A program made the position numbers and the translations under genes. A stretch of DNA of 49,806 nt from Blastopirellula marina (GTDB taxonomy: Bacteria > Planctomycetota > Planctomycetia > Pirellulales > Thermoguttaceae), in assembly GCA_020721965.1 (NCBI GenBank), contig DYLS01000022.1:1-49806 (forward strand). Direction: 5' to 3'. This document shows positions 1 through 49,806 of this stretch, one piece after another. The notes beneath the pieces were generated by a model, which searched no databases, had not been told where the DNA came from, and saw only the letters and a program-made list of their open reading frames with translations. The first letter of the stretch is position 1; each line of letters begins with the position of its first letter.

Positions 1-2
1 GG

Positions 3-47
3 GTGCCGGCTCCGGCGGCGGCTTCGGCCGCTCCTTCGGCAGCCTAA
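3..47 (+). CDS. possible 3' end of an upstream gene (partial)
   Basis: The frame that starts at base 3 reads a Pro/Ala/Ser-rich tail and stops at TAA 45-47. Such low-complexity C-terminal tails are common in bacterial proteins, but this piece is too short to assign. A second frame (from base 1) stays open to a TGA at 190-192 and becomes Glu/Asp-rich in its second half, so the true reading frame at this edge is unresolved. Bases 48-296 hold no gene I can support, although a strong AGGAGG lies at 47-52, only three bases before an ATG at 56, which is too close for a normal start. Confidence 0.25.
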   Translation: MPAPAAASAAPSAA

Positions 48-296
48 GGAGGTAAATGCTCGATCAATCGGTCCAGAACGCGAAGAAGACCGTCTCGCCT
101 CCGAAAACGACTGCCAGTCTCTTGCACCTGAGGCGTACGAGTTTCTGGAGGTTTCTGACAAGCGGTATCTGGCAAGTAGTGTCTGACAATCGATCTCTGG
201 CATGCGATTCCTTGGAAGCGGTTTCTCACCAACTGTGTAGCGGAAATGGGTTGGGATAGTTCGGGTTGGGACACTTCGGCAGGAGCTCCATCAATC

Positions 297-1283
297 ATGC
301 ACTTGCGGTTCCGAACACTCTTTGCGGTGATATTCGTTGGCGGTTGCGTAACGGCTGGCTGTAGCACTCTTTCCGACGCCATCAAACCGAAAAATGCCGC
401 CTTGCCAGCCGAAAACCCAGCTCCCAACGAGGTCGGCCAGTTCAATATCTTCCGCCCGGCTACCAAGGCCTCCGGCGCGAAGCCGCTATCCGACGCCGAG
501 TACGACGCCCAAATGCTGCAAGGCAAGAACTTGGAACGGGTTAAGAAGTGGGATGAGGCCCGGGCAGTCTATCAGCCATTGATCGCCGCTCGCCCCGACC
601 GCTATGAAGCCTACCATCGTCTGGCCGTCGTCGCCGACCGGCAACAGCGATATTCCGAGGCGGAAGCCCTGTATTCCCAAGCCATTCGCTTGAGCCCGGG
701 GAACCCCGAGCTGTTCAACGATTTGGGTTATTCCTTCTTGCTTCAAAACGAATTCGGAAAGGCCGAGGTGGCCATTCTCAAAGCTGTGGCGATCGCGCCT
801 GCCAACGAGCGGTATCGCAATAATTTGGGATTGGCCTGCGGATTTCAAGGGCGTTACGACGAGGCTATGGACCAATTCAGGAAGGGTGGTAATGAAGCGG
901 ATGCCTGCTGCAACATGGCTTTTATCCTAGCACAACGCGGCGAAGTGGCCTTGGCCGAACAGTACTTGCGGAATGCCCTCGCTCAGGATCCACAGCACAA
1001 AGCCGCACGTCGGGCGTTAGAATCGCTTTACGCGACACCCGAGCAAAGCGACGAAACGCTTCTTTCGCAAGGTGCACGCCGCTGGGAGCCTTACGACAGC
1101 AAGCAAAGCCATGCCGATCCGGAAGATTCCCGGTCGGACACGGAGCCCTCAGTCGTTCAAGCGTCTCATTCCACACCTTCCTCGCCGGCGTGGAGATCCC
1201 CCTTTTCGCGTCCCACAGCGCAATCACATCTGCGATCAGCACGTTCGGCCTGGAGCAGCGACATCCAGGATCAGGCCCAATGA
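297..1283 (+). CDS. TPR-repeat lipoprotein
   Basis: This is a 328-residue exported protein. I chose ATG 297 because AGGAG (281-285) precedes it and the protein then begins with a charged N-terminus, a hydrophobic stretch and a lipobox ending at Cys22 (Val-Thr-Ala-Gly-Cys), so it should be lipid-anchored. Residues of about 95-260 contain at least four tetratricopeptide repeats with typical Ala, Gly and Tyr positions, including a pair of successive repeats ending in Asp-Pro or Ser-Pro. TPR domains are protein-interaction scaffolds. The last 70 residues are Ser/Pro/Arg-rich and probably disordered. No catalytic motif is visible. Similar TPR lipoproteins often accompany secretion or pilus gene sets in planctomycetes, but the upstream gene is cut off here, so the partner is unknown. 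Confidence 0.8.
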   Translation: MHLRFRTLFAVIFVGGCVTAGCSTLSDAIKPKNAALPAENPAPNEVGQFNIFRPATKASGAKPLSDAEYDAQMLQGKNLERVKKWDEARAVYQPLIAARPDRYEAYHRLAVVADRQQRYSEAEALYSQAIRLSPGNPELFNDLGYSFLLQNEFGKAEVAILKAVAIAPANERYRNNLGLACGFQGRYDEAMDQFRKGGNEADACCNMAFILAQRGEVALAEQYLRNALAQDPQHKAARRALESLYATPEQSDETLLSQGARRWEPYDSKQSHADPEDSRSDTEPSVVQASHSTPSSPAWRSPFSRPTAQSHLRSARSAWSSDIQDQAQ

Positions 1284-1341
1284 TCGCAAAACAACGCTGG
1301 CTCAAGAAGCGGAGCTTCGAGCGTTCGACTCGTGGGACAAG

Positions 1342-2460
1342 CTAACCATTTTCTTCAGCCAATCGCTCCAGCGATGCGAGAACCGCATCCAGATCACGAA
1401 CAGACATGCCTATCTGACGTCCCTCGCGATCGATGCGCGCTAGCTCAATGAGCTGCTCGTAGTCGGGATGGGCTTGTAACCTGGCCCGTAATCGCCTCCC
1501 TGCGGTACCATTCAGGCACTTTTTGGCCAAAGGGAGGTTCTCCACGAACCATTGCGTCCGCTCGCTCGTGCAATCCCTGATCGCCTGGAGCCCGGCTTGA
1601 ACCGCGTCCCGGGGATCAATCGCTTTACCAACATCGTGGACTAAAGCAGCCAAAAGAAAGTCCTCGTCGTACGGGTAGCCCCCGCAGGCCAGCTCGAAGA
1701 CCTGAAGACTATGGTACAAAACGTCCCCTTCAGGATGGGTACGACTATCCTGAAAAATCGTCTCGAGGGGATCCAACAGTTGGCGCAACCTGGCACTACG
1801 CGACCGTGGCACCTCCGCCCGTGGACATAGCCGGCTGGAGTTCTCCTCTAACTCACCCTCATTTTCCAGCAGGCTTTCGAGTTCATCCAGCCCCAGACCA
1901 ATCGGTGATGCTTGGCTGCAACCATCCTCATCCGGCGATTGTCGAATTCGCACTCTCAAGCAGATAGAGACGGGGCCGACCAACGACACGTTCACCGTGG
2001 CGTATTCCCCGAATGCCGCCTCTCCCGGCCGTGACTTTTGCTGGAGGTAACCGATTCTGGCCGCCGCCAAGACATACTGAACCTGCTCCCAAGCCTGGGC
2101 AACAAGTTCGATTCTCGCTTCGCGACCGCGATAAATGAAACCGAATGCAGGATCCCCAACTAGCCGGGGTGAAAACTCCGCCAGCAACCGCATCACGCGA
2201 AGAGCCGCCACCTGGATATCGCGAATACCAGAACGACGTCGTAACGGCTCACCCGAGCGGCTGAGGCATTGCAATTGCGCCTCAATCTCATCTATACCGG
2301 GAAGCTCGCACGCCTGTTTGGCACCGGACGCTATTCGCAGTGCCGCTCGGGCACGGGCCTTCGCCACATCCGCCTCCTCCTGCCGCAAGAGCAACCTCGC
2401 TGCCTCTTGAGCGATTCGTTTCCGGATATTCCGATCAGATCGTTCAGACCGTTTTTTCAT
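1342..2460 (-). CDS. HD-domain protein (putative metal-dependent phosphohydrolase)
   Basis: This is a 372-residue protein whose C-terminal third carries an HD-superfamily signature. His250 precedes a conserved helix and the His275-Asp276 pair is followed by Val-Gly-Lys, as in HD phosphohydrolases that bind divalent metal. The N-terminal 60 residues are Lys/Arg/Ala-rich and likely helical. The middle part (90-210) resembles no domain I can name. No signal peptide is present, so it is probably cytoplasmic. The substrate cannot be inferred, since HD proteins include nucleotidases, tRNA-repair enzymes and cyclic-dinucleotide hydrolases, and the HD-GYP motif is absent. It converges with the TPR lipoprotein gene and diverges from the heme-protein operon. 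Confidence 0.75.
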   Translation of the reverse strand: MKKRSERSDRNIRKRIAQEAARLLLRQEEADVAKARARAALRIASGAKQACELPGIDEIEAQLQCLSRSGEPLRRRSGIRDIQVAALRVMRLLAEFSPRLVGDPAFGFIYRGREARIELVAQAWEQVQYVLAAARIGYLQQKSRPGEAAFGEYATVNVSLVGPVSICLRVRIRQSPDEDGCSQASPIGLGLDELESLLENEGELEENSSRLCPRAEVPRSRSARLRQLLDPLETIFQDSRTHPEGDVLYHSLQVFELACGGYPYDEDFLLAALVHDVGKAIDPRDAVQAGLQAIRDCTSERTQWFVENLPLAKKCLNGTAGRRLRARLQAHPDYEQLIELARIDREGRQIGMSVRDLDAVLASLERLAEENG

Positions 2461-2828
2461 AGTCTTCAGACGGCCGAAAATCGATCGGCGCGATGGTCAC
2501 GGTGGCAAATCAGATTCAACCAAAGGGTTACCCTGACCCCGCCGATGGACTAGCCCATGAGACCACGAACAAACGCAATTTGCCAGAAACGCGTTGGGAC
2601 AAAATTGCGGTATCTCAGATGCAAAATACATGAACCTTTTTTCGGAAAGTGTATATTAACATGATATCGGGTTCCGCATGTTCGGTGCTCATTTGGGACC
2701 GGAGCTGCTCTTGACGTCGCACCCAAGACGAGGGTTGGCGACATCCCGGCGGGATCGGGCAACCAGTTTCACGCTGGCGAGAAACCGCTTGGGCGCCATG
2801 CCATGCGAATAACGGGAATGACGTATCG
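2461..2828. other. divergent intergenic region
   Basis: This 368-base gap separates the HD-protein gene (leftward) from the heme-protein operon (rightward), so promoters for both should lie here. A TATATT at 2652-2657 inside an A/T-rich patch could be a -10 element for the rightward operon, but I see no convincing -35 at the right distance. No open frame in this stretch looks like a gene. Confidence 0.3.
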
Positions 2829-4895
2829 ATGAGAATGCAACACACAATCGGGTTGGCAGGTCTCGGCTGCATAACGATCCTCGGGCTAAGCGTCACACCA
2901 CATGTCGCGGTTTCAAACGAACACGGTGGCCTGGACCACCTACCATGCCCTGTCATTATTGCGCAAGTGCCGTTCCCTTGCACTCAGGAACAAAAGGAAA
3001 ACCGGTCGGCGGGCACCGGTCCGTCTCACAGAGACTATCTCGATGGGGCACGGCTCGTACTCCTCGCTCCGGGTAAAGAGCCTGAGGTCTTGGTCCCCAA
3101 TTTCCACAGTGCCGCGGATCCCGAGATCTCTCATGATGGGCAACACGTCTTGTTCTCGGGAAAGCCGCATGAATCGAGCGCATGGAACATCTACGAACTG
3201 GACATCGCTAACCGGGAAGTCCGCCAAATCACGCGGGATCTGGGCGATTGTCGCCAACCCAACTATTTACCCCGTCAATTCATGATGGTCGCCGTGTCGT
3301 CGGCGGCGCCGAGTGCTGGGGCATCGACACCCTCTGGCCAAACGGAGGTCGAAGGAAAATACACGCTGCGGATGATCGACGAGGCATCGATGCGGATCGG
3401 ATTTGTTCGGGAGTTGTCTGGCACACGTTGCGAGGGGGCCTCGCTACCGATCTCCCGACTCTACTCGTGCCGCCCGGATGGTTCAGAGGTACGACAAGTC
3501 ACGGCCAATCTCTCCCAAGACTTAGACCCAATCGTATTACCTGACGGGCGTTTCGCCTACTGTGCATGGAGAAGAAATAGCCTGGAAAGAGGCCCGCTAG
3601 GGTGGTTCAGTCTTCACACCGTCAATACAGACGGAACGGATGTCATGCCGATCTGCCCGAATGTGGGCGGAGGTTTCAAACGGATGCCGGTCGCCGCCGC
3701 AAACGGCCTTCTCGGCAAGCTGGTCTTTGTGGAATCCGACGTCGGATCATGGGACGGTGCTGGTGATTTAGCCGCGGTGGACCTCCGCCGACCGCTGGTA
3801 ACGTACGCCCTGCTGAAACGAGATGATGCGTACGTTTATCATTCCCCCGGCTACTTTTCGCCTGACAAGATTTTGGTCTCCCGGCGTCCCCGGGACGGTT
3901 CCGCTTCCCACGCAGTCGGCATTCTGGATATCGCAGGCGGCACGTGGGATCCGCTCTTTGACGATCCACGTTATCACGACTTTCATGCCAAAATTGTGGA
4001 TCCGCGGACGGAACCGGACGGTCGGTCATCCGTCGTGGACGACCGCGAACCTTTAGGGACTCTATATTGCTTGAACGTAAACATCAGTGACCGCCCAGAC
4101 CAGGAAAAAATCCCACCCGGTGTTGTCCGGGGAGTGCGAATTCTCGAGGGGCTTCCGTTCGGGGCGGAGCAGGGGGGGTCGGCAGGGAGCACCGCCGACC
4201 TTGCTGCTCCCGTCTCTGCTACCCGGCGATTGCTCGGTGAGGTTCCCATCTTTCCGGATGGCTCCTTTCAGGTGAGAGTGCCTGGGGGAGTCCCGCTCGA
4301 AATTCAACTGGTCGACAAGGACGGCATGAACTTGCGGAGTTGCGGTTGGATCTGGGCACAAAACCGCTTTTACCAAGGATGCATCGGTTGCCATGAAGAC
4401 CGGGACTTGGTGCCCGACAATCGCATGGCGGACGCCCTTTGGAAGCCCGCCCCAACGCTCATGCCGCCGGAGGATCAAAGGCCCACGCGGGACTTCCTAC
4501 ATGATGTTTGGCCGCTCGTAGTTCGAGATTGCGGGGAATGTCATGGGCCAAAAGGTCCCCACGCCCCACGGTTGTGGCAGACATCGAGTAACGATCCGAC
4601 CGCAAGCGAGACCGCCGCGCTCGAGGCATTCACGGCGCTGATGGATCCCGGTGAACAAGGCTGGCAGGATGGCCGAGGGCGATACGTGGTACCCGGCCAT
4701 GCGCGACTCAGTCGGGTGATTTGGCATCTGGCTGAAGAGAATACAGCCAACACGTGGGATGGTCCGCTCGCCGATCAGCCGGCGGTCCCCATGAAGCGAC
4801 CAGAAGGGCGTTACCCGTCGGAGTCTCTTAAAGTCTGGATCGAGTGGATCGATTTTGGCGCGACCTGGATCGCAACTAGAAGAGAAAATCGATGA
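2829..4895 (+). CDS. HZS-alpha-like exported protein: PD40 propeller plus two c-type heme sites
   Basis: This is a 688-residue protein with an N-terminal signal sequence (about residues 1-30). Residues of about 60-400 contain repeated WD40/PD40-type blades with recurring phrases such as Asp-Gly-X-Arg/His and Asp-Ile-Ala. C-terminal CXXCH heme-attachment motifs occur at Cys518-His522 and Cys568-His572. This order of TolB-like propeller followed by c-type heme segments is shared with the alpha subunit of hydrazine synthase and with uncharacterised planctomycete relatives often annotated as HzsA-like. I see no beta/gamma hydrazine synthase gene beside it, so hydrazine synthesis should not be assumed. 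It heads a collinear block of exported proteins and the next gene follows after 114 bases. It is presumably periplasmic or cell-surface associated. Confidence 0.7.
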   Translation: MRMQHTIGLAGLGCITILGLSVTPHVAVSNEHGGLDHLPCPVIIAQVPFPCTQEQKENRSAGTGPSHRDYLDGARLVLLAPGKEPEVLVPNFHSAADPEISHDGQHVLFSGKPHESSAWNIYELDIANREVRQITRDLGDCRQPNYLPRQFMMVAVSSAAPSAGASTPSGQTEVEGKYTLRMIDEASMRIGFVRELSGTRCEGASLPISRLYSCRPDGSEVRQVTANLSQDLDPIVLPDGRFAYCAWRRNSLERGPLGWFSLHTVNTDGTDVMPICPNVGGGFKRMPVAAANGLLGKLVFVESDVGSWDGAGDLAAVDLRRPLVTYALLKRDDAYVYHSPGYFSPDKILVSRRPRDGSASHAVGILDIAGGTWDPLFDDPRYHDFHAKIVDPRTEPDGRSSVVDDREPLGTLYCLNVNISDRPDQEKIPPGVVRGVRILEGLPFGAEQGGSAGSTADLAAPVSATRRLLGEVPIFPDGSFQVRVPGGVPLEIQLVDKDGMNLRSCGWIWAQNRFYQGCIGCHEDRDLVPDNRMADALWKPAPTLMPPEDQRPTRDFLHDVWPLVVRDCGECHGPKGPHAPRLWQTSSNDPTASETAALEAFTALMDPGEQGWQDGRGRYVVPGHARLSRVIWHLAEENTANTWDGPLADQPAVPMKRPEGRYPSESLKVWIEWIDFGATWIATRRENR

Positions 4896-5009
4896 TTGTC
4901 TCTCGTACGCCACGTGGAGATAGCTAAAGGCAGGTGGAGATAACTGACGGGGGATTTCACTGACGATGCTCCATCGAGCACGGAAATCACAAGAACCAAG
5001 GTTTGCAAG

Positions 5010-6671
5010 ATGAAGATTCCTGTTTGTCCCAGCGTGACTGCTCGCATTGGCTGTTACTGGACTCTTACTTTAGCAGTCCTGGTCTTCAGCCGCACGATGC
5101 CGTTGACGGCCCAACAGGAGCTGCCCATTTTCACCGATATTACCGCGCAGTCGGGCATTACCTTTCGGCATTCCATCGGAGACCTGGAACTGAGCAATAT
5201 CGTGGAAGGTGCGGGGGCAGGGGCTTGTGTCTTCGACTACAACAACGATGGCTGGCTGGATATTTATTTTCCCAGCGGGGCGTGGACACCGGGGGTGAGC
5301 GACAACCGCGGGCGACACCTCCGCGGAAAGCTTCACAACGTACTGTACCGCAACAATGGTGACGGCACTTTTACGGACGTAACCGACGAAGCCGGTGTGG
5401 GAGATACCTCTTTCAGTTTCGGTGCCTCCGCCGCGGACATCGACAACGATGGCGACTTGGACCTTTATGTCCTCAACTACGGTCCGAATGTCCTGTACCG
5501 CAATAACGGCGATGGCACCTTCACCGATGTCTCACGCCAATCTGGATTGGATGACCCGCATTGGTCGCTCTCCGCGCCCTGGTTCGACTACAACGGTGAC
5601 GGATATCTCGACGTATATGTGTGCAATTATCTCGAGTACGATCTGGGAGCCTTTTCCGCGTATTATCGTGCAGAGAACTTTCCCGGCCCCTTGAGCTACA
5701 AGGGCCAGCCCGATTTCCTCTACCGCAATAACGGCGACGGCACTTTTACAGACGTGACCCAGGAGGTCGGTCTATGGAATCCCGAGGGACGCGGCATGAG
5801 CGCCACGGTGGTGGATTTGGACAACGATGGCCTCTTGGACATCTTCGTTACCAATGACGCAATGGCCAACGACTACTTCCGCAACCAGGGCAACGGAAGT
5901 TTTGTAAATGAAGCATTGCCGCTGGGCTTAGCTTTTGGAGAGGGGGGGCAAGGTGTTTCGTCCATGGGACCCGATTTCGCGGATCTTAACCGCGATTCCC
6001 TCCTCGATGTGTTTATCGCCGACATGGACTACGGATGTCTCATGTTCAATCGGCGGGATTATTTCGAGGACGTCACTGCCAAGGCAAACGTGGCACAGAT
6101 TTGTGGCCAATACACGGGCTGGGGGAGCCTGCTCTTCGACTACGACAACGATGGGCTAGTCGATATCTTCGTTGCCAATGGCAATGCCCATCACGAGTTT
6201 TCCGAAGAGGATGTCTTGCTCCGCAACAACGGCGATGGCACGTTTCGCGACGTAGCCAACTTATCAGGCGACTATTTCAGCGAAAAATGGGTCGGGCGCG
6301 GTGTGGCTTACGGCGACCTCGACAATGATGGTGACCTCGATTTGACTGTGGTGAACCTAAACAACGAAGCCAAGCTCCTCCGAAACGACGGGGGAAACCG
6401 GAATTCTTGGCTCATGGTCCGACCGCGGCTCCCAAAACTGAACCGCGACGCCGTCGGGGCGAGGGTTACCGTGATTGCCGGGGGTGGCACCCAATTCCGG
6501 GATGCTGTACCAGTCCGCGGCTACCTATCGCAAATGGATCCCCGCGTCCATTTCGGCCTGGGGCAAGCCTCGGTCGTGGATCAGGTCGAGATACGTTGGC
6601 CAGATGGTCGGAAGACCACCCTCCACGATGTGCCTGTCAACCAGGTGTTGGAGGTCAGCCAGCCTGAGTGA
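5010..6671 (+). CDS. CRTAC1-family protein (VCBS/FG-GAP repeats with ASPIC/UnbV domain)
   Basis: This is a 553-residue protein with a signal peptide ending near residue 33. From residue 40 to about 450 it has seven or more FG-GAP/VCBS blades, each with a calcium-binding loop of the type Asp-X-Asn-X-Asp-Gly-X-Leu-Asp, several followed by Leu-Tyr-Arg-Asn-Asn-Gly-Asp-Gly-Thr-Phe. The C-terminal 90 residues match the ASPIC/UnbV domain (Gly-Ala-Arg-Val-Thr, then His-Phe-Gly-Leu-Gly and Trp-Pro-Asp-Gly). Such proteins form secreted beta-propellers of mostly unknown function and are strongly expanded in planctomycetes. The gene sits between two c-type heme proteins in the same direction, suggesting a shared extracytoplasmic complex. 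Tandem blades give repeated DNA inside the gene. Confidence 0.88.
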   Translation: MKIPVCPSVTARIGCYWTLTLAVLVFSRTMPLTAQQELPIFTDITAQSGITFRHSIGDLELSNIVEGAGAGACVFDYNNDGWLDIYFPSGAWTPGVSDNRGRHLRGKLHNVLYRNNGDGTFTDVTDEAGVGDTSFSFGASAADIDNDGDLDLYVLNYGPNVLYRNNGDGTFTDVSRQSGLDDPHWSLSAPWFDYNGDGYLDVYVCNYLEYDLGAFSAYYRAENFPGPLSYKGQPDFLYRNNGDGTFTDVTQEVGLWNPEGRGMSATVVDLDNDGLLDIFVTNDAMANDYFRNQGNGSFVNEALPLGLAFGEGGQGVSSMGPDFADLNRDSLLDVFIADMDYGCLMFNRRDYFEDVTAKANVAQICGQYTGWGSLLFDYDNDGLVDIFVANGNAHHEFSEEDVLLRNNGDGTFRDVANLSGDYFSEKWVGRGVAYGDLDNDGDLDLTVVNLNNEAKLLRNDGGNRNSWLMVRPRLPKLNRDAVGARVTVIAGGGTQFRDAVPVRGYLSQMDPRVHFGLGQASVVDQVEIRWPDGRKTTLHDVPVNQVLEVSQPE

Positions 6672-6793
6672 ATGGAAATGCAACAAGTTCACGACTTGCG
6701 CCCTTGTGACCAGTTCGCGAATTGAAATTTTATCTGGTTGTACCATAAACGGCCCTTTACGATGACGAGCGGAGCGACGCCGATCAAAAGGGG

Positions 6794-9679
6794 ATGGGAA
6801 TGACGATGATTCGCAGGCGACGCAAACGGGTCAACCCACGGTTGTTGTTTCTTTTGCTGATCTGTGGCCTCGGCAGAACCAGCTTGGCCTTGGACGGCGA
6901 TTCGGTCCACCCCGTGTACGTGGGCGTCAAGGTTTGTGCCCAATGCCACGACGGCGACGCCATGGGAAACCAATGCTCGATCTGGGCACGTTCGCGTCAT
7001 GCGGATGCGTATGCCGCGCTCTCCAAGCCCGAAGCCCGGTTGATCGCGAAGCTCAGTGGCGTGCCCGTTCTGCCGCAGCAGTCTCCGCTGTGCTTAGGAT
7101 GTCACGCCACGGCTGCCGAGGCCGAACCCTGGGAACGCGATCCGTCCTTCGCCATCCAGGACGGCGTACAGTGCGAGCACTGCCACGGCCCGGGCAGCGA
7201 ATATGCCGACGCCGCGGTGATGATGAACCGTGAGCTGGCGATGAAGCGCGGATTGCGGATGCCAGCTATGGAGGAGTGCCAGGCCTGCCACGCCCCAAAA
7301 GGCTCGCACGACGCAGTGTTGAAGGGCGACCGGCTGGATATGGCTGCCGCCTGGGAGCAGATCCAACATCCCACGCCCGAAAACGCGGAGCTTGTCAAGC
7401 TCTCATTCCCTCCACTGCCTTCCTCGGCCAAGGAGCCGGCGTTCGTGGGCGCAGGCTCGTGTGCGGAGTGTCACGCGGATCCAACCAAGGGGGACCATTT
7501 CGGCGCGTGGCGGCGCACTGCGCATGCCGATGCCTTTGCCGTTTTGGCTACCGCCCGAGCACGCGAAATTGCGGCCAAGATGGGGGTTTCCGGCGATCCG
7601 CGGACAAAGTTGGAATGCCTGAAGTGCCATACCTCGGTCTATCATCGACCGGCATCCCACGTACTCGGAACCGCCAGCGTGTACGAAGGAGTTTCTTGCG
7701 AGGCCTGTCACGGGCCGGGCAGCCAACACGCCGAAACCTGCTCACGTCCTCGATCTACCGAAAAGAACGGCTTGCTCAAAGTAGACGCGCCCGCCTGCTC
7801 AAGCTGCCACGAGAACGCCCACGGCAAGCCCTTCCAGCTCCCCGCAAACTTGGCCGAAGCGTCGCATCCCATCCAAGCACGCGAGCATGAGGAGGCAGGG
7901 CCGCAGTACAAGACTCCCATCAACCTGGCCGTCAGCCCCGACGGGAAAGAGCTTTACGCGGCCTGCGAAGCGTCGAAAAGCGTCGTCGTCGTGGATATCG
8001 CAGCCTTACGTAAGGTTGCGGAAATCGGCGTCGGCGGACAGCCGCACGATGTAGCCTTCTCCCCGGACGGGAAAACCGCCTTCGTCAGCAATCGCTTGGA
8101 TGACACTGTTTCCATCATCGATACTCAGTCGCGAACAGTAACGGCAACCATACCGGTTGGAGACGAACCGCACGGGCTGGTCGTGGACAAGCAGGGGGCG
8201 TTCCTTTACGTTCTCAATACGCTATCCGAGGACATATCCGTCATCGACGTGGGCAAACGGACGGAAGTCAAGCGACTCTCGGCGGGGCGAGGTCCCTGGT
8301 CGGCCGCCATTTCCCGCGACGGTCAGTGGATCGCCTGCACGAACGTCCTATCTCATTTCGTACCCTTCCGCACACCCTCGCGATCGGAAGTCACCCTGAT
8401 CGACGCGACTCGCGGTATGGTGACATTGCGTGCCATGGTCCCCGGAGCCAACGGCCTCCGCGGCATCGCCTGGCACCCTAGCGGCGACTTCGCGCTGTTC
8501 ACCTTGAATCGCCACAAAAATCTCGTCCCCATGACACGCGTGGTCCAAGGCTGGACGATCACCAACGGCTTGGGAGTCTTGTGGCGCGATGGCCATGTGG
8601 ATCAGGTGCTCCTGGATGAACCTGGCATCGCCTTTCCCGATCCCACGGACGTTGTTGTCACAAACGATGGGAAATATGCATTGGTGACCAGTGCCGCCTC
8701 CAATCGAGTGGCCGTCGTGGCCGTGGACAGGCTTTTGAACCTACTGCAATCCGCGGATGAGGCGGAGCGTGCCAACGTCCTCCCCAACCATCTGGGCAAG
8801 GCTGCGGAATTCGTACTCCAGTGGATCGAGACTCCCGTCTGCCCTCGGGGAATCACCGTCGCCCCCGGCACGGATCGGGCATTCGTGGCGGCCTCGCTGG
8901 ACGATCGCATCGCCGTCATCGACCTGAACAGCTTCCAGAGCGTGGCGGTCATCGACCTGGGCGGACCTCAGGTGGTCACCAAGGAGCGTCTTGGCGAGCG
9001 TGTCTTCCACTCCGCCATGAATACCTTTCATCGCCAGTTCGCGTGTTCGAGCTGCCATCCGGACGGGCACGTCGAGGGCTTGACCTACGACATCGAACCG
9101 GACGGGATCGGCGTCAACCCCGTGGACAACCGTACACTCCGTGGTATCCTGGACACCGCGCCCTTCAAGTGGGAGGGATTGAACCCATCCTTGTCCCGCC
9201 AGTGCGGTCCTCGACTTGCCGTGTTCTTTACTCGCATTCACCCTTTCACCCAGGAGCAGTTATCGGCACTAGATTATTACATCTGCACCATTCCCTCCCC
9301 TCCCAATCGTCATCGCCCGTTAGGGGCAGAACTAACACCGGCCCAGCGGCGGGGAAAGGAGATTTTTTATCGCACCACGACCAACGACGGACGTCTTATT
9401 CCCATGGAGAATCGGTGCAGTACTTGCCATTATCCGCCGCTCTACACGGACCGTCGCATTCACGACGTAGGGACCAAGCTGCCCCTCGACGAACATGGGC
9501 TGTTTGATACGCCCCAGTTATTCAATGTCTACAACTCGGCACCCTATCTCCACAACGGCATCGCCGAGACATTGGAGGAGATTTGGACTCGATTCAATCC
9601 GTACGACCAACATGGTGTGACTAATGACATGACGAAAGATCAATTAAATGATCTTATTGAGTACCTTCGCACGTTCTAA
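6794..9679 (+). CDS. decaheme c-type cytochrome fused to YVTN beta-propeller and MauG/CcpA-like C-terminus
   Basis: This is a 961-residue exported protein with ten CXXCH motifs. The N-terminal arginine-rich stretch plus hydrophobic core is a signal peptide. ATG 6794, 6800 and 6806 are all in frame behind a GGGG run and cannot be separated. Residues of about 48-170 and 220-345 form two related tetraheme units (four CXXCH each, with Cys-Glu-His/Ala-Cys-His-Gly-Pro-Gly-Ser), resembling cytochrome c554/c-prime domains. Residues of about 365-760 are YVTN/NHL propeller blades (Val-Ser-Pro-Asp-Gly-Lys repeated). The C-terminal 200 residues hold the last two hemes (the tenth begins at Cys875) in a context resembling diheme cytochrome c peroxidases/MauG. 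It should move electrons in the periplasm or at the surface. The donor and acceptor are unknown. Confidence 0.85.
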   Translation: MGMTMIRRRRKRVNPRLLFLLLICGLGRTSLALDGDSVHPVYVGVKVCAQCHDGDAMGNQCSIWARSRHADAYAALSKPEARLIAKLSGVPVLPQQSPLCLGCHATAAEAEPWERDPSFAIQDGVQCEHCHGPGSEYADAAVMMNRELAMKRGLRMPAMEECQACHAPKGSHDAVLKGDRLDMAAAWEQIQHPTPENAELVKLSFPPLPSSAKEPAFVGAGSCAECHADPTKGDHFGAWRRTAHADAFAVLATARAREIAAKMGVSGDPRTKLECLKCHTSVYHRPASHVLGTASVYEGVSCEACHGPGSQHAETCSRPRSTEKNGLLKVDAPACSSCHENAHGKPFQLPANLAEASHPIQAREHEEAGPQYKTPINLAVSPDGKELYAACEASKSVVVVDIAALRKVAEIGVGGQPHDVAFSPDGKTAFVSNRLDDTVSIIDTQSRTVTATIPVGDEPHGLVVDKQGAFLYVLNTLSEDISVIDVGKRTEVKRLSAGRGPWSAAISRDGQWIACTNVLSHFVPFRTPSRSEVTLIDATRGMVTLRAMVPGANGLRGIAWHPSGDFALFTLNRHKNLVPMTRVVQGWTITNGLGVLWRDGHVDQVLLDEPGIAFPDPTDVVVTNDGKYALVTSAASNRVAVVAVDRLLNLLQSADEAERANVLPNHLGKAAEFVLQWIETPVCPRGITVAPGTDRAFVAASLDDRIAVIDLNSFQSVAVIDLGGPQVVTKERLGERVFHSAMNTFHRQFACSSCHPDGHVEGLTYDIEPDGIGVNPVDNRTLRGILDTAPFKWEGLNPSLSRQCGPRLAVFFTRIHPFTQEQLSALDYYICTIPSPPNRHRPLGAELTPAQRRGKEIFYRTTTNDGRLIPMENRCSTCHYPPLYTDRRIHDVGTKLPLDEHGLFDTPQLFNVYNSAPYLHNGIAETLEEIWTRFNPYDQHGVTNDMTKDQLNDLIEYLRTF

Positions 9680-9725
9680 CCTTTATCAGATGGTATCGTT
9701 CCGGTTTTCGAGAGGAGACGTGGCC

Positions 9726-10997
9726 GTGACCTCTAACACAGCAGGGTACTTTGCGAGCTTTATCATGTTAATGTGGGTAGCTGTCCAAGGCTGCCCGGAG
9801 TACGCCATCGCTGACGATTCTGGGGCGGGTGGCAAGAATTCGTCACTTCCCGCCTTGGCCTTTGGTCAAAGCGTGGACGGCATCTCCGACGAGGATTTAC
9901 CTTACGTCTATACTCAATGGGAGAACTATACCGTTGAGGACGGCCTGCCCAACGACCATCTTTTTTGTGTCAAGGCCACTCCCGATGTCATCTGGATCGG
10001 CTCGGAAAACGGCCTGGCCCGATTGGATAAGAAGTCCGGCAAGATTCAATCTTGGAACGAAGAAGACGGCTTGCCTTGGCGGGCCATCACCTCCATCGAT
10101 GTCGATCCCAAGACGGGCGATGTTTGGCTGGGGCTTTTCGGCGGCGGATTGGCCCGATTTTCCGGCGGGCGATTCGAACACTTCCACCAGCTCAACAGCG
10201 GCCTGGTGAACGACGTCGTCTACGGCGTGGCCGTCGAGAACAATCATATTTGGTGCGCCACTACGGCCGGCGCCAGCCGCTACGATGTCATCACGGGAAA
10301 GTGGGATATTTATACCGAAAAGAACGCGCCCATGGAAGAGATTTGGAATTATAACGTTACTTATGCTCCCAGTGTCAATAAAGTCTTTCTCGCCGTATGG
10401 GGAAGCGGTTGCCTGGAGTTCGACGTCGCCACGGAAAAATGGAAGGATTATATCGATCCCGACAAGGAAATGGAAATCGACCTCTATCGAGATGACGGAA
10501 TCATCCATGTCATCACGACTGCGGCGAGCTTTGCCGACGGCGCTCTTTGGGTTTCGGCCTACTTTGGCTGTTGCCGTTACGACGGCCGGCACTGGCGGGG
10601 CTTTTACGCCCACGAGACCGGCCTGCCCAGCGACTTCACCAATTTCCTCAAGGCTCGCTCGGCCAACGAGGCATGGTTCTGCACGGACAAGGGTGCGGGC
10701 GTGGTGGCTGATTACGCAACGGACACCTATGTCGCCTATTACCGCAATTCGGACAACTCCGGCGGGGTCGCGAAGATCTATCGTCAGGGACGTTTGCTTC
10801 GCGAAGTTCCTCTGGAGGTTTCAATCGCGCACAATTTTATGATTGGCGTCGATTTCGACGGCGATGACGTCTGGCTAGCCACTGCCCATGGGCTGTCCCA
10901 CGGTATTGGCAAAGGGTACTACCCCGGTGTCAAAAGGGCTCCTCAGCAGCCGCAAACCGTCGCGGCAGCTTCCTCGACATCCGCCGATTCCAAATAG
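9726..10997 (+). CDS. Reg_prop (two-component regulator propeller) exported protein
   Basis: This is a 423-residue protein. I chose GTG 9726 because AGGAG at 9713-9717 lies eight bases upstream and the product then opens with a short hydrophobic signal sequence. The ATG at 9690 in the same frame has no comparable ribosome site. From residue 50 it contains repeated Reg_prop blades with the typical Glu-Asp-Gly-Leu-Pro and Ile-Trp-Ile-Gly/Val-Trp-Leu-Gly phrases. In Bacteroidetes-type hybrid sensors these propellers precede a kinase. Here no transmembrane, kinase or DNA-binding domain follows, so it is a free propeller. It sits 46 bases after the decaheme gene and 57 bases before the first binding protein, probably in one transcript. 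Confidence 0.78.
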   Translation: MTSNTAGYFASFIMLMWVAVQGCPEYAIADDSGAGGKNSSLPALAFGQSVDGISDEDLPYVYTQWENYTVEDGLPNDHLFCVKATPDVIWIGSENGLARLDKKSGKIQSWNEEDGLPWRAITSIDVDPKTGDVWLGLFGGGLARFSGGRFEHFHQLNSGLVNDVVYGVAVENNHIWCATTAGASRYDVITGKWDIYTEKNAPMEEIWNYNVTYAPSVNKVFLAVWGSGCLEFDVATEKWKDYIDPDKEMEIDLYRDDGIIHVITTAASFADGALWVSAYFGCCRYDGRHWRGFYAHETGLPSDFTNFLKARSANEAWFCTDKGAGVVADYATDTYVAYYRNSDNSGGVAKIYRQGRLLREVPLEVSIAHNFMIGVDFDGDDVWLATAHGLSHGIGKGYYPGVKRAPQQPQTVAAASSTSADSK

Positions 10998-11054
10998 TTG
11001 TTCATCAAAGATGAGGTTCGAGATAAGAGAATGGCTTTTCAAGGGAGGTGACTC

Positions 11055-12569
11055 ATGCGATTCATTAAGGTTGCCTTTTGGACGTTTGCAGTTTCGGTCG
11101 GGTTGATCGCTTTTGAGAAGCTGGTCCAGGGTGACGAACCCGCTCCGGCGCCACAGTCCGGGACGTCGGACTTCGCCGTGCCCGTCGAACCTAGCATGAA
11201 GTCTGTCGTTGATGCCATCCGGGCTATTAACGATCCCTATCACGTCCCGAAGTTGCCACTCCGAATCGATCAGAACTACGGCCACACGCCCCGAGACCTG
11301 GAACCGTTCGGTTACGTGCCCCCTTTCAAGCGCCACTTTATGATTCAAATGGAATATACGGGACCGGGCCGCGCCATCCCCGAGCCGGAACACGTCGATT
11401 CGGTGAAAATCGGCTTCCTCGGTCCCATCGAGCCGACCGTTTCCGTTGCGACGGGTGGTAGAAGCCATGAGGAAAACCTCGGCCAGATGATGCTGAGAGG
11501 CGCCCAACTGGCCGTGGAAGTGGCTAACGAGCAAGGGGGATACCGGCCTCGGGGCATTCCGTTCGAATTGGTTGTTCACAATGATAACGGGCTTTGGGGA
11601 TCTTCGGGAAACGAAATCATCAATTTGGCGTACAAGGACCAGGTGTGGGCGATTCTGGGTACAATCGACGGGGCCAACAGCCATATTGCCATTCGCGTTG
11701 CGCTCAAGGCCGAGATTCCCATGATCAATACCGGCGACACCGATCCCACCTTCATCGAAACCAATATCCCCTGGGTTTTCCGTATGATCACCGATGATCG
11801 CAGGCAATGTTATTTGCTCGTTGATTACATCTACCGCAAGGTGGGAATCCATAAGCTAGGTATCATCCGAGCAAGTAACCGCTACGGCCGCTTCGGCGTG
11901 CGTGAACTGCGTGACGGGAGCCGCCGGTTGGGTAAACCCGTTCCCCTGGAAATGGCCTATTTCGTGGGACAGGCGGACTTCTCGCTCGAGCTACAGCGTC
12001 TGAAAGACGCTGGCGTGGAAGCGATCATGCATTGGGGTGATGCGGCGGATGGTGCTCGCATTTTGAACCAGATGCGGGCGATGGGAATGGCGCAACCCTT
12101 TTTCGCCTGTGATCGCTGTCTGGGACCGGAGTTCACCGAAATCGCCGGCAGCAATGCCGAGGGTGTAGTCTGTGCCTCGCCGTGGAATCCCCAGCGGGAC
12201 GATCCGTGCATGAAAGAATTTCGCGAGCGATTTATGAAGCGATTCGAGGTAGAGCCAGACACATACGCCGCCCATGCCTATGACGGTGTGCAAATGCTGC
12301 TTTGGGCCATCCAGGTAGCGGGGCTGAATCGCGCGAAGATCCGTGACGTGCTGGCCTACCGAACCGAGCCTTGGCAGGGTGTGGTAGGCACGATTCGGCT
12401 TACCGCCGCCTTGGATGGGAGGGAAGAAGTCTTCCTAGCCATCCGCGAAGGTGGCCGGTGGCAATACTACACCCGCAAGGATCTGAACATACCGTCCGGC
12501 CCAATTGAGAAATACAGCGACCACCTGAAACAGATTCCTGGCAATTTGACACAGATCCAGCAACCTTGA
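11055..12569 (+). CDS. branched-chain-amino-acid-type periplasmic binding protein (Peripla_BP_6)
   Basis: This is a 504-residue protein starting at ATG 11055 behind GGGAGGTG (11043-11050). A signal peptide (about 1-30) and a long linker precede a type I periplasmic-binding fold. It opens with Val-Lys-Ile-Gly-Phe-Leu-Gly-Pro, followed by the Gly-Ala-Gln-Leu-Ala-Val-Glu helix, a segment in which a site for switching between lobes is visible, and the C-terminal Ala-Tyr-Asp-Gly-Val-Gln helix typical of LivJ/UrtA/AmiC relatives. Ligands of this family are amino acids, amides, urea or aromatic acids, and the ligand here cannot be read from the sequence. No permease or ATPase gene is adjacent, and a second binding protein follows after 16 bases, so a sensing or chaperoning role is possible. 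Confidence 0.85.
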   Translation: MRFIKVAFWTFAVSVGLIAFEKLVQGDEPAPAPQSGTSDFAVPVEPSMKSVVDAIRAINDPYHVPKLPLRIDQNYGHTPRDLEPFGYVPPFKRHFMIQMEYTGPGRAIPEPEHVDSVKIGFLGPIEPTVSVATGGRSHEENLGQMMLRGAQLAVEVANEQGGYRPRGIPFELVVHNDNGLWGSSGNEIINLAYKDQVWAILGTIDGANSHIAIRVALKAEIPMINTGDTDPTFIETNIPWVFRMITDDRRQCYLLVDYIYRKVGIHKLGIIRASNRYGRFGVRELRDGSRRLGKPVPLEMAYFVGQADFSLELQRLKDAGVEAIMHWGDAADGARILNQMRAMGMAQPFFACDRCLGPEFTEIAGSNAEGVVCASPWNPQRDDPCMKEFRERFMKRFEVEPDTYAAHAYDGVQMLLWAIQVAGLNRAKIRDVLAYRTEPWQGVVGTIRLTAALDGREEVFLAIREGGRWQYYTRKDLNIPSGPIEKYSDHLKQIPGNLTQIQQP

Positions 12570-12585
12570 CGCGTCGGGGGCGTGC

Positions 12586-13863
12586 ATGACGAGTGACTGC
12601 CACGCGAACCGCCGGGTGCCGCTGTTTCGCCAAGCCGCAGTGGCACTTGCTATTGGCGGGGTATGCGTCATGGGTGCGGCCCCTGGTCCATTGCCGCAGG
12701 AGCAGCCCGACACGCCCAACACTCGGGCAAGCCGAAACTTTCGTGCCCCCGACAACGCCGGCAACCCCGAACTGCGATCCTCGTTCGCTACCACTAGCGA
12801 AGCGATCCGTATCGGGTATTTCGGGCCGTTCGCGACCGATCCAGATCCCGACGTATTAGAATGGCTTGCGGCGAAAATGGCACTGGAGGACCTGTCCGGG
12901 GAGTGCCTCGACGGTCGCCCTTTGAAGCTCGTACCGGCCTGGTCCGACTCACCTTGGACCGGGGGGGCGGCCTTGTTGACCGATCTTATTTTCGAGCAGC
13001 AAGTGGTCGGCATCATTGGGAGCATCGATGGCGAGGCGACCCACCTGGCGGAGACAGTCGTCGCCAAGACGCATGTGCCCCTTCTCTCTCCGGTGTCCGT
13101 GACCAAGAGCGTCAATCTCGCCAATGTGCCGTGGACCTTCAGTATCTTGCCGGGCGATCATCTGGTGGCGCCGACGTTGGCCAAGCACTTGGCCGATACG
13201 GCTTGTTCTCTGGCGGTGATCAGCGGTTCAGACCACGATTCGCGAGCCTTCTGGCAGGAATTGCGAGCGAACCTTCCGGCAGAGCGTATCACGCTACTGG
13301 GCTTGTGGACGATTCAGGGAGCAGGTAGGGAAGAGTCGCAATCGCTGTCCATCATCGCGGAAAAAGTCATGAAGGCAGCTCCCGATTGCGTCTTGATCAC
13401 CGCGAATGCGGTGACGGCGGCACGCGCGGTACTTGTGCTTCGCGGGGTCGGCTATTCCGGCGGGCTTGCCACCGACGCGAGGGGAGGGCGCCGCGCCTTC
13501 CTCGAAACGGCTGGCGATTCCGCTGAAGGGATTTTCTGCCCACTCGTCGTGGAACCCTCCAACAAGCTTGAAGACTGGTTCGCACGTTTCGAGAGCCGAT
13601 TCCAGCGAAAAGGTGACTACGCCGCCGCCGCGACCTACGATGCAACCTGCCTTCTGTTCCGTGCCACGGTCCGTGCTTCTTCGCCGCAACAAATGGTCGC
13701 CGATCGTGCCAGCGTTGTGCAGGCCCTCCGCGGTCTCTCCCCTTATGACGGCGTCACGGGCCGCATCGAGTGGGACGACCTCGGCGCCAATCTTCGGCCA
13801 GCCCATTTGGGTGTCATCCGCGGTGGAACCGTGCGACCGACCGACCCGGCCGCCGCCAATTGA
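12586..13863 (+). CDS. second periplasmic binding protein of the Peripla_BP_6 type
   Basis: This is a 425-residue protein with a signal peptide (about 1-32) and a type I periplasmic-binding fold starting with Ile-Arg-Ile-Gly-Tyr-Phe-Gly-Pro near residue 68. It shares the order of motifs with the preceding gene (ligand-binding lobe with Gly-Ser-Ile-Asp-Gly, hinge, and a C-terminal Thr-Tyr-Asp-Ala helix) but is shorter and clearly diverged, so the pair looks like an old duplication. It starts 16 bases after its neighbour stops and should be co-translated. No transporter subunits are nearby. The gene ends 117 bases before the convergent TPR/VCBS gene. Confidence 0.83.
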   Translation: MTSDCHANRRVPLFRQAAVALAIGGVCVMGAAPGPLPQEQPDTPNTRASRNFRAPDNAGNPELRSSFATTSEAIRIGYFGPFATDPDPDVLEWLAAKMALEDLSGECLDGRPLKLVPAWSDSPWTGGAALLTDLIFEQQVVGIIGSIDGEATHLAETVVAKTHVPLLSPVSVTKSVNLANVPWTFSILPGDHLVAPTLAKHLADTACSLAVISGSDHDSRAFWQELRANLPAERITLLGLWTIQGAGREESQSLSIIAEKVMKAAPDCVLITANAVTAARAVLVLRGVGYSGGLATDARGGRRAFLETAGDSAEGIFCPLVVEPSNKLEDWFARFESRFQRKGDYAAAATYDATCLLFRATVRASSPQQMVADRASVVQALRGLSPYDGVTGRIEWDDLGANLRPAHLGVIRGGTVRPTDPAAAN

Positions 13864-13979
13864 CGGTGCGACCGATCTGGCTGCCTCCAATGGATCGTGA
13901 CCTTCGCGATAGCGGATCGCGAGCCGCGGTGCCTTTCGGGCTTCGGACGACGGGTAGAGAGCTAGCCGTACTGCCCGAC

Positions 13980-16900
13980 TCATGGATCGGCGGACAGGGT
14001 CGGCGTTCCTATTTGCCTGGTGTTATACATGTCTCGCGCGCGGCGAGTGGCTGGCGTCAATGGATATTTTTCCCCCGACGGGTAGGGATATTGAGACATG
14101 CCGTGGAAGGGCAGGGGAAATACGCTCTCACCTGCCGCGGTGTAAAGGTCCATGTCCTTGCAATAGCTGTCCGTTTTGAGTAACCAGGAGCGACGCAAAT
14201 CGGGGGCTGGGTTGGGGCAGGCGTCGGCCGCGAACTCCAAGGCCACTTCCTCTCCAGGCCCCATGATTACGAACGCGTCGTCCGCCTTGTTGATCAACTC
14301 CGAAACATCGCCAAACCGAGTATATCGTCCCGGCATCATCTTCCACGACAGTGTGTAGTCGATGTTCATGTAATCCAGCAAATTCGGCCACTTGCCATCG
14401 GGAGAATACTCCCGAGGATATCCGAGGTACCGCAACTCTGATCGAGCAGCCGATATCTCGTGAATGCGATCCGCCGGAATCGTCTCGACCGCTGCCAGGA
14501 AGATGCAATCCCAGTACAGTTCCAAATTCGAGCGGATGCGGAGACGGGAATCGCCGGGCTGCAAGAGGTGCGTCAGATCGACGGTCATCCAGTGATTGAT
14601 ACCGGCGGGGTAGGCCGCCTCTCGCAGCAATTCCACCCACCGCCCGTCGCGAAACACGTCGATGCTGGGGGCCTCCAGCCGCACCCCCGCCTGAAACGCG
14701 CCGAAATTCGTCTGCGAGTATCCGTACTCGACCCAGCCGTTTGCGGCCAGGACCAGGCGCCGCTGTCCCGCCATCAGATCACGCAGTTTGGGACCGAAAT
14801 CGAGTTCGATCCCATGCGGCAAGGCAACGCCGCAGAACCGCGGGTCCAGAACAGTCGCCCCCGCATACACACGATCCACCTTTGTCAATGCGGTCAATAC
14901 GTCTTTACCTTCATGATCCCGGGCCGCAACGGGCTTCACCCGGTCCCCCTCGCGAATCACGAAGATTTCGAACGGGGGGAGTGGGAGGTTTACGGCCATC
15001 ATTTCGTGCGGCAAAATCATCGCGTCGGGCGGGTGATCGACCGCCAGCAGCTTGACTTCATCCAGATAGACGATCTCCTCCAAAGGTTCCACGACCCTTA
15101 GTTGATAACGACCGTCCTTCTCGCGAAGCCCAGGAATAGGGACGATCTCTGTGGGATCGGGAGCGGCGTACACACCCGGGGCGGCAAGATATCCCAAACC
15201 GCCCATTCCCGCGAAATCGCTGATGAAGGCAAACTTCTCACCGTCCCACGCGAACAGGTGCGGGCAAGAGGAAGTTTTCCGCGGGATTTCGGCCACTTTG
15301 TGGATTTGATCCGCCGGCAAGCCGACTTCCGCCTGGAGCACGCCGTCAGGCCAAGTTACACGGAGCCACTGGATTTCCGTGCTTTCACCCAAGCCAAAAT
15401 GCAAACGCAACGGCCCCGAGGAAGTAGGACCATTGACGGTACCCACAATCTGCTGCGCAGTGATGGCATCCGACTTGATTTCCACGCGAGCCCCGATTGC
15501 CGACTCGTTGGAGCGCGATTTCTGATCGCGATAGCGGGTCCCGGCCAGGTCGAGCTGGACCCAATGTCCGCCTCGGGTAACGTTCTTGGCCAACTTCGGC
15601 GAGCCGCCTGACGGCAAGAGAATCGCATCCATCGTGCCATTGGCATCAAAATCAGCCGCGGCGGAGGGCGCATTGCCGGGAAAATGCAGCGCCCCAAACA
15701 AAAACCCGCCGTCGATTTTTTCGCAGTTAATCCAGCGACTTTGTGGCAAGTCGTTGATCAACGCCACCGGTCCCCGACGTCCGTCGGGGCGCAGCGCGTC
15801 ACCAATCACCAGGTCCAAATCGCCGTCGTTGTCGAAATCCGCGAATTGGGCTGCCGTTCCCCCCTGCGATCCGGGCACAGTGGCAAAAGCAACGACTTCC
15901 TCGAATCGGAGATCTCCCAAGTTTCGAAAGAGATGATTCTTGGTGCCGGTCATGAGCAAAAGGTCGATCCGGCCATCGTTGTCGAAATCTCCAGCCGTAC
16001 CGGCTACACAGCCGCCGGTTCCCAACCCAGTCACCTGGGCATCCCGAAGACGATATTTCCCAACACGGTCGTTTACCCACAGCGTGGGCGCGGCGTCGGT
16101 GTGAAGCAATACGGCATCGGGGTCGCGATCATTATCCAGATCGCCCCAAAGGATATCGACGACAGGTTTGCCGACCGTATTCCACCCGAACTCGTCACTG
16201 GCATCCCGAAACGTACCATCGCGGTTGTTAATCCAGAGCTTGACCCCGCCGCGATGGGTGGCCGTCGGCAGAAGGCAAGAGACCAGATCGAGGTCTCCGT
16301 CGCTGTCGATATCGAGCAGCCGGGCCGCCGCAGTAAATGTCCCGTCCGGTACAATGGCATCCAAAGCTTCCACACGCTGGAACTGTCCTTTCCCGTCATT
16401 CTGCCACAGCTCGTCCTTTCCCGCGCGGCCTAGCCACAGATCGAGGTCGCCGTCGTTGTCCACGTCTCCCAAAGCGACGGAGACCACATGATCCGAGAGA
16501 GTCGTCCCGGCCTGGAATGCCCGCGCGCCGTCATTGCTAAGGATATTGGCTGCGGCCGCCTCGCCCACACCATGAACGATCACATCGAGGTCTCCGTCGG
16601 CATCTACGTCGCCCACGGCCAGCCCCCCCGTGCGAACGCGGACATTCTCCCACTCCCATGGCTGGATTGTGACCGGCAAATCCAGCACGTCTGGCGAGAA
16701 AACAAAGCTTCGCACGGCAGACTCCGCCATTTTCGCCAGCGGGAGTGCATCAGGCCCCAGTGCCAAATAATACTTTCCGGCAGAACCGTAGATTTTGCGA
16801 ACGGTGAAACTTCCTCCTGCGAGTTCCGCGTTGTTCAAGGCTCGAAACCGTTCGAAAAGCGGGGCGGCCTTATCGCGTTTCCCGCTCCGTTGGTAGAGCA

Positions 16901-17495
16901 TCGCCAGACGATAAACGGCGGACACGAACCCCGGATCCCGCGTTGTTGCCTCCTCCAGCAAACGTATCGCCTCATCATTTCGCCCCAGCACAATCAAGGC
17001 TTCGGCAGTCTTGAAGGCCGCGTGCGGATCGAGCGGATCTTCGCGGTGAACGCGGGCAAAGCACTCCAAGGCCTTTTCGTGGTTCCCGATATGCTCGTAA
17101 TACAATCCCAAGGCATACCAGGCGTGCAGCGAATCCGGCCTATCTGCGACAAGCTGCTGCAAGAGTTCGCCCGCCTTTTTCACCGCATCCGAGCCACCAG
17201 GCTCCTCCTGCATATTCAGATACGCAAGTGCCAGGTTGTACTTCGCCGCGAACCACTCGGGTTCGTGTTGAAGGACCTGCCGAAAGGCCTCTGCCGCGGC
17301 GGAATACTCGTACTTTTCCAGAAGCGCACACCCGCGATTAAAGAGCGTGAGGGACCGGAACACGCCGTCCCTGGCTCCGCCAGATTCGGACTCTGCGAAC
17401 GCTATACCGCCATCGAACGCGAAGGAGAGTGCCGTCAAGTATACCGCGATGAGGGCTTTGCCGATCAGACCAGAGGACGTGTGATGTCGCAACAC
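13980..17495 (-). CDS. very large TPR plus VCBS/ASPIC exported protein
   Basis: This is a 1171-residue protein. I chose GTG 17495 because AAAGGAG sits six bases upstream. Frames further upstream add a non-signal-like extension. After a hydrophobic signal segment come TPR repeats (about residues 30-230, with Ala-Phe-Arg-Gln-Val-Leu-Gln-His-Glu-Pro-Glu and similar). Seven or so FG-GAP/VCBS blades follow with Asp-X-Asp-X-Asp-Gly-Asp-Leu-Asp loops (about 290-610), then an ASPIC/UnbV domain (about 640-715). The last 400 residues form an uncharacterised region containing Trp-Asp-Gly-Glu-Lys-Phe and several conserved-looking Trp/Tyr residues. The fusion is typical of planctomycetes and acidobacteria. 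It faces the heme-protein operon tail to tail, and its relation to the CRTAC1 gene at 5010 suggests a shared system. Confidence 0.85.
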   Translation of the reverse strand: MLRHHTSSGLIGKALIAVYLTALSFAFDGGIAFAESESGGARDGVFRSLTLFNRGCALLEKYEYSAAAEAFRQVLQHEPEWFAAKYNLALAYLNMQEEPGGSDAVKKAGELLQQLVADRPDSLHAWYALGLYYEHIGNHEKALECFARVHREDPLDPHAAFKTAEALIVLGRNDEAIRLLEEATTRDPGFVSAVYRLAMLYQRSGKRDKAAPLFERFRALNNAELAGGSFTVRKIYGSAGKYYLALGPDALPLAKMAESAVRSFVFSPDVLDLPVTIQPWEWENVRVRTGGLAVGDVDADGDLDVIVHGVGEAAAANILSNDGARAFQAGTTLSDHVVSVALGDVDNDGDLDLWLGRAGKDELWQNDGKGQFQRVEALDAIVPDGTFTAAARLLDIDSDGDLDLVSCLLPTATHRGGVKLWINNRDGTFRDASDEFGWNTVGKPVVDILWGDLDNDRDPDAVLLHTDAAPTLWVNDRVGKYRLRDAQVTGLGTGGCVAGTAGDFDNDGRIDLLLMTGTKNHLFRNLGDLRFEEVVAFATVPGSQGGTAAQFADFDNDGDLDLVIGDALRPDGRRGPVALINDLPQSRWINCEKIDGGFLFGALHFPGNAPSAAADFDANGTMDAILLPSGGSPKLAKNVTRGGHWVQLDLAGTRYRDQKSRSNESAIGARVEIKSDAITAQQIVGTVNGPTSSGPLRLHFGLGESTEIQWLRVTWPDGVLQAEVGLPADQIHKVAEIPRKTSSCPHLFAWDGEKFAFISDFAGMGGLGYLAAPGVYAAPDPTEIVPIPGLREKDGRYQLRVVEPLEEIVYLDEVKLLAVDHPPDAMILPHEMMAVNLPLPPFEIFVIREGDRVKPVAARDHEGKDVLTALTKVDRVYAGATVLDPRFCGVALPHGIELDFGPKLRDLMAGQRRLVLAANGWVEYGYSQTNFGAFQAGVRLEAPSIDVFRDGRWVELLREAAYPAGINHWMTVDLTHLLQPGDSRLRIRSNLELYWDCIFLAAVETIPADRIHEISAARSELRYLGYPREYSPDGKWPNLLDYMNIDYTLSWKMMPGRYTRFGDVSELINKADDAFVIMGPGEEVALEFAADACPNPAPDLRRSWLLKTDSYCKDMDLYTAAGESVFPLPFHGMSQYPYPSGEKYPLTPATRRARDMYNTRQIGTPTLSADP

Positions 17496-17997
17496 AACTC
17501 GCTCCTTTAGACCTCGGTTCACCACCTTCGTAAAATGGCAGCCAACTGGCATTGAACAAACGAATCACGCCAGTCGTACGACGCCGCACTGACGATCGAA
17601 TCACTGCAAGCCACGGCAGGGCAGAGGGATCAAGTACCCCCCGCCTCGACCGACGAGATGCCAAAGTAATACCAAGCTGATGGAATGACTTGGAGAATTA
17701 ACAAGAACGAAGAACTCCACCATCGGAGAATGCTGTTGAACGCGGAAAGCACTTCCGTACCCGGCGTACCTCTCCCGCTTCCTTCCAGAGGGTGCATCCC
17801 AATGGCGTACCCGACCCCATGTCACCACCTTGCTTGGCCCCACGCAACCACTACTGGCCTGAGCGAAGCAACGGAACCGCCCGTTACTCCCCGCGTTCCT
17901 GATTACTTCTCTGCTTGTCCATTTCCTTGGAATCGTGCAAAAGCGATCCAATCCCGCGGCGCACCGTCCCTCTTGGGGGAGCATCGCGACCGCCTGC
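17496..17997. other. 500-base gap with no recognised feature
   Basis: Upstream of the large TPR/VCBS gene and downstream of bacterioferritin I find no open frame with a plausible start, ribosome site or protein-like composition, and no terminator-like hairpin. The promoter of the leftward gene should be in its left part but is not obvious. Confidence 0.4.
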
Positions 17998-18468
17998 TCA
18001 CTCCCGAGTCTGCGCGCCCAGGTAAATAGCGATACCCATTTGCTCGATTTGGTCCAATTGTTCCTCCAACCAATCGACATGGGCATCCTCATCCTTAAGG
18101 ATGGATTCCAAGAGCTGTCGGGTCACGGCATCACCAACTTGATCAGCTAGCTGAATCGCCCCGTTATACATCTTGACGGCTAGTAGTTCGGCGTTCAGAT
18201 CATTCTGAAACTGCTGTTTGATATCCGGGCCGACGTTCACAGCGCTCAATGTGGACACCGTTGGCGTGCCTTCAAGAAAGATGATGCGGCTGATCAAGCT
18301 CTCGGCGCGCTTCATCTCTTGAATCGCCCGGCGTTCCACCAGCTTGTGGAGATGGCCATACCCCCAATTCGCACACATCTCGGAGTGGACCATATACTGC
18401 ATGATGGCCGTCAACTCCTTAGCCAGCAATTCATCCAGTTTTTTTACCAATTCGGGATTCCCTTGCAC
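17998..18468 (-). CDS. bfr: bacterioferritin with an altered ferroxidase site
   Basis: This is a 156-residue protein. The start is GTG at 18466-18468 behind GAGGAAA. Bacterioferritin is a 24-subunit shell that oxidises Fe(II), stores iron and binds heme between subunits. The four-helix bundle and length fit the family without gaps. Against E. coli Bfr numbering, ligands Glu18, Glu51, Glu94, Glu127 and His130 are present and the heme ligand Met52 is kept, but position 54, normally the His that completes one iron site, is Arg (codon CGC at 18310-18312 region of the complement). This could weaken the diiron centre. The C-terminus ends Gln-Thr-Arg-Glu as usual. No bacterioferritin-associated ferredoxin is adjacent. 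The gene is monocistronic by layout. Confidence 0.92.
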   Translation of the reverse strand: MQGNPELVKKLDELLAKELTAIMQYMVHSEMCANWGYGHLHKLVERRAIQEMKRAESLISRIIFLEGTPTVSTLSAVNVGPDIKQQFQNDLNAELLAVKMYNGAIQLADQVGDAVTRQLLESILKDEDAHVDWLEEQLDQIEQMGIAIYLGAQTRE

Positions 18469-18523
18469 GGATATTTCCTCCGATGCAACAAAGCCTTCGC
18501 AAACAAGAACCTGCGCTATTCGG

Positions 18524-18552
18524 ATTATCTAGGCACAAGGCTCAACGCACAA
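18524..18552 (-). promoter_or_regulatory. candidate sigma70 promoter of bfr
   Basis: On the - strand TTGTGC and GATAAT are separated by 17 bases, 55 bases upstream of the GTG start. The -10 matches five of six consensus positions. The -35 is only moderate. No Fur-like palindrome is evident here. Confidence 0.4.
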
Positions 18553-18620
18553 GGCATTACCGGGATCATCTGACGGGTGAGCGGGACGACCGCTCATCCT
18601 CAACTCAAAAACGGGGGCGA

Positions 18621-18626
18621 TATAAT
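18621..18626 (+). promoter_or_regulatory. perfect TATAAT -10 element, possible promoter of the DUF6798 gene
   Basis: A perfect TATAAT lies 92 bases upstream of the chosen start at 18718. No good -35 is seen at 16-18 bases, so the call rests on the -10 alone. Confidence 0.35.
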
Positions 18627-18717
18627 GGAGTTTCACGGCACGTGCAATCGCCAAAAGTTCTGATTGAGATTTGGTTCAGGCCCCCTAACAATCCGCCCGA
18701 GCTTTCACGCGGCAACC

Positions 18718-20505
18718 ATGAGTGGCACTATCGCGGTTCGAGATGACGCGGAATCCTCGGCCAACGCAAACGGCGCGGAAGGTTGCCTTGCCGCGGCCGA
18801 TGGGCTTTACGGCTCGTCCTTTCGAGAAATCCTCGCTTTTTTCAGCAGTTTGCAAAGACAACTGACCCGCCCCGGGTTGGAATGGTTGTTCGTCTTCTTT
18901 GTCTTTTTCCTCCAAGGTGCCTGGCCCGTTCCTGATGTCAACGAACCGTACTACGTAGGCAAGGCCATTCACTTTTGGAACCCCAGCTTCGGACCGCGTG
19001 ACGATTTTTTCGCCAGTCGTGATGCACATTGGGTGTTTTATTTTACGGCGGGCTGGCTATCATTGTTCCTTCCACCAGCGGTCACGGCCTGGATCATACG
19101 CTTGGTAACCTGGACCGCTCTGACGGAGGGATGGCGTCGCTTGCATCGTGCTGTCGTGGGGACCGGGGGCCTTTGCACCATTTGGACGGCGACCATGTTC
19201 GTCGCAGCCAATGACCACTTTCATCTGGCGGGCGAATGGGTGATCGGTGGGGCTGAGGCCAAGGGCTTGGCCTACGCCGCGTTGTTCTTCGCGTTGGCGG
19301 CACTCGCCAGGGGAGATTATCCGAGGACTTGGCTTCTGCTTGGAATTGCAACGGCTTTCCACGTCTTGGTCGGCGGCTGGAGCATGATTGCCACGGGGTT
19401 TGTCTGGCTGCTTTCCGGGCAGGAGCGATTGCCCCTACGGAGGATGATCCCCTACATTTTCGCGGCGGTGGTGATTGCATTGCCCGGTCTCGTCCCCTCG
19501 CTGATGCTCACAGCCGGGGTCTCACCGCAAATCGAGGCTCAAGCCCATCGGATTTATGTCTTTCACCGTCTTTGCCATCACATGGTCGTCGGCTGCTTCG
19601 CCGCGTGGAATGTCGCCCGATTTGCCGCTTTGACCGCAGTATTCATCATTCTCTGCCGGCAGATTTCGTCCCACGCCCGTTGGCTAAGAGTTCGCAACTT
19701 CGTCCTCGGTGCCCTATTGCTAGCGTGCGTCGGCATTCTGCTAAGCATGACGGTTCAAATCTGGCCGGTGTTTGCCGCTTCCGTATTGCGATACTATTGG
19801 TTCCGATTGGCAGACGCGGCAGTACCGATGGGCACGGCCTTAGGCATGGCACTCCTCGTGCAATCCCCGCCGTCCTTTGGTTTGGAAAGGGGATTCGCGT
19901 GCCGCTACCTCCGTCGCGGCCTGCTGGGTGTGGGGATTCTGGGCGCCGCGGGGCATCTCATGGGTTATGCTCTAATCCGCGCTGTACCTGTCGTGCCACG
20001 CACGGAATGGGTCGCCGGTACGTGGCGAGCCTCTGTGGCCGATCCCTCGCTTCTGCGGAACTACTATGGTTGGAGACGCGTCTGTAAATGGATTGCAGAG
20101 AACACGCCCCCCGACGCCCGGTTTCTCACTCCGCGATGGAACGGCAGCTTCAAGTGGTACACCGGCCGCAGCGAGGTTGTGACCTGGAAAGAAATCCCTC
20201 AAGACGCAGAATCGATCGTGCAGTGGTGGCACCGCCTCCTGGACATTTACGTGGTGGATGACCCAATTCTCGGCAAACGCTGGATAGGAACTCTCGCCGA
20301 GCTGCGGGAAAAGCGGCTCTTGGAGCTGGCGGCAAAGTACAACGTCGATTACATTGTCACCACATGGTCGCCAACCCTGGATTTGGAGCTTGCCTTCGGG
20401 GAATGTGGCAACCCCTACCTGGTATATCGAGCCAGACGAGGGCAACCCCCGGAAGCATCCGCGCGGGGAGCCGTGCCCAGTGGAGCAGGGTTGTTCCAAC
20501 CCTGA
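18718..20505 (+). CDS. polytopic membrane protein, DUF6798-like
   Basis: This is a 595-residue integral membrane protein. ATG 18718 gives a soluble N-terminus of about 60 residues. An in-frame start at 18664 is possible but adds nothing protein-like. The segment with Asn-Glu-Pro-Tyr-Tyr-Val-Gly-Lys-Ala and Phe-Trp-Asn-Pro near residue 80, then His-Trp-Val-Phe-Tyr before a long helix, is the hallmark of the planctomycete DUF6798 family. Nine or so hydrophobic helices follow between residues 65 and 440. The C-terminal ~130 residues are extracytoplasmic-looking, with aromatic motifs (Trp-Asn-Gly-Ser-Phe-Lys-Trp-Tyr). The architecture resembles polyprenyl-linked glycosyltransferases of the GT-C type, but no metal-binding Asp pair is certain, so no reaction is claimed. 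Confidence 0.75.
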   Translation: MSGTIAVRDDAESSANANGAEGCLAAADGLYGSSFREILAFFSSLQRQLTRPGLEWLFVFFVFFLQGAWPVPDVNEPYYVGKAIHFWNPSFGPRDDFFASRDAHWVFYFTAGWLSLFLPPAVTAWIIRLVTWTALTEGWRRLHRAVVGTGGLCTIWTATMFVAANDHFHLAGEWVIGGAEAKGLAYAALFFALAALARGDYPRTWLLLGIATAFHVLVGGWSMIATGFVWLLSGQERLPLRRMIPYIFAAVVIALPGLVPSLMLTAGVSPQIEAQAHRIYVFHRLCHHMVVGCFAAWNVARFAALTAVFIILCRQISSHARWLRVRNFVLGALLLACVGILLSMTVQIWPVFAASVLRYYWFRLADAAVPMGTALGMALLVQSPPSFGLERGFACRYLRRGLLGVGILGAAGHLMGYALIRAVPVVPRTEWVAGTWRASVADPSLLRNYYGWRRVCKWIAENTPPDARFLTPRWNGSFKWYTGRSEVVTWKEIPQDAESIVQWWHRLLDIYVVDDPILGKRWIGTLAELREKRLLELAAKYNVDYIVTTWSPTLDLELAFGECGNPYLVYRARRGQPPEASARGAVPSGAGLFQP

Positions 20506-20540
20506 CGATCCCAATTGGGTGGGACAAAAGAAGTGGATCA

Positions 20541-20672
20541 GGAGTAACGCTAGCCTAATACAACAGCGCAGGACTGCCCGCTTGGCCCAACATCTTGTGG
20601 TGATGGAACCTATCGCCTCGCAAGATATGCTGGGCACATCATGCAATCAAGCGGACTTCGCGTTGTGGGACT
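20541..20672 (+). repeat. dispersed repeat family 1, copy A
   Basis: This is one of three related intergenic sequences. The most conserved block, at 20632-20656, reads GGCACATCATGCAATCA and continues with a GGACTT segment. A second block (20569-20610) aligns with the copies at 22808 and 24782, including CAGCRCAGG and CCAAC. It overlaps the region just upstream of the NUDIX gene, and an ATG inside the repeat (20641) is in frame with that gene. Confidence 0.65.
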
Positions 20673-20691
20673 CATTCACAGTCGTGTCGGA

Positions 20692-21375
20692 ATGGCAGAT
20701 CGATCATCTTCGTATCCGACGGAGGGCGGGGAGTTCCTCCGTTGGCTCCGCCTGCGGCTCAAACATCCACTTCCCGGTTTCAGCCCGGAAGGGCGGTTCA
20801 GCCCTCGTCCCGTAAAGGGGAGGAATTATGCCGAGCCGATCCCGAACGCCAAGCCTGCGGCCGTGTTGGTCTTGCTCCACCTCAAGAATGGAGCGTGGCA
20901 CCTTCCGTGTGTCGTGCGGCCGTGGACCATGCCGACGCATGCCGGTCAAGTGGGTTTGCCGGGGGGGACGATCCGCCCAAATGAACCATCACAAGTCGCC
21001 GCGCTTCGAGAGTATCAGGAGGAATTGGGGGCCGACCCCGCCGAAGTAGAGTTGTTAGGCTCACTGACCCCCATCTACGTACATTCAAGCGGATACTGCA
21101 TCCGTCCCTGGGTAGGGTTCACCTCGCACTCTCCGATTTTCAACATCAATACCCGCGAAGTCGCACGTTTGCTCGAAGTTCCCCTGGCGGACCTGCTGGA
21201 TTGCCGCAATTTCGGCCATCAGCAGCGATCCCATCTCGGAGAAATCTACGAGTCGCCTCATTTTCAAATCGCGGAACATCAAATCTGGGGCGCCACCTGC
21301 GTCATTCTGGGCGAACTGGTCCTATTGGTCGAGGAATACCAGGAGATGACGAATCAAGGCTTGGTGACGCATTGA
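20692..21375 (+). CDS. NUDIX hydrolase, CoA pyrophosphatase-like
   Basis: This is a 227-residue protein with a complete Nudix box: Gly-X5-Glu then X7 and Arg-Glu-Tyr-Gln-Glu-Glu-Leu-Gly, around residues 90-112. The upstream Leu-Pro-Gly-Gly motif and the Arg-Leu...Leu-Pro-Gly and Phe-Ser-Pro-Arg-Pro N-terminal segments place it in the NudL/CoAse group, which cleaves CoA and derivatives to 3',5'-ADP and phosphopantetheine. I prefer ATG 20692 because the longer frame from 20641 starts inside a dispersed repeat. Neither has a strong ribosome site. The glutamates of the box needed for Mg2+ binding are present. It is cytoplasmic with no operon partner. The stop codon lies in a short tandem repeat. 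Confidence 0.85.
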   Translation: MADRSSSYPTEGGEFLRWLRLRLKHPLPGFSPEGRFSPRPVKGRNYAEPIPNAKPAAVLVLLHLKNGAWHLPCVVRPWTMPTHAGQVGLPGGTIRPNEPSQVAALREYQEELGADPAEVELLGSLTPIYVHSSGYCIRPWVGFTSHSPIFNINTREVARLLEVPLADLLDCRNFGHQQRSHLGEIYESPHFQIAEHQIWGATCVILGELVLLVEEYQEMTNQGLVTH

Positions 21376-21440
21376 GCACGGTGACCAGTTGAGCACGGGG
21401 GGCCAGTGAACACTATGGAGCATTGAGCACGATGGCACAG
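21372..21440 (+). repeat. four imperfect 16-18 bp tandem repeats at the end of the NUDIX gene
   Basis: Units begin at 21372, 21389, 21407 and 21423 with TTGAGCACG or a close variant (third unit TGAACACTA). The first unit contains the TGA stop of the NUDIX gene. Confidence 0.6.
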
Positions 21441-21538
21441 TCAATCTTTCGCCAAAGCATATCCCCATCTCGGCCCTGGAGATCGGGAAAATAGCGAGGC
21501 TTCTTTGAAGCCGACTGTTACCGATCCGTTGGCGTTTA

Positions 21539-21703
21539 TTGGACTTTTACAAGCTGCTCGCTCGCCCTCTGAGTGAGGGCGGCGAATGCGGCGTTTGGGC
21601 AATCCAGACAAACAGCGAAAGCCGTTTCCATGCGAAACTGCCTTCTTTTTGCCGTCGCCCGAGGAGAGAGGGGCCATTGTGAACACAAGTTGCAATCGTC
21701 CAG
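21539..21703. repeat. ~165-bp MITE-like element, copy 1
   Basis: The ends are imperfect inverted repeats: TTGGACTTTTACAA at 21539-21552 and TTGCAATCGTCCAG at 21690-21703. Length and internal landmarks (CCTCTGAG, GCGTTTGGG, CAAACA-GCGA-AGC, CCTTC) match the element at 37978-38143 along the whole length, with many substitutions. No coding capacity is seen. This explains most of the gap between the NUDIX and lipoprotein genes. Confidence 0.7.
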
Positions 21704-21843
21704 TTGTCACCCCAAAGCGATGGCCCTCGCCGCGAGTCAACACTCCAGCGGATGGCTATCGCAACAGCACTTTGCAGACCACCAGCCGGTTTCGACACCT
21801 CGACCCTGGGCCGCCAAGAATCTTGCAGCGACAGCGGGTCGAG

Positions 21844-22614
21844 CTATTTCCGCATCGTCGGATCGGCCGGCGTGCGGTCGGGCAGTGCGGCAGAGGGTGT
21901 ATATTGAACGTCTTGGGAAGGCACCACATCCGCTCCGGCAGACTCCATCTCCCTCTGGGCTGGTAGTTGCCCCTCCGTTTCAGCACCCGAAGTAGCAGCC
22001 GTTTGCTGGGCAGATTGTCGGCGTTCCATCTCCTCGGCCAGCATCTCCACTTTCCGTAACGTTTCCTTCATGTTTTCAAAGTCGAGAAGCAGCGGTGGTT
22101 CACCAGGAAAGATCACGGCCGCCATCCCGGCGATACGCCAACCGCCTGGCTCCTTGCGGAGCATCCACATGATTTCGTCTGATCGGGGCTTGCCATCGGC
22201 CCCCAAGTCGGTCCAAGTGCTCATTATCCGCGCACCCTCGTCCCCCAGATAGTCCACCTTATCCGATACCGTGTACCGAGCGGTATCACTGCCCACGGGC
22301 GCGAATTGCCGGTTCAATTCTCCGGCCTGCTGCCGTGCCAATTCCGTAAACATGGCCACAACCTTCTCGTCGTCGCCCGTGCGGACGGCCTCCAAAAAGA
22401 CCTTCGCTGCCGAGACCGGGTCCTGCGTGCCATCGATGCCCCGGGCGCCAGCTTGGGTCGCGACGCCATCATCTTGCTTCGATGCCGCCTGCCGTTCCGT
22501 CCCACGATCCGCCGTTCCGGGGTCTTGCGATACCCCGCAACCTGACAATACCACCAGGCAAGCTGCCGTCAAAATGACACACCCCGTCTTAACCGCCGAT
22601 CTCCAGTTCTTCAT
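21844..22614 (-). CDS. lipoprotein of unknown function
   Basis: This is a 256-residue protein. I chose ATG 22614 because GGAGG lies five bases upstream. Two in-frame ATGs further upstream lack a site. A lipobox Leu-Ser-Gly-Cys ends at Cys26, so it is lipid-anchored. Residues 45-180 resemble small NTF2-like or DUF4878-type domains: an alpha helix with Ala-Ala-Lys-Val-Phe-Leu-Glu-Ala-Val, then strands containing Trp-Met-Leu-Arg-Lys-Glu and Gly-Gly-Trp-Arg-Ile. I cannot confirm the family. The C-terminus is Gln/Ala/Pro-rich and disordered. It is transcribed in the same direction as rsmH but 480 bases away with a repeat between. Confidence 0.65.
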   Translation of the reverse strand: MKNWRSAVKTGCVILTAACLVVLSGCGVSQDPGTADRGTERQAASKQDDGVATQAGARGIDGTQDPVSAAKVFLEAVRTGDDEKVVAMFTELARQQAGELNRQFAPVGSDTARYTVSDKVDYLGDEGARIMSTWTDLGADGKPRSDEIMWMLRKEPGGWRIAGMAAVIFPGEPPLLLDFENMKETLRKVEMLAEEMERRQSAQQTAATSGAETEGQLPAQREMESAGADVVPSQDVQYTPSAALPDRTPADPTMRK

Positions 22615-22696
22615 CAAATCCTCCATGACTCTCACGTCTTGCCGGAGCGGCTTTCGTGCGGCTTGAATTCGGCCTGCCGCTGCTCGTCGCCATTTC

Positions 22697-22935
22697 CTGA
22701 TACTAATACTAGCGCTACATTGCGGATTTGGCCCAACCTATTGTGCCCCAGACAAGGCTGTTGCCACTATATGCTGGGGTTTTTCTTGAAACTAGCGCTG
22801 CCGTACTAACAGCACAGGGTTATTTCTTCGGTTCAACACCTTTTGGTGATGGAACACATCCCGCCGCATCGTGTGCCCGGCACATCCGGCAATCAGGCGG
22901 ACATTTCACTACAGGACTAATCACTACAGGACTAA
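22697..22935 (+). repeat. dispersed repeat family 1, copy B with a partial extra copy and tandem end
   Basis: Block 22808-22905 aligns with copy A (20569) and the reverse complement of copy C (24675-24797), sharing ACAGCACAGGG, CAACACC, GGCACATC and GCAATCAGGCGGAC. Immediately upstream, 22697-22760 repeats parts of the same pattern (ACTAGCGCTA, GGCCCAAC). The right end is an exact 15-bp tandem duplication at 22906-22920 and 22921-22935 (TCACTACAGGACTAA). No gene is seen in 22615-23094. Confidence 0.6.
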
Positions 22936-23094
22936 AATTGCGGCATAACGACGTGCCCGACTGGGATTAGTGTTGCGATCTGTCTCCATTTCGTCAATAC
23001 GAACATCAACATCACAGAGGGGCCGGAAGCAATTTCGTCTCCCGGGAGGTCCCAGCGGGAGAGAATGGCACGGCTTACGAAGACAGCCTTCGCC

Positions 23095-23997
23095 TCAGGT
23101 CCGCATCGCCGCGCGGAGTTTGGCGCTGCGGCTCCGCGGATTCGAAGCGACCTCTTGTTCACTCGGCGTCACCGGTTTTTTCGTAAGGGGAGAGTAGCGA
23201 GGATCGGTGCGGAACGCCTCCTTGACGATCCGGTCCTCAAGGGAATGAAAACTGATTACCACAACTCGTCCGCCGGGACGCACGATTTCGGGGAAACGTT
23301 GCAAGCCAGATTGCAGGGCCGCCAGCTCATCGTTGACCGCGATGCGCAGGGCCTGAAATGTTCGCGTGGCCGAGTCGATGCCTTTGAAACGCGGTCGGGG
23401 GACCACTCGATGGATGATGCGCGCCAACTCCCGAGCACTTTTGATCTCTTGAAATCGACGCGATTCCACGATGGCGCGGGCAATACGCCGGGCAAAACGT
23501 TCTTCACCAAGCTCGTGAATCACATCTGCCAAGGCCCTCTCGTTCAGACGATTCACCAATCGCCACGCCGGTTCTCCCTCTTGCGGATTGAACCGCATGT
23601 CCAGGAGACCGTCCGAAAAGAAACTGAATCCACGACTGGAGTCCGATAGCTGATCGCTGGACATGCCAAGGTCCAATAGGATGCCATCCACGCACTCCCA
23701 GCCCAATTGGTCGAGAATCTCCGGCAAGTCCCGAAAATTGCCTTGTATCAAATGAACCGCAAAACTGGCGAAACGAAGTCTGGCCCGGGATATCGCGTCG
23801 GGGTCTCGATCCAAGGCCAGGATTTTTCCACCGGGCAACACCCGATGAAGAAGGGCATCGGCGTGCCCCCCCCCGCCCAATGTGCCATCCACGATGATCT
23901 GCCCCGGACGCGGCGACAGCCACGCCAGGACTTCCTGGAACATCACCGGGACGTGGCACGTGGCTTGCGGTTTCGGTGCGTGCAAGTCGTTTTCCAT
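23095..23997 (-). CDS. rsmH: 16S rRNA (cytosine(1402)-N4)-methyltransferase RsmH
   Basis: This is a 300-residue S-adenosylmethionine-dependent enzyme that methylates C1402 of 16S rRNA in the decoding centre (formerly MraW). It begins with the family's His-Val-Pro-Val-Met near residue 15. It carries motif I Asp-Gly-Thr-Leu-Gly-Gly-Gly-Gly-His (37-45), an acidic strand end Leu-Ala-Leu-Asp-Arg-Asp, the catalytic-region Leu-Leu-Asp-Leu-Gly-Met-Ser-Ser, and the C-terminal Ser-Phe-His-Ser-Leu-Glu-Asp-Arg. In most bacteria rsmH follows mraZ directly in the dcw cluster. Here mraZ is 817 bases upstream, with a promoter, structured RNA and terminator between, and no ftsL or penicillin-binding-protein gene follows. 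No clear ribosome site precedes ATG 23997. Confidence 0.95.
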   Translation of the reverse strand: MENDLHAPKPQATCHVPVMFQEVLAWLSPRPGQIIVDGTLGGGGHADALLHRVLPGGKILALDRDPDAISRARLRFASFAVHLIQGNFRDLPEILDQLGWECVDGILLDLGMSSDQLSDSSRGFSFFSDGLLDMRFNPQEGEPAWRLVNRLNERALADVIHELGEERFARRIARAIVESRRFQEIKSARELARIIHRVVPRPRFKGIDSATRTFQALRIAVNDELAALQSGLQRFPEIVRPGGRVVVISFHSLEDRIVKEAFRTDPRYSPLTKKPVTPSEQEVASNPRSRSAKLRAAMRT

Positions 23998-24111
23998 GAA
24001 AAGTTGGCGCGCATTGGGGCGCGGTCCATTTCACACGTGAGCTTCCCACAGGACCAGCACGTCGCATGCCGGAACGCAGCACATCGGCAACCGGACAACC
24101 GGCGGCCGTTC

Positions 24112-24163
24112 AAAAAAAAGACCCACCCTCGAACACATCCTGCTGTTCATGCGAGGGTGGGCC
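24112..24163 (-). terminator. strong intrinsic terminator between mraZ and rsmH
   Basis: On the - strand a 10-bp stem (arms at 24152-24161 and 24122-24131, CCCACCCTCG with CGAGGGTGGG) is followed by eight T residues (24112-24119). It ends 115 bases upstream of the rsmH start codon. It either ends an independent RNA or acts as an attenuator for rsmH. Confidence 0.85.
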
Positions 24164-24518
24164 TCTGAACCCCACGCTCCCATGCGTTCCTGGGGTTCAC
24201 GTGCCGCCCATGACCACTTCCCTGTGGTCGATTGGTGAGGATTGCACCGGTACGTGGCAACCGGCATGGAACGTCGATCGGTGGCCGCTTATCGACGTTC
24301 GCATCCACACACAAGGCGACATGCACGGACGGACGTCACATCGTATTCAATCACCGTCAGACCGCGGGGTCATCGCAGATTCGAAACCTGGGCTGGCCCG
24401 TCGTCACGAACCGGTCATACGGCCATAACCCGTACGGAAGCTCAGCCGTTGTCACGGCCGGTCCATTTACCATCTTTGCAACTTGCAATCGCACAGTCAA
24501 ACAGTTCCGCAAAGGGAG
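24112..24518 (-). ncRNA. candidate structured RNA of about 407 nt (independent ncRNA or rsmH leader)
   Basis: A promoter-like pair starts the segment and an intrinsic terminator ends it. Between them there is a chain of stem-loops visible by eye. Arms are 24454-24458/24445-24449, 24430-24436/24416-24422 (one G-U), 24291-24300/24269-24278 (10 bp), 24260-24264/24247-24251, 24224-24229/24212-24217, and 24192-24199/24166-24173 with an inner ACGC/GCGT pair. I checked for RNase P RNA, tmRNA, 6S, SRP RNA and T-box signatures and found none. The known mraW leader motif of Actinobacteria is a different context. Short frames inside have no ribosome sites. Confidence 0.5.
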
Positions 24519-24524
24519 ACAACA

Positions 24525-24553
24525 CTTATATGGCATATAGCTACCCCTAACAA
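24525..24553 (-). promoter_or_regulatory. sigma70-type promoter for the mraZ-rsmH intergenic RNA
   Basis: TTGTTA (24548-24553) and TATAAG (24525-24530) on the - strand are separated by 17 bases. The predicted start is near 24518. Confidence 0.55.
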
Positions 24554-24642
24554 TAGGTATCATTACCTACCCCGGCATGGAGTCCTCGATTCTTGCCAGT
24601 TCGCGGAAAAGCCTGTTCCAAGCAGCACCAATGCTTAGCCGC

Positions 24643-24797
24643 TCCGAAGCTCCTCAATACTTCCGAAGTTCCTCAATACTACAGCGCAAAGTCCACCTGA
24701 TTGCATGATGTGCCCCTCATACGTTGCGGGGCACTACGTCCAATCAGCACAGCGTGTTGGGGCACGCAAGCAGCCCTGTGCTAGAAAGTGCTGTAAA
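24643..24797 (-). repeat. dispersed repeat family 1, copy C (inverted) with tandem end
   Basis: The reverse complement of 24675-24797 aligns with copies A and B: GCACAGGGCTG, CCCCAACAC, then GGCACATCATGCAATCA and GGTGGACTT. As in copy B the end carries a tandem duplication, here 19 bp: 24643-24661 and 24662-24680 (TCCGAAGCTCCTCAATACT with one change). The element sits between the mraZ stop and the promoter of the structured RNA. Confidence 0.6.
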
Positions 24798-24814
24798 GTT
24801 AATGTGATATAACG

Positions 24815-25270
24815 TTAATCTGTGTGGCCTGACCGCAGTGCCAATTCAGCCACGCGCTCGTAGGCAGCCCGATTATCTTGCCAAAACTTCTCCCAACGTT
24901 GCTTACCCCAGATCTCGATGTGATCCATTGCGCCGACCACCATGGTTTCCGATTCGATTCCAGCTTCTTGCAAGAGCGATGCTGGTAACCGAATGCGGCC
25001 TTGGTGGTCAATTTCGCACTCCTCGCTTAGCGAGAAAAAAAGCCGCGTAAAAGTCCGCACTTCCGCCTGTGTTGGGGAAGCTAGCCTCACGCGGCCTGCA
25101 AAGCTCTGAAACTCCTGTTCGGTGTAAACTGCCAAGCATCCATCCAGCCCTAAGGTCACGAATACCTTGACCCCCGGTTGACAGCCCAGGGCCTCACGGT
25201 GCGGTTTAGGGAGAGCGAGCCGCGATTTGGAATCCAGAGATCGACAAAACCGGCCTGTCAGGACCGCCAT
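24815..25270 (-). CDS. mraZ: transcriptional regulator MraZ
   Basis: This is a 151-residue protein with two SpoVT/AbrB-like DNA-binding halves. Each has the Asp-X-Lys/Gln-X-Arg-Leu/Ile-X-Leu-Pro core (Asp-Ser-Lys-Ser-Arg-Leu-Ala-Leu-Pro near residue 13 and Asp-His-Gln-Gly-Arg-Ile-Arg-Leu-Pro near residue 88). MraZ forms ring-shaped oligomers that bind direct TGGGN repeats spaced by ten bases and usually regulates its own promoter and the division/cell-wall cluster. A matching operator lies directly upstream (25276-25300). The usual next gene, rsmH, is separated by 817 bases containing its own promoter, so mraZ may no longer control it through read-through. Confidence 0.95.
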   Translation of the reverse strand: MAVLTGRFCRSLDSKSRLALPKPHREALGCQPGVKVFVTLGLDGCLAVYTEQEFQSFAGRVRLASPTQAEVRTFTRLFFSLSEECEIDHQGRIRLPASLLQEAGIESETMVVGAMDHIEIWGKQRWEKFWQDNRAAYERVAELALRSGHTD

Positions 25271-25275
25271 AGCTC

Positions 25276-25300
25276 ACCCACTTTTCACCACAAATCCCCA
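25276..25300 (-). promoter_or_regulatory. MraZ operator: three TGGKN boxes with 10-bp period
   Basis: On the - strand TGGGG (25296-25300), TGGTG (25286-25290) and TGGGT (25276-25280) are each separated by five bases, the arrangement known for MraZ binding sites. The last box ends six bases before the mraZ ATG, so bound MraZ would cover the ribosome site and early transcribed region, which fits autorepression. Confidence 0.75.
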
Positions 25301-25310
25301 CCGGCATTTC

Positions 25311-25338
25311 AAGATATCCCCTTTCGACATTCCGTCAA
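25311..25338 (-). promoter_or_regulatory. sigma70-type promoter of mraZ
   Basis: TTGACG (25333-25338) and TATCTT (25311-25316) on the - strand are separated by 16 bases. The predicted start, near 25304, lies just upstream of the first MraZ box. The remaining 25339-25593 shows no other feature. Confidence 0.6.
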
Positions 25339-25593
25339 GACTGCATTTGCGTCTCGCGACACTTCCGGCCATAGTGCTACACGGAAGTAGCTCTTAGTAT
25401 TGAAGAACGGGAAATAAGGAAAACCTTAAGTGGGAAACTATTGCTCGCCTGGGGCAGCCGCAGCTGGATTTTAACGAACGCTCAGCAACGCTAAGCGGGG
25501 TAATACAGGAAGATTTCGGAGACTAGTACACAAGATGGGCAAAATTATCTCAATTTTTTAGCCAATCCCGGCCTTTGGGAGTCCCTGTAATCT

Positions 25594-26763
25594 TTAGCAG
25601 CCAGCCCTGGCTGCTGCCTGTTCCGCCCAAAGCTGCTCGTATTCCTTGACCGTGCAATCCCATCCGAAGCACCTTTGGACGCGTGTTCGATTGCGCTCCC
25701 CCAATTCCCGCGTGAGAGTCGGATTGGAAAGGAGCCGCACAATCGCTCGGCTTAGCGCCGCGCTATCGCCCGGTCTCACGATTTGCAGCGGCTCTTCATC
25801 GCCCAGGACCTCGGAAACCCCTTCCACCGCGGTTACCACAACGGGGCACCCCATGGCCATCGCCTCGAGCAATGCGTTGGGCATCCCTTCCCAGCGCGAT
25901 GGCAACACGAAGACGTCGGTCTCCCGCAAGATCTCGCCGACATTTTCGCAATAGCCAGCCCAGACAATACGATCGCTTATCCCCAGCCTTATGCTCAGAT
26001 CCATGAGCCATTCTCGTTGCGGCCCATCACCAACGAGGTACAGCACTACATCCGGGAAACTTCGCAGCCATTGGGCCGCGCTGTGCAGCAGCAGGTCCAC
26101 CCCTTTCTGCCGTGCCAATCTGCCGACAAAAGTCACTCGCCGTCTCGACCGAGGTGCAAGCTTCTCGTCGTTTTCCGAGGTTTCCGACCGATTCCCACCT
26201 TGCACCCCGGCACAGCCAGTCACCGCTGGGACGCCCACGTCCACCCCATTGGGAATCACAACGATTTTGTCGGCGGGCAGCAGGCCGCGGCTTACGGAGA
26301 AATCGGCCACAGCCCGGCTCACGCAAACGTAACGATCCACCCAACCCGATGTAGCGGCATCCAACAAAAGGTGCCAGTTCGCTTGGCGTTCCGCCACCCG
26401 AATTCCCGATATCACGGCAGGCACTCCGGCGATTCGTGCTACCATTCTTCCCAGCAAATTCGCGTGGAACAAAAAGGTTTGCACAACATGCGGACGGTCT
26501 CGCAGGATGCAGCGAAGCCATTTCATCAGGGCTTTGGGAGAATCCCACACCTTGCAACCATCCAAAAAACGGACGGGAATACCGTGCTCCCGAATTCGCT
26601 TGACCAAACGATCATCCTTCCGTGGGTATGGTGCTAATGAAACGACCGATAGCCGAAACCGTTGGGAGTCGACGCGGCAGGCCAGTTCCGTGAGGCATTT
26701 CTCCGCCCCCCCGACCTCCAGGTCCGTGATGCCCAGCATGACCCGGATTGGATCACGTTCCAT
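25594..26763 (-). CDS. GT4-family glycosyltransferase
   Basis: This is a 389-residue protein with a GT-B fold of the glycosyltransferase family 4 type. I prefer ATG 26763, preceded by GGAAAAGG, because the residues that follow (Ile-Arg-Val-Met-Leu-Gly-Ile-Thr-Asp-Leu-Glu-Val-Gly-Gly-Ala-Glu) are the classic start of the family. The longer open frame to 27072 is Arg/Gly-rich and not protein-like. The donor-binding half contains Val-Thr-Phe-Val-Gly-Arg-Leu-Ala-Arg-Gln-Lys-Gly and the Glu-X7-Glu motif in Glu-Gly-Met-Pro-Asn-Ala-Leu-Leu-Glu-Ala. The enzyme transfers a sugar from an activated donor, probably to a cell-surface glycan. Acceptor and donor are unknown, and no polysaccharide cluster adjoins it. 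Confidence 0.88.
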   Translation of the reverse strand: MERDPIRVMLGITDLEVGGAEKCLTELACRVDSQRFRLSVVSLAPYPRKDDRLVKRIREHGIPVRFLDGCKVWDSPKALMKWLRCILRDRPHVVQTFLFHANLLGRMVARIAGVPAVISGIRVAERQANWHLLLDAATSGWVDRYVCVSRAVADFSVSRGLLPADKIVVIPNGVDVGVPAVTGCAGVQGGNRSETSENDEKLAPRSRRRVTFVGRLARQKGVDLLLHSAAQWLRSFPDVVLYLVGDGPQREWLMDLSIRLGISDRIVWAGYCENVGEILRETDVFVLPSRWEGMPNALLEAMAMGCPVVVTAVEGVSEVLGDEEPLQIVRPGDSAALSRAIVRLLSNPTLTRELGERNRTRVQRCFGWDCTVKEYEQLWAEQAAARAGC

Positions 26764-27325
26764 GCTTTCAACCTTTTCCTGATTTCGCATGACTCGCGTC
26801 GAACTCTCATCGCCGCCGCACATCGGTTCCAGGCAAGTCGCGACAGACGGCCCCATTCCCCCGCTTCCCCTGCTTCTGATTTTAGCAGACCCCGTTTGAC
26901 TCAGATTGCACGTCACGCCGTGGCCGGTTGCCTTCGCGAGGCCATCACGGGACTTGTGGCATATCCAGACCGCAGGCGTGCTTCCGAGGCCCCCCCGGTT
27001 ACGACTTTGCCCCTTCCTTCCGGCCACCGGGCATAGCAGCTCCATACGCCGCAATGATGCCGCCGACCGCACGATCCTCGCATAGACGGAAAGGCCAACG
27101 AAACGTAGAATCGGGGTTTTGACCTGATTCGCAGACCCTCAGGCGATTAAGAAAATCCTGACCGCGGCTCCCAGGAATTGGCGGCGAGAGTATCCGCTGG
27201 CATCAGCGCGTGCGGTTCACCAGCGTGCGGGCCATCAGGTCGATTCGCAGTGCTATGCACCCTGTCGTGAACACATTTTACTTCAATCCGATTTTCCGAA
27301 TCCGCACTCCATCGGCCGGATCCGC
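26764..27325. other. divergent 560-base gap, no gene recognised
   Basis: This lies between the glycosyltransferase and queA, which diverge. An open frame extends the glycosyltransferase upstream to 27072, but its composition is unlike protein. I see no hairpin terminator, repeat or convincing promoter pair. Confidence 0.4.
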
Positions 27326-28378
27326 ATGACAAACCTCTCGGAATACGACTACACATTACCCAAACACCTGATTGCGCAAACGTCCCTCCCAAACCGTGCC
27401 GATGCCCGGTTAATGGTGGTTCATCGCGGATCGGGCGAGATCGAACACTACCACGTCCGAGATCTGCCCCAACTTCTGCGACCGGGCGACGTTCTGGTGC
27501 TGAACGACACTCGGGTGATCCCTGCCCGATTGATCGGCCGCCGTATCGAAACGGGAGGACGCTGGGAAGGGCTCTTTCTGGAGGCAGACAGCACAGGGAT
27601 TTGGCGACTGTTGGCTCACACGCGGGGTAAACCCGCATCTGGGGAATCGATCCGTTTGATCAATGCCCACGGCGCGGAAGACGTAAATCTGCGACTCGTG
27701 GCAAGGCTTCCGCAAAATCCTGGCGAATGGCTGGCCGTTCCTGACTCGGACGAGGATGCCCTGACCTTGCTGGGACGTGTGGGACGAGTGCCTATTCCGC
27801 CGTACATCCGCGGCGGAGAGATGATGGAGATCGACCGGCAGCACTACCAGACCGTTTACGCTCGCGTCCCCGGCGCTGTCGCCGCTCCCACGGCAGGCTT
27901 ACATTTTACGGACAAACTGCTGAGCCAAATTCGCGGCAATGGTATCGTGATCGAGTACGTCACACTCCACGTGGGGCTGGGCACGTTTCAACCCATCAAG
28001 CACCCCCAGATCGAGCAGCACAAGATGCACAGCGAATGGGGAACCGTGCCACCCGATACGGCGGAACGGCTTCGCGCTGCCCATGCGCAAGGGCGACGCA
28101 TTGTTGCGGTCGGGACCACGGTGGTGCGTCTGCTGGAGACGGCCGCGCGCGAAGGCGAACTGCAACCGTTTTCCGGCGAGACGGATTTATTCATTCGTCC
28201 GCCCTATCAATTCCGCTTCATATCCGCGATGATGACGAATTTTCATTTGCCCAAGACGACCCTGCTGGTGCTGGCAAGGACCTTTGGCGGGGATGAGCTG
28301 ATTCGCAAGGCTTACGAGGAGGCCATTCGCGAGCAATATCGCTTTTATAGTTATGGTGATGCGATGCTCATCCTATAG
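27326..28378 (+). CDS. queA: tRNA preQ1(34) S-adenosylmethionine ribosyltransferase-isomerase QueA
   Basis: This is a 350-residue enzyme of queuosine synthesis that moves the ribosyl part of S-adenosylmethionine onto preQ1 at position 34 of tRNA to give epoxyqueuosine. Family segments are all present. The N-terminus reads Tyr-Asp-Tyr-X-Leu-Pro and Ile-Ala-Gln. Val-Leu-Asn-Asp-Thr-Arg-Val-Ile-Pro-Ala-Arg follows near residue 57. Later come Ala-Ala-Pro-Thr-Ala-Gly-Leu-His-Phe, His-Val-Gly-Leu-Gly-Thr-Phe and the C-terminal Thr-Asn-Phe-His-Leu-Pro-Lys. Length is normal. No other queuosine genes are in the window. The next gene starts about 100 bases downstream in the same direction. Confidence 0.96.
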   Translation: MTNLSEYDYTLPKHLIAQTSLPNRADARLMVVHRGSGEIEHYHVRDLPQLLRPGDVLVLNDTRVIPARLIGRRIETGGRWEGLFLEADSTGIWRLLAHTRGKPASGESIRLINAHGAEDVNLRLVARLPQNPGEWLAVPDSDEDALTLLGRVGRVPIPPYIRGGEMMEIDRQHYQTVYARVPGAVAAPTAGLHFTDKLLSQIRGNGIVIEYVTLHVGLGTFQPIKHPQIEQHKMHSEWGTVPPDTAERLRAAHAQGRRIVAVGTTVVRLLETAAREGELQPFSGETDLFIRPPYQFRFISAMMTNFHLPKTTLLVLARTFGGDELIRKAYEEAIREQYRFYSYGDAMLIL

Positions 28379-28480
28379 TCCCTCGTATCTTGTATGAGTA
28401 GTGAAGACCCACGCCAGGCTGCTTGTTGCCGCGATTCCCGTACCCCGATCCTAGTTTCTCCCCTACTCAGGAGGCCACGA

Positions 28481-29092
28481 GTGAGCACGATTTCTGATGA
28501 AAAAGTCTTGGTCGTCCCCACGGCGATTTTCCACGGTATCGGGCATTTCCAGGGATTCTCTCGCGAGGTGGATCGGTACGTCCCAGTTCTCTTTCAGCCC
28601 CGAAATCTTGCGTTTCTGCCCCGGCGCGATGTGGAACGCGATCCAGGGTTCAAGCAGCTCATCCCGTACGTGGTACTGATCCACGGTGAAAGAGATTCAA
28701 GTCGGGTCTTTCATTACACGCGAGGCGAAGGGCAGGGGGAATCTCGACTGCACTCCAAACGCAGCATCGGCATCGGCGGCCATATTTCTCAGATTGACGT
28801 CACGACTGCCCTGGAAGCCGCCTTCGAAGAGGGCATGAAGCGTGAACTTTCCGAGGAAGTGACCATCGATACCCAATTCACTCTGACCCCCGTCGGGCTG
28901 ATCAACGACGACGAAACCGAGGTGGGTCGGGTGCATCTCGGGATCGTCTGTTTGGGTCGGCTCGAGGAGCCTAAAGTCCGAGCACGCGAGAAAGACATCC
29001 TGAACTGGGGATTTGCCTCGCCGCAAGAATTGCGAAACAATTGGGATGAGTTCGAGACCTGGTCGCAGTTGGCACTGGAGCACTTGTTCTAG
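28481..29092 (+). CDS. NUDIX-superfamily phosphoesterase-like protein (COG4112 type)
   Basis: This is a 203-residue protein. I chose GTG 28481 because AGGAGG (28469-28474 region) lies six bases upstream. The ATG 87 bases earlier yields a non-conserved extension. The centre has Gly-Ile-Gly-Gly-His-Ile-Ser and, after a helix, Arg-Glu-Leu-Ser-Glu-Glu-Val, a Nudix-like box with a longer spacer than the canonical 23 residues. Together with the N-terminal Phe-X-Gly-Phe and Arg-Asn-Leu-Ala-Phe-Leu-Pro-Arg phrases this fits the small predicted-phosphoesterase group of COG4112. Substrate is unknown. It lies between queA and the cysteine desulfurase, both in the same direction. Confidence 0.75.
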   Translation: MSTISDEKVLVVPTAIFHGIGHFQGFSREVDRYVPVLFQPRNLAFLPRRDVERDPGFKQLIPYVVLIHGERDSSRVFHYTRGEGQGESRLHSKRSIGIGGHISQIDVTTALEAAFEEGMKRELSEEVTIDTQFTLTPVGLINDDETEVGRVHLGIVCLGRLEEPKVRAREKDILNWGFASPQELRNNWDEFETWSQLALEHLF

Positions 29093-29242
29093 ACGGCGGT
29101 AGGCTGCGGTTTCAGACCTGATTCAGGCTTGCTGTTCGCAGACCAGGCTACCGTCCGCGTGCTGAACCCGTGGCAGGCTGCATTTTTGCCACACCATCAA
29201 CTGTGGCCAGCGACAGATTGCGAAGCGCGATCCCCGTCCTCG

Positions 29243-30442
29243 ATGAACGTTCCATCTCCCGTCTATCTCGATAATCACGCTACCACGCGATGCGACCCTC
29301 GCGTGATAGAGGGCATGCTGCCGTATTTCAACGAGACCTACGGCAATGCGGCCTCCACGACGCACGAATTCGGCAGATTGGCGCGCCAAGCAGTGGACGA
29401 CGCGAGAAGGCGCATCGCTGCGTGTCTCGGAACCACCGCGGATGCCATCATCTTCACAAGCGGGGCTACGGAAAGCAATAATCTGGCAATCCAAGGCTAC
29501 TTGCGGCGGCTCGGACGCTCTGGCCACGTCATTACCACGGCCGTAGAGCACACTTCCGTGCTCGAACCGATCGAGGCCTTGAGGTCGGCTGGATTTCCTG
29601 TCACGATCCTTTCCCCCGTGCCCGACGGTGCATCGGACTCAGGCCGGGTAACTCCGGAGGCATTTCTGGCAGCCGTACGCCCCGACACGGTTTTTGCCTC
29701 CATCGGCCTGGCAAACAACGAGATCGGGATCATTCAACCGCTTCGAGAGATCGCCCAAATCTGCCGCGATCGGAAAATCGTGCTGCATGCCGACGCCACG
29801 CAAGCGGTCGGCAAGATCCCTATCAATGCCCGCGAGTTGGGGATCGACTTGATGAGCTTTTCGGCTCACAAGATATACGGTCCAAAAGGCATTGGCGCGC
29901 TATTCGTGGCACCGCGCTCCCCGCGTCTTCGCCTATCACCATTGATGCTCGGCGGCGGTCACGAACGTGGGCTACGAAGCGGCACACTGAACGTGCCGGG
30001 CATCGTGGGGTTCGCAATAGCCCTCGAACTGTGTTGCCACGAATTGGGGCCGGAATCGACGAGGGTTCGCACGCTCCGCGATCAATTGTACACCATTTTG
30101 AAAGCATCGCTGGGCGACGAAATCTCGCTTAATGGTCCAGCCCTGGAACCCCCGGATTTACGCCTGCCCGGCAACCTGAATCTTCGATTTCAACACATCG
30201 ACGGCGAAACTCTGCTTCTCCACCTCCCGCAACTAGCCATGAGCAGCGGTTCGGCCTGTAGTTCAACCCAGGCCAGGCCGAGCCACGTCTTGCTCGCCTT
30301 GGGACTCACCGAGCAACAAGCGCGGGCCTCGATCCGAATCGGGTTGGGGCGATTCAACACGCACACGGACATTCAGACCGCCGCGCACTTGATCGTGGCG
30401 GCCGCCCAAGAACTATTGCACGCAGCCGGACGTCTTGGGTGA
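29243..30442 (+). CDS. cysteine desulfurase (NifS/IscS family)
   Basis: This is a 399-residue pyridoxal-phosphate enzyme that takes sulfur from cysteine for iron-sulfur clusters or tRNA thiolation. I chose ATG 29243, which gives the classic start Val-Tyr-Leu-Asp-Asn-His-Ala-Thr-Thr. The open frame upstream to 29129 is not conserved. The PLP lysine is Lys210 (Ser-Ala-His-Lys-Ile-Tyr-Gly), the His-X-Asp-X-Thr-Gln motif is present, and the sulfur-carrying Cys339 lies in the Ser-Gly-Ser-Ala-Cys-Ser-Ser loop, as in group I enzymes. No iscU, iscR or mnmA gene adjoins it, so I cannot tell which sulfur pathway it feeds and give no gene symbol. Confidence 0.93.
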   Translation: MNVPSPVYLDNHATTRCDPRVIEGMLPYFNETYGNAASTTHEFGRLARQAVDDARRRIAACLGTTADAIIFTSGATESNNLAIQGYLRRLGRSGHVITTAVEHTSVLEPIEALRSAGFPVTILSPVPDGASDSGRVTPEAFLAAVRPDTVFASIGLANNEIGIIQPLREIAQICRDRKIVLHADATQAVGKIPINARELGIDLMSFSAHKIYGPKGIGALFVAPRSPRLRLSPLMLGGGHERGLRSGTLNVPGIVGFAIALELCCHELGPESTRVRTLRDQLYTILKASLGDEISLNGPALEPPDLRLPGNLNLRFQHIDGETLLLHLPQLAMSSGSACSSTQARPSHVLLALGLTEQQARASIRIGLGRFNTHTDIQTAAHLIVAAAQELLHAAGRLG

Positions 30443-30569
30443 TAATCAGCCCCCCGCGGTATTCATCCAGCGTGATCGGCACGGCCTTTTCATCGTAGTC
30501 GTTCACAGGGGTTCTCGTGACTGCCAAACGGCTCGTCCTCTTGTCCACGCCCTCCTGTCATTTCGAGCG

Positions 30570-30605
30570 AAGCGAGAAATCTTGCGAAGCGAGAGAGCTT
30601 CTCGA
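30570..30605 (+). repeat. GCGAAGCGAGA direct repeats
   Basis: GAGCGAAGCGAGA occurs at about 30567-30580 and again as GCGAAGCGAGAGA at about 30584-30597, ending in a small GAGAGCTTCTC hairpin. This is a common bacterial intergenic repeat type. It opens a 650-base repeat-rich gap (30443-31093) that has no gene. Confidence 0.45.
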
Positions 30606-30654
30606 CAGGGGTTAAAGCAAACTTCCTCCCGCGAACCAGGGGAATACTAATTGC

Positions 30655-30829
30655 AAGTGATTTCGAAACAATGACTTACGTCAATTGAGCACCCTGATTC
30701 TCCCACCGTTTTCTGAGTACAAGGCGAATCGCACAACTCCTTACAGGACAAGAACTTACGAAAAACCATTACATGACTACGGTAAGCAGTGCAAATCAAC
30801 AGGAAGTCTTTACATAGTAACGATTTACG
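30655..30829 (-). repeat. three 26-bp iteron-like repeats in an A/T-rich stretch
   Basis: Units at 30655-30680, 30735-30760 and 30804-30829 all begin AA and end TTACG on the + strand, and share many inner positions. A shorter fourth one ends ACTACG at 30781. The stretch is much more A/T-rich than its surroundings. Confidence 0.45.
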
Positions 30830-30867
30830 TAAAAATACATACAGAAAGTTTGGACTAAGGGAACCCA

Positions 30868-30910
30868 GGAAAAACTCTTCGTGAAACTTCGGGTCCTTCG
30901 TGGATGTCTC
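30868..30910. repeat. CTTCGTG/GTCCTT-type interspersed repeat, copy 1
   Basis: The segment reads AACTCTTCGTG, CTTCGGGTCCTTCGTGGAT and resembles 32058-32108 in the same direction. This is a widespread repeat type whose translation on the other strand gives Thr-Lys-Asp-Thr-Lys-like residues. Confidence 0.5.
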
Positions 30911-31093
30911 CGTGCCCGGTTCAGGCAATCGTCGGCCACACAGGTTACTTGCGTCCAGCCAACATGTTGCTACATCCATTCCAGCCAGCATGTTGCTACC
31001 CCCCTTTGGGTGTCATAGAATTGGGTCAGCGTCCTACGTTCTTGGGGTCCGGCATCGCTGCTCCACCGGCTCGGTTTTTCAAGGGGAATCGGC

Positions 31094-31912
31094 ATGGACA
31101 CAACGCTGTGGCATCCATTCCAAGAATTCTCCGGGGCCGAGGTCTCCCTCGATCGGCGTCGGTTCCTTTTCTTCGTGTCGTTAGCGGCAACTTCCCAGCC
31201 ATTCGTCAGAGGCATGGTCGGCCAGGCGGCCGAAACGGGCGAACTGCGATTCGATTTTCGCGGTTCGTTGATGTCCAAGCGTGGGGGACGCATCGTTTGG
31301 CCGGAACCGTGGAGCATTTGGACGGGGCTACGGGGCCAGGCGTCATTGCAAATCGAAGACGGCCCCACGTCGATCGGGCGCGTCGCTCATTTTCATACCG
31401 CCTCTGGTTCGTTGGTGCTGTACCGCAACCTACGCAGTCGTCCGATAGACCTTCACAGCGTGCCTTGGCTCACGTGGACGTGGACCGCCGAAAAGCTACC
31501 TGCGGGGGGCAGTGTGTTTCGCAGCAGCCGCAACGACCAGTCGCTCCAGGTTTATCTCGCGTTTCGTCGCTCGGGCGGATACAACATCCTGGGTTACGTG
31601 TGGGACACCGCTACCGAGGAGCGGGCGAACAACGTGTCCCGCCAATCCTTCCGCTCTCTCATCTTTGGAAGCATCGATGCCGCCGTGCATGTCTTGCGTC
31701 AGGGGCCGATCAACGGTTGGTTGGCTGAGATTCGCGACGTGAAGAAGGACTGCGCTCAGTATTTCTCAGGCGGGCCATCAGCCTTGGCAGCAGTGGGGAT
31801 CTGGTCCGACAGCGATCATACCAGGGCCATCTCCGATGGCAAAATCGGCCCGCTTGTTTTCTCGGCCTCTAAGCCGGAAGATAGGGTAACGGCCGTGGAC
31901 GCCGCGAACTAA
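31094..31912 (+). CDS. DUF3047-like protein with Tat-type signal
   Basis: This is a 272-residue protein starting at ATG 31094 behind GGGGA. Residues 18-45 contain Asp-Arg-Arg-Arg-Phe-Leu-Phe-Phe and a hydrophobic run, resembling a twin-arginine export signal. The mature part has Leu-Thr-Trp-Thr-Trp, Val-Tyr-Leu-Ala-Phe, Leu-Gly-Tyr-Val-Trp-Asp and a final Ile-Trp-Ser-Asp-Ser-Asp-His-Thr segment, the pattern of the DUF3047 family (a beta-sandwich of unknown role). No catalytic residues are known for the family. It lies in a repeat-flanked position between the cysteine desulfurase and polA. Confidence 0.7.
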   Translation: MDTTLWHPFQEFSGAEVSLDRRRFLFFVSLAATSQPFVRGMVGQAAETGELRFDFRGSLMSKRGGRIVWPEPWSIWTGLRGQASLQIEDGPTSIGRVAHFHTASGSLVLYRNLRSRPIDLHSVPWLTWTWTAEKLPAGGSVFRSSRNDQSLQVYLAFRRSGGYNILGYVWDTATEERANNVSRQSFRSLIFGSIDAAVHVLRQGPINGWLAEIRDVKKDCAQYFSGGPSALAAVGIWSDSDHTRAISDGKIGPLVFSASKPEDRVTAVDAAN

Positions 31913-31929
31913 ACGGCTACTCATTGCCA

Positions 31930-31974
31930 CGCCACGTTGAGTAGCGCCACGTTGAACAGCGTCACGTCGATTTA
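31930..31974 (+). repeat. three tandem 15-bp repeats after the DUF3047 gene
   Basis: Units at 31930-31944, 31945-31959 and 31960-31974 follow the pattern CGCCACGTTGAACAG with a few changes. They begin 17 bases after the stop codon. Confidence 0.65.
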
Positions 31975-32040
31975 GGAACACGAACAAAACCTGCGAAGTG
32001 CTTTCATTCCAGCTTGCCGTCACTGCCAATGATAAGGCAT

Positions 32041-32108
32041 CCAAGAAGGACACCAACTCTCACGAAGAGTTTTTTTTGGTGTCCCTTCGTGTCCTTGGTG
32101 GATTGCCT
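32041..32108. repeat. CTTCGTG/GTCCTT-type interspersed repeat, copy 2, with hairpin
   Basis: AGGACACCAA at 32047-32056 can pair with TTGGTGTCCC at 32077-32086, and the segment continues as CTTCGTGTCCTTGGTGGAT, like the copy at 30868. The eight T residues at 32070-32077 fall inside the hairpin rather than after it, so I do not call a terminator. Confidence 0.5.
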
Positions 32109-32221
32109 TCTGAACGCTGGGTGCCACGGCGATGGAATGATACCCTGTCGCTGAATCGGGCTGATGCCGCAGGGATGGAAGCAGCGGTGCCCTATCCCAA
32201 CTTGCGAACTGGGGGTTCGCA

Positions 32222-35107
32222 ATGTCGAAATCCAAGACTCGTACTCCCGCCGAGACACCCTTATTCATCAGTCAGCCGGAAATAATGGATTCTCCTGGCG
32301 AGGTGCCGACAAGGCAAAATCAAGAGGCGGCCGACAAGGATGAACGCGAATCCTTAAAAAACCGAACGGTCTTCGTCGTCGATGCGCATTCTTTGATCCA
32401 CCAGCTTTTCCATGCGATCGCGGCCTTGACCGCCCCGGATGGGCGCCCCGTAAACGCCGTCTTCGGCTTTGCGCGGGACATGCTGAACCTGATGCGGCAG
32501 TACCGCCCGGACTACTTGATCTGCGCCTTCGAGTCCGAGGAGCCTACCTTTCGCACCGGCCTATTCCCCAAATACAAGGCCCACAGGCCGCGGCTGGACG
32601 ACGATCTCCGGACGCAATTCGAGCTGATTCGGCGTTTTACGGAGGGCCTTGGAATCCTTTCCGTTTCCGTCCCTGGCTACGAAGCCGACGACATCCTGGC
32701 GACCATCGCTCGACAGGTGGAGCGATCCGGCGGCCAGTGCGTGCTGGTGACCAACGACAAGGACTGCCGTCAGTTGCTCTCCGACAAAGTGCGGATGTTG
32801 AACCTCCGCAAGCGAGCGTACTTGGATCCGGCCGGTCTCCATGCAGACTGGGGCATCCGGCCCGACCAAGCCGCCGATTTCCAAATCCTCGTCGGCGACG
32901 CAACGGATAACGTCCCGGGCGTTCCCGGCGTGGGTCCCAAAACGGCCGCCAAATGGCTAAGAGAGTTCGGGCGGCTCGACGAGATATTGTCCCATGCCGA
33001 GCAGATTCAGCCCGAAAAGCTACGCCAAAGCCTGCTCGCCAGTCGGGATCGCATCGTGACCATGCGATCGCTGGTGACGCTGCGAACGGATGTCCCCATG
33101 AGCTTTGCCTGGACCGATGCCCGTCCTGGTCCGATCCACCACGAAACGATCCGGCAATTGTGCGAGGAGCTGGGTTTCCGAAGCCTGCTCCACGAAATCG
33201 AGCGTTTGCCAGCCAATTCGCCCGCCAATTCCCCGGTTGATTCAATGGGCGATTCGTCGGGCGATTCGCCGGGCCGCCGAACATCAGCGGAGATCGCAAT
33301 CGACGCGCACGTGGTTGACACTCCCGAAGCTTTGCACGACCTTGCGAATCGGCTCCAAAATGCCCCCTGGGTCAGCATCGATACGGAGACGACGGATGTT
33401 CGACCACGCTGGGCCTCGTTGGTAGGGATTGCGATCTCGACGGGACCGGAGGGGGCCTGCTACATTCCGCTTCGTGGCCCGGCCGGTGCTCAAACGCTGC
33501 CTCAGGAAGACGCCATCGCTGCATTGCGTCCCATTCTAGAAAATCCTGAACTGCCCAAATTGGGGCAGAATCTGAAATACGACGCCATCGTCTTGCGCAA
33601 CGCGAATGTGGCACTGCGGGGAGCCGCATTCGACACGATGATCGCATCCTATTTGCTAGACGCGGGATCACGATCTCATAGCCTGGATGAGCTCGCCGCA
33701 CGGTACCTCGACTACCGCACGACGAAAACTGCCGAGTTGATTGGAAAAGGCAAGCAACAGCGGCAAATGGATTCGGTCGAGATCCCTCGCATAGCCGCTT
33801 ACGCGGGGCAAGATGTGACGTTACCGTGGCATCTTCGCGACCGGCTGGCACCGCAATTGGAGATGGAAGGGCTGACCGACATTTTCCGCGACCTCGAAAT
33901 GCCGTTGGTCACGGTACTCGCGGACATGGAATACCGTGGGATACGCGTGGATACCGCCTATCTGGACCGTCTAAGCCGCCGCTTTGCGGTCCGCATGGCC
34001 GAATTGGAAGAACAGATTCATCAAACGGTTGGGACGAGTTTCAACATCAGTTCGCCCAAACAACTGCAAGAGGTGCTGTTCCGGCATCTGAATCTGCCTG
34101 CCATCAAACGCACCAAGACCGGTGTGAGCACGGACTCGGAGGTCCTGGAAGAGCTGGCAGCCCTGCATCCTGTTCCGCAACTGATCCTGGAGTATCGCCA
34201 ATACGCCAAACTCAAGGGGACCTATGTCGATGCGTTTCCGCAAATGGTCTGCCCAAGTAGTGGTCGAATCCACGCGTCGTTCCATCAAACTGTGACCGCG
34301 ACCGGCCGGCTCAGCTCCAGCGATCCGAACTTGCAGAACATCCCCATACGATCAGAAGCAGGGCGTGAGATTCGTGCAGCGTTCGTCACGGAAGAAGATT
34401 GGGTCCTGATCTCCGCGGATTATTCGCAGATCGAACTCCGCATCCTAGCGCATCTGTCGGGTGACGAATCCCTGCGTCGCGCCTTCCGAGAAGATCGCGA
34501 TATCCACCAGTCCGTGGCGGCGGAAATCTTCGCTATTCCGGCGGAGGCTGTCACCTCCGAGATGCGACGGCGAGCCAAAGCCGTCAATTTCGGTGTGATC
34601 TACGGGCAGACACCGTTCGGTCTGGCAAAACAATTGCGGATACCCCAGGAGGAAGCCGCCCAGTTCATCGATTCGTACTTCGCGAGGTACCCGGGCATCC
34701 ACACATTCTTCGACCAGGTGCTCGCGGAATGCCGCAAGGTGGGATTCGTGCAGACGATTCTCGGCCGCAAGCGTAAAATAAGTGGGGTTCGCGGCAAACC
34801 CACGCGACAGCGGACGCTGCCAGAGCGGACCACCATCAATACGGTAATCCAGGGATCTGCGGCCGATTTGATCAAGCGGGCCATGATTCGCGTGCACCAT
34901 CGGCTGAGGCATGAGGGGCTCCATGCCGCGATGCTCGTGCAAATCCACGATGAGTTGCTGCTGGAATGCCCCACGATGGAAGTCCCCATCGTATCGCAAC
35001 TATTGCGCGATGAGATGCAAAATGCTTTGGCATTGAGCGTGCCTCTCAAAGTTGACATCCAAACCGGCCCCAATTGGGGAGAGATGACGCCGCTGGCGCA
35101 GAGCTGA
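32222..35107 (+). CDS. polA: DNA polymerase I
   Basis: This is a 961-residue three-domain polymerase for repair and Okazaki fragment processing. An N-terminal extension of about 50 residues is followed by the 5'-3' exonuclease (about 50-325, with Val-Asp-Ala-His-Ser, Glu-Ala-Asp-Asp and Asp-Lys-Asp motifs). A Ser/Asp/Pro repeat linker comes next. The 3'-5' proofreading exonuclease (about 365-545) keeps Asp387 and Glu389, Asn-Leu-Lys-Tyr-Asp and Tyr-X3-Asp, so it looks active. The polymerase domain has Asp733 in Ser-Ala-Asp-Tyr-Ser-Gln-Ile-Glu, the O-helix Arg-Arg-X-Ala-Lys-Ala-Val-Asn-Phe-Gly and Asp910 in Ile-His-Asp-Glu. It is followed by coaE, as in many bacteria, and probably co-transcribed. 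Confidence 0.97.
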   Translation: MSKSKTRTPAETPLFISQPEIMDSPGEVPTRQNQEAADKDERESLKNRTVFVVDAHSLIHQLFHAIAALTAPDGRPVNAVFGFARDMLNLMRQYRPDYLICAFESEEPTFRTGLFPKYKAHRPRLDDDLRTQFELIRRFTEGLGILSVSVPGYEADDILATIARQVERSGGQCVLVTNDKDCRQLLSDKVRMLNLRKRAYLDPAGLHADWGIRPDQAADFQILVGDATDNVPGVPGVGPKTAAKWLREFGRLDEILSHAEQIQPEKLRQSLLASRDRIVTMRSLVTLRTDVPMSFAWTDARPGPIHHETIRQLCEELGFRSLLHEIERLPANSPANSPVDSMGDSSGDSPGRRTSAEIAIDAHVVDTPEALHDLANRLQNAPWVSIDTETTDVRPRWASLVGIAISTGPEGACYIPLRGPAGAQTLPQEDAIAALRPILENPELPKLGQNLKYDAIVLRNANVALRGAAFDTMIASYLLDAGSRSHSLDELAARYLDYRTTKTAELIGKGKQQRQMDSVEIPRIAAYAGQDVTLPWHLRDRLAPQLEMEGLTDIFRDLEMPLVTVLADMEYRGIRVDTAYLDRLSRRFAVRMAELEEQIHQTVGTSFNISSPKQLQEVLFRHLNLPAIKRTKTGVSTDSEVLEELAALHPVPQLILEYRQYAKLKGTYVDAFPQMVCPSSGRIHASFHQTVTATGRLSSSDPNLQNIPIRSEAGREIRAAFVTEEDWVLISADYSQIELRILAHLSGDESLRRAFREDRDIHQSVAAEIFAIPAEAVTSEMRRRAKAVNFGVIYGQTPFGLAKQLRIPQEEAAQFIDSYFARYPGIHTFFDQVLAECRKVGFVQTILGRKRKISGVRGKPTRQRTLPERTTINTVIQGSAADLIKRAMIRVHHRLRHEGLHAAMLVQIHDELLLECPTMEVPIVSQLLRDEMQNALALSVPLKVDIQTGPNWGEMTPLAQS

Positions 35108-35234
35108 AGCGATTTGCAAGGCTTGTCGGGCCGGCGTGCAGGTCCCATCGCAACTCGATTCCTCGCCGCAGCACGCCCCTGGATCGCGAACTGGAGCCAA
35201 CGTTCGGGGAAACAAGAAAGTACGAGAACGAACC

Positions 35235-35834
35235 ATGTGGATCATCGGCATTGTAGGTGGCATTTGCGCGGGCAAGACCGTCGTCGCTCACGAATTCACC
35301 ATGCTGGGAGCCCGACATTTCGACGCCGACAAGGTCGCACACCGTCTGTTGACGAAACCCTCCGTGGTTGAAGACCTGAGCGGCATCTTCGGCCGAGAGA
35401 TTCTTTCGCCGACAGGCCAGATCGATCGGAGGAGGCTGGCGGAGATCGTCTTTCAAGAGGGTTCTCAGGCGGACTACGGCTTGCGGAGGCTCGAATCGGT
35501 TCTGCATCCTCTGGTCCTTGCCGAATTCTACGCCGAAGCCAGACAAGCCGCGAGCGAGGGAGTCCCGGCCTTGGTACTCGATGCGCCATTGCTCTTGGAA
35601 GCGAAATGGGCTAAACTATGCCATAGGATTGTTTACGTGGAGGCGTCCTCGGCCGTTCGTGCCGAGCGTGCCCGGTTTCGCGGTTTCGACGCGGAGAGCC
35701 TAGCTCGCCGAGAACGGCGACAAAAGTCACTAGAGTTCAAGCGGCTCCGTGCCGATTTTATGATTGAAAACACCGCGTCGCGCGAACACGTTCAGGCTCA
35801 GGTGGAACGGTTTTGGCGCCTGCTTTTCGACTAG
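35235..35834 (+). CDS. coaE: dephospho-CoA kinase
   Basis: This is a 199-residue enzyme for the last step of coenzyme A synthesis, phosphorylating the 3'-OH of dephospho-CoA with ATP. I chose ATG 35235, which puts the P-loop at residues 8-15 (Gly-Gly-Ile-Cys-Ala-Gly-Lys-Thr). The following Phe-Asp-Ala-Asp-Lys-Val-Ala-His and the lid segment Ala-Arg-Phe-Arg-Gly-Phe are typical. Cys in the P-loop replaces the usual Ala/Gly, which should be harmless. The gene lies 127 bases after polA in the same direction. Confidence 0.94.
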   Translation: MWIIGIVGGICAGKTVVAHEFTMLGARHFDADKVAHRLLTKPSVVEDLSGIFGREILSPTGQIDRRRLAEIVFQEGSQADYGLRRLESVLHPLVLAEFYAEARQAASEGVPALVLDAPLLLEAKWAKLCHRIVYVEASSAVRAERARFRGFDAESLARRERRQKSLEFKRLRADFMIENTASREHVQAQVERFWRLLFD

Positions 35835-35923
35835 TGTCCCTCCAAGGCTTACCGCTTTTTGGGCGTAGAGTTGGACTCTCCGCAGCGAACCCCAACTTTG
35901 CAATCGGTACGCGTTTCACGCAT

Positions 35924-35972
35924 CGCATGTGTCCGCATGTGTTGTACGCACGGTTTTCTGTTTCCACATGCG
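35924..35972 (+). repeat. tandem 10-bp repeat and inverted copy upstream of rho
   Basis: CGCATGTGTC and CGCATGTGTT are adjacent (35924-35943). The second can pair over eight bases with CACATGCG at 35965-35972. This lies in the 393-base gap between coaE and rho, which otherwise shows no gene. It could be part of a rho leader or a protein-binding site. Confidence 0.4.
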
Positions 35973-36227
35973 AAATTGAGTCCACTGATTGCTAGGAGAT
36001 GTCTGCGAAGGCGAGGCAGGGCTGGTCTAAAAACGACAGGCCGATTGCATCGGGATGCCCCCGTAAACTTAGAATCCGAAATGGTTTTTCTTACCGAATA
36101 ACCCGTCCGGGATCGTCCGGAGTTGCGTAAATAATACAGCCGCGGCTTGTTCTAAAACTCGTATTTTCGTTTCCCACCCCGGCACGGATCGCGTGCCAGA
36201 CGCTCGCTTCTCAGGAGCTTCGGTCTC

Positions 36228-37709
36228 ATGTCCCAGTCGCAAGATCCCAGTTCTCACGACTTCTCGTCCACGTCCCCCCGCCGATTTCAGAGGGAAAGCG
36301 GCGACGGCGCACAGCGCGGAGGGCATCGCCCCCGACGCCGTCCCGATAAGGAAAAGGAACCGCTCTCCATCGCGGAACAGCTCGTCGAGGGACGACTCGA
36401 TACCGAGGAGGAAGACCGCGAACTGCAAAGGATCAAGCAGTCCGGGGATACCAACATCGGCCTCCTTCAGCGGATGTCGATGGCAGAACTGATCGAGGAA
36501 GCCCGAAAGGACAACCTCACGGACATTGCGGGCATCAAACGCCAAGATTTGATCTTTCGCATTCTGAAGGAGCGGATCAAACTGAGCGGCCTCATGTTTG
36601 GGGAAGGCACGCTCGAAATTCTCCCCGACGGTTTCGGCTTTCTGCGTAGCCCGGATTATCACTACCTGGCATGTCCTGACGACATCTACGTCTCCCCCAG
36701 CCAGATTCGCCGCTTTGGGCTGCGGACGGGCATGACCATATCGGGCCAGATTCGCCCCCCCAAGGAGAATGAGCGGTACTTCGCCCTGCTGCGGGTGGAA
36801 GCGGTCAATTACGAGGACCCCAACCTGGCGGCTAAACGGATAGCCTTCGACGATTTAACGCCGTGTCACCCGGATCAGCGGATCATCCTGGAGACCACCA
36901 GCGACGAAACCGAACGCCGCGTTGTCGATCTGATTGCGCCGGTCGGCTTTGGCCAGCGGGGCCTGATTGTCAGCCCACCGCGAGCTGGGAAGACCATCCT
37001 ACTGCAAAAAATGGCTAAGGCCGTCTTGCACAATTATCCCGACAGCTACGTCTTCATGCTATTGATTGACGAACGACCGGAAGAAGTGACCGACATGGAG
37101 CGGCAGGTCAAAGGTTCCAACTGCGAGGTCATCAGTTCGACTTTTGACGAGGCCCCCGCACGACACATCCAAGTTTCCGAAATGGTGCTCGAAAAGGCCA
37201 AGCGAATGGTCGAGTATGGCCGCGACGTGGTCATCTTCTTGGACTCTATTACCCGGCTGGCGCGGGCTTGGAACGCGGAGTGCCCGCATTCCGGAAAAAT
37301 CCTCAGCGGCGGCGTGGATGCGAACGCCCTGCAACGCCCCAAGCGGTTCTTTGGATCCGCTCGAAAAATCGACGAAGGCGGGTCCTTGACCATCGTGGCC
37401 ACCGCCTTGATCGACACCGGTAGCAAGATGGACGAGGTGATTTTCGAGGAATTCAAGGGCACCGGGAATATGGAAATCGTCCTCGATCGCAAGCTGGTCG
37501 ACAAGCGAATTTGGCCGGCCATCGACATCAATCGATCAGGCACGCGCCGGGAAGAGATGCTGCTCGACCGTGAGGAGTATCGGAGAATCTGCGCGTTGCG
37601 ACGCGTTCTCAACGAAATGAATGCCCCCGATGCCATGGAGTTCCTCGTGGGGCGACTGGCCAAAACCAAGACCAATGCCGAATTCCTCATGAGTATGAAT
37701 GTTCGCTGA
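36228..37709 (+). CDS. rho: transcription termination factor Rho
   Basis: This is a 493-residue hexameric RNA helicase that ends transcripts. The start at ATG 36228 follows AGGAG at 36213-36217. The first ~45 residues are a Ser/Arg/Gly-rich extension, common in planctomycete and actinobacterial Rho. The N-terminal helix bundle and cold-shock-like RNA-binding domain (Gly-Phe-Gly-Phe-Leu-Arg near 140) follow. The ATPase domain has Walker A at about 249-256 with Lys255 and an Arg in the usually lysine position before it. Further on are [10 protein letters not shown] and the Leu-Asp-Ser-Ile-Thr-Arg-Leu-Ala-Arg Walker B/Q-loop region. A terminator-like hairpin follows at about 37811. Confidence 0.97.
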
Positions 37710-37810
37710 GACATGGGCACGCCTGGTGGCCTACTCTCATTGCACACACTCATTGAGGCACAACATATAGCGATGGCAGCGACCTCTCGACGCAACATAG
37801 AGTGCTGTGC

Positions 37811-37852
37811 AATGGCGGTGGGACACCAAAAGGGTACGCCGTCGCCATTTTT
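37811..37852 (+). terminator. probable intrinsic terminator after rho
   Basis: AATGGCG (37811-37817) pairs with CGCCATT (37843-37849), followed by T residues to 37852. The stem is seven base pairs with a long, partly pairable loop, so strength is moderate. Confidence 0.5.
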
Positions 37853-37977
37853 CGCCTAAAATGCCCGTCCCTCGGATAAGTTCAGACACGATTTGGGTCC
37901 TAAGTCCAGGTCACGATTTAGACCCCGGCTGGTCGACCCCGCGGCAGCCCTCGGTGACAGCAACTCGAATCATTTGA

Positions 37978-38143
37978 CTGGGCTATTGCAAAGTGCTTGA
38001 TCCCCCTCTGAGAGCGGGATTCCAACTGGAGCGTTGGGAATTTCAGGGAAACAACGAGAGCTATTTTTGTGGGACACAGCCTTCGCGTTACCATCTCCCT
38101 TGGGAAGAGGGGAGCTTGTAACCCCAAAATTGCAAAAGTCCAG
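37978..38143. repeat. ~165-bp MITE-like element, copy 2
   Basis: Its ends, CTGGGCTATTGCAA (37978-37991) and TTGCAAAAGTCCAG (38130-38143), are near-perfect inverted repeats. The length of 166 bp and internal order match the element at 21539-21703. It lies 68 bases upstream of ribH and may affect its expression. No transposase is in the window. Confidence 0.7.
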
Positions 38144-38211
38144 ATTTCACAAAAGCGGCAGGAGCGTGGCAGGCTCCCCAAAGGCTCAACCCCTTACAAA
38201 AGGCAATCGTC

Positions 38212-38766
38212 GTGACAACAGAAACCCCTCCCCCTTCCAAGTATCGCGAATGGACCGGCCAAGGCGTCGGCCCTTACGGCAAGATGGCTGTGATCGTCTC
38301 GCAATTCAACCAGACGATCACGCGGGGACTTCTCGTCGGTGCGGTGCGAACCCTGCACCAAGCCGGGGTTCCCGCCGATGATATTCACGTGTTTTGGGTA
38401 CCCGGGGCATTTGAGATTCCCACCGCGGCCGGCCTCGCCGCGCGATCCGGCCTGTATTCCGCCGTGCTCTGCCTGGGCGCCGTCATCAAGGGCGAAACCT
38501 CCCACGATACGCACATCAATCGGGCGGTCAGCCTTTCTCTCGCCGAATTGGGCATGGAAACCGGCGTTCCGGTCCTGTTCGGCGTTTTAACCTGCGAAAC
38601 TTTGGAGCAGGCCGTGGCCCGCTCCGCCGCTGTCCCCGCTGTGCGTGGCAAAGACGTTGCCGCCCCTGAAAAGGGGAACAAGGGTGCCGAATGCGCGGAG
38701 GCAGCGATGGAAATGATAGCCATCCTCCGTCGCATCAACGAGGTTACCTCCCGCAATAAGCAATGA
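38212..38766 (+). CDS. ribH: 6,7-dimethyl-8-ribityllumazine synthase
   Basis: This is a 184-residue enzyme of riboflavin synthesis that joins the ribityl-pyrimidine to a four-carbon phosphate, normally as a 60-mer shell. GTG 38212 is the start. Motifs are Val-Ser-Gln-Phe-Asn, Val-Pro-Gly-Ala-Phe-Glu-Ile-Pro and Gly-Ala-Val-Ile-Lys-Gly-Glu-Thr-Ser-His with the catalytic His (about residue 101), then Phe-Gly-Val-Leu-Thr. Between the Glu-Gln-Ala helix and the Asn-Lys-Gly-Ala-Glu helix there is an extra loop of about a dozen residues compared with most homologues. nusB follows after 64 bases, a common bacterial pairing. No FMN riboswitch is seen upstream; the space is occupied by a repeat. Confidence 0.94.
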   Translation: MTTETPPPSKYREWTGQGVGPYGKMAVIVSQFNQTITRGLLVGAVRTLHQAGVPADDIHVFWVPGAFEIPTAAGLAARSGLYSAVLCLGAVIKGETSHDTHINRAVSLSLAELGMETGVPVLFGVLTCETLEQAVARSAAVPAVRGKDVAAPEKGNKGAECAEAAMEMIAILRRINEVTSRNKQ

Positions 38767-38830
38767 CACGCTCCCACATCTCGGTTCGGAGCGATCCACG
38801 GAATTTTTGTCCCGTATGGGAGAAGAGTCG

Positions 38831-39355
38831 ATGACCAACCCCACGCCTGATCGGCACGCCGCCAGGGCCTTGGTGCTCCAGCTATTGTTTCAAGACGATT
38901 TCAACCCGCGGACAAATCCGGCCAAAGGCGACGAATGGGTCCAAAGCCAATTGCGTCAGCCAGAATTGGTGCGCTTTGCCAAGAATTTGTTGTCGGGCGT
39001 TCGACGGAATCGACGGGAATTGGATGAACGTTTGCAACGGGCGGCCGACAACTGGAGCTTGGAACGCATGGCCGCCGTGGATCGTAATGTCCTTCGCCTG
39101 GGGGCGTACGAGCTGTTCCATACGAGCACGCCCTCCAGCGTGATTATCGACGAGGCGATCGAACTGGCGAAAACATTTGGCACCGAACTCTCAGGGGCAT
39201 TTGTCAACGGGATTTTGGATCGGCTGCTTCGAGAGCGGCAAGCAGGGGCGGCCAGCGTCCAGACAGCGAATGAGAAGAGCGCCGGGATCGGAGAGACCAT
39301 GGGGACAGACCGCGAACCTGGAGCTGAACCTGGTTCCCAAGAGTCCTTGCCGTAA
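38831..39355 (+). CDS. nusB: transcription antitermination factor NusB
   Basis: This is a 174-residue all-helical RNA-binding protein that helps rRNA antitermination with NusE. I chose ATG 38831, with GGGAG eight bases upstream. A TTG 24 bases earlier is in frame. Typical segments are Arg-His-Ala-Ala-Arg-Ala-Leu-Val-Leu-Gln-Leu-Leu-Phe-Gln, Trp-Ser-Leu-Glu-Arg-Met-Ala-Ala-Val-Asp-Arg, and Val-Ile-Ile-Asp-Glu-Ala-Ile-Glu-Leu-Ala-Lys followed by Phe-Val-Asn-Gly-Ile-Leu-Asp. The last 40 residues are Glu/Gly-rich and not conserved. It sits between ribH and ftsY in one direction. Confidence 0.94.
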   Translation: MTNPTPDRHAARALVLQLLFQDDFNPRTNPAKGDEWVQSQLRQPELVRFAKNLLSGVRRNRRELDERLQRAADNWSLERMAAVDRNVLRLGAYELFHTSTPSSVIIDEAIELAKTFGTELSGAFVNGILDRLLRERQAGAASVQTANEKSAGIGETMGTDREPGAEPGSQESLP

Positions 39356-39481
39356 AGCCACAATTTTGCCAATTTTGCGATACCCCGGCTGAACCGACTG
39401 CGATCGCCCCTAAAAAGCTCACCAAATCCACCGGTCAAGTATCTGTAGTTATCCAACGGCCGCAGGACAAAGCGATACGCC

Positions 39482-40396
39482 ATGGGACTGTTCGACAAGA
39501 TCAAGCAAGGGCTCAAGAAAACCGCCCAGATTCTCCGTACCGACATCCGCGATCTTTTCAAGACCAAAGGACGGCTCGTCGACCAGGCCTTCCTGGACGA
39601 GATATTCGAGGTGTTGGTCCGCACCGATATGGGTGTTCAAGCCTCACAACAAATCGTGGACCGCATCGCCCAAAAATACAACAGTCGCGTCATCGAGTGG
39701 GGAGATGCGGTCACGGAAATAAAATCACATTTGAAAGAACTCCTCCGCCAACCGTCCGTACCGCTGAACTTTGCACCCGACGGTTTGACCGTGCTGATGG
39801 TGTGCGGTGTCAATGGCTGTGGAAAAACCACCACGATCGCCAAATTGGCTCAAATGTTGAAAGGGCAGGGGAAAAAGGTCGTATTGGGTGCGGCCGACAC
39901 ATTCCGCGCGGCGGCGGTGGCGCAACTGCGTAGCTGGGCCGATCGCCTAGGCGTGGAAATCGTAACGGGGACTGAGGGAAGCGACCCAGCCTCCGTGGGC
40001 CATCGTGCCGTGGCCGCCGCCCTGGAGCATGGTGCGGACGTCTGTATTGTGGACACGGCGGGCCGCCTTCAGACGCATCAAAATTTGATGCGCGAACTCT
40101 CGAAAATCCACCGCGTCCTTGGCAAGCAGGTCGAGGGGGCACCGCATGAAGTCTTGCTCGTCCTGGACGCGACGACCGGCCAGAACGGCATCAGTCAGGC
40201 CAAGTACTTTACGGACGCCGTGCATTGCACAGGCTTGGTGCTAGCCAAGCTCGATGGCACGGCCAAGGGTGGCGTGGCTGTGGCGATCCGCCAACAAGTC
40301 GGGCTACCGGTCAAGTTCGTCGGCGTCGGTGAAAAGGCCGATGACCTGCTCCCATTCGACACGGATGTTTACGTGGACGGCCTGTTCGACGACTGA
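39482..40396 (+). CDS. ftsY: signal recognition particle receptor FtsY
   Basis: This is a 304-residue SRP-type GTPase that docks SRP-ribosome complexes at the membrane. The N-terminal NX helices begin at Met1 (Gly-Leu-Phe-Asp-Lys-Ile-Lys-Gln-Gly-Leu), without the long acidic A domain of E. coli FtsY. The G domain contains Gly-Val-Asn-Gly-Cys-Gly-Lys-Thr-Thr with Lys115, Asp-Thr-Phe-Arg-Ala-Ala-Ala, Asp-Thr-Ala-Gly-Arg and Lys-Leu-Asp-Gly-Thr-Ala-Lys-Gly-Gly. The final Gly-Val-Gly-Glu-Lys-X-Asp-Asp-Leu is diagnostic of FtsY rather than Ffh. Membrane contact would rely on the short amphipathic N-terminal helix. Confidence 0.96.
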   Translation: MGLFDKIKQGLKKTAQILRTDIRDLFKTKGRLVDQAFLDEIFEVLVRTDMGVQASQQIVDRIAQKYNSRVIEWGDAVTEIKSHLKELLRQPSVPLNFAPDGLTVLMVCGVNGCGKTTTIAKLAQMLKGQGKKVVLGAADTFRAAAVAQLRSWADRLGVEIVTGTEGSDPASVGHRAVAAALEHGADVCIVDTAGRLQTHQNLMRELSKIHRVLGKQVEGAPHEVLLVLDATTGQNGISQAKYFTDAVHCTGLVLAKLDGTAKGGVAVAIRQQVGLPVKFVGVGEKADDLLPFDTDVYVDGLFDD

Positions 40397-40550
40397 AGTT
40401 ATCGCGCACCCGCAACAGAGCCGGCAGTGCCTACTTTCCCGCCGCTTGCAGTTCCTGTTTCTTTGGGATATAGTAGCGGCTCGGATGGGACCGCCCGGCG
40501 TCCCCCGCGCTACGATCTTTTGTGAAGCGTGCTTTGAAAGGAGATGGCCC

Positions 40551-41942
40551 ATGTCGTCGTCGCAGTTTTCACGTCGCTCTATCCTCAAGGCGGGTGCCGC
40601 GATCGCGGTCCCATTCTTGGTATCCGGCAAAGCGTTGGGCTTGGAGGGTGCCGCTCCCGCTTCGGAACGAGTGAGAGTGGGGATTATTGGCCTAGGGGGG
40701 CGGTCGCGTGGGATCGTGGCCGAGTCCCAGGAACTGAAGAAATTGGAGATCGTCGATGTATGCGACTGCTTTCGCCCTGCCGTGGACCGCTTCATTGGCG
40801 AAAAGGCTGCCGGACGTAAATGGGTCGGTTATGAAGATTTTCGCAAACTGATTGAGGAAAAGAAGCCTGACGGCGTGATGGTCGAAACCACCACCCATGC
40901 CCGTGCCTGGATTGCGGTCACCGCCATGCAAATGGGGATGGACACCTATATCGAAAAACCCATGTGCCTAACCATTCAAGAGGGCCGGTACATGGTGAAT
41001 GTGGCACGCAAATACAATCGGGTAACGCAAGTTGGCACGCAGCAACGCTCCATGCCGTACAACAATTGGGCCAGCGATCTGGTCAAAAATGGGGCCATCG
41101 GAAAGATTAAAACCGTCTTGGCTCCCAACTTCGTCGGTCCCGAAAAATGGCCAGGCAAGGAGCCGATGCCCCTCCCGCAGGGCGGCAACGAGGGCTGGTG
41201 GGATGTCTGGACAAATCAGGCCGAGTTGCGTCCCTACCACCCTGAACTTCACCATGGTTGGGAACGCTGGTGGGATTACGACGGCGGCGGATTGTGTTTC
41301 GGAGTGACGGGATGGGGCACGCACTCGTACGACCAGATTCAGCGGGCATTGGGAACAGACGAGACCGGCCCTGTGGAGATGGTGCTAGAAGAAGCGGTCT
41401 ATAACGGACCGTGCGGACAGTTCGAGCGGGTCCCCGAAGACGATCCCACTTATCTTGAGTATTTGAATCGCTTGGCACGCCCCGTCAGTGGTCCCCGGGC
41501 AAAGGTCCGCATGTGGTATGCCAACGGGGTAGAGCTTCGCTTGCACCTGAATGGCGATTGGGGGCCCGGTCTGGGAGCCATCTTCATCGGCGAAAATGGA
41601 AAGATCGAAATCAATCGAGACAAGATCGCCACCAATCCCAAGGAGCTGTTACAGCGACCAGATAACCCAGGGCCAATCACCCGGCCGGAGACCGAGTATC
41701 ACATCGCGAATTGGCTGGACTGCATCAAGACGCGTGGCAAATGCAATGCCGATATCGAGTATGGCCTGCGATCCACGACCCTTTGCTACCTGGTGAACAT
41801 CGTGCGCGAAATCGGTGAGGTTGGCTTCAAATTGAAGTGGGATCCCCAGACCGAAAAGTTCACCAATCACGAGGGTGCCAATCAATCCTCCTATGTCACG
41901 CGTCCCCGGCGCAAAGGCTACGAGTTGCCGGCCGTGACGTGA
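40551..41942 (+). CDS. Tat-exported Gfo/Idh/MocA-family oxidoreductase
   Basis: This is a 463-residue protein starting at ATG 40551 behind AAAGGAG (40537-40543). The open frame extends upstream over the ftsY end but is not coding there. Residues 6-30 are a twin-arginine signal (Phe-Ser-Arg-Arg-Ser-Ile-Leu-Lys plus a hydrophobic run). The Rossmann part reads Val-Gly-Ile-Ile-Gly-Leu-Gly-Gly, and Glu-Lys-Pro-Met marks the family's catalytic-lysine region. The C-terminal half contains many Trp residues and a Trp-Gly-Thr-His motif. Exported NAD(P)-dependent relatives in planctomycetes are linked to polysaccharide breakdown, with the cofactor bound before export. The substrate here is unknown. Confidence 0.9.
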   Translation: MSSSQFSRRSILKAGAAIAVPFLVSGKALGLEGAAPASERVRVGIIGLGGRSRGIVAESQELKKLEIVDVCDCFRPAVDRFIGEKAAGRKWVGYEDFRKLIEEKKPDGVMVETTTHARAWIAVTAMQMGMDTYIEKPMCLTIQEGRYMVNVARKYNRVTQVGTQQRSMPYNNWASDLVKNGAIGKIKTVLAPNFVGPEKWPGKEPMPLPQGGNEGWWDVWTNQAELRPYHPELHHGWERWWDYDGGGLCFGVTGWGTHSYDQIQRALGTDETGPVEMVLEEAVYNGPCGQFERVPEDDPTYLEYLNRLARPVSGPRAKVRMWYANGVELRLHLNGDWGPGLGAIFIGENGKIEINRDKIATNPKELLQRPDNPGPITRPETEYHIANWLDCIKTRGKCNADIEYGLRSTTLCYLVNIVREIGEVGFKLKWDPQTEKFTNHEGANQSSYVTRPRRKGYELPAVT

Positions 41943-42148
41943 TTCGCTTGGTGAACCGGAGGCTGGGTTTCGTTCTCACTGCGACCCAGCTACCAAAGCG
42001 TTCTGGCAGGGATTGTGGCGGGGCGGCAAGCGAGGATCGAGTGCTCCATTCGGTCTGCGTGTGTCGAGTTTTGGCGTCCGGAAGCATCCGAAGTTAGCCT
42101 GTTCTCTGAAGGCGAGAACTTCCCCGACATATTTCGCCCATCTTAACG

Positions 42149-42198
42149 ACGACAAGGCTCGCACGTTGATCGCAGAGGTGTGAGCCTTGTCGTTTTTT
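42149..42198 (+). terminator. strong intrinsic terminator downstream of the oxidoreductase gene
   Basis: A 16-bp stem (42149-42164 with 42178-42193, one G-U pair, 13-base loop) is followed by a run of T residues to 42198. It lies 207 bases after the oxidoreductase stop. Nothing convincing is coded between. Confidence 0.9.
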
Positions 42199-42906
42199 CT
42201 GTTCGTCGGTGCGACTGTCCGCGCCAGTGCCGGAAATGCACGGAATCCACCTCGTAAATGCGGTAGGACCGATACCACCACCGATACCACCGCACTACGC
42301 CAAGCATCGAATACGATCGTGGCTCCTGGCGAACCCGGCACGCGCCGCATCCGTGGTATTGCGCATCCCTTGTATGGGTGGCACCGTTACAAGAATCAGT
42401 TCATCCGTTACGCCCTCCAGCCGCCAGGCACGCAAAAGTTGACCTGCGTAGTCTCTGGCCTCATTCAATTAGTCTCCTCCACTGCTAACATCCGGGTCGG
42501 ACCGGAACTCTGCCGGGCCGCCATGAAGCCGACGGCCTCGCCGCCATACTCCCTTGCGACGCCAAAAAACGCGACGATCCGTGCCTCCTCGACTGCGATT
42601 TCATCCTCGAACTCATTCCCTGCGCGAGGGGGTAAAACCACAGTCCCTTCTTCCGACCTTGGAAACAAAAAAGGAATTCTTCCGTGCAGCCGCGCGGAAA
42701 GCACACCCCATCTCTCCTATATTAACATCAAGACCCTTGGAAAACTCTTTTTGCGATAAACCGCGTAGTCTCGGATGACCGATAAAAACCAAAGGATGGG
42801 CTTCTACCGGGCTTTGATTTTGTGACTTGTCGAGCACCGTGAAGTGAGGCCCGCGCTGGTCTTCATCAACGGAGTAGAAAGGTTCCTTTCAGAAGGGAGT
42901 CTCAAG
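42199..42906. other. 700-base gap without a recognised gene
   Basis: The region upstream of the porin-like gene contains open frames on both strands, the best being 42465-42704 on the - strand (79 residues, Glu/Ala-rich), but none has a convincing ribosome site or known motif. A TATATT at 42718-42723 could belong to a promoter, without a matching -35. No repeat or terminator was found here. Confidence 0.35.
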
Positions 42907-44250
42907 ATGTTGATGCGTAACAAAGCATGGAAGCACGCCCTGGCAGGCGTCTTCGTACTCGCGTTGACAACGCAAACCTTCGGTCAATCGGGTCGAACGT
43001 ATCCCCCCGCGCTCAGCACCAGTTATTTAGAGGACTCAGCCCCGGCGGCATGCGGTTGCGGTACGGACGGGACGTACAGCGGATGCGATTCCTGCGGGCG
43101 AGGTCTATTCTCGGAATGGCTGCCGTGCGATCCGTGCCGCGCGGATACCCCGTATGAACTGCCGACCCCCGGCTTTCTCGCCAGCCGCGGTGTCGATTTC
43201 GGTGGGTGGATCGAGGCCGGTGCCGCCGTCGTCGCCAACCGACCCGTCGACCGTTACAACGGCGTTGTCACCTTCGCCGATCGCAATGCCGAACCCCAAC
43301 TCAATCAACTCTGGTTCTTCCTCGATAAACCCACCGAAAACAATGGCTGCGGCTGGGCCTGGGGTGGACATGTCGATTTCCTCTTCGGCACCGACGCCCG
43401 CTTCACCGAAGCCATCGACGGGCTTGAATCCGACTGGAACCAAACTCACCCCTTCTATCAGGTGGCCATGCCTCAGTTCTACCTCGACATCGCCTACAAC
43501 GATTGGCTCCTCCGCATGGGGCACTTTTACACCATCCTCGGTTACGAAGTCGTCCAAGCTCCCGAAAACTTCTTCTACACCCACGCCTACACCATGCAGT
43601 ACGGCGAACCCTTCACCCATACCGGGATGCTCCTCTCCCGAAAGCTCAATGACCAGTGGGCCTTCTCCGTCGGACTCCATCGCGGAAACGACCAATTCGA
43701 TGATACCGACGGCCAAGACGCCATCGGCTTCCTCGGCGGTGCCAACTGGACCAGCCGCAACGAACGCCTGGGCCTCGCCTTCGCACTCTCCGCCGACGAA
43801 TTCGGTCCTCAAACCCAACGCGTCATCTTCTCCACCGTCGCCACCTGGAACATTAGCTCCCGCAGCCAATACGTCTTCCAATGGGATTGGGGAAATGCCG
43901 AAGACGCAAACGGCATCGACAGCCAGTGGTACGGCATTAACCAATACTTCTTCTACACCATCAACCCCTGCTGGAAGTTCGGCACCCGACTGGAATGGTT
44001 CCGCGACTCCGACGGCACCCGCGTGACCGGCATCGGCGTTGGCAATCAGGTCGCCGGCGCCTCTTTCCCCGGCGATTTCTATGAAATCTCCGTCGGACTC
44101 AACTGGTCCCCCAACGCCAACATCCTCGTCCGACCCGAACTCCGCTGGGATTGGTACGACTCTGACGGCAGTGTCGCCACACTCCCATACGACTCCGGTG
44201 ATCGTGATGACCAGTTCCTTTTTGGATGCGATTTTATCCTCAAGTTCTAA
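42907..44250 (+). CDS. outer-membrane porin-like beta-barrel with N-terminal Cys cluster
   Basis: This is a 447-residue protein starting at ATG 42907 behind AAGGGAG. A signal peptide ends near residue 27. Residues 49-77 contain six cysteines (49, 51, 60, 63, 74, 77) in Cys-Gly-Cys and Cys-X2-Cys arrangements. The rest alternates aromatic and polar residues in amphipathic strands (Gly-Gly-Trp-Ile-Glu-Ala-Gly, Gln-Leu-Trp-Phe-Phe, Trp-Gly-Gly-His-Val-Asp-Phe, and a terminal Phe), typical of the OmpL/BBP2-like planctomycete porin group. It should form a pore in the outer membrane, and the Cys cluster may crosslink or bind metal. Codons are strongly biased to C-ending forms compared with neighbours, suggesting high expression. 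Confidence 0.78.
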   Translation: MLMRNKAWKHALAGVFVLALTTQTFGQSGRTYPPALSTSYLEDSAPAACGCGTDGTYSGCDSCGRGLFSEWLPCDPCRADTPYELPTPGFLASRGVDFGGWIEAGAAVVANRPVDRYNGVVTFADRNAEPQLNQLWFFLDKPTENNGCGWAWGGHVDFLFGTDARFTEAIDGLESDWNQTHPFYQVAMPQFYLDIAYNDWLLRMGHFYTILGYEVVQAPENFFYTHAYTMQYGEPFTHTGMLLSRKLNDQWAFSVGLHRGNDQFDDTDGQDAIGFLGGANWTSRNERLGLAFALSADEFGPQTQRVIFSTVATWNISSRSQYVFQWDWGNAEDANGIDSQWYGINQYFFYTINPCWKFGTRLEWFRDSDGTRVTGIGVGNQVAGASFPGDFYEISVGLNWSPNANILVRPELRWDWYDSDGSVATLPYDSGDRDDQFLFGCDFILKF

Positions 44251-44318
44251 TTCTTACGAACCGGGTTGAACACGCCTGAGTTTAGCAACGGCTGAGATTT
44301 AGCGAGGAGATTTTCCAT

Positions 44319-44358
44319 GCGAGGGTTTGCCCATGCGGCAGCCCTCGCTTTCTTTTTT
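44319..44358 (+). terminator. intrinsic terminator of the porin-like gene
   Basis: GCGAGGG (44319-44325) pairs with CCCTCGC (44342-44348), followed by TTTCTTTTTT (44349-44358). It lies 69 bases after the stop codon. Confidence 0.85.
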
Positions 44359-44364
44359 CGCAAA

Positions 44365-44452
44365 CCGGACGGGGGGGGCTTTAGTAGTCCGACCGGGGGT
44401 ATTTTGTGGTTCGGCCGAGGGGCTTTTGTTGTCCGGCCGAGGGGCCGACAGT
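44365..44452 (+). repeat. four 22-bp direct repeats upstream of glnB
   Basis: Units at 44387-44408, 44409-44430 and 44431-44452 share GTYCGRCCGRGGGG followed by a T-rich half. A fourth, more degenerate unit is at 44365-44386. A period of 22 bp is close to two helical turns, as in operator arrays. They end 72 bases upstream of the glnB start. Confidence 0.6.
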
Positions 44453-44524
44453 GGAATCTACCCTCTTGTGATGGGGCACCGCAGGCGCTACATTCAAGGG
44501 GGACAATGCTCGCACGAGGAATCC

Positions 44525-44872
44525 ATGAAACTCATCATCGCCATCATTCAGCCGCACCGTTTGGAGCAAGTCAAGCAGGCCTTGGCAGAGGTGGAGGTCT
44601 TTCGCTTGACCGTGATGGACGTACAAGGTTTCGGCAGGGAGCGCGTCCAGTCCGAGACATACCGCGCACAGGAGTTCACGATCAATTTGGCCCGCAAGGT
44701 CCAAATCATGATCGGCGTCAACGACGCGTTCGTCGAGCGAACCGTGCAAGCCATTATTCGGGGCGCGAGATCCGGTCCCGAAGGGCAGATTGGAGATGGC
44801 AAGATTTTTATCCTGCCGCTCGAGGACTGTGTGCGCATCCGCACGGGCGAGCGCGGCGGCGAGGCGATCTAG
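44525..44872 (+). CDS. glnB: nitrogen regulatory protein PII with Phe at the uridylylation site
   Basis: This is a 115-residue protein of the trimeric PII signalling family, which senses 2-oxoglutarate and ATP/ADP and controls nitrogen enzymes or transport. ATG 44525 follows GAGGA. The body (Gly-Phe-Gly-Arg near 35-38, Ile-Gly-Asp-Gly-Lys-Ile-Phe, Arg-Ile-Arg-Thr-Gly-Glu) is typical. In the T-loop, Tyr46 is kept but Tyr51, the uridylylation site of proteobacterial GlnB, is Phe51 (Gln-Glu-Phe). The region before Gly-Asp-Gly-Lys has a Pro-Glu-Gly insertion of about three residues. No amtB, glnA or glnD is nearby. It converges with aroF. Confidence 0.93.
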   Translation: MKLIIAIIQPHRLEQVKQALAEVEVFRLTVMDVQGFGRERVQSETYRAQEFTINLARKVQIMIGVNDAFVERTVQAIIRGARSGPEGQIGDGKIFILPLEDCVRIRTGERGGEAI

Positions 44873-44914
44873 CCGGTTGCGTCGCTCATTCCCGGGCTTC
44901 ACTTCTGGCAGGGA

Positions 44915-45970
44915 TCACACGGCCGCCGCTGGATTGCTACGCGATTGCCAGGCTGGCTCGATCGTCCGTCCGACGGCGTCGGCGATTCTTCGGCAAAGTG
45001 CCATCATTTCGCCGAATTGTTGGAAGGTCAGCGATTGATAGCCGTCGCTCATCGCCCGTTCCGGGGTGGGATGCACCTCAATGATCAGCCCATCGGCGCC
45101 GGCGGCTACCGCCGCGGCGGCCATGCGGCCGACCAGAACGCTGTGCCCCGTCCCGTGGCTCGGATCGACAATCACCGGCAGATGCGTCCGCTCGTGCAAC
45201 CAAACCACGGTCGCGAGGGAGAGCGTGAACCGAGTGTGTGTTTCAAACGTGCGTATGCCGCGTTCACACAAGATGACCTCATGGTTACCGGCATTCAGTA
45301 CATACTCCGCGGCCAAGAGCAGCTCCTCCGCAGAGGCGGCGGGGCCTCGTTTGAGCAGGACGGGCTTACCAGCCTGGCCCGCTTCCTCCAATAACCGGTA
45401 GTTTTGCATGTTCCGCGCGCCGATTTGCAAGACGTCTGCGTATTTCGCCACGATTTCCACATCCGACGGCGTGATCACCTCCGTGACGACCGGCAGGTCC
45501 GTCTCATCCCTTGCGGCGGCAAGTATCTTGAGTCCGTCCTCTTTCAGGCCTTGGAAGGAGTAGGGGCTGGTTCGGGGTTTGAAGGCTCCGCCCCGCAGCG
45601 CCGCCGCCCCAGAAACCTTGACAGCTCGGGCAGTGGCCAAGGTCTGCTCCTCATTCTCGACAGAGCAAGGGCCGGCGATCACCCCGACATGCGAATTCCC
45701 CAAGACGAGAGGCCCGACTCGTACCACGGTCCGTTCGGGCCGCACTTCCAGACTGGCAACCTTGTAGGGGGCCAGGATGGGAATGATCTCCGCCACACCC
45801 GGACATGATTCCAACGATTGCCGGTGCTCATCACGCTTATTACCAATCGCCGCGACAACCGTCCTCTCGGTCCCCATGATGACGTGGGGCTTCAACCCAA
45901 GCTCCCGGACTCGATCGACTACCCCCCGAATCTGTTCATCCGAAGCGCCGTTCTTCATCACCACAATCAT
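44915..45970 (-). CDS. aroF: 3-deoxy-7-phosphoheptulonate synthase (DAHP synthase) with N-terminal regulatory domain
   Basis: This is a 351-residue class I-beta type enzyme that condenses erythrose 4-phosphate and phosphoenolpyruvate, the first step towards Phe, Tyr and Trp. The N-terminal ~75 residues are a ferredoxin-like domain (Met-Ile-Val-Val-Met-Lys) that in homologues mediates feedback inhibition. The barrel contains Ala-Gly-Pro-Cys-Ser-Val-Glu, [11 protein letters not shown], Ile-Gly-Ala-Arg-Asn-Met-Gln-Asn, Lys-Arg-Gly, Cys-Glu-Arg-Gly-Ile-Arg and Asp-Pro-Ser-His. The last two supply metal ligands. GGAGG lies nine bases before ATG 45970. The start codon overlaps the stop of a leader reading frame by four bases (ATGA), and a long leader with terminator lies upstream. 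Confidence 0.96.
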
Positions 45971-46230
45971 GATTGAAATCCTCCATTTGAACCTGATTTC
46001 ACCCCGAATAGCAAAGCCGAAGCGAGGCTAACACGACCTCGAAAATCACTCGCACGCAAGCAAAAAGCCCTGGCAACCGATTGTGATTGCCAGGGCTTCA
46101 AGGCTTCGATCTGCGTGATGTGTGCTCTACAGACCGCCTCCGGCCCCGCAATCGCGGGGGCAATAAAACCCGAAATAGGCGGCCCAAAGTCGTACCATAC
46201 AAAATTGCCTTTTCCAGCACCCGTGACCAT
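45967..46230 (-). CDS. possible leader peptide/ORF upstream of aroF
   Basis: This is an 87-codon frame from ATG 46230 to TGA 45967-45969 that overlaps the aroF start as ATGA. Codons 10-15 (46186-46203) read Phe-Val-Trp-Tyr-Asp-Phe and codon 22 is again Phe, so all three aromatic amino acids made by the downstream pathway are clustered near the start. The frame runs through the terminator hairpin (46065-46098) without a stop. The ribosome site is weak and the start sits in the 3' arm of a seven-base-pair stem (46252-46258 with 46220-46226), hinting at controlled initiation. An alternative GTG at 46242 is in frame. It could be translated as a sensor for aromatic aminoacyl-tRNA supply rather than for a functional product. 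Confidence 0.45.
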   Translation of the reverse strand: MVTGAGKGNFVWYDFGPPISGFIAPAIAGPEAVCRAHITQIEALKPWQSQSVARAFCLRASDFRGRVSLASALLFGVKSGSNGGFQS

Positions 46231-46272
46231 CGATCCGATCACTGGATCGCTTCACGGGATCGCTTTTCCACT
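45971..46272 (-). promoter_or_regulatory. aroF leader: candidate transcription attenuator
   Basis: This is the predicted transcript from 46272 to the aroF start. It contains stem 1 (46252-46258/46220-46226, inner 46244-46248/46232-46236) around the leader start codon. Stem 2 follows (46177-46182/46134-46139) and encloses a GC hairpin with a GAUU loop (46154-46159/46144-46149). The last is terminator stem 3 (46087-46098/46065-46076). The aromatic codons lie between stems 1 and 2. No T-box or riboswitch signature was recognised. Confidence 0.5.
46062..46098 (-). terminator. intrinsic terminator in the aroF leader
   Basis: A perfect 12-bp stem (46087-46098 with 46065-46076, 10-base loop, TTGCCAGGGCTT arm) is followed on the - strand by T residues (46062-46066). 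It lies 92 bases upstream of the aroF start codon. It could also end thyX read-through transcripts. Confidence 0.85.
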
Positions 46273-46278
46273 ATCGGC

Positions 46279-46307
46279 AGTATAGACCACGTCCGGGAGA
46301 AAATCAA
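46279..46307 (-). promoter_or_regulatory. sigma70-type promoter of the aroF leader
   Basis: TTGATT (46302-46307) and TATACT (46279-46284) on the - strand are spaced by 17 bases. A TTGACA also occurs eight bases further upstream. The predicted start is near 46272, only 50 bases after the thyX stop. Confidence 0.7.
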
Positions 46308-46322
46308 TGTCAACAGCAAAAA

Positions 46323-47246
46323 TCATTCCGTATCTAGGCTCGTCGCTGGCTCAGCTCCCTCTTGCACCAATCCCAATCGGCGCAGTTTCGCCAGGCACTC
46401 ATCACGTTCGCGACAACGGGCCAGGTTGCTCCAACTCGGATCCTGGGACTCTAGGAAAGACGCCTGATCCGCGGGCAACGGCCCCCGAAGTACCAACCGT
46501 CGAATCACCTCGATGTCCGGCCGCGTGAGTACTAGGGCCTGCAACCGGTAGTCCTGAAACGCCTCCCAGGTGATCGGAAAGAGAGGGGCAAGGATATTCT
46601 CGCTCAAAGCCCGGGCATATTCCCGAATTTCCAGTTGCGAGTGGGAATCCAACCGCAATTCCAGGAAATGCAATAGGTTATGCAAGTCGATTTTCCAATA
46701 GGCTTCGGTATAGGTGGACAATGGCAAATCCTTGCGGGCTTGCTCCCGGGCAACGCCTAGGGACAAACGACGTTGATACACGTCCCGCGATTGCTCTTGG
46801 AGTCGGCGTTCCTCCTCGGAAAGTTGTGCCCCCTGATCGGCGGGCAAAAGCCCCTGGCTTCCCTGCCGATTGGTCGCTGATTGCACACGCCACTGCTCTG
46901 GCGGAGTGCGATGTGCCGCGTCGATGGCTACAGAATAGCGGGTGCTGTATTCGTTCACCGAAGCCGTGCGGTGCCGAATCCACTGACGCCAGATGTCCAT
47001 CGGGACCCGGACCAGGAACTTCAACTCCACCATTTCAAAGGGTGTCGTATGGCGGTGCCGCATCAAGTACCGAATCAGCGCGCGGTCATCCGAAACGCGC
47101 TTGGTGCCCTCGCCGTAGCTGACCCTCGCCGCCTGAACGACGGCCTCGTCGCTGCCCATCACATCCACCAAACACACAAACCCGTCATCCAGGACGGGAA
47201 ACTTCCGCCAACGCAGCGATTCCACGAGTTCCGAAAAAGTTGTCAT
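46323..47246 (-). CDS. thyX: FAD-dependent thymidylate synthase ThyX
   Basis: This is a 307-residue flavoenzyme that methylates dUMP to dTMP using methylene-tetrahydrofolate and NADPH. The ThyX motif Arg-His-Arg-Thr-Ala-Ser-Val-Asn-Glu-Tyr-Ser is complete, and His-Thr-Thr-Pro-Phe-Glu and the C-terminal Arg/Tyr-rich helix (Tyr-Trp-Lys-Ile-Asp-Leu-His-Asn-Leu-Leu-His-Phe) are present. The length is longer than many homologues because of a Gln/Arg-rich insert of about 40 residues after the motif. I favour ATG 47246; ATG 47261 is also in frame and neither has a clear ribosome site. The aroF leader promoter begins right after its stop. Confidence 0.95.
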   Translation of the reverse strand: MTTFSELVESLRWRKFPVLDDGFVCLVDVMGSDEAVVQAARVSYGEGTKRVSDDRALIRYLMRHRHTTPFEMVELKFLVRVPMDIWRQWIRHRTASVNEYSTRYSVAIDAAHRTPPEQWRVQSATNRQGSQGLLPADQGAQLSEEERRLQEQSRDVYQRRLSLGVAREQARKDLPLSTYTEAYWKIDLHNLLHFLELRLDSHSQLEIREYARALSENILAPLFPITWEAFQDYRLQALVLTRPDIEVIRRLVLRGPLPADQASFLESQDPSWSNLARCRERDECLAKLRRLGLVQEGAEPATSLDTE

Positions 47247-47347
47247 TGGCGATTGCAACATGAATCAGAGATCGCTTCCACAATCCGTCACGAAACTTCC
47301 GATACCGACCAGCCACCCGACTTGGCAATTCACGCAGCTTTCTTCGC

Positions 47348-47638
47348 CTATCCCGTCTTGCGGCCCTGCAATTCCTGAAGAAGATTTGCCAGATAAGCCG
47401 GATCATCACTCTCGATGAGATGTTGAATTCGCTCCGGCGACACCGATAAGTTTCTCAGGGCTGCCGCAACACGATCCCACAGACAGCTCCTGGCCTTCCC
47501 TTGAGCGAGATACAAGTCGCCAACCAGATCGCCCAGCTTTTGCAGCATCAGGGTGTCGCGGTGCTCATAATACCGTCGAATGACACCCTCCTGATACCGA
47601 GATCGCGGTTGCCCCCCCGCTGAAGCTTTTTTGGCCAC
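47348..47638 (-). CDS. small conserved-looking protein of unknown function
   Basis: This is a 96-residue protein. GTG 47638 is preceded by AGGAGG, and the open frame further upstream is not protein-like. After a short Lys/Ser/Gly-rich start it is highly helical and charged (Tyr-Tyr-Glu-His-Arg-Asp-Thr-Leu, then Leu-Gly-Asp-Leu-Val-Gly-Asp-Leu-Tyr, and a final segment ending Leu-Leu-Gln-Glu-Leu). No cysteine pair or nucleotide motif is visible. It lies about 100 bases upstream of thyX in the same direction and could share its transcript. Function is not recognised. Confidence 0.6.
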   Translation of the reverse strand: MAKKASAGGQPRSRYQEGVIRRYYEHRDTLMLQKLGDLVGDLYLAQGKARSCLWDRVAAALRNLSVSPERIQHLIESDDPAYLANLLQELQGRKTG

Positions 47639-47847
47639 GCCGAATCCTCCTGAATCTATCCCTGAACCGATGATCATAGACCAGGCTGTCTTGGCTGTCG
47701 AGGATAGGCGGGCGTCCATACTTGCAACAGTACCCGTCGCCCGCTGCCATAGCAACGGTGCATCTCGGACGCGCCTTGCTGAAGTTCTCGCAGGGCTACC
47801 CCTGGATTACGGTTTAGCACCCGTCGCCAGCGAGTTGAATAGCCGGG

Positions 47848-49308
47848 CTACTTTGCGATGGGATTGGGGATTAGTTTCTTCAGCTCCGCCCGGACGTCGG
47901 CGAATTGGGGATCGTCGCCCAAATTACGCATTTCGGCCGGATCCGTCTCGTAGTCGTACAGCTCAACGCCACGCTTGCCGCCATCCCACTCGGTGTATCG
48001 CCACCTGGGGGTACGAACGCTGTACCCTTGGAAAACGTCCTTGCGGCTCTGTCGCAGCACTTGGGTTACCGCGTACGGTTTTCCGGGCAAGGCCGGATCA
48101 TCCAAAAGCGGAACCATGCTTTGACCATCCAGGTGTGCCGGTTTTGGCAGTCCGCACAACTCGACCAACGTGGGATACAGATCGACCATTTCCACGATGC
48201 CCTGCGTCGGCTTTCCTGCATCTTTCATGCCGGGTACGGCAATGATCAGCGGAACGCGTGTAGCCTCCTCAAAGAGCGATCTTTTTTGCCACAGGCCATG
48301 TTCGTGCATGTGATAGCCGTGATCGCTGGTCATTACGACGACGGTGTTGTCGGCCAACCCCAAACGCTCCAGGGCATCCAAGACCTTTCCACATTGTGCG
48401 TCCATGAACGTGATGCTTGCCAGATAGGCCTGAATCGCTTGCCGCTTCAAACCTTCGTCTATTTCCCGTTCCTCCCGCGAAAGCGTTGCGATCGCGGGTG
48501 GGGGTATGGTGTCGAAGTAGCCTTGCGGAATCTGAGGCAGGGGCACACGATCTGGAGGATACATTTGAAAATAACGGTGCGGTAAGACATAGGGCGTATG
48601 CGGCCGATAAAAACCGACCGCTAAAAAGAAGCGATCTTTCTGGTGCTGTTCCAGCAGGCGTACCGCCTCCGCCGCTCCGATTCCATCCGTCTGCTCTTCG
48701 TCCGCTCCGTCGGCCGAGAGCCAGCTCAAAGCCCCCCCGAATTTCCCTTGGACGAGTGAAAAAATCTTATCCTCTTCGTCTTTGTCACGTCCCCGCGGAT
48801 TGACGACCAAGTCCCATGACTGCGGGTCGTCCAGGCCACTCGTGCCGATCTGCGTCGGGACGCCGTAATGGAACAGCTTTCCCACCCGAGCCGTGAAATA
48901 ACCGTGTTTACAGAAACACTCGGGAAGCGTCACGACGTCAGGTACGTTTTCGCGAAAATGGACGGCGTTATCGTAGACTCTGGTATGATCCGGCCGTAAC
49001 CCCGTCAAGAATGAGGCGCGGCTGGGGTTGCATAAGGGAAACTGATTGTAAGCGCGATCGAACCGTCTCCCCTTGGCGGCCAGACGATCGATATTGGGCG
49101 TTCGCACCACGGGGTGGCCGTAACATGCGAGCGCGTTGTTCAAGTCGTCCGCGATGATGAACAAGACGTTGTAGCGTCCCGCCGACGGTGTTGCCTCCGC
49201 CGGGGGTTCGGCAAGGCCGATCAACGATGCGGCCGACCAAGCCAGGCCTATCAGACAAGCCAAAGCCATCGCCCGCCATTTCATTCGCAACCTCCACACT
49301 TTTCGCAT
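47848..49308 (-). CDS. exported sulfatase, iduronate-2-sulfatase-like
   Basis: This is a 486-residue secreted arylsulfatase-type enzyme. ATG 49308 is chosen because GGAGGTG lies six bases upstream and a signal peptide (about 1-32) follows. The metal-binding Asp54-Asp55 is in Ile-Ile-Ala-Asp-Asp-Leu. Cys93 in Cys-Asn-Pro-Ser-Arg is the residue converted to formylglycine. The later Ser-Asp-His-Gly-Tyr-His segment and the Lys/Arg-rich strand Tyr-Arg-Pro-His-Thr-Pro-Tyr match the iduronate-2-sulfatase branch. It removes sulfate esters from polysaccharides, a hallmark activity of planctomycetes. The maturation enzyme is not in this window. Confidence 0.93.
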   Translation of the reverse strand: MRKVWRLRMKWRAMALACLIGLAWSAASLIGLAEPPAEATPSAGRYNVLFIIADDLNNALACYGHPVVRTPNIDRLAAKGRRFDRAYNQFPLCNPSRASFLTGLRPDHTRVYDNAVHFRENVPDVVTLPECFCKHGYFTARVGKLFHYGVPTQIGTSGLDDPQSWDLVVNPRGRDKDEEDKIFSLVQGKFGGALSWLSADGADEEQTDGIGAAEAVRLLEQHQKDRFFLAVGFYRPHTPYVLPHRYFQMYPPDRVPLPQIPQGYFDTIPPPAIATLSREEREIDEGLKRQAIQAYLASITFMDAQCGKVLDALERLGLADNTVVVMTSDHGYHMHEHGLWQKRSLFEEATRVPLIIAVPGMKDAGKPTQGIVEMVDLYPTLVELCGLPKPAHLDGQSMVPLLDDPALPGKPYAVTQVLRQSRKDVFQGYSVRTPRWRYTEWDGGKRGVELYDYETDPAEMRNLGDDPQFADVRAELKKLIPNPIAK

Positions 49309-49465
49309 GTTCAACACCTCCCCAATCGGCCAAGACTGATACGAACTCCGCCAAACGGACGTGGGTCGTTGTCGCCCGCACACGGCCAACATATTATGAG
49401 AACTGGTTTCGACATGCAAGAATCTCATGACATTCCATTCGACGCACGAGAAAGGCGTTGACCCC

Positions 49466-49806
49466 ATGACATTCGCATCGACACGCCATCCCTGGCTGGG
49501 ATTAGCCACAGTCGTGTTCTTGTTGATGTCGGGCAATTACCAGGTTCGGGGCGAAGAGCCGCCGCTCCGCGCCAAGGTGCTGACCTTCAACATCCGCTAC
49601 GGCACGGCTTCGGACGGACCGAATCACTGGACCCACCGAAAGGATATGGTCATCGACCTCATCCAGCGCGGGGGATACGACTTCGTCGGGCTTCAAGAGG
49701 CTCTCCGGTTTCAGATCGACGCCATCCGGGAGGCCCTGCCGTATTTCCAAGAGATCGGAGTGGGGCGAGAAGACGGCAAGCAAGCAGGGGAATACTCTGC
49801 AATTCT
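49466..49806 (+). CDS. endonuclease/exonuclease/phosphatase-family protein (3' truncated by the window)
   Basis: This is the first 113 codons of an exported protein starting at ATG 49466, with a hydrophobic signal segment to about residue 30. The mature part begins with Leu-Thr-Phe-Asn-Ile-Arg-Tyr-Gly and then Asp-Phe-Val-Gly-Leu-Gln-Glu, the first two conserved blocks (Asn and metal-binding Glu) of the EEP fold shared by DNase I, sphingomyelinases and inositol phosphatases. The sequence runs open to the end of the window. It diverges from the sulfatase gene with a 157-base gap holding both promoters. Confidence 0.85.
   Translation, partial: MTFASTRHPWLGLATVVFLLMSGNYQVRGEEPPLRAKVLTFNIRYGTASDGPNHWTHRKDMVIDLIQRGGYDFVGLQEALRFQIDAIREALPYFQEIGVGREDGKQAGEYSAI

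Follow-up and report, generated by a model that had tools for sequence, protein, structure and literature searches.

The long gap between mraZ and rsmH in Blastopirellula marina carries a member of a conserved family of structured RNAs, and we consider it probable that this family is a small RNA gene of the Pirellulales that titrates CsrA. We read the RNA in this way because the ANGGA hexaloop of its terminator hairpin matches the published CsrA/RsmE site and because csrA was found in all genomes searched. The starting point was the window, a stretch of 49,806 nt that spans one whole contig of a 4.95-Mb assembly, in which an earlier note, made from the letters alone, had placed a hairpin-rich RNA of ~407 nt with its own promoter and terminator.

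On the minus strand of the window, the genes run in the order group 1 glycosyltransferase (25594..27072), mraZ (24815..25270; PF02381, 98.2 bits), a gap of 817 bp, and rsmH, also named mraW (23095..23997; PF01795, 317.7 bits), and the two flanking genes had thus been named correctly. A search with ARAGORN for tRNA and tmRNA genes was negative throughout the window. The promoter-like string TTGTTA-17-TATAAG (24525..24553) is present on the minus strand as described, with TTGTTA at 24553-24548 and TATAAG at 24530-24525. However, its reading as a promoter of the RNA is unproven and did not hold up: it matches 9 of 12 consensus bases, a consensus scan that demands the final T and expects 0.5 matches in shuffles lists none, and no counterpart was noticed upstream of the cores of relatives inspected. 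The part of the gap just past mraZ has two further features, a 19-nt tandem duplication (24643-24680, 95% identical) and, past the mraZ stop codon and outside the conserved RNA, an imperfect inverted repeat with 23-nt arms (24697-24747, 78%).

Apart from the window itself, a DNA search of the region against 60 genomes gave nothing but short chance matches, and conservation was therefore sought by way of the flanking genes. Many planctomycete mraZ-rsmH gaps can be aligned to one another along as much as ~230 nt that ends in a terminator-like hairpin; the gap of the window gave just one 20-nt match in this gap-to-gap comparison, and the string GGCCAC[CA] is present in 27 of the 28 planctomycete gaps. 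A covariance model (R1) was built from an alignment of 14 relatives (A2), with the window left out and the consensus structure set by hand. In A2, 87% of cells are paired and 39 of the 65 pairs changed on both sides, compared with a mean of 22.4 pairs in the shuffled control and at most 22 in the slid one. In the window, R1 found a single match at 24114-24321 on the minus strand, with 91.3 bits and an E-value of 2.2e-20, a figure that the tool itself describes as rough. A second model built with the window included (R2) scored the window copy at 115.4 bits. In an alignment of 36 sequences including the window (A4), paired cells reached 88.8% and 63 of the 65 pairs changed on both sides (shuffled mean 42.4, slid at most 43), counts that lean towards R1 because the alignment was fitted to it. 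In stem P1, 10 of 10 pairs changed on both sides within the family. The covariance analysis that had been proposed as a check thus revealed a conserved structure with strong covariation across relatives. As a control, R2 was run over 74 rsmH loci, 73 not labelled Planctomycetota plus L106, and gave one match (24.8 bits, E 0.003), which indicates that matches near 25 bits are noise. Loops were compared in a third alignment (A5), whose 56 rows come from 60 sources (L106, L087, L093 and L094 gave no match); two weak rows in it, L086 at 26.9 bits and L104 at 34.8 bits, lie near the noise of the control. A4 includes the truncated copy L026, which was not among the sources of A5.

The hairpin-rich element is real, and its conserved part is 24112-24335 on the minus strand, about 224 nt in place of the ~407 nt first claimed. 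This core folds with a z-score of -4.50, with 0 of 200 shuffles as good, compared with an ordinary -0.94 for the 5' stretch 24336-24518 (28 of 200 shuffles as good). The density of stems, which had been called unusual, is so for 24112-24522 taken as a whole (z -2.71, 0 of 100 shuffles as good), but the excess is confined to 24112-24335. Neither the promoter-like string nor the first ~180 nt of the claimed element folds better than shuffled sequence, and for neither was a counterpart found in relatives.

In overall fold, a closing stem (P0) encloses a domain made of P1, with P2 and P3, and P4, and the hairpins P5 and P6 follow, all on the minus strand. The 5' box CGTCCGTCCGTG (24324..24335) precedes the stems; in 33 of 52 members, CGTCCG is found no more than 30 nt before the core, and the 45 nt further out contain it in 0 of 52. 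In the model alignment, P0 has its 5' arm at 24316..24320 and its 3' arm at 24203-24207. RNAalifold on a plain MAFFT alignment pairs the 5' UCGC with GCGG, not GCGAA, and as the two alternatives pair in 62 and 61 of 70 cells, the 3' arm given for P0 is provisional. P1 (24234..24311, ends approximate) is a multibranch stem around P2 and P3. The P2 hairpin (24269..24300) contains the perfect 10-bp stem that had been noticed (24269-24278 / 24291-24300) and the loop GGCCACC at 24280-24286; GGCCAC, on a covarying stem, recurs in 53 of the 56 members of A5, and L039, which is without it, is absent from A2 and A4 and present in A5. P3 (24246..24265) was placed by the R2 match and the fold, and in the window it fits the model poorly in places. 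P4 (24212..24229), found in both the minimum-free-energy and centroid folds, is GACCAC-AGGGAA-GUGGUC, a C-G-closed hexaloop of the form ANGGAN. P5 (24166..24199) has nine perfect pairs (24166-24174 / 24191-24199) and two GGA in its loop. P6 (24119..24164) is the terminator hairpin, with arms at 24119-24131 and 24152-24164 that are 92% complementary and an 8-nt loop GCAGGAUG, which holds AGGA without the N. The run of eight U past it (24112..24119, A on the plus strand) makes it an intrinsic terminator, as had been described, and ends 114 nt before the rsmH start at 23997, a distance earlier counted as 115. The terminator scan, which allows loops of 3-8 only, lists none in the region. Across the family, TTTT occurs at the RNA 3' end in 34 of 52 members, compared with 617 of 10200 random 22-mers.

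R1 matches 33 of 60 genomes, and R2 matches 71 of the 196 genomes of the Pirellulales under strict filters, 69 of them with one match, leaving 125 with no copy detected in this way. Under laxer filters, R2 matches 25 of 38 relatives, including G002, a genome of the window's genus in which R1 under strict filters and inspection by eye upstream of rsmH had found no copy. A sample of the phylum yielded matches in 4 of 294 genomes, each belonging to the Pirellulales; since the filters were strict and few candidates were scored per genome, absence outside the order is provisional. A copy is also carried by L107 (Planctomicrobium piriforme, 71.2 bits).

The earlier remark that the two genes usually almost adjoin is true of other phyla, where 60 of 67 loci have gaps of at most 63 nt and the other seven gaps of 145-778 nt, but it fails for all 28 planctomycete genomes with neighbouring mraZ and rsmH (one locus per genome kept of 48 rows), whose gaps, the window's included, measure 288 to 817 nt to the aligned rsmH start. 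Among the 33 copies found by R1, a tally that leaves out a second, weak match in G007 (E 0.005), 20 lie between mraZ and rsmH, six beside mraZ only, five beside rsmH only and two beside neither (G037 and G030). Three of the mraZ-only copies (G006, G019 and G050) lie close to the end of a contig, where an assembly break may account for the missing rsmH; in the other three (G040, G045 and G025), rsmH lies well inside another contig. In G021, the match (L026 1354-1503) runs into rsmH and is without P5 and P6, and this copy is a truncated or fused form. In G002, the copy found by R2 (2377943-2378151, plus strand) is far from rsmH. The copy of Lacipirellula limnantheis (NZ_CP036339.1), as computed from L103, occupies complement 2741409-2741588. 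Both G002 and G037 have no mraZ at the place, and there the RNA is preceded by a glycosyltransferase with 43% identity to that of the window, which suggests that the site is ancestral and that mraZ was lost from it. The same region of G002 (L214 679-1490) has ~800 nt of unassigned sequence between the glycosyltransferase and the RNA, and its rsmH (L023) is preceded by genes that by eye resemble those of microcompartment shells instead of by mraZ. In two other loci, c-di-GMP-I-GGC riboswitches (RF03167) lie downstream of the rsmH locus (L102 7582-7674 and L103 7637-7729). Because the RNA is kept where mraZ, rsmH or both are absent from the place, it is best seen as an independent gene, not the leader of rsmH.

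The distance from the mraZ stop to the core is 17 to 196 nt in 25 relatives and ~490 nt, the longest, in the window. In four of these relatives (L074, L043, L056 and L071), the core starts 17-20 nt past the stop, which leaves no room for an intervening promoter and makes a transcript shared with mraZ likely; at its longer spacing, the window could differ in promoter use.

The evidence that points to CsrA lies in the loops. In PMC4005645, the high-affinity site of CsrA/RsmE is an ANGGAX hexaloop set directly on a stem, with N and X variable, and PMC7652899 likewise describes a hexaloop of this type on a stem for RsmE. In A5, where the fit to a model that already contained 35 of the rows favours the consensus loop, the P6 loop holds ANGGA in 50 of 56 members and is a C-G-closed ANGGAN hexaloop, N being free, in 46. 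Among the 51 six-base P6 loops, the first position is A in 49, the second is 17 A, 16 C, 13 T and 5 G, the third and fourth are G in 51 and 50, the fifth is A in 51, and the sixth is free; C-G closes the loop in 51 of 56 members, and covariation is seen in the stem pairs beneath. The P4 loop holds ANGGA in 34 and GGA in 46 of 56 members, and the loops of P2, P3 and P5 hold ANGGA in 0, 1 and 0 of 56. By comparison, ANGGAN occurs in 8 of 795 other C-G-closed hexaloop hairpins of planctomycete loci, and at least two of these eight (L213 and L104) are family members that were not on the exclusion list. The mean number of ANGGA per RNA is 1.93, versus 0.69 in shuffles, with one or two in 43 of 56 members, two or more in 38 and none in one. 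The family therefore combines GGA in hairpin loops with the high-affinity ANGGAN form on a stem. A pre-filter for Csr/Rsm RNAs given in PMC5568370 asks for two or more ANGGA and then for poly-U and a terminator; at least two are present in 38 of 56 members and one in the window copy, and 34 of 52 members have TTTT at the 3' end. P6 is atypical in the window, with AGGA in an 8-nt loop, and in its genus-mate G002, with GGGAAA, and both keep AGGGA in P4. The window copy has one ANGGA (in P4), besides the AGGA of P6 and the two GGA of the P5 loop; its best candidate CsrA-type site is AGGGAA of P4, with P6 a weaker variant.

The presumed partner is present throughout. csrA (PF02599) was found in all 60 Pirellulales genomes searched (G000-G059), and because it is in every one of them, its co-occurrence with the RNA does not discriminate. 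The number of csrA matches per genome ranges from 1 to 15, a multiplicity that is striking in itself, and is four in the window's genome (G000). Three of these four were compared; all are PF02599, with invariant L4 and R44, residues that we take to contact RNA. When one of the CsrA proteins of this genome was compared with solved structures, the matches were to chains of CsrA and its relatives, among them 2jpp and 2mf0-2mfh, which are presumably RsmE-RNA complexes. fliW was found in 27 of 60 genomes and in 6 of the 37 of the window's family; it was not found in the other 31, the window's genome included, nor in any of the four genomes of the genus. Many genomes have both the RNA and fliW, and 11 of the 37 family genomes, G001 and G003 of the window's genus among them, have csrA with neither RNA nor fliW found.

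Rfam contains families of the CsrB, CsrC, RsmY and RsmZ type, and there was no covariance match to these, to mraW RNA (RF01746) or to 6S RNA. At gathering thresholds, the window gave no match and 20 loci gave none over the RNA. When the search was relaxed to E 10 over 23950-24860, just mir-557 appeared, at E 3; at E 2, eight members gave MIR169_6 outside the RNA (L061) and narK with a 10-nt overlap at the RNA end (L214), both below gathering. The Rfam scan that had been proposed thus leaves the RNA without a known family and, together with the covarying structure, supports the option of an undescribed noncoding RNA; the other option first considered, an attenuated rsmH leader, is not supported, as the RNA persists where rsmH lies elsewhere. 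A list of 2017 reportedly holds 224 candidate RNAs. Searches of open-licence papers on Planctomycetes with CsrA and small RNAs, on mraZ with noncoding RNA, and on Csr small RNAs with FliW brought up no description of such an RNA. The mraW RNA motif, which a table of PMC2864571 gives as a motif of Actinomycetales named after mraW (rsmH), differs in that our RNA belongs to another phylum, has no match to RF01746 and lies away from rsmH in some genomes. The same table lists a candidate motif, Rhodopirellula-1, without an Rfam number, for Proteobacteria and Planctomycetes; our family may be this motif, but our matches in the phylum sample (4 of 294) are to Pirellulales only.

In the mechanism that we favour, the transcript would arise from the mraZ transcript or a nearby promoter and stop at its own terminator. 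The folded core would display the CsrA-type hairpins P4 and P6 and, in the window, also the GGA of the P5 loop, and these hairpins would capture CsrA dimers, which would then be unavailable to mRNAs. The small number of sites speaks against titration, with one or two ANGGA in 43 of 56 members and one in the window; RsmZ has 8 GGA motifs and CsrB has 22, according to PMC4005645 and PMC7652899, respectively. Moreover, the near-invariant GGCCAC loop is unaccounted for by CsrA and may serve a second partner, for example an RNA target, a protein or a kissing contact.

These two points could be reconciled if CsrA were a partner that is not titrated, with the RNA using the GGCCAC loop or the 5' box CGUCCGUCC to base-pair with mRNAs, and CsrA at P4 and P6 stabilizing or presenting it. 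Neither the GGCCAC loop (53/56) nor the 5' box (33/52) is needed for titration, and ANGGA sites number only one or two in 43 of 56 members. However, the invariance of GGCCAC would also be expected of a site for a protein or of a tertiary contact within the RNA, and we regard this scenario as unlikely, if the strongest of the alternatives. It would also be conceivable that the RNA is a CsrA-bound, processed tail of the mraZ mRNA that sets its stability, as the 26 copies beside mraZ share its strand and four of 25 relatives have the core 17-20 nt past its stop, but five copies with rsmH only and two with neither gene among 33, plus that of G002, persist without mraZ, which renders such a role quite improbable.

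Still less credit is due to the idea of a divergent Pirellulales 6S RNA, or another housekeeping RNA, whose GGA loops serve something besides CsrA. A single match in 69 of the 71 genomes with the RNA is what such a gene would show, but 125 of 196 genomes of the order have no detected copy, and no Rfam match to 6S RNA emerged in the window at E 10 or in eight members at E 2, where only unrelated chance matches appeared. 6S RNA is a rod with a central bubble, and the RNA described here is multibranched with a terminator. For Planctomycetes, PMC5673643 states that no 6S RNA was detected in Thermogutta terrifontis, a member of the Thermoguttaceae (Pirellulales), and refers to reports that Pirellula staleyi and Rhodopirellula baltica lack it, a vacancy that our RNA might fill; all in all, we find the idea very improbable. 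A leader or attenuator of rsmH, finally, is hardly credible. The terminator stands 114 nt before rsmH in the window and rsmH follows the RNA in 25 of 33 genomes, 20 with the RNA between the genes and five with rsmH only, but the spacing between terminator and rsmH is highly variable, and the RNA persists where rsmH is on another contig (G040, G045, G025) or far away (G037, G002).

As far as its anatomy tells, the RNA would act like RsmZ or CsrB, yet it fits no Rfam family. It shares with RsmZ, RsmY, RsmX, CsrB and CsrC hairpins tipped with A(N)GGA and closed by C-G (for RsmZ, in PMC4005645), an intrinsic terminator, an intergenic gene and a csrA gene in the genome. Unlike them, it has no match in Rfam, fewer sites (43 of 56 members have one or two ANGGA), a multibranch core that is conserved, with the GGCCAC loop and CGUCCG 5' box, and a site in the terminator hairpin, and it belongs to a different phylum and in most genomes to a place tied to mraZ and rsmH.

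Csr small RNAs are widespread in Gammaproteobacteria, and FliW is the antagonist in some other bacteria, according to PMC7652899 and PMC4682653; the latter proposes FliW as a CsrA antagonist of Planctomycetes among others. FliW and our RNA are therefore both candidate CsrA antagonists in this phylum, but FliW is a protein. We put forward, as a possibility for which the case is not quite even, that the RNA is the first planctomycete CsrA antagonist of the Csr/Rsm RNA type, with an origin separate from the gammaproteobacterial RNAs, a CsrA site in its own terminator hairpin and a CsrA-independent GGCCAC loop, and that it is the main check on the 1 to 15 CsrA copies in the window's family, where fliW is found in 6 of 37 genomes. 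If this is true, RNA control of CsrA would extend to a phylum for which searches of the open-licence literature brought up no described Csr RNA, and there would be a handle on how 1 to 15 csrA matches per genome are governed. The RNA may also be the reason that the Pirellulales keep mraZ and rsmH apart.
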